This document shows positions 1 through 33,800 of a stretch of 33,800 nucleotides of DNA, piece after piece. Origin of the DNA: Acidimicrobiia bacterium (GTDB lineage: Bacteria > Actinomycetota > Acidimicrobiia > Acidimicrobiales > Aldehydirespiratoraceae); the NCBI GenBank assembly GCA_030432715.1, contig JAUIML010000009.1, positions 1-33,800 on the forward strand, read 5' to 3'. Within the stretch, counting starts at the first letter, position 1; the number at the start of each line of letters is the position of its first letter. The notes beneath the pieces are model-generated. The model was not told the origin of the DNA. It did no database searches and saw nothing but the letters and a program-made list of their open reading frames with translations. A program made the translations under genes and the position numbers.

Positions 1-376
1 CGAGCGATTCCCTGATGCGGTAGGGGGTGACCTCGAGGATCTTGGCGTTGCGATGGGTCGAGTCGGTCAGGAACCCGGCCTGACTCCCGGTGAAGCTGTC
101 GCTCTCGATGCCCTTGTCGTGCAGGGCCATCGAGACGAGGGCGCACGCCTTGCGTTCGCCGCCGGTGATGAGCATGTCCATCTCGCGACCGGGCTTCGTC
201 ACCGAGACCTGGTCGGCGAGACGCAGCAGCTCATCGGTCTCCTTGCCCATCGCCGAGACGACGAGTACCACCTGATCGCCGCGCCTTCGGCAACGGGCCA
301 CATGGTCGGCGACCTCTCGGATCCGGTCGGGATCACCCACGGAGGTACCGCCGAACTTCTGCACATACAGGGCCAC
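1..376 (-). CDS. lysC: Aspartate kinase, N-terminal part (runs off the window start)
   Basis: Reverse strand from GTG at 376 reads MALYVQKFGGTSVGDPDRIREVADHVARCRRRGDQVVLVVSAMGKETDELL..., the aspartokinase N-terminal signature. Confidence 0.93.
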   Translation of the reverse strand, partial: MALYVQKFGGTSVGDPDRIREVADHVARCRRRGDQVVLVVSAMGKETDELLRLADQVSVTKPGREMDMLITGGERKACALVSMALHDKGIESDSFTGSQAGFLTDSTHRNAKILEVTPYRIRESL

Positions 377-405
377 GGGAAAAGGCTACCGGCCCCGTGG
401 GGCAC

Positions 406-918
406 TCAAGCCGGATGGAAGAGCTCGACGCTCCACCATCCGTCGGCCCGCGGTCCGGTGGCGAACGGCGCCGCCGGGTCGGGCACCGGCACCGACGGCG
501 GAAGATCGCAGAGCAGCACCCGATGTCGGAGATCGACGAACAGACCCACGTGGGCATCGGTCGGGTCGAGGCGCAGGGCCCGAGCCCGCTCGATCAGGTC
601 GTGGGGCGCACCCGAGGCGGCCACACCCGGCGGCCAGTCACCCAGGCGACGCCACGCCGGCTTGTCGTGGCGGTTGCGGAGCCCCGCGTCGCGGAGCCGT
701 CGGACGAGGTCGCGGCTGTCGACGAGCTCGGCGCCATGGTCGATGGCCCGCTCCCGGTCGACCTCGTCGATGTCGTAGTGGTCACCCTGGAACCCCAGCC
801 GACGCTTGCCGATGCCCCGCGCGAACTCGTGCAACTCGTCGTAGGAACGGTCGCTCACCAGGTGAGCCCACCGCAGACCCCGCCATTCCCATCGCGCATC
901 GTCCACCAGCACGGCCAC
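406..918 (-). CDS. DUF4031-type protein
   Basis: 170-aa ORF MAVLVDDARWEWRGLRWAHLVSDRSYDELHEFARGIGKRRLGFQGDHYDID, typical of this small family. Confidence 0.8.
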   Translation of the reverse strand: MAVLVDDARWEWRGLRWAHLVSDRSYDELHEFARGIGKRRLGFQGDHYDIDEVDRERAIDHGAELVDSRDLVRRLRDAGLRNRHDKPAWRRLGDWPPGVAASGAPHDLIERARALRLDPTDAHVGLFVDLRHRVLLCDLPPSVPVPDPAAPFATGPRADGWWSVELFHPA

Positions 919-982
919 GACGTCGACGCTATCCGCGCCGTCGCGGTCGGTACGGCGTGGCGCGGCGTGACAGACTCACGCA

Positions 983-1375
983 GTGAGTTCGACCGACGCG
1001 AGCGAGATCCTGCTGCGAGTGCCGGCTCGGGCTCCCTACGCCCGCATCGTGAGGGTCGGCGCGGCGGCGCTCGCCCTCCGCCAGGGCATGGGCTTCGGCG
1101 AGATCGACGATCTCCGACTGGCGATCGACGAGGCGATGATCGTGCTGCTCGACGGTCTCGACGACGAGCACGACGCCGACATCGACGTCGTCTTCCGCCT
1201 CACGGACGGTCAGTTCGAGCTCGAGGCGACCCGCGGCGAGGGCTGGGCGGTGGGAGAGGCGGCCGTCCATCGCTTCGACACGATCGCGAGCGGCCTGGTC
1301 GACGACTACGACATCGACCCCGACCACGGCTGGGTTCGCTTGCGCAAGTCACCGGCCGACGTCGACCACGCCTGA
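983..1375 (+). CDS. Anti-sigma-factor/serine kinase-like ATPase-fold protein (RsbW/HATPase_c_2-like)
   Basis: 130-aa ORF from GTG; 'DDLRLAIDEAMIVLLDG' resembles the N-box of RsbW-like ATPases. Confidence 0.6.
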   Translation: MSSTDASEILLRVPARAPYARIVRVGAAALALRQGMGFGEIDDLRLAIDEAMIVLLDGLDDEHDADIDVVFRLTDGQFELEATRGEGWAVGEAAVHRFDTIASGLVDDYDIDPDHGWVRLRKSPADVDHA

Positions 1376-1378
1376 GGC

Positions 1379-1819
1379 TCAGCGACCGCTCGACCCGAAA
1401 CCGGTGTCGCCTCGCTCCGTCTCGTCGAGCACATCGACTTCCAGGAAACGGACCGGCGCCACCGCCTGCACGACGAGCTGGGCGATGCGCTCCCCGCGAA
1501 CGATCTCGAACGGCGCGACCGGATCGAGGTTGATCAGGCAGACCTTGAGTTCCCCGCGGTAGCCGCTGTCGACCAGGCCCGGGGTGTTGAGCACCGTCAC
1601 ACCGTGTGTGAACGCCAGCCCACTCCGGGGTTGCACGAACCCGGCGTAGCCGGGAGGCAGGGCGATGGCGATCCCCGTCGGCACCAGGGCGCGACCACCA
1701 GCCGGTGGAAGCGTCAGGCTCTCACGGGCAACGAGGTCGACACCGGCGTCGCCGTCCTTGGCGTAGGCGGGAAGCGGCAGGTCGGGGTCGAGGCGGAGGA
1801 CGGGCAGATCGATCACCAT
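1379..1819 (-). CDS. dut: Deoxyuridine 5'-triphosphate nucleotidohydrolase
   Basis: Trimeric dUTPase motifs: [48 protein letters not shown]. Confidence 0.97.
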
Positions 1820-1851
1820 CCGACCCTACCCAGCCCGTCTACCCTGGCCCG

Positions 1852-2400
1852 ATGCTCGCCTGGATGGACCTCGAGATGACGGGGCTCGACCCCGCTCGCC
1901 ACACGATCGTCGAGATCGCCACCCTGCTGACCGACGACGAGCTCGAGATCGTCGCCGAGGGCCCCGACCTCATCGTGCACGCCACTCCCGCCCAGCTGGC
2001 GGAGATGGACGACTTCGTGACGAAGATGCACACCCGCAGCGGGCTGCTCGACGAGATCACCGCGTCGACCGTCAGCCTCGAGGAGGCCGCCGCCCAGACC
2101 CTGGCCTTCCTGCGCGACCACATCCCGGCGGAACGGAAGGTTCCCCTCTGCGGCAACTCGATCGGCACCGACCGCCGCTTCCTGGCCACACAGATGCCCG
2201 AGATCGAGGAGTTCCTCCACTATCGGAGCATCGACGTGTCGACCCTGAAAGAGCTCGCCCGCCGCTGGCATCCCGAGGCCTTCGCCGCGGCGCCGAAGAA
2301 GGCGGCCGGCCATCGCGCCCTCGACGACATCCGCGAGAGCCTCGATGAACTCCGTCACTATCGCTCGTCGCTTTTCGTCAGTCCGCCTTCACCCCAATAG
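1852..2400 (+). CDS. orn: Oligoribonuclease
   Basis: MLAWMDLEMTGLDPARHTIVEIATLLTD... HRALDDIRESLDELRHYR; DEDDh exonuclease motifs. Confidence 0.96.
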   Translation: MLAWMDLEMTGLDPARHTIVEIATLLTDDELEIVAEGPDLIVHATPAQLAEMDDFVTKMHTRSGLLDEITASTVSLEEAAAQTLAFLRDHIPAERKVPLCGNSIGTDRRFLATQMPEIEEFLHYRSIDVSTLKELARRWHPEAFAAAPKKAAGHRALDDIRESLDELRHYRSSLFVSPPSPQ

Positions 2401-2409
2401 GGTGCCCGG

Positions 2410-3489
2410 GTGTCCGAACCCGTCTACTCGAAGCAGGAACAGGAGCCGGCCTCCGACGAGGTGACCGAGGTGGCGCCGGGCGTCCTGCGCATGCAGCTCC
2501 CCATCTCGATGCCGGGGCTCGGCCATGTCAACACCTACGCCCTCGAGGACGAGCGGGGGTTCGCCCTGGTCGACCCCGGGCTCCCCGGTCCCGAGTCGTG
2601 GATGGCGCTCATGGCGCGACTGGAGACGGCCGGCATCCCGCTCGAGCGGGTGCACACGACGATCGTCACCCACTCGCATCCCGACCACTTCGGGGGCGCC
2701 GACCAGCTCAACGAAGAAGCGGGCGCCGAAGTGCTGACCCACGAGTCGTTCCGCTCACTCGTGGCCCAGGCCAACGACGACATCGACATGGACCTCCTCG
2801 ACGCCGACGAGGACGAGCTCGTGGAGCTCTGGAAAAAGCGCTTCGCCGATTTCGAACCCACACCCTGGGGCACCACCCGTGAGCCTCCGCCCGATGAGGC
2901 GATCCGACGATGGATCGTCATGGGCGACGGCGGCAACCGACGATTCCGCGGTCCCGAGCCGACGATCCGGGTGGCCGACGACGAGGTGATCCGACTGGCC
3001 CGTCGCGACTGGTTCGCCGTCCACACCCCCGGCCACACCACCGACCATCTCTGCCTCTACGACCCCGAGGAGGGTGTGCTGCTCGCCGGCGACCACGTCC
3101 TGCCCACGATCACACCGCACATCGCCGGCTCCACCGAGGTCGACGATCCGCTGGCGACCTTCTTCGCCTCGCTCGACAAGGTGGCGGCACTCGAGGGACT
3201 CACGTGCGCCCTCCCCGCCCACGGACACCCGTTCGAGGACCTCGCCGGCCGGTGCTCGCACATCCGCGAGCATCACGACGACCGCCTGCAACTGCTCCGC
3301 GACGCCGCGGCATCCCATGTCGACGCCCCGGTGCAGGCGTGGATGAAGGTGCTCTTCAAGGAACGCTCGTGGGGCGAGATGGCCGCCAGCGAGACCTACG
3401 CCCACCTCGAACATCTCCGCGTGACCGGCGAGGCGTCGGCCCGTCGGGACGACGACGGCCTGCTCCGCTTCAGCCTCGGCCACTCATAG
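2410..3489 (+). CDS. MBL-fold metallo-hydrolase
   Basis: THSHPDHFGGADQL motif, HTPGHTTDHLCLY, LLAGDHVLP. Confidence 0.92.
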   Translation: MSEPVYSKQEQEPASDEVTEVAPGVLRMQLPISMPGLGHVNTYALEDERGFALVDPGLPGPESWMALMARLETAGIPLERVHTTIVTHSHPDHFGGADQLNEEAGAEVLTHESFRSLVAQANDDIDMDLLDADEDELVELWKKRFADFEPTPWGTTREPPPDEAIRRWIVMGDGGNRRFRGPEPTIRVADDEVIRLARRDWFAVHTPGHTTDHLCLYDPEEGVLLAGDHVLPTITPHIAGSTEVDDPLATFFASLDKVAALEGLTCALPAHGHPFEDLAGRCSHIREHHDDRLQLLRDAAASHVDAPVQAWMKVLFKERSWGEMAASETYAHLEHLRVTGEASARRDDDGLLRFSLGHS

Positions 3490-4230
3490 GGGCCGGACCC
3501 GGGCGACGCTGCCCGCCACGCCGTCCGTCGTGAGCCAGGTGTCGATCCCGCCATCGGCCCGTCGCCACTTCAACCGGACGTCGGTGTCGGGCTCCACCCC
3601 CGGACCGTGCTCGAGTTCGGCCCGCACCGGGAACTTCCGCCGGCCCGACCGCTCGAGCGCTTCCTCGACCGCCATCCACTGGGCCGCGTTGTTGACGTGC
3701 CCGAGCACGTCGAGATCACCGAATCGCACCGGCCATTCCTCGTCGACCACATCGTCGGGCCAGGCCGACGGCAGTGTCGTGCGGGCCGAGATCTGGCGAT
3801 CGCCGGCCGTCTCACCCCAGATGTCGAAGAAGTCGGGCGGAAGCTTCGCCGGTCGTCCGGTTTCGCCGTCGACATAGACCCACACGGTGCAGCCCTCGAC
3901 GTGGGCGCCTCGATCACCACGGAGTTCGGTCCGTCGCTCGGCCCACCGACCTCCGTAGCCGCTGCACCAGGTCGCGATGTCGAGCCACTCCTCGAAGCGC
4001 GGCGGCTGACGGATCTCGAGCATCGTGCGGCGCACGACCCAGTTCATCGGGTTGGACAGCTTCGAGTCGGCGGAATCGTCGCGAGCGACATCCTGGAGGT
4101 GGCGCACCAGCGCATCCAGACGGCAGCGACTCGTGGGGTCGACATCGGCCAGACGGACGCGTCGACCCGAACGGAACACCCGGCCCGAGGTCGGCTGCGG
4201 CGTGATCTCTGCAGCACCCGGTTCGGCCAT
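3484..4230 (-). CDS. Acyl-ACP thioesterase family protein (hotdog fold)
   Basis: MAEPGAAEITPQPTSGRVFRSGRRVRLADVDPTSRCRLDALVRHLQDVARDDS...; ATG at 4230 preferred over the longer ORF start at 4377, which overlaps the whiB7 leader. Confidence 0.8.
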   Translation of the reverse strand: MAEPGAAEITPQPTSGRVFRSGRRVRLADVDPTSRCRLDALVRHLQDVARDDSADSKLSNPMNWVVRRTMLEIRQPPRFEEWLDIATWCSGYGGRWAERRTELRGDRGAHVEGCTVWVYVDGETGRPAKLPPDFFDIWGETAGDRQISARTTLPSAWPDDVVDEEWPVRFGDLDVLGHVNNAAQWMAVEEALERSGRRKFPVRAELEHGPGVEPDTDVRLKWRRADGGIDTWLTTDGVAGSVARVRPL

Positions 4231-4276
4231 GATCGGCACCGTAGCGGCCCGCCCCAGCGGCGAACCCGAGCAGTTC

Positions 4277-4318
4277 GAAATTAATTCGGTTGACGGATCC
4301 GTGATCGTTCGCGACGGT
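4277..4318 (+). promoter_or_regulatory. Candidate WhiB7-type promoter: AT-rich AAATTAATT, 3 nt, -35 TTGACG (4290-4295), weak -10 GACGGT (4313-4318)
   Basis: AT-rich block in a GC-rich region, 3 nt upstream of a TTGACG box, 17-nt spacer to an nAnnnT -10-like hexamer. Confidence 0.5.
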
Positions 4319-4357
4319 GTCACCTGCCGGAGGGACCGGTCGCGACCAGGAGTCGAC

Positions 4358-4513
4358 ATGAACTCGATCATGTGCAACGAGCATCAGAACGGCCTCAACG
4401 CCGCCGCTCGTGCGCGCGTGGACGTGCATGCAGCCCTGGCCATTTCGACCTCGTGGACGTTTGCCACGAAGCCGTATGGCGACCAGCGGCCCTCCGGAGC
4501 CTCTCCCGGGTGA
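4358..4513 (+). CDS. Upstream ORF / leader peptide (51 aa) of the whiB7 attenuator
   Basis: AGGAG SD (4348-4352), 5 nt, ATG: MNSIMCNEHQNGLNAAARARVDVHAALAISTSWTFATKPYGDQRPSGASPG*; followed directly by hairpins and an intrinsic terminator upstream of whiB7. Confidence 0.6.
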   Translation: MNSIMCNEHQNGLNAAARARVDVHAALAISTSWTFATKPYGDQRPSGASPG

Positions 4514-4540
4514 CACCAACGTCACCCGAAGACGGGAGAG
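4501..4540 (+). promoter_or_regulatory. Leader hairpin at the uORF stop: outer CTCTCCC/GGGAGAG and inner GGGTGAC/GTCACCC stems
   Basis: Perfect 7-bp outer stem 4501-4507/4534-4540 and perfect 7-bp inner stem 4508-4514/4521-4527, with a 6-nt bulge. Confidence 0.65.
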
Positions 4541-4550
4541 AAGCACTGAG

Positions 4551-4583
4551 GCCGCCGGTACACCCGGCGGCTTTTCTGCTTTT
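4551..4583 (+). terminator. Intrinsic terminator (attenuator) in the whiB7 leader
   Basis: GCCGCCGG-TACAC-CCGGCGGC perfect 8-bp stem followed by TTTTCTGCTTTT. Confidence 0.85.
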
Positions 4584-4678
4584 CGGCCCCGCACCCGCCA
4601 CGACACACCAGATCCACACCGAACACCGACACACCGACACACCGCAAGAAACAACCCACCAGGGAAGGAGACGAGGTC

Positions 4679-5050
4679 ATGGGACTCCTCGTCGACAAAC
4701 AACTCAGCAACGACCAGCCGGCCGACGGGGACCAGGCGTGGGAGGACCGGGCGGCCTGCCGCTCGGTCGCCAACGCCGCCGAGCTCTTCTTCAGCGAGGA
4801 CATCGGCGAGATCGCGTCGGCCAAGCGCGTCTGCGCCGAGTGCCCGGTGCTCGCGCCGTGCCTCGAGGGAGCGCTCCAACGGCGGGAGCCCTGGGGCGTC
4901 TGGGGCGGACAGCTGTTCATGAACGGCAAGATGCTCACGGTCAAACGGCGCCGTGGCCGGCCGCCCAAGGTGGCCCGCCCCGAGGACCAGATGCCGGTCA
5001 TCCCGGTGCCGGCCCACCTCGTGGACCAGGCCCAACGGCTGACGGCCTGA
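4679..5050 (+). CDS. whiB7: WhiB-family transcriptional regulator, WhiB7/WblC-like
   Basis: Four-Cys arrangement (C..CAEC..C), REPWGVWGG motif, C-terminal AT-hook RRRGRPPK; GGAAGGAG SD upstream. Confidence 0.85.
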   Translation: MGLLVDKQLSNDQPADGDQAWEDRAACRSVANAAELFFSEDIGEIASAKRVCAECPVLAPCLEGALQRREPWGVWGGQLFMNGKMLTVKRRRGRPPKVARPEDQMPVIPVPAHLVDQAQRLTA

Positions 5051-5059
5051 CCCCCTCCC

Positions 5060-5118
5060 TTCGGTGACCTCCCCGGGTCCGGGCAACGGAGTACGCGAGC
5101 CCCGGCCCTGTCACCGAA
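5060..5118 (+). other. Structured intergenic element (possible RNA) after whiB7
   Basis: TTCGGTGAC (5060-5068) pairs with GTCACCGAA (5110-5118); inner GGGTCCGGG/CCCCGGCCC pairs at 8 of 9 positions; loop CAACGGAGTACGCGAG. Confidence 0.45.
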
Positions 5119-5125
5119 CGCCACG

Positions 5126-5166
5126 CCCGAGGCGTGACAGGTGTCAGACACCTGTCACGCCTCGGG
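5126..5166. repeat. 20-bp perfect inverted repeat with a 1-nt centre
   Basis: CCCGAGGCGTGACAGGTGTC-A-GACACCTGTCACGCCTCGGG. Confidence 0.97.
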
Positions 5167-5273
5167 AACGCGTGGTGGCCGGGCGACGTTGGGAAGACTG
5201 ACGGCGGCGGGCGGGTTTCCCCGCCGACCGCTGCCGACCTGCAGGGTGCAGGTACCGTTTCCCCGGAGTCTCC

Positions 5274-5768
5274 ATGTCGTCCCGCCTCGCCACCGCCCTT
5301 CTCGCCGTGACCCTGCTGGCCACCGCATGCGGCGACGACGGCGACACGACCACCGCCACTGCCGACTCGGTGCGCGGCCTCGACTACGCCACCTTCGACG
5401 GTGGCTCGGCCAGCTTCGACGACCGCATCGGTACCCCCATGGTCGTCAACTTCTTCGCCGAATGGTGCGTGAACTGCATCACGGAGATGCCCGAGTTCGA
5501 GGCCGTCTCGCAGGATCTCGCCGGTCGGGTCGACTTCATCGGGATCTCGATCGATCGCGGACCGGCCGAGGCCCTCGCCCTCGTCGAAGCCACCGGTGTC
5601 ACCTACGACGTCGGTTGGGATCCGAGTGAGGACCTCTACGCCCACTTCGCGGGCCTCTCGATGCCGACCACCGCCTTCGTCGACGAGACCGGACGCATCA
5701 CGCGCGTGTGGTCGGGGGTGCTCGACGCAGAGTCGCTCCGGGAGAAGATCGACGAGGAGATCCTCTGA
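5274..5768 (+). CDS. TlpA-like redoxin lipoprotein
   Basis: Lipobox LLATACGDD; thioredoxin-like VVNFFAEWCVNCITEMPEF and MPTTAFVDETGRI. Confidence 0.9.
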   Translation: MSSRLATALLAVTLLATACGDDGDTTTATADSVRGLDYATFDGGSASFDDRIGTPMVVNFFAEWCVNCITEMPEFEAVSQDLAGRVDFIGISIDRGPAEALALVEATGVTYDVGWDPSEDLYAHFAGLSMPTTAFVDETGRITRVWSGVLDAESLREKIDEEIL

Positions 5769-6886
5769 TGGGTGAGTTCGCCTGGCCGTTCGGCCTCGGG
5801 ATCTTCGCGGCGTTCAACCCGTGCGGGTTCGCCATGCTCCCGGCCTACCTCTCGTACTTTCTCGGGATCGAGAGCAAGGAGTCCGATCCCCGTCGGCTCA
5901 CCACGGTCGCCCGGGGCCTGGTGGTCGGACTGGTGATGACGATGGGGTTCATCGCCGTGTTCGGCACCTTCGGCATCCTCTTCGCGACGGTGATCAATCA
6001 GGGCGACGTGCTCGAGTTCGTGCCCTACGTCATCATCGCGATCGGCGTTCTGCTCATCCCGTTGGGCATCTCGATGCTCCTCGGCCGCGAACTCGTCCTG
6101 CGTCTTCCGAAGATGAACAAGGGCACCGGCAGTCGCGACCTGGGCTCCGTCTTCATGTTCGGGGTCAGCTACGCCGTGGTCTCGCTCTCGTGCACCGTGG
6201 GCATCTTCATCTCCGGGGTCAGCAACTCCTTCTCGGCCGACGGCATCGCCCGCGGTACGGGCAACTTCCTCGCCTACGGCATCGGCATGGGCGTGGTCGT
6301 GACGTTCCTCACCATGAGTCTCGCCCTGGCGAAGAGCAACGTGGCCACGAGCATGCGCCGCCTGCTCCCCTACATCACCCGCCTGTCGGGGGTGCTGCTG
6401 GTGATCGCGGGCATCTACATGATCGACTACGGCATCTGGGACTACCGGGTCGTCGTCAGCAACGACTTCGATGCCGGCAACCTCCTGGTCGACCCGTTCC
6501 TCGAGTTCCAGGAGGCGACGACCGCCTGGATCCAGGAGACCACCACCGAGCGGATCGGGCTCCTCTCACTGTTCGGGATCATCGGCGCACTCGTCGTGGG
6601 GTGGCGGGACGACCTCGACGATGCCATCGCCCGGGCCTCGGTCACGATCGCCTACCTCGCGTCCTACGTGTTCGTCGAGATCTACAACGAGGGCGAATTC
6701 GTCGTCCTCCCGGTCCTGCGCTTCGTGGCCGGGTGGCCCGACCGGATCGCCAACTGGTTCACCGATCCGCTCCGCGGCGGCGTGCCGCTCGAGATCGTCT
6801 TCCTGGGATTGGTCGCCTGGATCGTGTGGCGCCGCGTGGATCGGTATCGTCCGCAGCATGCTGCGCGACTTGCTCGCACGTCCTGA
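5768..6886 (+). CDS. ccdA: Cytochrome c biogenesis protein CcdA/DsbD family, with a C-terminal membrane extension
   Basis: ATG overlaps the redoxin stop (TGATG); FNPCGFAMLPAYLSYFLG and VSLSCTVGIFISG Cys motifs. Confidence 0.9.
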   Translation: MGEFAWPFGLGIFAAFNPCGFAMLPAYLSYFLGIESKESDPRRLTTVARGLVVGLVMTMGFIAVFGTFGILFATVINQGDVLEFVPYVIIAIGVLLIPLGISMLLGRELVLRLPKMNKGTGSRDLGSVFMFGVSYAVVSLSCTVGIFISGVSNSFSADGIARGTGNFLAYGIGMGVVVTFLTMSLALAKSNVATSMRRLLPYITRLSGVLLVIAGIYMIDYGIWDYRVVVSNDFDAGNLLVDPFLEFQEATTAWIQETTTERIGLLSLFGIIGALVVGWRDDLDDAIARASVTIAYLASYVFVEIYNEGEFVVLPVLRFVAGWPDRIANWFTDPLRGGVPLEIVFLGLVAWIVWRRVDRYRPQHAARLARTS

Positions 6887-7472
6887 GGTCACCGAGGTCT
6901 GCGAGCTCCGCAGTACCTTCGGCGTCATGGCGTTCCACGGGGGCAACCTCGAGCGCTGTACCGACGTGATCGCCACCGAGGTCGCGGCCCGTACCGACGC
7001 ATCGCTCTACACGGTCGTGCAGGCCCCTCCACTGCGTCAACACATCCCCTCGACCGCGTTCGATCCCGATCACTCGGAGGCCCTCGCCGGATTCGTCGGC
7101 CATGTCGACATCGTGATCGCCATCCACGGCTACGGGCGTCAGGATCGCTTCTGGGACCTGCTGCTCGGCGGCCGCAATCGGGCGTTGGCCACCCATGTGG
7201 GCGACCATCTCCGCGGCGGCATCGACGAGCGATTCGGCATCGTCGACCGGCTCGACGACATCCCGAAGGGGCTCCGCGGCCAACATCCGGCCAACCCCGT
7301 CAACCTGCCGTCACAGGCCGGCGTGCAGATCGAGCTCCCGCCCACCAGCCGCTGGAACCGCGACGAGGCGGAGTGGTCGGATTGGCTCGGCACCGGGCGA
7401 GCCCCGCAGGTGGAACAACTGATCGACGTGCTCAGCGCGGCCGTCGATTCGTGGTCACCGGCCGCGCCCTGA
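6858..7472 (+). CDS. Poly-gamma-glutamate hydrolase family protein
   Basis: VMAFHGGNLERCTDVIATEVAA, IAIHGYG, NPVNLPSQAGVQIELPP; start lies inside the ccdA 3' end. Confidence 0.65.
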   Translation: MLRDLLARPEVTEVCELRSTFGVMAFHGGNLERCTDVIATEVAARTDASLYTVVQAPPLRQHIPSTAFDPDHSEALAGFVGHVDIVIAIHGYGRQDRFWDLLLGGRNRALATHVGDHLRGGIDERFGIVDRLDDIPKGLRGQHPANPVNLPSQAGVQIELPPTSRWNRDEAEWSDWLGTGRAPQVEQLIDVLSAAVDSWSPAAP

Positions 7473-8105
7473 TCAGGGCGCCAGCCGCTCCACGACCCAG
7501 TCGTCGCCCGCACGGCGGTAGCGGAGCCGGTCGTGGAGCCGGTTGGGACGGCCCTGCCAGAACTCCACCGATCGCGGCCGCACGAGATAGCCACCCCAGT
7601 GAGGCGGGCGAGGCACCCCGTCGGGGAAGCGCCGGTCGAACTCGGCCCACCGGGCATCGAGCTCGGCCCGCGACGCGATCACCTCGGACTGTGCGCTGGC
7701 CCACGCCCCGATCTGGGCGCCACGGGGCCGATCGGCGAAGTAGCCGTCGGATTCCGCGTCGGAGAGCTGCTCGACATCGCCCACGACCCGGATCTGGCGA
7801 GCGACCTCTCGCCAGACGAAGGTGAGCGCCGCCCTCGGGTTCTCGGCCAGCTCCAGGCCCTTGGCCGAATGCCGGTTGGTGAAGACGACGAATCCGCGAT
7901 CGTCGGCCCCCTTGACCAGCACGACCCGCGAGGCCGGCCAGCCGTCGGCACCGGCGGTGGAGAGGGTCGCGAAGTTGGCGTCGAAGGGTTCGGTCTCGAC
8001 CCAAGCTGCGAACCACTCGGTGAACTGCTCGAGCGGAGTGGGCGCGAGATCGGACTCGTCGAGCCCCTCCGACTCGTAGTGTTCGCGCATCGCCGCGAGG
8101 TCCAT
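7473..8105 (-). CDS. pdxH: Pyridoxamine 5'-phosphate oxidase
   Basis: RVVLVKGADDRGFVVFTN, SAKGLELAENPRAAL, WGGYLVRPRSVEFWQGRPNRLHDRLRYRR. Confidence 0.96.
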   Translation of the reverse strand: MDLAAMREHYESEGLDESDLAPTPLEQFTEWFAAWVETEPFDANFATLSTAGADGWPASRVVLVKGADDRGFVVFTNRHSAKGLELAENPRAALTFVWREVARQIRVVGDVEQLSDAESDGYFADRPRGAQIGAWASAQSEVIASRAELDARWAEFDRRFPDGVPRPPHWGGYLVRPRSVEFWQGRPNRLHDRLRYRRAGDDWVVERLAP

Positions 8106-8127
8106 CAGACCAGCCTACGGTGCTCCT

Positions 8128-8487
8128 GTGGAGCGTCGAGCCTTGATCGTCGTCGCCGTCGGGGGTGTCGCGGGGGCACTGCTGCGGTGGGTGATCGGTG
8201 AAATCATCACCGACACGGCCATGGCGCTGCTGGTGGTCAACACCGTGGGAACCGGCCTGCTGGGCGCGGTGACCCGGGGGGCATTGCGAGGTTCGTCGGT
8301 CCGGCGATTGCTGGTCGGGGTCGGGTTCTGTGGTGGCCTCACGACCTTCTCGACGTTCGCGGTGGAGGTCGCCGTCCGCCTCGACGCCGGGCGACCGGTC
8401 GACGGTCTCGGCCTGATGCTGCTCTCACTCCTCCTGGGGGTGTTCGCCTTCGGGGCGGGCACCGCCACCGGGCGGCCTGTCCGATGA
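8128..8487 (+). CDS. crcB: Fluoride channel CrcB/Fluc, first copy
   Basis: VGGVAGALLRWVIG, GFCGGLTTFSTFAVEV. Confidence 0.92.
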   Translation: MERRALIVVAVGGVAGALLRWVIGEIITDTAMALLVVNTVGTGLLGAVTRGALRGSSVRRLLVGVGFCGGLTTFSTFAVEVAVRLDAGRPVDGLGLMLLSLLLGVFAFGAGTATGRPVR

Positions 8488-8804
8488 CCGCCATCGGCTT
8501 CGTCGTGGCCGCGGCGCTCGGTGGGGTCATCCGGTGGCGGACCGCCTCGGCGTTGGGTTGGATCGACGGCACGCTGGCCGTCAACCTCGTCGGCTCCTTC
8601 GTACTCGGGCTGCTGATGGGCCAGGGCGATGCCACCACCACGGTGGTCGGTGTCGCCGGGCTGGGGACGCTCACGACCTGGTCGACATTCATCGCCGAGG
8701 TCGTCACGGAAGCCGCCGCCGACCGGAAGCGGGCGGTCTTCTACTTCACGGCGTCGCTGGTCGGCGGCGTGGCCGCCGCCTGGTTGGGCCTTCAGCTCGG
8801 CTGA
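8484..8804 (+). CDS. crcB: Fluoride channel CrcB/Fluc, second copy
   Basis: Overlaps the first copy (ATGA); LGGVIRWRTASALG, TLTTWSTFIAEV. Confidence 0.92.
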   Translation: MTAIGFVVAAALGGVIRWRTASALGWIDGTLAVNLVGSFVLGLLMGQGDATTTVVGVAGLGTLTTWSTFIAEVVTEAAADRKRAVFYFTASLVGGVAAAWLGLQLG

Positions 8805-9436
8805 GGGGCCCGCCGGGCCACACACCAGGTGCCGGAACCGGCCCGTGACGCCTCGGCGACCCACTGGCCGGGTAGCGCCTCGACCACGGCCTCGGCCGAC
8901 AGATGGATCGGCGTGGCTTCACCGACGGTGTTGACCCACACGATCGCGCCGGCGTCGGCCAGTACCCGATCGACCTCGGCGGGGAACAGGAGCATGTTGA
9001 GCAGCACCAGCACGTCGACCGAGTCGTCGGCGAGGGGGAGACGGCTCGCATCGGCCCGAGTCCACGGGGCCAGCCCGGCCGGGGCCTGGGCCAACATCCC
9101 GGCCGACAGGTCGACGGCGGCATGCACCGGCCGGAAACGACTGATCACCTTCGTGCCGATACCCGTTCCCGCGCCGAGCTCGACCAGGACTCCGTCGGGG
9201 AGGTCGACCCGCTCGAACACGTCCTCGAGGGCGACGAGCCGCTCCGGGACATCGTGGGCATGCCAACCGTCGGCCATCGAATCGAAGAGCGCCTGCACCG
9301 CCGCCGCCTGCTCGCCGCCGAATTCGGCCCCCCTCGCCATCTCGTTGGTCACCACCCGCATGGGGTGGTCGTGGTGGGCCGGCTCGAGGTGTTCGAGTGG
9401 GCGCACGGGATCGAGGTGGTGCACCGTGCCCGGCAT
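8792..9436 (-). CDS. Class I SAM-dependent methyltransferase
   Basis: VLVELGAGTGIGTKVISRF, AVDLSAGMLAQA, LPLADDSVDVLVLLNML. Confidence 0.88.
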   Translation of the reverse strand: MPGTVHHLDPVRPLEHLEPAHHDHPMRVVTNEMARGAEFGGEQAAAVQALFDSMADGWHAHDVPERLVALEDVFERVDLPDGVLVELGAGTGIGTKVISRFRPVHAAVDLSAGMLAQAPAGLAPWTRADASRLPLADDSVDVLVLLNMLLFPAEVDRVLADAGAIVWVNTVGEATPIHLSAEAVVEALPGQWVAEASRAGSGTWCVARRAPQPS

Positions 9437-9438
9437 GT

Positions 9439-10728
9439 TCAGGCGGGGGCCGGAATCTCGGTCATGCCGCCCAGATACGGCAGCAGGACCTCGGGCATCC
9501 GCACCGACCCGTCGGCCTGCCGGTACGTCTCGATGATGGCCGCCCACACCCGCGGCACGGCGAGGCCGGAGCCGTTGAGGCTGTGGACGAACCGCGTGCC
9601 CTTCTCCCCCTCGGGCCGATAGCGGATGTTGGCCCGCCGAGCCTGGTAGTCGGTGCACCACGAGACGGACGACACCTCGAGCCATCGGTCGGCGCCGGGG
9701 GCGAAGACCTCGATGTCGAACGTGCGGGCACCGGCGCCGCTGATGTCGCCACAGGCGAGGTCGAGGACCCGGTGGGCGAGGCCCAGGTCGCTGATGGCCG
9801 ATTCGGCCCGACCGAGGATCTCCATGTGCATCTCCTGGGCCTGGTCGGGGGTGCAGAAGGCGTAGAGCTCGACCTTGTCGAACTCGTGCACCCGGAGGAG
9901 GCCCCGGGTGTCGCGCCCGGCCGACCCGGCCTCGCGCCGGAAGCACGACGTGTGGGCCATGAGACGCAGGGGAAGCTCGGCTTGGTCGAGGATCTCGCCC
10001 GCGACCATGGAGGTGAGGGGCACCTCGGCGGTGGGGATGGCCCACAGGTCGTCGCGCTCGAGATGGTAGGCATCGTCGGCGAACTTGGGGAGATGACCGG
10101 TGCCGATCATCGTCTCGGTCTTGACGACGGTCGGCGGCCTGACCTCTTCGAACGCATCGCGGTTGCGATCGAGCCCGTAGGCGATCAGGGCCCGGAGCAG
10201 ACGGGCGCCCGCCCCCCGGTACATGACGAACATCGAACCCGACATGCGCACGGCGCGATCCACATCGAGGATGCCGAGCGCCTCGGCGACCTCCCAGTGA
10301 GGGACCCGCTGATGGTCGGCGTAGCCGGCCGGGTCGAAGTTCTCGACCCGCAGCTCGAGGTTGTCGTCCTCGGTGAGACCGTCGGGGGCTTCGGGCGCAG
10401 GCATGTTCGCGACGTTGAGCAGCAGTGACCGGATGGTCGCGGCGAGGTCGTCGGCCTCGTCGCTGAGCGCCTTCTCGCGCTCGCCCAGGGCCCGGCTCTG
10501 GTCCTGGAGGGCGGCGGCATCATCGCCCCTGCCCTCCTTGTGGAGAAGCCCGACCTGTTTCGAGAGCTGTTTCACCTCGGCCCGGATGTCGTCACGCTCG
10601 GTACCGATCGCCCGAACCCGGGTGTCGAGCTCCACCACCTCGTCGATGGACGAGGTGTCATCCCCGCGACGCGCGATGGCGGCCTTGACCGCCTCCGGAT
10701 CGGTTCGGATGAGCTTGATGTCGAGCAT
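9439..10728 (-). CDS. serS: Serine--tRNA ligase
   Basis: MLDIKLIRTDPEAVKAAIARRGDDTSSIDEVVELDTRVR; class II motifs FRREAGSAGRDTRGLLRVHEFDKVE and NGSGLAVPRVWAAIIE. Confidence 0.98.
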   Translation of the reverse strand: MLDIKLIRTDPEAVKAAIARRGDDTSSIDEVVELDTRVRAIGTERDDIRAEVKQLSKQVGLLHKEGRGDDAAALQDQSRALGEREKALSDEADDLAATIRSLLLNVANMPAPEAPDGLTEDDNLELRVENFDPAGYADHQRVPHWEVAEALGILDVDRAVRMSGSMFVMYRGAGARLLRALIAYGLDRNRDAFEEVRPPTVVKTETMIGTGHLPKFADDAYHLERDDLWAIPTAEVPLTSMVAGEILDQAELPLRLMAHTSCFRREAGSAGRDTRGLLRVHEFDKVELYAFCTPDQAQEMHMEILGRAESAISDLGLAHRVLDLACGDISGAGARTFDIEVFAPGADRWLEVSSVSWCTDYQARRANIRYRPEGEKGTRFVHSLNGSGLAVPRVWAAIIETYRQADGSVRMPEVLLPYLGGMTEIPAPA

Positions 10729-10796
10729 GTCGAAGACGGTACCCGTTCGCTGTGGCCCCACCCGGCACATTCTCCCGGGGGCTGGAGGCGACCCGG

Positions 10797-11705
10797 CTAG
10801 GTGGCCTCGATCTCGGACTCCCGCGGCGGCTCACCGGCCGCGTCGAACGCCTGCGCCACGTCGGAGTAGGTGAGCCGGCCACCTTCGCGGCGCCGGTCGA
10901 GGTCGCCCTGGCGGAGGCGAGCGGTGTGACGGAAGAACCGCAGGGCGATCATGCCCCAGAGGTAGAACCCGCCGACCACCTTCATGATCGCACCGGCGAG
11001 CTGCTGGTCGTCGGTGGGGTTGATGCCCCAGAGGTTCGTCTCCTTGTCGTAGGCCTCGTAGACGACGCCCTCGGCGAAGGTGAGCCACCCCGCCGGCACG
11101 GTGGGCACGATCGACATCAAGAAGAGATAGACGAGCTTGCCGGGCTCGCTCATCTGGACTTCCTTGAGCGGGCCGAGCACGGGGAACCACATCAGCAGCG
11201 CCGAGAAGAACACGGCGAGGTGGATCATGTAGTGGAACGCGCCGTTCTCCGAACTCGTGTTGACCACGGCGCCCCAGTGGGTCAGCACCTGGAGGATGTT
11301 GAAGATCACGCCGGCCACGATCGGCCTCGTGAGCACCCCCAGGATCTTGGACGTGATGCCGCCGTCGAGCACCAGGAGGCGGGCGAGCCACTCGGGCATC
11401 GCCAGGAGCAACAGCGGAGGCACGATGAACGCGATCAGCAGGTGCTGGAGCATGTGGACCGAGTAGAGGTACTCCTCGCCGATGTCGTGCATCGGATAGT
11501 CGGCCGCGATCCAGAGGAGGACGACGCCGGCGAGGAAGTAGCGCTTCTGGGCGGTGGTGACCACCGGCTCGCCCTCGGCGACCACCAGCGGACCGATGGC
11601 GCGCGTGGCGTAGACGCCGAGCCCGACGATGCCCGCGATCAGGAGCCAGACCTCCGGGTGGGCCTCGAAGGCCCAGGGACTCACGGCGAGGAGGTTCGCC
11701 GCCAT
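10797..11705 (-). CDS. ctaG: caa3-type cytochrome c oxidase assembly factor CtaG
   Basis: Multi-TM; YLYSVHMLQHLLIAFIVPPLLLLAMPEW; last gene of the oxidase operon. Confidence 0.85.
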   Translation of the reverse strand: MAANLLAVSPWAFEAHPEVWLLIAGIVGLGVYATRAIGPLVVAEGEPVVTTAQKRYFLAGVVLLWIAADYPMHDIGEEYLYSVHMLQHLLIAFIVPPLLLLAMPEWLARLLVLDGGITSKILGVLTRPIVAGVIFNILQVLTHWGAVVNTSSENGAFHYMIHLAVFFSALLMWFPVLGPLKEVQMSEPGKLVYLFLMSIVPTVPAGWLTFAEGVVYEAYDKETNLWGINPTDDQQLAGAIMKVVGGFYLWGMIALRFFRHTARLRQGDLDRRREGGRLTYSDVAQAFDAAGEPPRESEIEAT

Positions 11706-11709
11706 GTCA

Positions 11710-12045
11710 TCAGGCCCAGAACTCGAACGCGGCGAGGGCGATGACGTAGACGCCGGTCGCCAGGATCAGCCCGCCCACGAACAGCTGGCTGAAGATCTTG
11801 TTGTCGAAGCGCAGGTGCATGAACCAGGTCGCCACCAGATAGAACTTCACGACCATCAGGAACATGAGCGTGGCGATGGTGACCGAAGTGTTCTCGAAGA
11901 TCGGCAGGGCCGACTCGAAGTAGGTCAGGACCTCGATGCCGGTGAAGACGGCGAGGATCAGGGCGATCTTGATGTAGGCCCAGTCGGACGGATGCTCGTG
12001 GGCATCGTCGTGGTCGACGTGCGGCTCGGTGAGGGTCTCGCTCAT
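11710..12045 (-). CDS. Cytochrome c oxidase subunit IV family protein
   Basis: YIKIALILAVFTGIEVLTYF...MVVKFYLVATWFMHLRFDNKIF. Confidence 0.9.
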   Translation of the reverse strand: MSETLTEPHVDHDDAHEHPSDWAYIKIALILAVFTGIEVLTYFESALPIFENTSVTIATLMFLMVVKFYLVATWFMHLRFDNKIFSQLFVGGLILATGVYVIALAAFEFWA

Positions 12046-12060
12046 GATCGGGTGCTCCGC

Positions 12061-12699
12061 TTACTCGACGGGGATCAGGTAGATGACGGTGAAGATGAAG
12101 ATCCACACCACATCCACGAAGTGCCAGTAGAGGCCGACGATCTCGACGGTCTCGGTGTTTTTCGGGGTCAGCTTCCCCTGTTTCGACGCCACGAACAGCG
12201 ACATGAGCATCACGATGCCGAGGCTCACGTGGACACCGTGGAAGCCGGTGAGGGTGAAGAAGGCCGAGCTGGCCGGGTTGTGGGTGAAACCGACGCCTTC
12301 CCGCAGGAAGCTCGTGAACTCGTAGACCTGACCGCCGATGAAGACACCGCCGAGCATGGCCGTGCTCAGGAGCCAGGCCCGGGTGGCCTGGTTGTCACCG
12401 CGAGTCAGCGCCGAAAGTGCGAGCACCATCGTGAGTGAGCTCATCAGCAGCACGAACGAACTCACCGACGTGAACGGGATGTCGAAGATGTCGGTGGGGA
12501 TCGTGGTGTTGTCGGGCCCCGGGCCACGGCGGGTCTTGTAGAGCAGGTAGGTCGAGATCAACCCGCCGAAGAGCAGACACTCGGAGCCGAGGAAGGCCCA
12601 CATCGCCAACTTGGTGTTGGAGATGCCGGTCGACGTGTGGTGCTCGTCGTGGCCATCGGCGGCGTGGGTGTCGGGACTGTCGATGGTCGCGGTCGCCAT
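12061..12699 (-). CDS. ctaE: Cytochrome c oxidase subunit III (canonical)
   Basis: WAFLGSECLLFGGLISTYLLYK, GFHGVHVSLG, GLYWHFVDVVWIFIFTVIYL. Confidence 0.95.
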   Translation of the reverse strand: MATATIDSPDTHAADGHDEHHTSTGISNTKLAMWAFLGSECLLFGGLISTYLLYKTRRGPGPDNTTIPTDIFDIPFTSVSSFVLLMSSLTMVLALSALTRGDNQATRAWLLSTAMLGGVFIGGQVYEFTSFLREGVGFTHNPASSAFFTLTGFHGVHVSLGIVMLMSLFVASKQGKLTPKNTETVEIVGLYWHFVDVVWIFIFTVIYLIPVE

Positions 12700-12701
12700 G
12701 A

Positions 12702-14723
12702 TCACTCGCCTCCTTCGGCGCCGGCGGTGACCGGTTCGCTGTCGTCGGCGGCGTGATCGTCGCCACCATCGTCGTCATCGTCGTGATGATCGTCGTGACC
12801 GTGGCCGTGGTCGGCATCGGGGTCGTCGACGGGCTCGAGCGCCCACGAGTAGATGGCGAGACCGGTGAGGGCGCCGCCGACCACGGCGAGCCACAGGTTG
12901 AAGATCAGGCCGTAGCCGATCAGGGGCAGGCCCAGGGCGAGCACGAGCGGCCAGAACGACGGCGCCGGCAGGTGCACGCCGGTGGCGGACCCGTCCTGGG
13001 CGGCCTCCTCGATGGTGGCGATGCGCACGACCCGCTTGTTCTCGTCGTACCCGTACTTGCGGTGCCACCACTCGTCTTCGCTCTCCACGACCGGGATCGT
13101 GTCGAAGTTGTGCTCGGGGGTGGGCGACGGCAGCATCCACTCGAGGCTGCGGGCATCCCACGGGTCGGGGCCCGGGGCCGGCAGGTCGGCTGCATCGCGA
13201 CGCGACTTCCACACGTTGAAGAAGAAGATGAGCACGCCGAGGGCGATGATGAACGAGCCGATCGTGGCGACCAGGTTCCAGAACTCGAAGCCGTAGCCGG
13301 CGGCGTAGGTGTCGATCCGGCGGCTCATGCCCTGCAGGCCGACCACGTGCATCGGGCCGAACGTCAGGTTGAAGCCGACCAGGATCACCCAGAAGTGGAC
13401 CTTGCCCCAGAACTCGTTGAGGCAATGGCCGAAGATCTTGGGCCACCAGAAGTAGAGGCCGCCCATCAGACCGAGCACGCCGCCACCGAAGATCACATAG
13501 TGGAAGTGGGCGACGATGTAGTAGGTGTCGGTCTGCTGGCTGTCGGCGGGAGCCAAGGAGTGGGTGACACCCGACAGGCCGCCGATGGTGAACATCGCAA
13601 CGGTGCCCACGGCGAAGAGCATCGCGGTGGTGAACCGCAACTTGCCACCCCACATCGTGGCCAACCAGTTGAGGATCTTCACGCCGGTCGGCACCGCGAT
13701 GAACATGGTCGACAGCGAGAACGCGGCGACCGAGAACGGCCCGATGCCCGACACGAACATGTGGTGGGCCCACACGCCCCAGCCCATGAACCCGATGGCG
13801 ATGCCGGAGAACACCATGAACGAGTAGCCGAAGATCGGCTTGCGGCTGAACGTCGGGATGATCTCGGAGATGATGCCGAAGCTCGGCAGGATGATGATGT
13901 ACACCTCCGGATGTCCGAAGATCCAGAAGAGGTGTTGCCAGAGCAATGGGTCGCCGCCGGTCTCCGGATTGAAGAACTGGGCGTCGAAGAGCCGGTCGAA
14001 CATCAGCAGGAACAGGGCGACCGTGATCACCGGCAGGGCGAACAGCAGCAGGAACTGCGTGACGAGCAGCATCCAGGTGAGCACGGGCATGCGGAACAGG
14101 GTCATGCCCGGCGCCCGCATGTTGAGCACGGTCACGATCAGGTTCGCAGCCGAGATCAGCGACGCGACACCCGCGATCTGCAGACCGATCACGTAGAAGT
14201 CGACGCCATGGCTGGGCGAGAACGCCAGCCCGCTGTTGGGTGAATAGCAGAACCAACCGCAGTCGGCGCCACCTCCGCCGACGATCCACGAGGTGTTGAG
14301 GAAGACCGCGCCCGAGATCCAGATCCAGAACGAAAGCGCGTTGAGACGGGGGAACGCCACGTCTCGCGCGCCGATCTGGAGCGGAATGAGGTAGTTCGCG
14401 AAGGCGGCGGCCAGCGGCATGATGAAGAGGAACACCATCGTGACGCCGTGCATCGTGAAGACCTGGTTGTACACCTCGGCCGAAAGGATCTGTCCGTCGG
14501 GTGCGGCCAACTGCAGACGGATGAGCAGCGCCTCGATGCCACCGACCACGAAGAAGAACATCGCGGCGACGCCGTACATGATGCCGATCTTCTTGTGATC
14601 GACGGTGCTGAGCCAGTCACGCCAGCCGTTGCCGCCCTTGGGGCGGGTGAGCGCGCCGAGCGGGCGTTCGACCGTCGCGGCTTCGCCCGATGTCAGGGCG
14701 AGGGGTTCTTCGGTGATCGCCAT
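12702..14723 (-). CDS. ctaD: Cytochrome c oxidase subunit I (canonical ligand set, extended C-terminus)
   Basis: FTMHGVTM, GHPEVYIIILP, WAHHMF, AHFHYV all present. Confidence 0.98.
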   Translation of the reverse strand: MAITEEPLALTSGEAATVERPLGALTRPKGGNGWRDWLSTVDHKKIGIMYGVAAMFFFVVGGIEALLIRLQLAAPDGQILSAEVYNQVFTMHGVTMVFLFIMPLAAAFANYLIPLQIGARDVAFPRLNALSFWIWISGAVFLNTSWIVGGGGADCGWFCYSPNSGLAFSPSHGVDFYVIGLQIAGVASLISAANLIVTVLNMRAPGMTLFRMPVLTWMLLVTQFLLLFALPVITVALFLLMFDRLFDAQFFNPETGGDPLLWQHLFWIFGHPEVYIIILPSFGIISEIIPTFSRKPIFGYSFMVFSGIAIGFMGWGVWAHHMFVSGIGPFSVAAFSLSTMFIAVPTGVKILNWLATMWGGKLRFTTAMLFAVGTVAMFTIGGLSGVTHSLAPADSQQTDTYYIVAHFHYVIFGGGVLGLMGGLYFWWPKIFGHCLNEFWGKVHFWVILVGFNLTFGPMHVVGLQGMSRRIDTYAAGYGFEFWNLVATIGSFIIALGVLIFFFNVWKSRRDAADLPAPGPDPWDARSLEWMLPSPTPEHNFDTIPVVESEDEWWHRKYGYDENKRVVRIATIEEAAQDGSATGVHLPAPSFWPLVLALGLPLIGYGLIFNLWLAVVGGALTGLAIYSWALEPVDDPDADHGHGHDDHHDDDDDGGDDHAADDSEPVTAGAEGGE

Positions 14724-14724
14724 C

Positions 14725-16020
14725 TCACTCCACCTCCGTGGCCGCGATGCGTTCATCGGACGGGCGGGGGCCCAGTGTCTCGAGGAAATCGATCACGTCA
14801 CTGATCTGTCGTTCGGTCAGGTTTCGGTTGGGCATGCCACGGGGCAGCTCGCCGTCGGCAAGGTCGTTCGCGAAGTTGGCTTTCACGTCGTTCGGATTGC
14901 GAATCCATGCGGCGAGATCGTCGCGGTTGAAGGTGCCGTCGTCGTTGTAGAGATCGAAGATGGCGCCGGCGAACGTGGTGTTGTTCGCGAAGTGGGTGAG
15001 GTTCGGGGCCGAGCCCGACACGACCTCTGCCCCGTCGTAGTCGAGGTCGTTGAGCCCGTCGACCAGATGGCAGGACGCGCACTGGGCGACGAAGGTGTCG
15101 AGGCCACGGAGGACGCCACTGGCATCCTCGGAGACGGTGGCGGGTTCGCCGGCCCGGTACGACGCGACATAGGGCTGGAGCTCTTCGCCGAACGTGGCCG
15201 GCGACATCTGCATGTCGATCCACTGCTGGAAGTCGGCTTCGTCCATCGCGATCGCCTGCATGCGCATGCGGCTGTGGGACAGGCCACAGAACTCGGTGCA
15301 CTGCCCGAAGTAGACGCCGGGGTCGTCGGCTTCGATCTTCCAGGGCGAGAACCGGCCCGGCACGGCGTCGCGCTTGCCGTTGAGACGGGGGATCCAGTGC
15401 GAGTGGATCACGTCTCGCGACGTGACCACGAGGTCGACCTCGACCCCGGTGGGGATGGCGAACTGTCCGGAGGTGACGATGTCGGCCGGCGGCAGGTCGC
15501 GCGGGTCTTCGAGCATCGATGCATCCAGATCGAACTCGTCGAGGTAGTAGCGGTACTCCCACCACCACTGCTGGCCGACGACCACGATGGTCGGGTCCCA
15601 CATGCGGGCCTCACCGTCGACCTCGATCTCGATGGCGGCGGCTTCGTCCTTGTTGATCGAGATGTGGGTGACGATCGTGAGGACCGCGATGATCACCATG
15701 ATCACGGCCGGCACGATGGTCCAGGTGATCTCGAGCGTGTTGTTGTGGGAGACCTGCTCGGGGAACTCGTCGTCGCCCTCGTAGGTGGGCACACGGTTCT
15801 TGAGGGCGAGCCACAGCACGGCGCCGCAGATCAGCACCAGGACGAGCCCGGCCACGATGAAGACCGGGAGGACCAGTCCGTAGATCTCGTCGGCCGTGCC
15901 GCTCTCGGGCTTCAGGGTGTCGAGTTCGGCGTCGCTCGCGCAACCGGCCAGCGTGAGGCCCAGAAGGGCGACGACACCTGCGCCGGGGATACGGCGCCAG
16001 AAGTTGGACTTGTCACTCAC
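14725..16020 (-). CDS. ctaC: Cytochrome c oxidase subunit II with fused cytochrome c domain
   Basis: Lipobox LTLAGCASD, CuA region GQCTEFCGLSHSRM, C-terminal haem motif CASCH; GTG start at 16020. Confidence 0.95.
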   Translation of the reverse strand: MSDKSNFWRRIPGAGVVALLGLTLAGCASDAELDTLKPESGTADEIYGLVLPVFIVAGLVLVLICGAVLWLALKNRVPTYEGDDEFPEQVSHNNTLEITWTIVPAVIMVIIAVLTIVTHISINKDEAAAIEIEVDGEARMWDPTIVVVGQQWWWEYRYYLDEFDLDASMLEDPRDLPPADIVTSGQFAIPTGVEVDLVVTSRDVIHSHWIPRLNGKRDAVPGRFSPWKIEADDPGVYFGQCTEFCGLSHSRMRMQAIAMDEADFQQWIDMQMSPATFGEELQPYVASYRAGEPATVSEDASGVLRGLDTFVAQCASCHLVDGLNDLDYDGAEVVSGSAPNLTHFANNTTFAGAIFDLYNDDGTFNRDDLAAWIRNPNDVKANFANDLADGELPRGMPNRNLTERQISDVIDFLETLGPRPSDERIAATEVE

Positions 16021-16855
16021 TGTCAGTCTCTCCGTCTGAGTGGTCGCCATCGCTGCCTTCGTCGCTGTGTTCCGCGTCGTCGCTGTGTTCCGCGTCGTCG
16101 CCGTGCTCGGAGTGGTGCTCTTCGAACTCACGCTCACCGTCGACGGCGGCCCACACGCCACCGCCGAGCACCGCCACACCGACGACGAGGGCGCCGCCGG
16201 CGATCAGGTTGCGGTTGAACTTGCGGTCCGACGCCGCCAGGGTGCCGAGCCCGAGGATCAGCACCGCGACGACACCGGCGATCACGACGGCCCCGAGCTT
16301 CGTGGTGTTGAGGAGGATGCGGGAGACGGCCAGCACACCCAGCGCGACCGCCGCGGCCCCGGCCGCCGGGATCTCGATCGGTGCCATGATCCGGTTGCGC
16401 AGGGCCCGATTGGCTTCGGGGTCGCCGGTCGCCCGGTCGGCCCACGCGTCCATCATCCACTCGACCGCGACCGCACCCACGATCACCAGGCCGGTGATGA
16501 AGACCGCGGTGTTGAGCACGAGGCCGATGGCCATCGTGCCGACACCGAACGCACCGACGACCGGCCAGAAGCTGCTGGTGACGGGTGTGGTGGGGGCGAT
16601 GTCGTCGACACCCATGTAGTCGGCCTGGTCGGCCGGGTCGGCGTCGCGGAAGAAGATGAGGGTGAGGGCGATGCCGATGGCCGACACTCCCGTGCCCACG
16701 AGCAGGCCGTAGCCGAGGTGCTCGCCGACGCCGCCCTTCCACCCGAGTGACAGCGGACCCATGTGGTTGCCGCCGCTGGTGTAGCCGTAGAGGACACCGG
16801 CCGTCACCAAGGCGACGCCGATGCCGAAGAAGAACTTGAAGCCCGTTGTGAACAT
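16013..16855 (-). CDS. Uncharacterised multi-TM protein within the oxidase operon, His/Asp/Ser-rich C-terminal tail
   Basis: 280 aa; overlaps the ctaC start by 8 nt; tail EEHHSEHGDDAEHSDDAEHSDEGSDGDHSDGETDSE. Confidence 0.8.
   Translation of the reverse strand: MFTTGFKFFFGIGVALVTAGVLYGYTSGGNHMGPLSLGWKGGVGEHLGYGLLVGTGVSAIGIALTLIFFRDADPADQADYMGVDDIAPTTPVTSSFWPVVGAFGVGTMAIGLVLNTAVFITGLVIVGAVAVEWMMDAWADRATGDPEANRALRNRIMAPIEIPAAGAAAVALGVLAVSRILLNTTKLGAVVIAGVVAVLILGLGTLAASDRKFNRNLIAGGALVVGVAVLGGGVWAAVDGEREFEEHHSEHGDDAEHSDDAEHSDEGSDGDHSDGETDSE
16061..16096. repeat. 18-bp in-frame tandem duplication encoding the acidic/His tail
   Basis: GTCGCTGTGTTCCGCGTC twice, then a diverged third copy GTCGCCGTGCTC. 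Confidence 0.9.
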
Positions 16856-16862
16856 CTGATCC

Positions 16863-17453
16863 CTACTTCGTGACGAAGATGACGTACCAGGCGATCGCGT
16901 ACATGGCGACGACTGTGTTCCAGTAGAAAGCGGCCGCAGCGACTGCGTCGGCCTTGCGCGGACCGAACTGCCCGATGACGGCCCGCAGGAAGGTGAGCGT
17001 GACGAAGCCGACGGCCGCGATCATGAACACGACGAAGGTGCCGAGCACGAGGAAGAACATGAACTCCGAGTTCGAGCCGGAAAGGGCGAACCCGCTGTCG
17101 TTGATGATGAACCAGAGCTGGTTGAACACCGCGGCACCGAAAAGACCCGAGAGGACCAGGGCGACCAGGGCGTTGGTGCGATCACCCGCGTTGATCGCCT
17201 GCACCGCCCATTGCACGGTGAAGATCGAGAGAATGAGGGTGGCGAAGACGAACCCGGCCGGGCCGAGCTCGACCGCACCGTCGGCGAACCACTCGGCTCC
17301 GTCGGTGCGGGCCTGGGCCCGTTCGCTGATGTAGACGAGCACGACGCCCAGGAACGCCATGAACGAGGCAGCCGAGGCGAACATCGTGCCGACCAGGACC
17401 GTGCGGGGACGGGTGACCTCAGCCGCGGGGAGACCGGTGGTGGTGGCGGTCAT
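16863..17453 (-). CDS. COX3-like membrane protein, degenerate
   Basis: Size and TM pattern of COX3; terminal AFYWNTVVAMYAIAWYVIFV where the canonical subunit reads YWHFVDVVWIFIF. Confidence 0.75.
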   Translation of the reverse strand: MTATTTGLPAAEVTRPRTVLVGTMFASAASFMAFLGVVLVYISERAQARTDGAEWFADGAVELGPAGFVFATLILSIFTVQWAVQAINAGDRTNALVALVLSGLFGAAVFNQLWFIINDSGFALSGSNSEFMFFLVLGTFVVFMIAAVGFVTLTFLRAVIGQFGPRKADAVAAAAFYWNTVVAMYAIAWYVIFVTK

Positions 17454-19106
17454 CTAGGACTCCTCCCCTTCGTCGGACGACACATCGAGCAGGGGTGCCT
17501 CGGAGGTGACGAGCGCGGGCGGTTCCGCGAAGTTGCCGGGCGGGGGCGGGGTGGCGGTGGACCATTCGAGGGTCTGGCCGCCCCACGGGTCGTCGGCGGT
17601 GCCGGCGCCACCGGTACGCATGGCGTTGAGCAGCGTGGCCAGGGCACCGACCGCACCGAGCGCGATGACGATCATGCCCACGAGCGCCACGGTGTTGAGC
17701 ACGTCGCCGGCGTCTTCGGTGGGGGCGACGAGTGGGTTGTTGGCGGTCTCGAAGAATCCGTTGATGACCTGCGAGGCGCCGACGACGAGGCCGCCGAGCA
17801 CGACGAGCATGACGGCCCCGCGACCGGCCACGGGCGACAGTTCGTGACCGCACACCTTCGGACTCCAGAACCAGATGGCGCCGATGGCGGAGGCCACTGC
17901 GGCGAACAGCACGAGGCTCATGACCCCGGCGACGGTGACCCGATCGCCGAGTTCGAAGGGCTCGATGACACGGGCGACACCCGCAGCCGTGCCGGCCAGG
18001 AGGAGCAGCCCACCGCCGAGTGCGCCGAGGAGGTGCGCGGGCGGCACGCCCTGCACGCCGCGACCACGGACCAGGGAGTCGGCGGCGCCCCCGAGGGCAC
18101 CGAGCACCGGGAGGATGGCGGCGAGACCGAAGGCGATGAACACGAACTTCTCGTCGTAGCGCACCACGGCGTTGTTGGTCGGCTGGAAGAACGGCTGGGC
18201 CCAGGCCCCGACCGACAGGAGACCGAACACGCCGATCAGGCCCATCGAGAGTCCGTGGCGAGCCGCACGCACGCCCGCGGCGACGGGGACGATCGAGCCG
18301 AGCACACCGAGGACGGGGATGGCGAAGGCGTAGACCTGGGGCTGTTCGACCACCCAGGCGATCTGGGCGTAGGCCCCGAGATCTCCGCTGAGGTCGCCGC
18401 CGAAGCTGCCGGGACCGTTGTGGATGTCGACGTAGGCGATGAGCATGTTGGCCAGCAGCACCGGCAGCGTCAGGAGCCACACCGAGGTGGCGACGAGCAT
18501 CGACCAGGCGAACAGCGGCACTCGCAGCAGCGTCATGCCCTTCACCCGCATGGACACGACGGTGGTCGCGATGCAGATCGACGCGAGCAGCAGCGAGAGC
18601 ACGACCATGGCGAGACCGACGATCGACAGGGCGATCGCTTCCCGTTCCTCGTTGCTGACCCGGTCGACGGCGCCCCACCCACCGTTGGCGAGAACGGCGG
18701 CGATGGTGATGCCGGCGCCGATGATGAAGGCCCACACGGCGGCATGGGCCGCACGGGGGAAGGCGATGTTGGTCGAGCCGACCTGCATCGGCACGACGAC
18801 CGTGGCGATGCCGATGAACAGCGGCGCCGCCACCAGCAGGGCGAGACCGAGGCGGTAGAGGGCCCAGACCTGGAAGAAGGCGTTGTCGCCCCCGAAGAGG
18901 TCGGTCGACTCGCTGTCGACGCGTTCGAAGCCGAGCAGGACGCCCAGCACGACGGCACCGACGAGCAGCACCATGCCGGCCCGCAGCCAGAGACGCCCGA
19001 TGCTCTTGTGGTCGGTGGTGGTGAGGGCGTCGTAGAGCCCCGCCACGACAGGCGCGGGAACCGCCGAAGCGGTGTCGTTCGCCGGCGGTGATTCGGTCAT
19101 CGTCAT
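17454..19106 (-). CDS. COX1 paralogue lacking all haem/CuB histidine ligands
   Basis: Alignable to the 12702-14723 COX1 over its main body (TTTDHKSIG, VVPMQVGSTNIAFPR, EQPQVY, AWAQPFF, WFWSPKVCGHEL, DDPWGGQTLEWSTATPPPPGNF) but with ligands replaced. Confidence 0.88.
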   Translation of the reverse strand: MTMTESPPANDTASAVPAPVVAGLYDALTTTDHKSIGRLWLRAGMVLLVGAVVLGVLLGFERVDSESTDLFGGDNAFFQVWALYRLGLALLVAAPLFIGIATVVVPMQVGSTNIAFPRAAHAAVWAFIIGAGITIAAVLANGGWGAVDRVSNEEREAIALSIVGLAMVVLSLLLASICIATTVVSMRVKGMTLLRVPLFAWSMLVATSVWLLTLPVLLANMLIAYVDIHNGPGSFGGDLSGDLGAYAQIAWVVEQPQVYAFAIPVLGVLGSIVPVAAGVRAARHGLSMGLIGVFGLLSVGAWAQPFFQPTNNAVVRYDEKFVFIAFGLAAILPVLGALGGAADSLVRGRGVQGVPPAHLLGALGGGLLLLAGTAAGVARVIEPFELGDRVTVAGVMSLVLFAAVASAIGAIWFWSPKVCGHELSPVAGRGAVMLVVLGGLVVGASQVINGFFETANNPLVAPTEDAGDVLNTVALVGMIVIALGAVGALATLLNAMRTGGAGTADDPWGGQTLEWSTATPPPPGNFAEPPALVTSEAPLLDVSSDEGEES

Positions 19107-19308
19107 GGTGGCAGGTGTCCTCCGACAGTTGCACCGAGACAGCGGTGGCGCAGCTGTTGCTTCGTTCGTTGGCGCACCGCGGGCGAACCCGCGCATTGCG
19201 CGGCATCTCCCGAGGTGCAGTACCGAGACGGGAGCCTACAGCCCCGCGCGCACCGGGATGGAAACCGGGCGGCAGAGGATTTTCGACGGATTTTCTCCGT
19301 CGGCCTGC

Positions 19309-20205
19309 TCAGAAGCCGTTGCGAACGATCTCGTCGGCCGCCATCGCGCCGAACAGCAGGGTCACGTAGGTGATCGACCAACCGAACAGCCGCATGGCCA
19401 GGGCGGGCTCCGGACGACGGAAGACCTGCACGGCGAGGCCGGTGAAGACGGCACCGAGCAGCACCGCGGCGATGTAATAGGTGAGCCCCATGTCGGCGAC
19501 GGGGCCGAACAGCAGGGTGAGCGCCCAGAGCAGCACGGTGTAGGCCAGGATGCGCGTCGCGGTGGTGCGCAGCGACGCCACCGCCGGGAGCATGGGCACG
19601 TCGGCGGCCTGGTAGTCGTCCTTGTAGCGGATGGCGAGGGCCCAGAAGTGGGGCGGCGTCCAGTAGAAGATGATGGCGAAGAGCACCACCGGCGGCCAGT
19701 CGAGCTCGTTGGTGACCGATGACCACCCGACCAGCACCGGGACGGCACCGGCGGCGCCGCCGATGACGATGTTGCGGGTGGAGGTGCGCTTCAACCACAT
19801 CGTGTAGACGAAGACGTAGAAGAGGGTCGCCGACACGGCCAGCACGGCCGAGAGCAGGTTGACGAAGCCCCACAGCCAGGCGAACGCGGCGATCTCCACC
19901 GCAAAGGCGAAGACCAACGCCTCTCGCGGCGTGACCTCGCCTGCCGGAAGCGGGCGGTTCTTGGTTCGCTCCATCAGCCGATCGATGTCGCGATCGATGT
20001 ACATGTTGAACGCGTTCGCCCCGCCGGCGGCGAGGGTGCCGCCGATGACGGTTGCGGCCATGAGCCAGAGCGAGGGCACTCCGCCCTCGGCCACGATCAT
20101 GGTCGGCACCGTCGTGATCAGCAGGAGCTCGATGATCCGCGGCTTGGTCAGCGCGATGAACGCGAGCGCACGCGGACGCTGACGAGTGGGGACGGTGGCG
20201 GTCAC
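19309..20205 (-). CDS. ctaB: Protohaem IX farnesyltransferase (haem O synthase)
   Basis: [41 protein letters not shown]. Confidence 0.97.
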
Positions 20206-20264
20206 GATCGAAAGGCTAACGGCCGAGGGGGCATCACCGCCCAACGGGGCCGTACGCTTTGCTC

Positions 20265-21164
20265 GTGAGTCCGGCGCGCTATCTCTCCCTGACCCGAGCG
20301 GCCCTGTGGTCGCTGACGATCATCGTGATCACCGGCGCGAGCGTCCGCCTGACCGGTTCCGGCCTCGGCTGCTCCGATTGGCCGAATTGCGAAGAGGACC
20401 AGCTGGTGTCCGACCTCGAGTACCACGGCATGATCGAGTTCGGGAACCGGATGTTCACGGGCGTGGTCGCGTTGGCCGTCATCGGTGCGGTGCTCGGGTC
20501 GCTGCTCCGGCGGCCGAAGCGGGCCGACCTGACCCGGCTGTCCTGGGGTCTCGTCGCCGGCGTCGTTGCCCAGATCGTGCTGGGTGGCCTCCTGGTCAAG
20601 ACCGAACTCGACCCCCGTTTCACCATGGGCCACTTCCTTCTGTCGATGGTGCTCCTCTGGAACGCCACCGTCCTGGTCCACCGCGCCGGCCTGCCCGACG
20701 AGCCGACCGACAGACCGACCGATGCCGACTCGGTTCGCCGAGTCACCCGCGTCGTGATGCTCATCGGCATCGTCGTGCTGGTCATGGGAACCATCGTCAC
20801 GGGGTCGGGCCCGCACTCGGGCAGCGACGAGGAGGAGGTGGCCGAGCGGCTGCCGTTCCTCGTGCGCGACGTGACCCGCATCCACAGCATCACCGCGTTG
20901 CTGCTGCTCGGTGCCGTCGTGTATGTCCTCTGGCTGGCCGACCAGCGCGGCCTCGTCGACGTTCGCCGTGCCGCCCTGCTCGTGACGGGCCTCGTGGTGG
21001 CCCAGGGAGTGATCGGCTACTGGCAGTACTTCACCGGCGTGCCGGTGCTGCTGGTCGGCATCCACGTGACCCTGGCGTCGATCGCCTGGATCAACATCGT
21101 CCGTCTCGACCTCGAGGCGAGCCTGATCGGGGCACCCGCTGCGGATCGGGTGTCGACCTCGTGA
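20265..21164 (+). CDS. ctaA: Haem A synthase (COX15/CtaA)
   Basis: [45 protein letters not shown] start. Confidence 0.93.
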
Positions 21165-21448
21165 CTGCGCCGCTGATCGTCGAGGACCGCGAGACCGACT
21201 CGGTCGACGATCTCTCGCGACCGTGGAAGGTGCTCGTGTGGGACGACCCGATCAACCTGATGTCGTACGTGGCGTTCGTGTTCCGCAAGCTGTTCGGCTT
21301 CTCGGAGGAGAAGGCCCATCGGTTGATGATGGAGGTCCACACGGAAGGCAAGGCGGTGGTGAGCTCCGGGCCGAAGGAGAAGGCGGAGATGGACGTGTTC
21401 CGCCTCCACGAACACGGCCTCTGGGCGACCATGGAGCACGACTCGTGA
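21161..21448 (+). CDS. clpS: ATP-dependent Clp protease adaptor ClpS
   Basis: [49 protein letters not shown] overlaps the ctaA stop. Confidence 0.96.
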
Positions 21449-21549
21449 GTGCGACCGAAGACAGGGAGCACGACTCGTGAGTGCGACCGAAGACAGGGAG
21501 CACGACTCGTGAGTGCGACCGAAGACATGGAGCACGACTCGTGAGTGCG
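21431..21549 (+). repeat. 32-bp tandem repeat, about 3.7 copies, at the clpS/DUF2017 junction
   Basis: Unit A(T/G)GGAGCACGACTCGTGAGTGCGACCGAAGAC starting at 21431, 21463, 21495 and 21527 (partial). Confidence 0.98.
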
Positions 21550-21551
21550 GT

Positions 21552-22019
21552 ATGAGTCATCCGTCGTGGCCGTTCCTGGCGGCGGAGGAGGGGGTCGAGG
21601 TGAACCTCGGCGATCAGGAGCAGGAGGTGCTGGAGAACCTGCTCGTGGATCTTCGTCACCTCCTGATGTCCGATTCGCACGACTCGTTGCGTCGGTTGAA
21701 GCCGCCGGCTCACCCCGACAACGAGGAGGCCGAAGCCGCGTACCGGGAGATGGTCGACGACGACATGCTGCGGGCCCGGTTGGAGTTGCTCGACGTGGTC
21801 GAGGCCGGCATCGGTGGCGCGACCCTCGACGAAGGCGATGTCGCCGCGTGGATGCAGTGCCTCAACATGATGCGGCTGATCCTCGGGGAACGCCTCGAGC
21901 TCGACGGTGCCGATCTCGAGGCCCACGAACTCCCCGAAGGCCCGGCCACCTTCCTCTACGAGTGGACCGGCGAGCTGCTCGAGTTCCTCGTCCGGGCGGC
22001 GTCGGCTCCGTCCCGCTAG
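21552..22019 (+). CDS. DUF2017-type protein, neighbour of clpS
   Basis: ATG overlaps the last micro-ORF stop (ATGA); MSHPSWPFLAAEEGVEVNLGDQEQEVLENLLVDLRHLL... Confidence 0.8.
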   Translation: MSHPSWPFLAAEEGVEVNLGDQEQEVLENLLVDLRHLLMSDSHDSLRRLKPPAHPDNEEAEAAYREMVDDDMLRARLELLDVVEAGIGGATLDEGDVAAWMQCLNMMRLILGERLELDGADLEAHELPEGPATFLYEWTGELLEFLVRAASAPSR

Positions 22020-23476
22020 GCCCGGAGCTCCCAGCGCGACGACGCAGCGGCGTTCGAGAGCTGCTCGGCCAGATCACGGCACCGTGATGCGGTGAGGTCG
22101 GGCACCGACACATGATTGCCCGGGCCGATGCCCGCGGTGCTCACGTCGAGGCTGCACACTCCGAGCCGGCGCTGGAAGAACGATGCCCGGGTCGTCACCG
22201 ACTGGATGTGGGAGAGCGGCACCTGGGTGAGGTGATGGTTGAGCACACCACGCCGCACCACGAGGCGCTGGTCGTCGATCGAGAGGCCGAGGCGGCCGAA
22301 CCGTTGACGGGCGTACCAGACGGCGGGCGGCCAGAAGACCAGGGCTGGGAGGAACGACGCGACCGGGTGGACGAACCAGAGGCCGATCGAGAGCGGGAGC
22401 AGAACGACGACGAACGCGATCGCGGAGCGGGCGAGCTGCCGGCGGACGGTCACGGCGCTCACCGGCTCGAGGGTGACGCCGAACGCCGGGTCGACGTCGA
22501 CCGAGCCCTGCACGATCTTCGCGACCTCGGCCGTCGAGACGGCCGGCGAGAGATGGACGATCGCGTTGTTCTGGCTCGACGCCTTGCCCGTCGCGGCGGA
22601 GAAGGCGACCTGGTGGAGCCCCATGCGACGCACGATCGGACCGGAGCTGACGGTGAGGGTCTGGATGCGTTCGGGTCGGACCTCGACCTGACGACGCGAC
22701 AACAGCCCCGCTTCGACCCGCAGCGACCGTGGGGACCGTTCGAGGCGGAAGCCGCCGTTGGTGAGTACCACCCCGAGGGTGCTGAACGTCGCCGCGAGGA
22801 CCATCACTCCGGCGACCACGAGGGCGGCCGGCACGGCGGCAACGAGCCCGGGACCCAGGGCGAGGATCGCGACGACGACTGCTCCGGCGACCGCGAACCC
22901 GGTGAGGCCCGGCACGACGGTGCCGAGGTTGTAGCGGATCAGCGCACCGGTCGAGGTCGTGTGCAGCACCACGGCGGGTGGTTCGGGAGGTGGCGCCAGC
23001 GAACTCGCGACCCCGTCGGCCATGGCGGGGACCTCACGCTGACGGGCGAGCGAGCGCAGTCGTTCGGTCAGGGCCGTGGCGTCGGGCTTGCCCAGATAGC
23101 GGATCTCGATGTCGCCGTCGGAGGAGGCCTCGGCGACCTCGACGACGGCGAGGCCCACCGCCCGGGCGATCACCGGTTCGGAGACCGAGACCTGCTGGAT
23201 GCGCGACAGGGCGATCGAGCGAGCCTGACGATTGAGCACACCGGAGCGGTAGTGGACGGCCTCGTCGGTCACGGCGTAGCCGGTCATGAACCATCCGAGC
23301 GCGCCGAACCCGACGGTGACACCGCCGGCCAGGACCGCCGCAGTGTCGAAACCGATACCACCGCCGCCGAAGGCGACGACGGCGATGAGTGGGAAGGCGT
23401 TGCCACTGATGAACGTGACGATCAACACGACGACGGTGAGTGGATGGGGCCGCCGCCAGTCGATGGGGTCGCTCAC
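22016..23476 (-). CDS. PH-domain (bPH2) membrane protein, YdbT-like
   Basis: Repeated bPH2-like segments (YAVTDEAVHYRSGVLNRQARSIALSRIQQVSV; LSIDDQRLVVRRGVLNHHLTQVPLSHIQSV); GTG start overlaps the upstream gene stop. Confidence 0.85.
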   Translation of the reverse strand: MSDPIDWRRPHPLTVVVLIVTFISGNAFPLIAVVAFGGGGIGFDTAAVLAGGVTVGFGALGWFMTGYAVTDEAVHYRSGVLNRQARSIALSRIQQVSVSEPVIARAVGLAVVEVAEASSDGDIEIRYLGKPDATALTERLRSLARQREVPAMADGVASSLAPPPEPPAVVLHTTSTGALIRYNLGTVVPGLTGFAVAGAVVVAILALGPGLVAAVPAALVVAGVMVLAATFSTLGVVLTNGGFRLERSPRSLRVEAGLLSRRQVEVRPERIQTLTVSSGPIVRRMGLHQVAFSAATGKASSQNNAIVHLSPAVSTAEVAKIVQGSVDVDPAFGVTLEPVSAVTVRRQLARSAIAFVVVLLPLSIGLWFVHPVASFLPALVFWPPAVWYARQRFGRLGLSIDDQRLVVRRGVLNHHLTQVPLSHIQSVTTRASFFQRRLGVCSLDVSTAGIGPGNHVSVPDLTASRCRDLAEQLSNAAASSRWELRA

Positions 23477-23934
23477 GCGCCGAGCTCCTCTCTGAGACGC
23501 TCGGCGGCTTCCGCTTCGAGATGGGGGATGACGAGATTGGGGGTGTGGGTGCCGGCCGTGTGGATCACGATGGAGCTGAGGCCGAGCCATCGGTCGATCG
23601 GTCCGGTGCGGGTCGTCAGCGTCTGGACGCGAGATCGCGGCACCACCTGGGTGGTGCGGATGATCACGCCACTGCGCCGTTCGACCCAGCGATCGTCGAC
23701 CCCCCAGCGCCAGCGGGCGTAGTCGAGATCGATCACCCACCAGCGCAGCCCGAGGAAGACGGCCACGACCACGATCGCCACGACGATGAGGATCGTCGAT
23801 TCGACGACGACCCCGAGCACGATCGCCGCAATGGCCACGATGCCGGCCTGAACGAGCGCCATGACCCGCCAGAAGGTCCGGATGCCCGGCGGGAGTGGGG
23901 TGGTGGCGATGCTCGGCCGCGGTTCCTCGGTCAC
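23473..23934 (-). CDS. PH-domain (bPH2) membrane protein, YdbS-like
   Basis: WRWGVDDRWVERRSGVIIRTTQVVPRSRVQTLTTRTGPIDRWLGLSSIVIHTAG. Confidence 0.85.
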   Translation of the reverse strand: MTEEPRPSIATTPLPPGIRTFWRVMALVQAGIVAIAAIVLGVVVESTILIVVAIVVVAVFLGLRWWVIDLDYARWRWGVDDRWVERRSGVIIRTTQVVPRSRVQTLTTRTGPIDRWLGLSSIVIHTAGTHTPNLVIPHLEAEAAERLREELGA

Positions 23935-23970
23935 CGGCCCAGTATCGACGAGTCGGGCGGCATCGCCGTG

Positions 23971-24807
23971 TCAGTCGCCGACGGGGTACCAGAATCCACC
24001 GGCCGTGCCGGGGCCGGTGTGGGCGGCGATCGAGGGGCCCACCCGGTAGCGCACGAGGTCGACGGGGATGTCGGCGTCGTGCAGGCGGGCTTCGATCCCG
24101 GCTGTGAAGATCTCGGTGGCCGGGTCGGCCAGCGAGACCCCGGCGCGTATCGGCACCCCGTCGGCGAGGAAGGGCGCCACCATGTGGTCGCAGAGTTCGT
24201 CGATCGAGTGACCCGTCGCGAGCACGTCGATCGCACCGCCGACGCCCCCGAGCACCATGACCCCGTCGTGGTCCTCCTCGAGATGGGGTGCGAGGCGTCC
24301 GCCACGTCGAGCGAAGTCGAGCGCCTGGATGATGAAGGTCGTCCCGACCAACGGCGCGGTCTGCTCGGCGCGGCGCGCCGCTTCCTCGGCCGAGGCACCG
24401 GCCGTGAGAGCCGCGGCGGCCTCCCACACGCAACAGGTCACCCCGAACGAGGCGGTGCCGGTGTCGACGAGGTGCACGGGCACGGGGGTGGACTGCGCGG
24501 CCAGACGGGCCGAGTTGAGGGTGCCCGAGTGCTCGGCGCCGACGTGGACCGACACGATCTCGGTGGCGCCGGCCGCGATGGCCGCGTCGTAGACGGCGTG
24601 GATCGCTCCCGGACTGGGTTGCGACGTCGCCACCTCGGGCAGCCGCTGGCCGGCGAAGGTCTGCCAGAAGCCGTCGGCGTCGATGTCGATGCCCTCGCGA
24701 TGATCCACGCCGTCGATCGTCACGATGACGGGCACCACCATCACGCCGAGTCGCGTCGCGAGCTCCGCCGGGATCTGCGAGGTCGAGTCGGTGACGAGGG
24801 CGATCAT
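23971..24807 (-). CDS. DegV family protein
   Basis: MIALVTDSTSQIPAELATRLGVMVVPVIVTIDG; TSQPSPG; SVHVGAEHSGTLNSARLAA. Confidence 0.93.
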   Translation of the reverse strand: MIALVTDSTSQIPAELATRLGVMVVPVIVTIDGVDHREGIDIDADGFWQTFAGQRLPEVATSQPSPGAIHAVYDAAIAAGATEIVSVHVGAEHSGTLNSARLAAQSTPVPVHLVDTGTASFGVTCCVWEAAAALTAGASAEEAARRAEQTAPLVGTTFIIQALDFARRGGRLAPHLEEDHDGVMVLGGVGGAIDVLATGHSIDELCDHMVAPFLADGVPIRAGVSLADPATEIFTAGIEARLHDADIPVDLVRYRVGPSIAAHTGPGTAGGFWYPVGD

Positions 24808-25430
24808 GGCGCCGCAGCCCGGTTGTACGCCTCGACCTTGTCGGCCTCCGCCGCGAAGCGCGCCGCGATCACCGCCGAACTGGCCAGCGCGGCGAGCGGC
24901 AACGCGGCGGTCGGCTCGATCCCGCCGGGCGTGCGGACGCCGCGACGCCACGAAAGGGTGGCGCACCCGACCCAGGTCGCGCTGGCGACGGCAGTAGCCA
25001 CGCGGGTCCGTTGCCGGAAGAACGGGAGGGCCGACGTGGCGACGGCGACGCCGATGTCGATCGGGAGATACGCGGGGAAGGTGCCCACGACCTGCCCGAT
25101 CGAGGTGGCGACACCCTTGCCGCCGCGGCGCCCGATGGGGAAGCAGTGGCCGACCACTGCCGCGGTGCCGGCCAGGTTGGCGCCCGCGGGACCACCGAGG
25201 CGGTGACCGATGCGGGCGGCCGCCGATCCCTTGCCGATGTCGAGGGCGGACACGGCGACACCCCACTTCCGGCCCAGGACGTGGCTCGCGTTCATCGCGC
25301 CGGGGTTCCCCGTGCCTTCACGCCGGAGGTCGGCCCCGCCCGCCGCCCGCGACGCGAGATCGGCGCCGGACAGGTTGCCGACGAGGTAGCCGGTCACCGC
25401 TGCGCCGACCCAACCGATGATGCGTCTCAC
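24804..25430 (-). CDS. plsY: Glycerol-3-phosphate acyltransferase PlsY-like
   Basis: GYLVGNLSGADLASR, GTGNPGAMNASHVLGRKWG, GHCFPIGRRGGKGVAT. Confidence 0.9.
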   Translation of the reverse strand: MRRIIGWVGAAVTGYLVGNLSGADLASRAAGGADLRREGTGNPGAMNASHVLGRKWGVAVSALDIGKGSAAARIGHRLGGPAGANLAGTAAVVGHCFPIGRRGGKGVATSIGQVVGTFPAYLPIDIGVAVATSALPFFRQRTRVATAVASATWVGCATLSWRRGVRTPGGIEPTAALPLAALASSAVIAARFAAEADKVEAYNRAAAP

Positions 25431-25595
25431 CGCGACGACCGTAGCGAGAGCGACCGTCGGGAACAGTGCAGCTCGGCGAGCGTCATGCCGCGGAAACCGT
25501 GGTACGCCGGCCCCTATTCCGGAGGCCCGCCGGATTTGGTGCCGGGTCGCGAGATCGAACCCCTATCCTTGTGGCTCGGTCAGTTCGCTGACTGG

Positions 25596-25671
25596 GCCCC
25601 GTTCGTCCAGTGGCCTAGGACGCCGGCCTTTCACGCCGGTAACACGGGTTCGAATCCCGTACGGGGTGCCA
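25596..25671 (+). tRNA. tRNA-Glu(UUC)
   Basis: Cloverleaf GCCCCGT...ACGGGGT, anticodon loop CTTTCAC, T-arm ACGGGTTCGAATCCCGT, encoded CCA. Confidence 0.95.
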
Positions 25672-25689
25672 GTGCGCCACCGGTTCGAA

Positions 25690-25717
25690 CCCGGATCCCC
25701 CTGTGGGAGGATCCGGG
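25690..25717 (+). terminator. Strong hairpin after tRNA-Glu (possible terminator without a U-tract)
   Basis: CCCGGATCC...GGATCCGGG stem with inner CCC/GGG. Confidence 0.45.
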
Positions 25718-25749
25718 GCACGAACCGCGTCCGACACTGTGAGGCAACG

Positions 25750-27051
25750 ATGCGCGTGAGCGACAGGGACCGCACCCACTGGCACGACCACGGTTGGGTC
25801 GTGTTTCGCGGCGCGCTCGGAGACGGCGAGGTGGCCGAGATCGACGGCGCCGCCCGGGAGGTCGAATCGTGGGCCGGCGAACCCGGTCTGGCCCACTTCG
25901 AGGAGACGGCCACCGGCACGCGGATCGCCCGATCGGAGGACTTCGATCCGCACCAGCCCGCGCTGCGTCGGCTCATGCGCGACAGCGTCATCACCGACAC
26001 GCTCACCGACCTGCTCGGCGAGCCGCCGGTGCTGTTCAAGGAGAAGATCAACTACAAGCACCCGGGTGGCGGCGGGTTCGCTCCCCACCAGGACATCACC
26101 GCGTACCCGCAGATCCGTTCGTGTGTGTCGGTGATGGTTCCCCTCGATCCCGCCACGCCGGACAACGGGTGCCTCTGGTTCAGCCGAGACCACCCGCGCC
26201 AGGTGTTGGCCCACCAGCGAGGCACGATCGACGCCGAATGGTGCCGCCGCGCAGAATGGGTCCCGGCCGTGGTGGAACCGGGCGATGTCGTCTTCTTCGA
26301 CGGCCTCGCACCGCACCGCAGCGACACCAACACCACCACGCGTGCTCGCCGGGCCCTGTACCTCACCTACAACCGTGCATCCGAGGGCGACCACCGCGAG
26401 GCCTACTACGCCGACAAGCGTCGCCGTCTCGACGACGCCGCCGGCATCGCCCCGTCGGGCAATCTGATGATCTCGCTCAACGACGACTTCCTCGGCAAGC
26501 CCGCCGCCCCACCTCGCGAGGAGACCCCCGTGCTCACCGTCCGATCGGTCATCGAGCTCCTGTGCTCACCGGCCGCCGACCATCTCTACGACGAGGTGGT
26601 GACCGAACGCGAGCACGCCCTCCAGTCAGCCGAACTCGCGATCGCCGACGGCCACCCGGCCGAGTTCGTCGCGGCGTGCCTGCTCCACGACATCGGCCAC
26701 CTGTTCGTCGACCGCGAAGACGATCGTCGACATCAGCAACTCGGCGCCGACCACCTCGCGGCTCTGTTCCCCGAGGGCGTGACCGCGCCCATCGCGTTGC
26801 ACGTCGACGCGAAGCGCCATCTGTGTGCGACCGAACCCGGCTACTTCGACACGCTCTCCGCGTCCTCCGTCGAGAGCCTCGCCCAGCAGGGAGGTCCGAT
26901 GACACCCGACGAGGTCGCCGCTTTCGACGCGCTTCCCCACGCGGCCGCAGCCATCGAACTGCGACGCATCGACGACCGAGCCAAGGTCGCCGGCCGGTCG
27001 ACCCGCGACGTGGACGACTTCGCCGACCTGCTCCACGAGGTCTGCCGATGA
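25750..27051 (+). CDS. Fusion protein: PhyH-type Fe(II)/2OG dioxygenase + PhnZ/TmpB-like HD oxygenase
   Basis: PhyH: FAPHQDITAYP, PHRSDTN. HD part: ACLLHDIGHL, HVDAKRHLCATEPGYFDTLSASSVESLAQQGGPMTPDEVAAF, LRRIDDRAKV. One frame without stops. Confidence 0.85.
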   Translation: MRVSDRDRTHWHDHGWVVFRGALGDGEVAEIDGAAREVESWAGEPGLAHFEETATGTRIARSEDFDPHQPALRRLMRDSVITDTLTDLLGEPPVLFKEKINYKHPGGGGFAPHQDITAYPQIRSCVSVMVPLDPATPDNGCLWFSRDHPRQVLAHQRGTIDAEWCRRAEWVPAVVEPGDVVFFDGLAPHRSDTNTTTRARRALYLTYNRASEGDHREAYYADKRRRLDDAAGIAPSGNLMISLNDDFLGKPAAPPREETPVLTVRSVIELLCSPAADHLYDEVVTEREHALQSAELAIADGHPAEFVAACLLHDIGHLFVDREDDRRHQQLGADHLAALFPEGVTAPIALHVDAKRHLCATEPGYFDTLSASSVESLAQQGGPMTPDEVAAFDALPHAAAAIELRRIDDRAKVAGRSTRDVDDFADLLHEVCR

Positions 27052-27067
27052 ACCGGCCAGCCCGGCC

Positions 27068-27838
27068 CTAGCCGTCGCGCCGGCGGGGCGCCGGGAGCAC
27101 CACGATCTCACCCCCGAGTCGTTCGATCACCAACGGAGTCGCGTAGATCTCCGACAGCACGTCGGCCCGGAGCACCTCGGCCGGCGAGCCGAGCGCGACC
27201 AGCCGCCCGTGGTGGATCAGCGCGAGACGGTCCGCGAACCGCGATGCGGTGGACAGATCGTGCATCGCCGCGACGACCGTCAGGTCCTCTTCTCGACGGA
27301 GACGGTCGACCAGCTCCAAGACGGCGTTCTGGTGCCCGAGGTCGAGCGCGCTGGTGGGTTCGTCCAGCAGGAGCACCGGCGCGTCCTGGACGAGGGCGCG
27401 AGCGACGGTCACCCGCTGCTGTTCTCCGCCCGAGAGTTCGGTCAGGGCCCGGGCGGCGAACTCGTCGAGGCGGAGCCGGGCGAGCACCGACGCGACGATC
27501 GCCCGGTCAGCCCTGGACTCGCGGTCGAACCAACCGAGATGGGCGGTGCGGCCGAGCAGGACGTACTCGGCGACCGTCATTCCCTCTGGCGCCACCGGCA
27601 GCTGGGGAACATAGGCGACATCCCGACGGGTGATCGGCTCGCCCACGCCACGCTGCGCGACACCGTCGTAGTCGTGGATGCCGGCGAGCGCACCCAGCAG
27701 GCTCGACTTGCCCGCGCCATTCGGGCCGATCAACCCGAGCCACTCCCCCGGCGCGACATCGACCGACACCGCATCGACCGCAATCCTCTCACCGAAGCGG
27801 ACCGTGACGTCACGACACCGCAGGGCGACGGCGTTCAT
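27068..27838 (-). CDS. btuD: ABC transporter ATP-binding protein, cobalamin/siderophore type
   Basis: GPNGAGKSS, LSGGEQQRV, LLLDEPTSALD. Confidence 0.88.
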   Translation of the reverse strand: MNAVALRCRDVTVRFGERIAVDAVSVDVAPGEWLGLIGPNGAGKSSLLGALAGIHDYDGVAQRGVGEPITRRDVAYVPQLPVAPEGMTVAEYVLLGRTAHLGWFDRESRADRAIVASVLARLRLDEFAARALTELSGGEQQRVTVARALVQDAPVLLLDEPTSALDLGHQNAVLELVDRLRREEDLTVVAAMHDLSTASRFADRLALIHHGRLVALGSPAEVLRADVLSEIYATPLVIERLGGEIVVLPAPRRRDG

Positions 27839-28929
27839 GCCGCCACCGCCTTCCCCCGCCAGAGGATGAACGCGAAGAAGGGAGCGCCCACGAGGGCGGT
27901 GATGACCCCGACGGGGAGTTCGGCCGGGGAGAGCAGCGTTCGGGCGCCGACGTCGACGAAGCCGAGGAAGGCCGCGCCGAACAGCGCCGACAGCGGCACG
28001 ATCGCCCGATAGCTGCTGCCGACGAGCAGACGCACGATGTGGGGCACCACCAGACCCACGAAGGCAATGAGGCCGCTGACCGACACGGCCGCAGCGGTCA
28101 ACACCGATGCCGCGATGATGATCACGAGCCGGGCCCGGGCCGGGTCGAGTCCGAGGCTGGCGGCCTCGGCGTCACCGACCCGCATCACGTCGAGATGACG
28201 GCGGTGCAGGACGAGGAGCAGACCGCACACCACGAAGTAGGGGCCCAGGACCCAGACCTGCTCCCACCCGCTGGTGTTGAGCTGCCCGAAGAGCCACGAC
28301 AACACCTCGCGAGCGCGGGTGTCGCTCAACCGTTGGAGTGCGAAGGTCTGCGATGCCGAGAACAGCGCGGCCATCGCCACGCCGGCCAGCAGCAACGTGG
28401 CCGGCGATGACCCGGGCCCACGGGCGATCGCCGCCGACAGACTGACCGCGACCAACGCCCCGACGAACGCCGCGGCGGACACCGCATCGAACGGGCCCCA
28501 TCCCACGTCGAGGTCGAAACCGAGGGCCAGGACTGCACCGAAGCCGGCACCGGCCGACACCCCGAGCAGGTACGGGTCGGCGAGCGGGTTGCGGAACACT
28601 CCCTGATAGGCGGCCCCGGCCATGGCCAGCGAGCCACCCACGAGCATGCCGAGCACCATCCGGGGCATCCGGATCTCGAAGAGGATGCTCTCCTGCCGTT
28701 CGCTGAGGGTGCTCTCGACGCCGAGCATCGGCACCCGGTCCAAGATGGCGGACAGCACCCCACCGGCCGGAAGACCGGCCGCGCCCTGAGTGGCGCTGAA
28801 GACGGCCACCGCGGCCACCGCCGCGACGCCGATGGCCAACGCAGCCGCGGGGAGTCGAAAGGCCCGGCCGACCGCGAGGTCGGCGGCGGACTCCGGCTCG
28901 GCCGCGGCTGCGGAGGCAGAGGAGGCCAC
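27835..28929 (-). CDS. btuC: FecCD/BtuC-type ABC permease
   Basis: RMPRMVLGMLVGGSLAMAGAAYQGVFRNPLADPYLLGVSAGAGFGA; GLIAFVGLVVPHIVRLLVG. Confidence 0.92.
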   Translation of the reverse strand: MASSASAAAAEPESAADLAVGRAFRLPAAALAIGVAAVAAVAVFSATQGAAGLPAGGVLSAILDRVPMLGVESTLSERQESILFEIRMPRMVLGMLVGGSLAMAGAAYQGVFRNPLADPYLLGVSAGAGFGAVLALGFDLDVGWGPFDAVSAAAFVGALVAVSLSAAIARGPGSSPATLLLAGVAMAALFSASQTFALQRLSDTRAREVLSWLFGQLNTSGWEQVWVLGPYFVVCGLLLVLHRRHLDVMRVGDAEAASLGLDPARARLVIIIAASVLTAAAVSVSGLIAFVGLVVPHIVRLLVGSSYRAIVPLSALFGAAFLGFVDVGARTLLSPAELPVGVITALVGAPFFAFILWRGKAVAA

Positions 28930-29882
28930 TACGAGACCGGTGCGGTGATTCCGGCGAGGGCGTCAGCGACGGCGGTGATGAACTCGGGCAGGCGGGGGCC
29001 CCAACGCGAGGCGATGTCGGCGTTGACCACCAGGACGTCACCGTTGGCCACCGCCGTGATCTCGCCCCACCCGGGCCGAGCGAGCACGTCATCGGCCGTG
29101 TAGCTCACCTGGTCGGTGATGACGATCAGTTCCGGGTCGGCCTCGACGATGTACTCCTCGGTGAGTTGGGGGAAGCCACTCCGGTCGGCATCGGCCGCGT
29201 CCGCGATGTTGATCGCGCCCAACTCGGCGTAGACGGCACCGACGAAGCCGAAGGAACTGGCCGAGTACAGGGAGTCGCCGAGCTCGTGGTAGATCCGGGC
29301 CGTCGTCCGTGGCGCATCGGCCAAGGCCTCGTCGATCTCGGCTCGAAGCGACGCAACGGCCGCAGCCGCCTCGTCGATCCGGCCGGTCGCCACACCGAGC
29401 TCGGCCATCGATGCGTAGCCGCTGTCGATGTCGACCGGGGCTGCGCTCACCAGAACCGGAATGTCGAGGGCGGTGAGGCCGGCGATCAATTCGTTGGCGT
29501 CGTTGACGATCACGACGAGATCCGGCTCGTACGCGGTGATGGCCTCCACGTTGGGGTCGAAGCCGGAGAGGTCGGTGACCGGTGCCTCCTCGGGATGGTA
29601 GGAGTAGGCGTCGACGGCCACGACCTGGGGGCCGGCACCGATGGCGAAGAGCACCTCGGTGGCCATCGGCGACAGCGACACGATGCGTTGGGGAGCGGAC
29701 TCGAGCGTCCACGTGCCGCCGGCGGACTCGATCGTGACGGGGAAGTCGCCCTCGACCACCCCGTCGTCGGTCGGCGCCGTCGTCGTCGCGTCGCGCTCGC
29801 CCGCGGTGTCGTCGTCGCCGCAGGCTGCGCCCAGGAAGGCGAGCGCGACGATGATCGCGGTCAGCAACGTTGGTCTGTGCAT
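28929..29882 (-). CDS. btuF: Cobalamin-type ABC substrate-binding lipoprotein (BtuF-like)
   Basis: Lipobox FLGAACGDD; PQRIVSLSPMATEVLFAIGAG; EPDLVVI; preceded by a cobalamin riboswitch. Confidence 0.85.
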   Translation of the reverse strand: MHRPTLLTAIIVALAFLGAACGDDDTAGERDATTTAPTDDGVVEGDFPVTIESAGGTWTLESAPQRIVSLSPMATEVLFAIGAGPQVVAVDAYSYHPEEAPVTDLSGFDPNVEAITAYEPDLVVIVNDANELIAGLTALDIPVLVSAAPVDIDSGYASMAELGVATGRIDEAAAAVASLRAEIDEALADAPRTTARIYHELGDSLYSASSFGFVGAVYAELGAINIADAADADRSGFPQLTEEYIVEADPELIVITDQVSYTADDVLARPGWGEITAVANGDVLVVNADIASRWGPRLPEFITAVADALAGITAPVS

Positions 29883-29976
29883 TGGTTCTCCTGTCGTCCG
29901 AGGGTCTGTGCCAGCTCGAACGGCAGGATCACTGCCGACCGGACCAACCCCATTCCTCGAGGGTCATGGTTCGCTT

Positions 29977-30082
29977 CGGCACGAAGTTCGACCGGACTCG
30001 TCGTCGCTGGCTCCGGAGAACCGTGGACGAACCACCGTTGCGGGACAGTGCCGGGATCTCACCGGACTTCGTCCTCGTACCG
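29977..30082 (-). ncRNA. Cobalamin riboswitch upstream of btuFCD
   Basis: Minus strand reads GAAGTCCGGTGAGATCCCGGCACTGTCCCGCAACGGT...GGAGCCAGCGACGACGAG; closing stem CGGTACGA/TCGTGCCG. Confidence 0.85.
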
Positions 30083-30103
30083 ACTCGCAGTGTAAACCCG
30101 GGT

Positions 30104-31111
30104 TCAGCCCGACGCGGATTCTCGTCGGACGACCAACTTCCCCGGCGGAGCCGTCGAGCCCAGCGACGCGATCACCCGGGGCACGTCGGACATGTCGGCG
30201 ATCTCCCCGATCGGGGTGGAGATCCGCCCCGCTTCGGCCAGGCGATGGAGGGCCGAGATGTGCTCGGCGTTCTCCTCCGCCGTGAACCCGGCCGCGAGCA
30301 CCCCGACCACCGAGTAGTTGCGCATCACCATGTCGACCGGGTCGGGATCGACCCACGACCCGCTGGCGAACCCCACCACCGCGAACCGTCCGTAGCGGGC
30401 CACGGCGCCCAGCGCGGCGTTGGCGATCGCGCCGCCTACCGGGTCGACCACGACGTCGAACCCTCGCCCCCCGGTGTGCTGATCGACGGCGTCGCGGATG
30501 GCCTCGGCATCCCGTTCGATCGCAGCCTCGGCCCCGAGCCCGACGCAGAAGGAACGCTTCGCCTCCGAACTCGCCACGGCCACCACCCGGGCGCCGAGCG
30601 CCGCGGCCAACGAGATCGCGGTGGCCCCGGAGCTCCCCGAACCGCCGAGCACGAGCACCGTCTCCCCCGGCTGCAGCGCCGCCCGCGTCACGAGCGTCGT
30701 GTAGGCCGTGCGATAGCCGATGTAGAAGCCAGCCGCCGCTTCGTCGGAAAGCGACTCGGGCGCGAGCGAGGCGTGCGCCTCGGTGACGTAGGTGTGCGTC
30801 GCGAAGCCGCCGGACCCGGCATGGAAGTGCGTCGGACCCAGCACCCGGTCGCCGACCGAGAACCGCGAGCCGGCCGGCGCGGCGACCACGACCCCACAGA
30901 CCTCCTGGCCCGGGGTGATCGGCGGTCGGCGCACCAGGGGGTACACGCCCTGCATCATGAGCGAGTCGGGCAGGCCCACCCCGGCGGCGAGCACCTCGAC
31001 GAGCAGGGCACCGTCGCCCGGCTCGTCCCACTGCCGCGGGGTCCAACGAAGCGCGTCGCCCGGCGCACCGAACGCATCGGCGATCCAGGCATGACCCTCG
31101 ACGAAGCTCAC
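30104..31111 (-). CDS. Zinc-type alcohol dehydrogenase/quinone oxidoreductase (MDR family)
   Basis: PGQEVCGVVVAAPAGSRFSVGDRVLG; TVLVLGGSGSSGATAISLAAALGARVVAVASSEAK; FDVVVDPVGG. Confidence 0.92.
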   Translation of the reverse strand: MSFVEGHAWIADAFGAPGDALRWTPRQWDEPGDGALLVEVLAAGVGLPDSLMMQGVYPLVRRPPITPGQEVCGVVVAAPAGSRFSVGDRVLGPTHFHAGSGGFATHTYVTEAHASLAPESLSDEAAAGFYIGYRTAYTTLVTRAALQPGETVLVLGGSGSSGATAISLAAALGARVVAVASSEAKRSFCVGLGAEAAIERDAEAIRDAVDQHTGGRGFDVVVDPVGGAIANAALGAVARYGRFAVVGFASGSWVDPDPVDMVMRNYSVVGVLAAGFTAEENAEHISALHRLAEAGRISTPIGEIADMSDVPRVIASLGSTAPPGKLVVRRESASG

Positions 31112-31124
31112 GGCATCCTCTTCC

Positions 31125-31859
31125 TCATTCGGCCCCGGCCGATGGCGATGCCAGCCGGACGATGGCCTCGTGTTCGATCACGGCAACCGGGCGGTGGCCG
31201 ACACTCACTCTGACATCGACGACGACCCGCTCACCCGACCGGGTGGTGAACCGGTCGAGCAACCACCCTTCGACCAGGGCGGTGTCGCCGGGCCGGGCGC
31301 CGCCGAGATGACGGATCGCGCTCCGGGTGTGGACCCACGCACCGTCCACCAGTTGGGCCGAGAAGAGGCGGTTGGACAGCGCCGGCCACACGACGGGATG
31401 GACGAGACCCGTTTCGGCGTAGAAGGGCAGGTCTTCTCCCGCCCGCGCCCCGTAGCCCGCCCAGCGATCGTCCAGCTCGACGACCAGCGGCTCCAGGCGC
31501 GCGCCGGTCGGTTCCCCCGGTGCCGGCCCCGCTCGCGCAACCTGGAGCACGGCGCAGGTCCCGGAGGCGTTGCGGGCCTCGACCGTCCACCCGTCGTCGG
31601 TCTCCTCCGGGAGGATCTCCACGGGTTCGTCGGCGAGGACCGGGGCCCGGAAGCGCACGTCGGCGGTTCCGCCGGTCACCCAGTCGGTGCCCCAGGCCTC
31701 GGCGACCGGCCGCGTGAGGTAGGCGTAGACGGTCGTCCCGGCGACCACGGCACCCGCGTAGCCGGCCGCCAGTCCACCGTCGCGGGTGTGCACGGGGTTG
31801 TCGGCGTGCTCGGGGAGGTTGACCGCTCGCACGGACCACGGGCGCAGTGGTGTCGACAT
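31125..31859 (-). CDS. Acyl-CoA thioesterase/dehydratase-like hotdog protein
   Basis: MSTPLRPWSVRAVNLPEHADNPVHTRDGGLAAGYAGAVVAGTTVYAYLTRPVAEAWG... Confidence 0.6.
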   Translation of the reverse strand: MSTPLRPWSVRAVNLPEHADNPVHTRDGGLAAGYAGAVVAGTTVYAYLTRPVAEAWGTDWVTGGTADVRFRAPVLADEPVEILPEETDDGWTVEARNASGTCAVLQVARAGPAPGEPTGARLEPLVVELDDRWAGYGARAGEDLPFYAETGLVHPVVWPALSNRLFSAQLVDGAWVHTRSAIRHLGGARPGDTALVEGWLLDRFTTRSGERVVVDVRVSVGHRPVAVIEHEAIVRLASPSAGAE

Positions 31860-31987
31860 CGCCGACGAACCTAGACGAGCACCATCGTTACCGGGTTGTG
31901 ATCGCGGGGTTCGTGCCGTACCTTTTGACTCTCTGCGGTGGCGCCTCGGCGGCACAGCAGAATCTTCGCCCGGTCCGCCGGGCGGGG

Positions 31988-32065
31988 GGTCCTGTAGATC
32001 AGTTTGGAGTGATCGCCACCCTGTCAAGGTGGAGGCCGCGGGTTCAAATCCCGTCAGGACCGCCA
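31988..32065 (+). tRNA. tRNA-Asp(GUC)
   Basis: Acceptor GGTCCTG/CAGGACC, anticodon loop CTGTCAA, T-loop TTCAAAT, encoded CCA. Confidence 0.95.
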
Positions 32066-32066
32066 C

Positions 32067-32093
32067 ACGGCCACCCTCCGGGGTGGCCGTTTG
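32067..32093 (+). terminator. Intrinsic terminator between tRNA-Asp and tRNA-Phe
   Basis: ACGGCCACCC-TCCG-GGGTGGCCGT 10-bp perfect stem then TTTGT's first T's. Confidence 0.75.
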
Positions 32094-32096
32094 TGG

Positions 32097-32169
32097 GGTC
32101 GGGTAGCTCAGTTGGCAGAGCGACCGCCTGAAAAGCGGTAGGTCACCGGATCGACGCCGGTCCCGACCA
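32097..32169 (+). tRNA. tRNA-Phe(GAA) with atypical T-loop, CCA not encoded
   Basis: Acceptor GGTCGGG/CCCGACC, anticodon loop CTGAAAA, T-arm ACCGG-ATCGACG-CCGGT. Confidence 0.88.
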
Positions 32170-32181
32170 CACCACAAGGGC

Positions 32182-32228
32182 GGCCCGGCCGTGTCCCCCA
32201 GGGGACGACGCCGGGTCGTTCGTGTTTT
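32182..32228. terminator. Long imperfect hairpin between tRNA-Phe and the convergent reductase gene
   Basis: GGCCCGGCCGTGTCCCC-CA-GGGGACGACGCCGGGTC pairs at 15 of 17 positions (including G-U), followed by GTTCGTGTTTT. Confidence 0.7.
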
Positions 32229-32243
32229 GGTTCGGTGGGATGC

Positions 32244-33800
32244 TCAGCCGACGGCGAGGCCGGCGTGGAAGCCCTCGTGCATGGCGCCCTCGAGGTAGCC
32301 GACGCCCTTGCAGTCGCCCACGACGGTCGGTGCGAAGCCGGCCGACCGCAGCCGGTCGGCCACGCCTTCCTCGGCAACGAGGCCGGTGGCGATGACGACG
32401 GAGTCCACCTCGATCGTCGAGGCCACCCCATCGTCGTCGTCGCCCACCACATAGCTCACCGATCGCTCGTCGATGTGGCTGACGACGGCCCCCGTGACGA
32501 GCTGCGCCCCGTGGTCGCGGAGATCGGTGAGCACCCGCCAACGGCGGGGATGCGCCATCTCCGTCGCGAGCACCGGACCCTCCTCGAGCACCGTGACCTC
32601 ACGATCGCGGTCGACGAGGAACTCGGCCAGTTCGATGCCCACGAGCCCACCGCCGACGATGACCACCCGCTTGCCGATGGGCATGTAGTGCTCGGTCAGC
32701 TTGGCCAGCCGTCCGGGATCGTCGAGCAGCCCCACCCGGCGCCCGACGGTGGCGGCGATGCGCCCCGCGAGGGGCAGCTTCTTCAACGCCGAGCGCACGT
32801 CGCCCGACCCGGTCAGCATCGCTCGCAGGTCGTCGCCGTCGACGACGAGCCGACGGTCGGCCCCCGGAAGGGTCGACCGTTCCCGGGCGGCACCGGTCGC
32901 AACGATGAGTTCGTCGGGGGCCAGCTGCTTGATCAGTTCTGCGTCGGCCGGGGTGCCGGTGCGCACGTCGATGTCGAGCGCGTCCATCTGCCCGGTGAGC
33001 CAGTGCAACAGTCGCAGGTTGGGTTCGTAGACGAGCGCCGCGAAACGCAGCGCGCCGCCCAGATGGTCCGAGGCTTCCAGCAGGGTCACGTCGTGGCCCC
33101 GCCGGGCGGCCACCCGCGCGGCCTCCATGCCGGCGGGCCCGCCGCCGACCACCACGACCTTCCTCGCCGTCGAGGCCTTCGTGCGCTCGACCTCGCCGAG
33201 CTCGACCTCGTTGGCCAGGATCGGATTCACCGCACAGCGCACCCGCTGGTCGAAGAACGGTTGGGCCACACACGTGTAGCAGTTGATGCAGGGCCGGATG
33301 TCGGCCTCACGGTTCTCGGCCAGCTTCCGCGCCGTTTCCGGATCGGCGAGCATCTGGCGACCCATCGCGATCAGGTCGGCTTTGCCGTGGGCGATCATCT
33401 CCTCGCCGGTTTCGGGGCGGATGCGGCCGACACCGATGACCGGCACCGCGACCCGCTTCTTCAGCCGCCCTGAGAGGGCGGCGTGCTTGGCCTCGCGGTG
33501 CGGCAACGTCCCCTCGGTGAAGGCCGACGCCGAGGTCATGTCGCCGTACGCGCTCAGGTGGATGGCATCGGCCCCGGCCTCGACGGCGAGCTGGGCCGTG
33601 ACCTCGGTGTCCTCGAAGACGATCCCGTCGGGGGTCTGGTATTCGAGGGCATCGAGGCGACACCACACCGGGTAGTCGGCGCCCACCTCGGTCCTGACGG
33701 CGCGCAACACCTCGCACAGGAACCGCGACCGGTTCTCGACGCTCCCGCCGTACTCGTCGTCGCGCGTATTCCACTGCTTGGACAGGAAGCCCGAGAGCAG
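32244..33800 (-). CDS. OYE/2,4-dienoyl-CoA reductase (FadH)-type NADH:flavin oxidoreductase, 5' end beyond the window
   Basis: Frame open to the window end (GFLSKQWNTRDDEYGGSVENRSRF); CINCYTC...C Fe-S motif; KVVVVGGGPAGMEAARVAARRGHDVTLLE. Confidence 0.93.
   Translation of the reverse strand: MLSGFLSKQWNTRDDEYGGSVENRSRFLCEVLRAVRTEVGADYPVWCRLDALEYQTPDGIVFEDTEVTAQLAVEAGADAIHLSAYGDMTSASAFTEGTLPHREAKHAALSGRLKKRVAVPVIGVGRIRPETGEEMIAHGKADLIAMGRQMLADPETARKLAENREADIRPCINCYTCVAQPFFDQRVRCAVNPILANEVELGEVERTKASTARKVVVVGGGPAGMEAARVAARRGHDVTLLEASDHLGGALRFAALVYEPNLRLLHWLTGQMDALDIDVRTGTPADAELIKQLAPDELIVATGAARERSTLPGADRRLVVDGDDLRAMLTGSGDVRSALKKLPLAGRIAATVGRRVGLLDDPGRLAKLTEHYMPIGKRVVIVGGGLVGIELAEFLVDRDREVTVLEEGPVLATEMAHPRRWRVLTDLRDHGAQLVTGAVVSHIDERSVSYVVGDDDDGVASTIEVDSVVIATGLVAEEGVADRLRSAGFAPTVVGDCKGVGYLEGAMHEGFHAGLAVG

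Follow-up and report, generated by a model that had tools for sequence, protein, structure and literature searches.

Acidimicrobiales carry, inside the operon of a caa3-type oxidase, a set of three genes (here D2, E2 and X) that we think is a decayed CtaD-CtaE-CtaF module, redox-dead and kept as a structural partner for the oxidase, a reading to which we give a probability of about 0.55. The set was studied in a window of 33,800 nucleotides, which is the whole stretch of DNA that was analysed, and in related genomes. The COX1 fold is kept in D2 and its function is changed. The sequences provide the losses of ligands and proton channels, a predicted COX1 fold, conserved synteny, purifying selection, kinship with aa3 oxidases and a stepwise loss of cofactor sites, and from these we infer the partner role.

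D2 occupies positions 17454..19106 of the window (550 aa, ATG at 19106), as given in the initial annotation, which had left its minus strand unstated. The COX1 homology proposed there is far above chance. The Pfam profile COX1 (PF00115) is matched at 123.5 bits (E 1.3e-35), compared with 523 for the canonical ctaD of the same operon, and the best PDB matches by sequence are the CtaD chains of the mycobacterial bcc-aa3 supercomplex (E about 1e-47). Between D2 and the operon ctaD the identity is 26%. D2 stays below the curated cut-off of the NCBIfam model for actinobacterial aa3 CtaD (NF050116, 195.7 bits for a cut-off of 880), and neither Pfam nor NCBIfam returned a subfamily-specific model for it. 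Structure prediction of D2 alone, which had been suggested, gave an AlphaFold model (47-sequence alignment) with the whole 12-TM COX1 fold over the entire chain (pLDDT 91.1, pTM 0.93). In Foldseek searches it was aligned end to end with COX1 structures at a TM-score of about 0.8, reaching ~0.81 with mycobacterial CtaD.

Members of the haem-copper oxidase superfamily are recognized by six metal ligands, and in the window D2 all six haem and CuB histidines are substituted. The positions were read from an alignment with the neighbouring CtaD and 38 members of the same family, and all codons given here are on the minus strand. The helix II His of the low-spin haem is replaced by Tyr84 (18855..18857), the CuB His of helix VI by Gln255 (18342..18344), with the cross-link Tyr of the His-Tyr pair retained as Tyr259, and the CuB His-His of helix VII by Gln304-Pro305 (18192..18197); these three replacements agree with those first described. 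The His-x-His of helix X has no His counterpart in the window protein. The position of its low-spin haem His falls approximately on Ser397 (17916..17918), where the alignment is uncertain by 1-2 residues; the earlier alignment of this helix differs from ours by one residue in register, which leaves its conclusion unaffected. The statement that all six histidines are lost holds for the window D2 and not for every family member, since genus g2 has a His at the second helix X position, together with Tyr at helix II. The His pair of helix II and helix X was found in none of the 39 family sequences compared. Within this set, which includes the window, the substitutions recur (Y84 in 38/39, Q255 in 38/39 and Q304 in 39/39), and 101 columns of the family alignment are at least 95% identical. 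The ligand-poor clade of the whole order retains, at 80% or more, 33 of the 127 columns that are invariant in true CtaDs, mainly structural Pro, Gly and Trp and the AFPR and LEW motifs.

Besides the ligands, D2 has lost K354, T351, E278, D124 and N131 (Paracoccus-style names), so that neither of the known proton channels is left. The loss of the K-channel (K354 and T351) had been noticed before; that of the D-channel is additional. The residues by which the A-type K- and D-channels are recognized, Lys at K354 and Asp at D124, are missing from the window protein and are absent among the commonest residues of every D2 group. With every ligand residue replaced in the alignment, the window D2 should be unable to carry canonical haem a, haem a3 or CuB, as had been anticipated, and judging from its residues and from established oxidase chemistry both catalysis and proton pumping can be excluded for it.

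The gene sits, as the initial annotation had recognized, beside a complete oxidase. All on the minus strand, D2 is followed by E2 (16863..17453, 196 aa), a COX3 paralogue with degenerate signature residues, by X (16013..16855, 280 aa), and then by ctaC, which encodes COX2 with a CuA motif and a cytochrome c domain (14725..16050, start at 16050 or 16020), the canonical caa3-type ctaD with every ligand present (12702..14723), the canonical COX3 gene ctaE (12061..12699), a COX4_pro-type subunit IV (11710..12045) and the copper assembly factor Caa3_CtaG (10797..11705). D2 had been called the first gene of the operon. In fact ctaB, for haem O synthase (19309..20244, exact start uncertain), precedes D2 on the same strand at a distance of 202 bp; what stands is that from D2 onward the genes abut or overlap, with 0 bp between D2 and E2, whose start codon abuts the D2 stop, 7 bp between E2 and X, and an overlap of X and ctaC. 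Divergent from the operon, on the plus strand, is ctaA/COX15 (20259..21164). The canonical CtaD bears a C-terminal extension that is Cyt_c_ox_IV-like (PF12270, 25.2 bits, slightly under the cut-off).

The arrangement is widely kept. A D2 match (E <0.001) was obtained in 50 of the 51 same-family genomes searched, some of them fragmented, with nearly all frames intact and D2 normally about 4.3 kb from ctaD. In 38 of 38 fetched same-family operons the order is ctaA (divergent), ctaB, D2, E2, X, ctaC, ctaD and ctaE, usually with ctaF and ctaG. The survey of operons that had been suggested also located the D2-E2-X block in many other sampled families of Acidimicrobiales, covering most of the order; one example is the complete Aquihabitans sp. 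G128 genome (L106). Across 248 genomes from the order, full-length X occurs together with caa3-type ctaD; ctaD is without X in two of them (G075 and G223), because of contig ends, and X is without a complete ctaD in several fragmented ones. In some f30 genomes (L182, L183, L185, L235) the block is beside ctaB, and ctaC-ctaD are kilobases away or on another contig. D2 is clearly under purifying selection: pairwise dN/dS (NG86, rough at high GC) has medians of 0.10–0.30 within five genera, near those of ctaC (0.08–0.26), with 0.04–0.15 for ctaD by the same method. D2 evolves 2–3 times faster than ctaD. A few D2 sequences, from fragmented genomes, have an in-frame stop. Neither broken frames nor relaxed selection is the rule for D2, which is retained and intact, as had been supposed, and this well beyond one genome.

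Regarding its origin, the initial annotation took D2 for a paralogue of its neighbour. The COX1 homology stands; the tree places the origin in the actinobacterial aa3 lineage. In a maximum likelihood tree (LG+C20, 85 proteins) D2 is monophyletic (support 100/100) and sister to the actinobacterial-type CtaD of other Acidimicrobiia (100/97). The operon ctaD belongs to a separate clade, so that an origin of D2 by tandem duplication of the adjacent ctaD was rejected. E2, the COX3 partner of D2, is equally degenerate: it matches COX3 (PF00510) at 24.3 bits, barely above the cut-off of 23.8, and both the conserved Glu and the YWHFVDVVW motif of COX3 are missing from it in the alignment. Its tree puts E2 (100/99) beside actinobacterial CtaE, away from the operon ctaE, and repeats the branching order of the basal D2. 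Since the two trees agree, the trio probably descends from an aa3-type CtaD-CtaE-CtaF set and not from duplication in place, and D2, E2 and X are three co-inherited genes.

The predicted structure of the window X has 7 TM helices at moderate confidence (pTM 0.51). Its top two hits in the fold search are weak and are the CtaF of Corynebacterium and Mycobacterium (7q21_F and 6hwh_S, E 0.03–0.2). Cyt_c_ox_IV (PF12270) is the Pfam family most frequently matched by X (12 of 34 members, best E 9e-5, the window X unmatched), and the resemblance of the N-terminal half to CtaF/Cyt_c_ox_IV is a weak one. The C-terminal half corresponds to the anchor of a cupredoxin protein and matches a membrane-anchored protein in the caa3 operons of other Actinomycetota (L205-L210, L212-L215, L220-L222), which is mostly downstream of ctaG and stands alone, without D2 or E2; full-length X was seen only within the order Acidimicrobiales. 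A copper domain, lost in the window X, is carried by some X proteins as a C-terminal type-1 cupredoxin with the motif H...C-x2-H-x(2,3)-M (L170, L173-L179, L182, L183, L185, L186, L188 and L189, and also L229, L230, L232, L233 and L236). In the lineages with this domain D2, where readable, keeps the haem a ligands. The pairing of a membrane cupredoxin with a CuB-less COX1 is unusual. Three further X proteins (L169, L187, L167) end in a tail of roughly 150 aa, possibly a cupredoxin that has degenerated and lacks copper ligands.

The D2 tree preserves several stages of the loss, and its first two branches retain metal ligands. In basal branch 1 (L170, L173-L177, L186, L188, L189) the helix II His and the helix X His-x-His are kept, apart from one member with Asn at the a3 position; the first CuB ligand is Arg and the helix VII His is missing. 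Basal branch 2 (L178, L179, L182, L183, L185) has only the helix II and the second helix X His, that is, the low-spin haem a pair. Both branches have an X with a C-terminal cupredoxin and its full type-1 copper set, and in both D124 is already Arg and K354 hydrophobic. The remaining D2 clade is without cupredoxin, and the haem a pair is left in three members (L102, L111, L112) and in none of the rest. Out of 92 proteins scored, 13 have cupredoxin and haem pair, 3 the haem pair only, 76 neither and 0 cupredoxin only. The tree supports an order in which CuB and the proton channels were lost first and the haem sites later. Since other lineages keep some haem ligands and the cupredoxin, the module probably goes back to a redox protein that had no CuB.

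The persistence of the module after the loss of every cofactor site makes its conserved function most simply structural. We think that an actinobacterial aa3-type CtaD-CtaE-CtaF module would have been fixed in the caa3 operon of Acidimicrobiales, of which D2-E2-X would be the remnant and D2 a putative redox-dead subunit-I pseudoenzyme. D2, E2 and X would assemble into a stable membrane module of COX1-COX3-like type and bind the catalytic CtaC-CtaD-CtaE complex, either as a pseudo-protomer or as a scaffold for supercomplex formation or assembly, and would contribute structure rather than electron transfer, oxygen reduction or proton pumping. Among the roles first proposed (partner subunit, scaffold or channel), the partner subunit is the most likely. 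We also consider, tentatively, a hybrid oxidase, in which the active caa3 core would have acquired as obligate partner a complete but catalytically empty COX1-COX3-COX4-like module of different oxidase ancestry, by way of a type-1 copper protein feeding a CuB-less haem-a COX1.

A structural partner might link the oxidase to the bc complex. In the M. smegmatis supercomplex the chief III-IV contacts run through CtaE, CtaF and QcrB (PMC8361435), and the QcrB of C. glutamicum has a C-terminal extension with which it docks on CtaDEF (PMC8795186). D2-E2-X is a probable paralogue of this contact set, short only of the CuA subunit. As CtaD, CtaE and CtaF bear the bc-contact surfaces in these related supercomplexes, it is plausible that D2-E2-X possibly links the caa3 oxidase to the bc complex. 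This version is weakened by a genome of the same genus (L237 2427-6530), whose bc complex has a split cytochrome b (265 aa) and subunit IV (257 aa) of the b6/subunit-IV type; no fused QcrB bearing the C-terminal docking extension was seen there, and docking through that known extension is not directly transferable. This arrangement, which differs from the fused actinobacterial QcrB, also includes, at the same locus, a Rieske protein and a cytochrome c carrying two CxxCH motifs.

The main rival to a structural partner is an assembly factor, a role that we consider rather unlikely. D2-E2-X would then serve caa3 biogenesis only transiently, as a template or chaperone that holds haem A, delivers copper through the ancestral cupredoxin or helps subunits to fold, and would be absent from the mature enzyme. 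The position of the block between ctaB/ctaA and ctaC-ctaG fits this role, as do the haem a ligands and the copper-binding cupredoxin retained by basal members. However, most lineages keep the module without haem ligands or cupredoxin, so that cofactor carriage is not its conserved function. Moreover, the window genome and many D2-bearing families have SURF1, and others lack it; D2 as a substitute for SURF1 was rejected, as the SURF1 distribution gives no supporting pattern. Less probable still is an accessory role in electron transfer, by which the module would carry electrons where haem a ligands and cupredoxin persist, the ligand-free lineages being remnants nearing loss. All 13 scored cupredoxin-bearing members indeed have the helix II/helix X His pair, with more such pairs, also accompanied by cupredoxin, in L233 and L236. 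Yet members of the window type, in several genera, have no haem pair and nevertheless show intact frames and purifying selection, and the co-loss rests on about one event: one or two changes on the tree suffice to explain the states, so that a test of the association (only 2 independent pairs) has no statistical power.

The conserved polar replacements Y84, Q255, Y259 and Q304 could serve a function within the former active-site cavity, which counts against a structural partner, and a COX1 fold turned into a membrane channel or transporter, with the emptied haem/CuB cavity lined by these Tyr and Gln residues, would account for their conservation in the family. We regard it as quite improbable, as both known proton channels are gone, the replacements vary across the whole D2 clade and D2 is strictly linked to the oxidase operon. 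That D2 is an ordinary decaying paralogue, a pseudogene on its way out, is scarcely credible in spite of its faster evolution and its few in-frame stops, since the gene is intact in many families of the order and in nearly all of the ~50 genomes of its own family, dN/dS is far below 1, synteny is conserved and many family columns are near-identical.

The nearest known system to this putative structural partner, by the tree and PDB sequence matches and near the top by fold, is the actinobacterial aa3 CtaD/CtaE/CtaF of the bcc-aa3 supercomplex. The gene set is alike (COX1, COX3 and a weakly CtaF-like protein); D2-E2-X differs in the absence of haem and CuB ligands, of D- and K-channels and of a COX2/CuA partner of its own, in the extra cupredoxin anchor of X, and in sitting in a caa3 operon. 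With the neighbouring caa3 oxidase (ctaC-ctaD-ctaE-ctaF-ctaG) it has in common the operon and the COX1 and COX3 folds, whereas D2 and ctaD are separate clades. Core1 and Core2 of mitochondrial complex III are a decayed peptidase kept as a structural subunit. Like D2, they are decayed enzymes in a respiratory complex; the families are unrelated, and D2 derives from the oxidase's own catalytic subunit. The initial annotation knew of no described function for such a subunit, and searches of the open-access PMC literature on inactive or ligand-less COX1 and on Acidimicrobiia oxidases gave no description of the D2 family.

The D2 clade keeps its fold across much of the order after losing all six ligands, which suggests that the scaffold is selectable by itself. 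The surviving stages (haem a and a3 ligands without CuB, the haem a pair, none) offer a natural series for the loss of an active site. Moreover, counts of oxidases made by sequence would mistake D2 for a terminal oxidase unless the ligands are checked. The window genome holds a third COX1, in a further oxidase with its own COX2, apparently spread over two contigs (L002 and L004, on C268 and C86). By reading of its sequence it appears to be a B-type oxidase, and it was rejected as a relative of D2, as it belongs to another oxidase. Near this further oxidase, contig C268 carries a cytochrome b with a ferredoxin-like domain.
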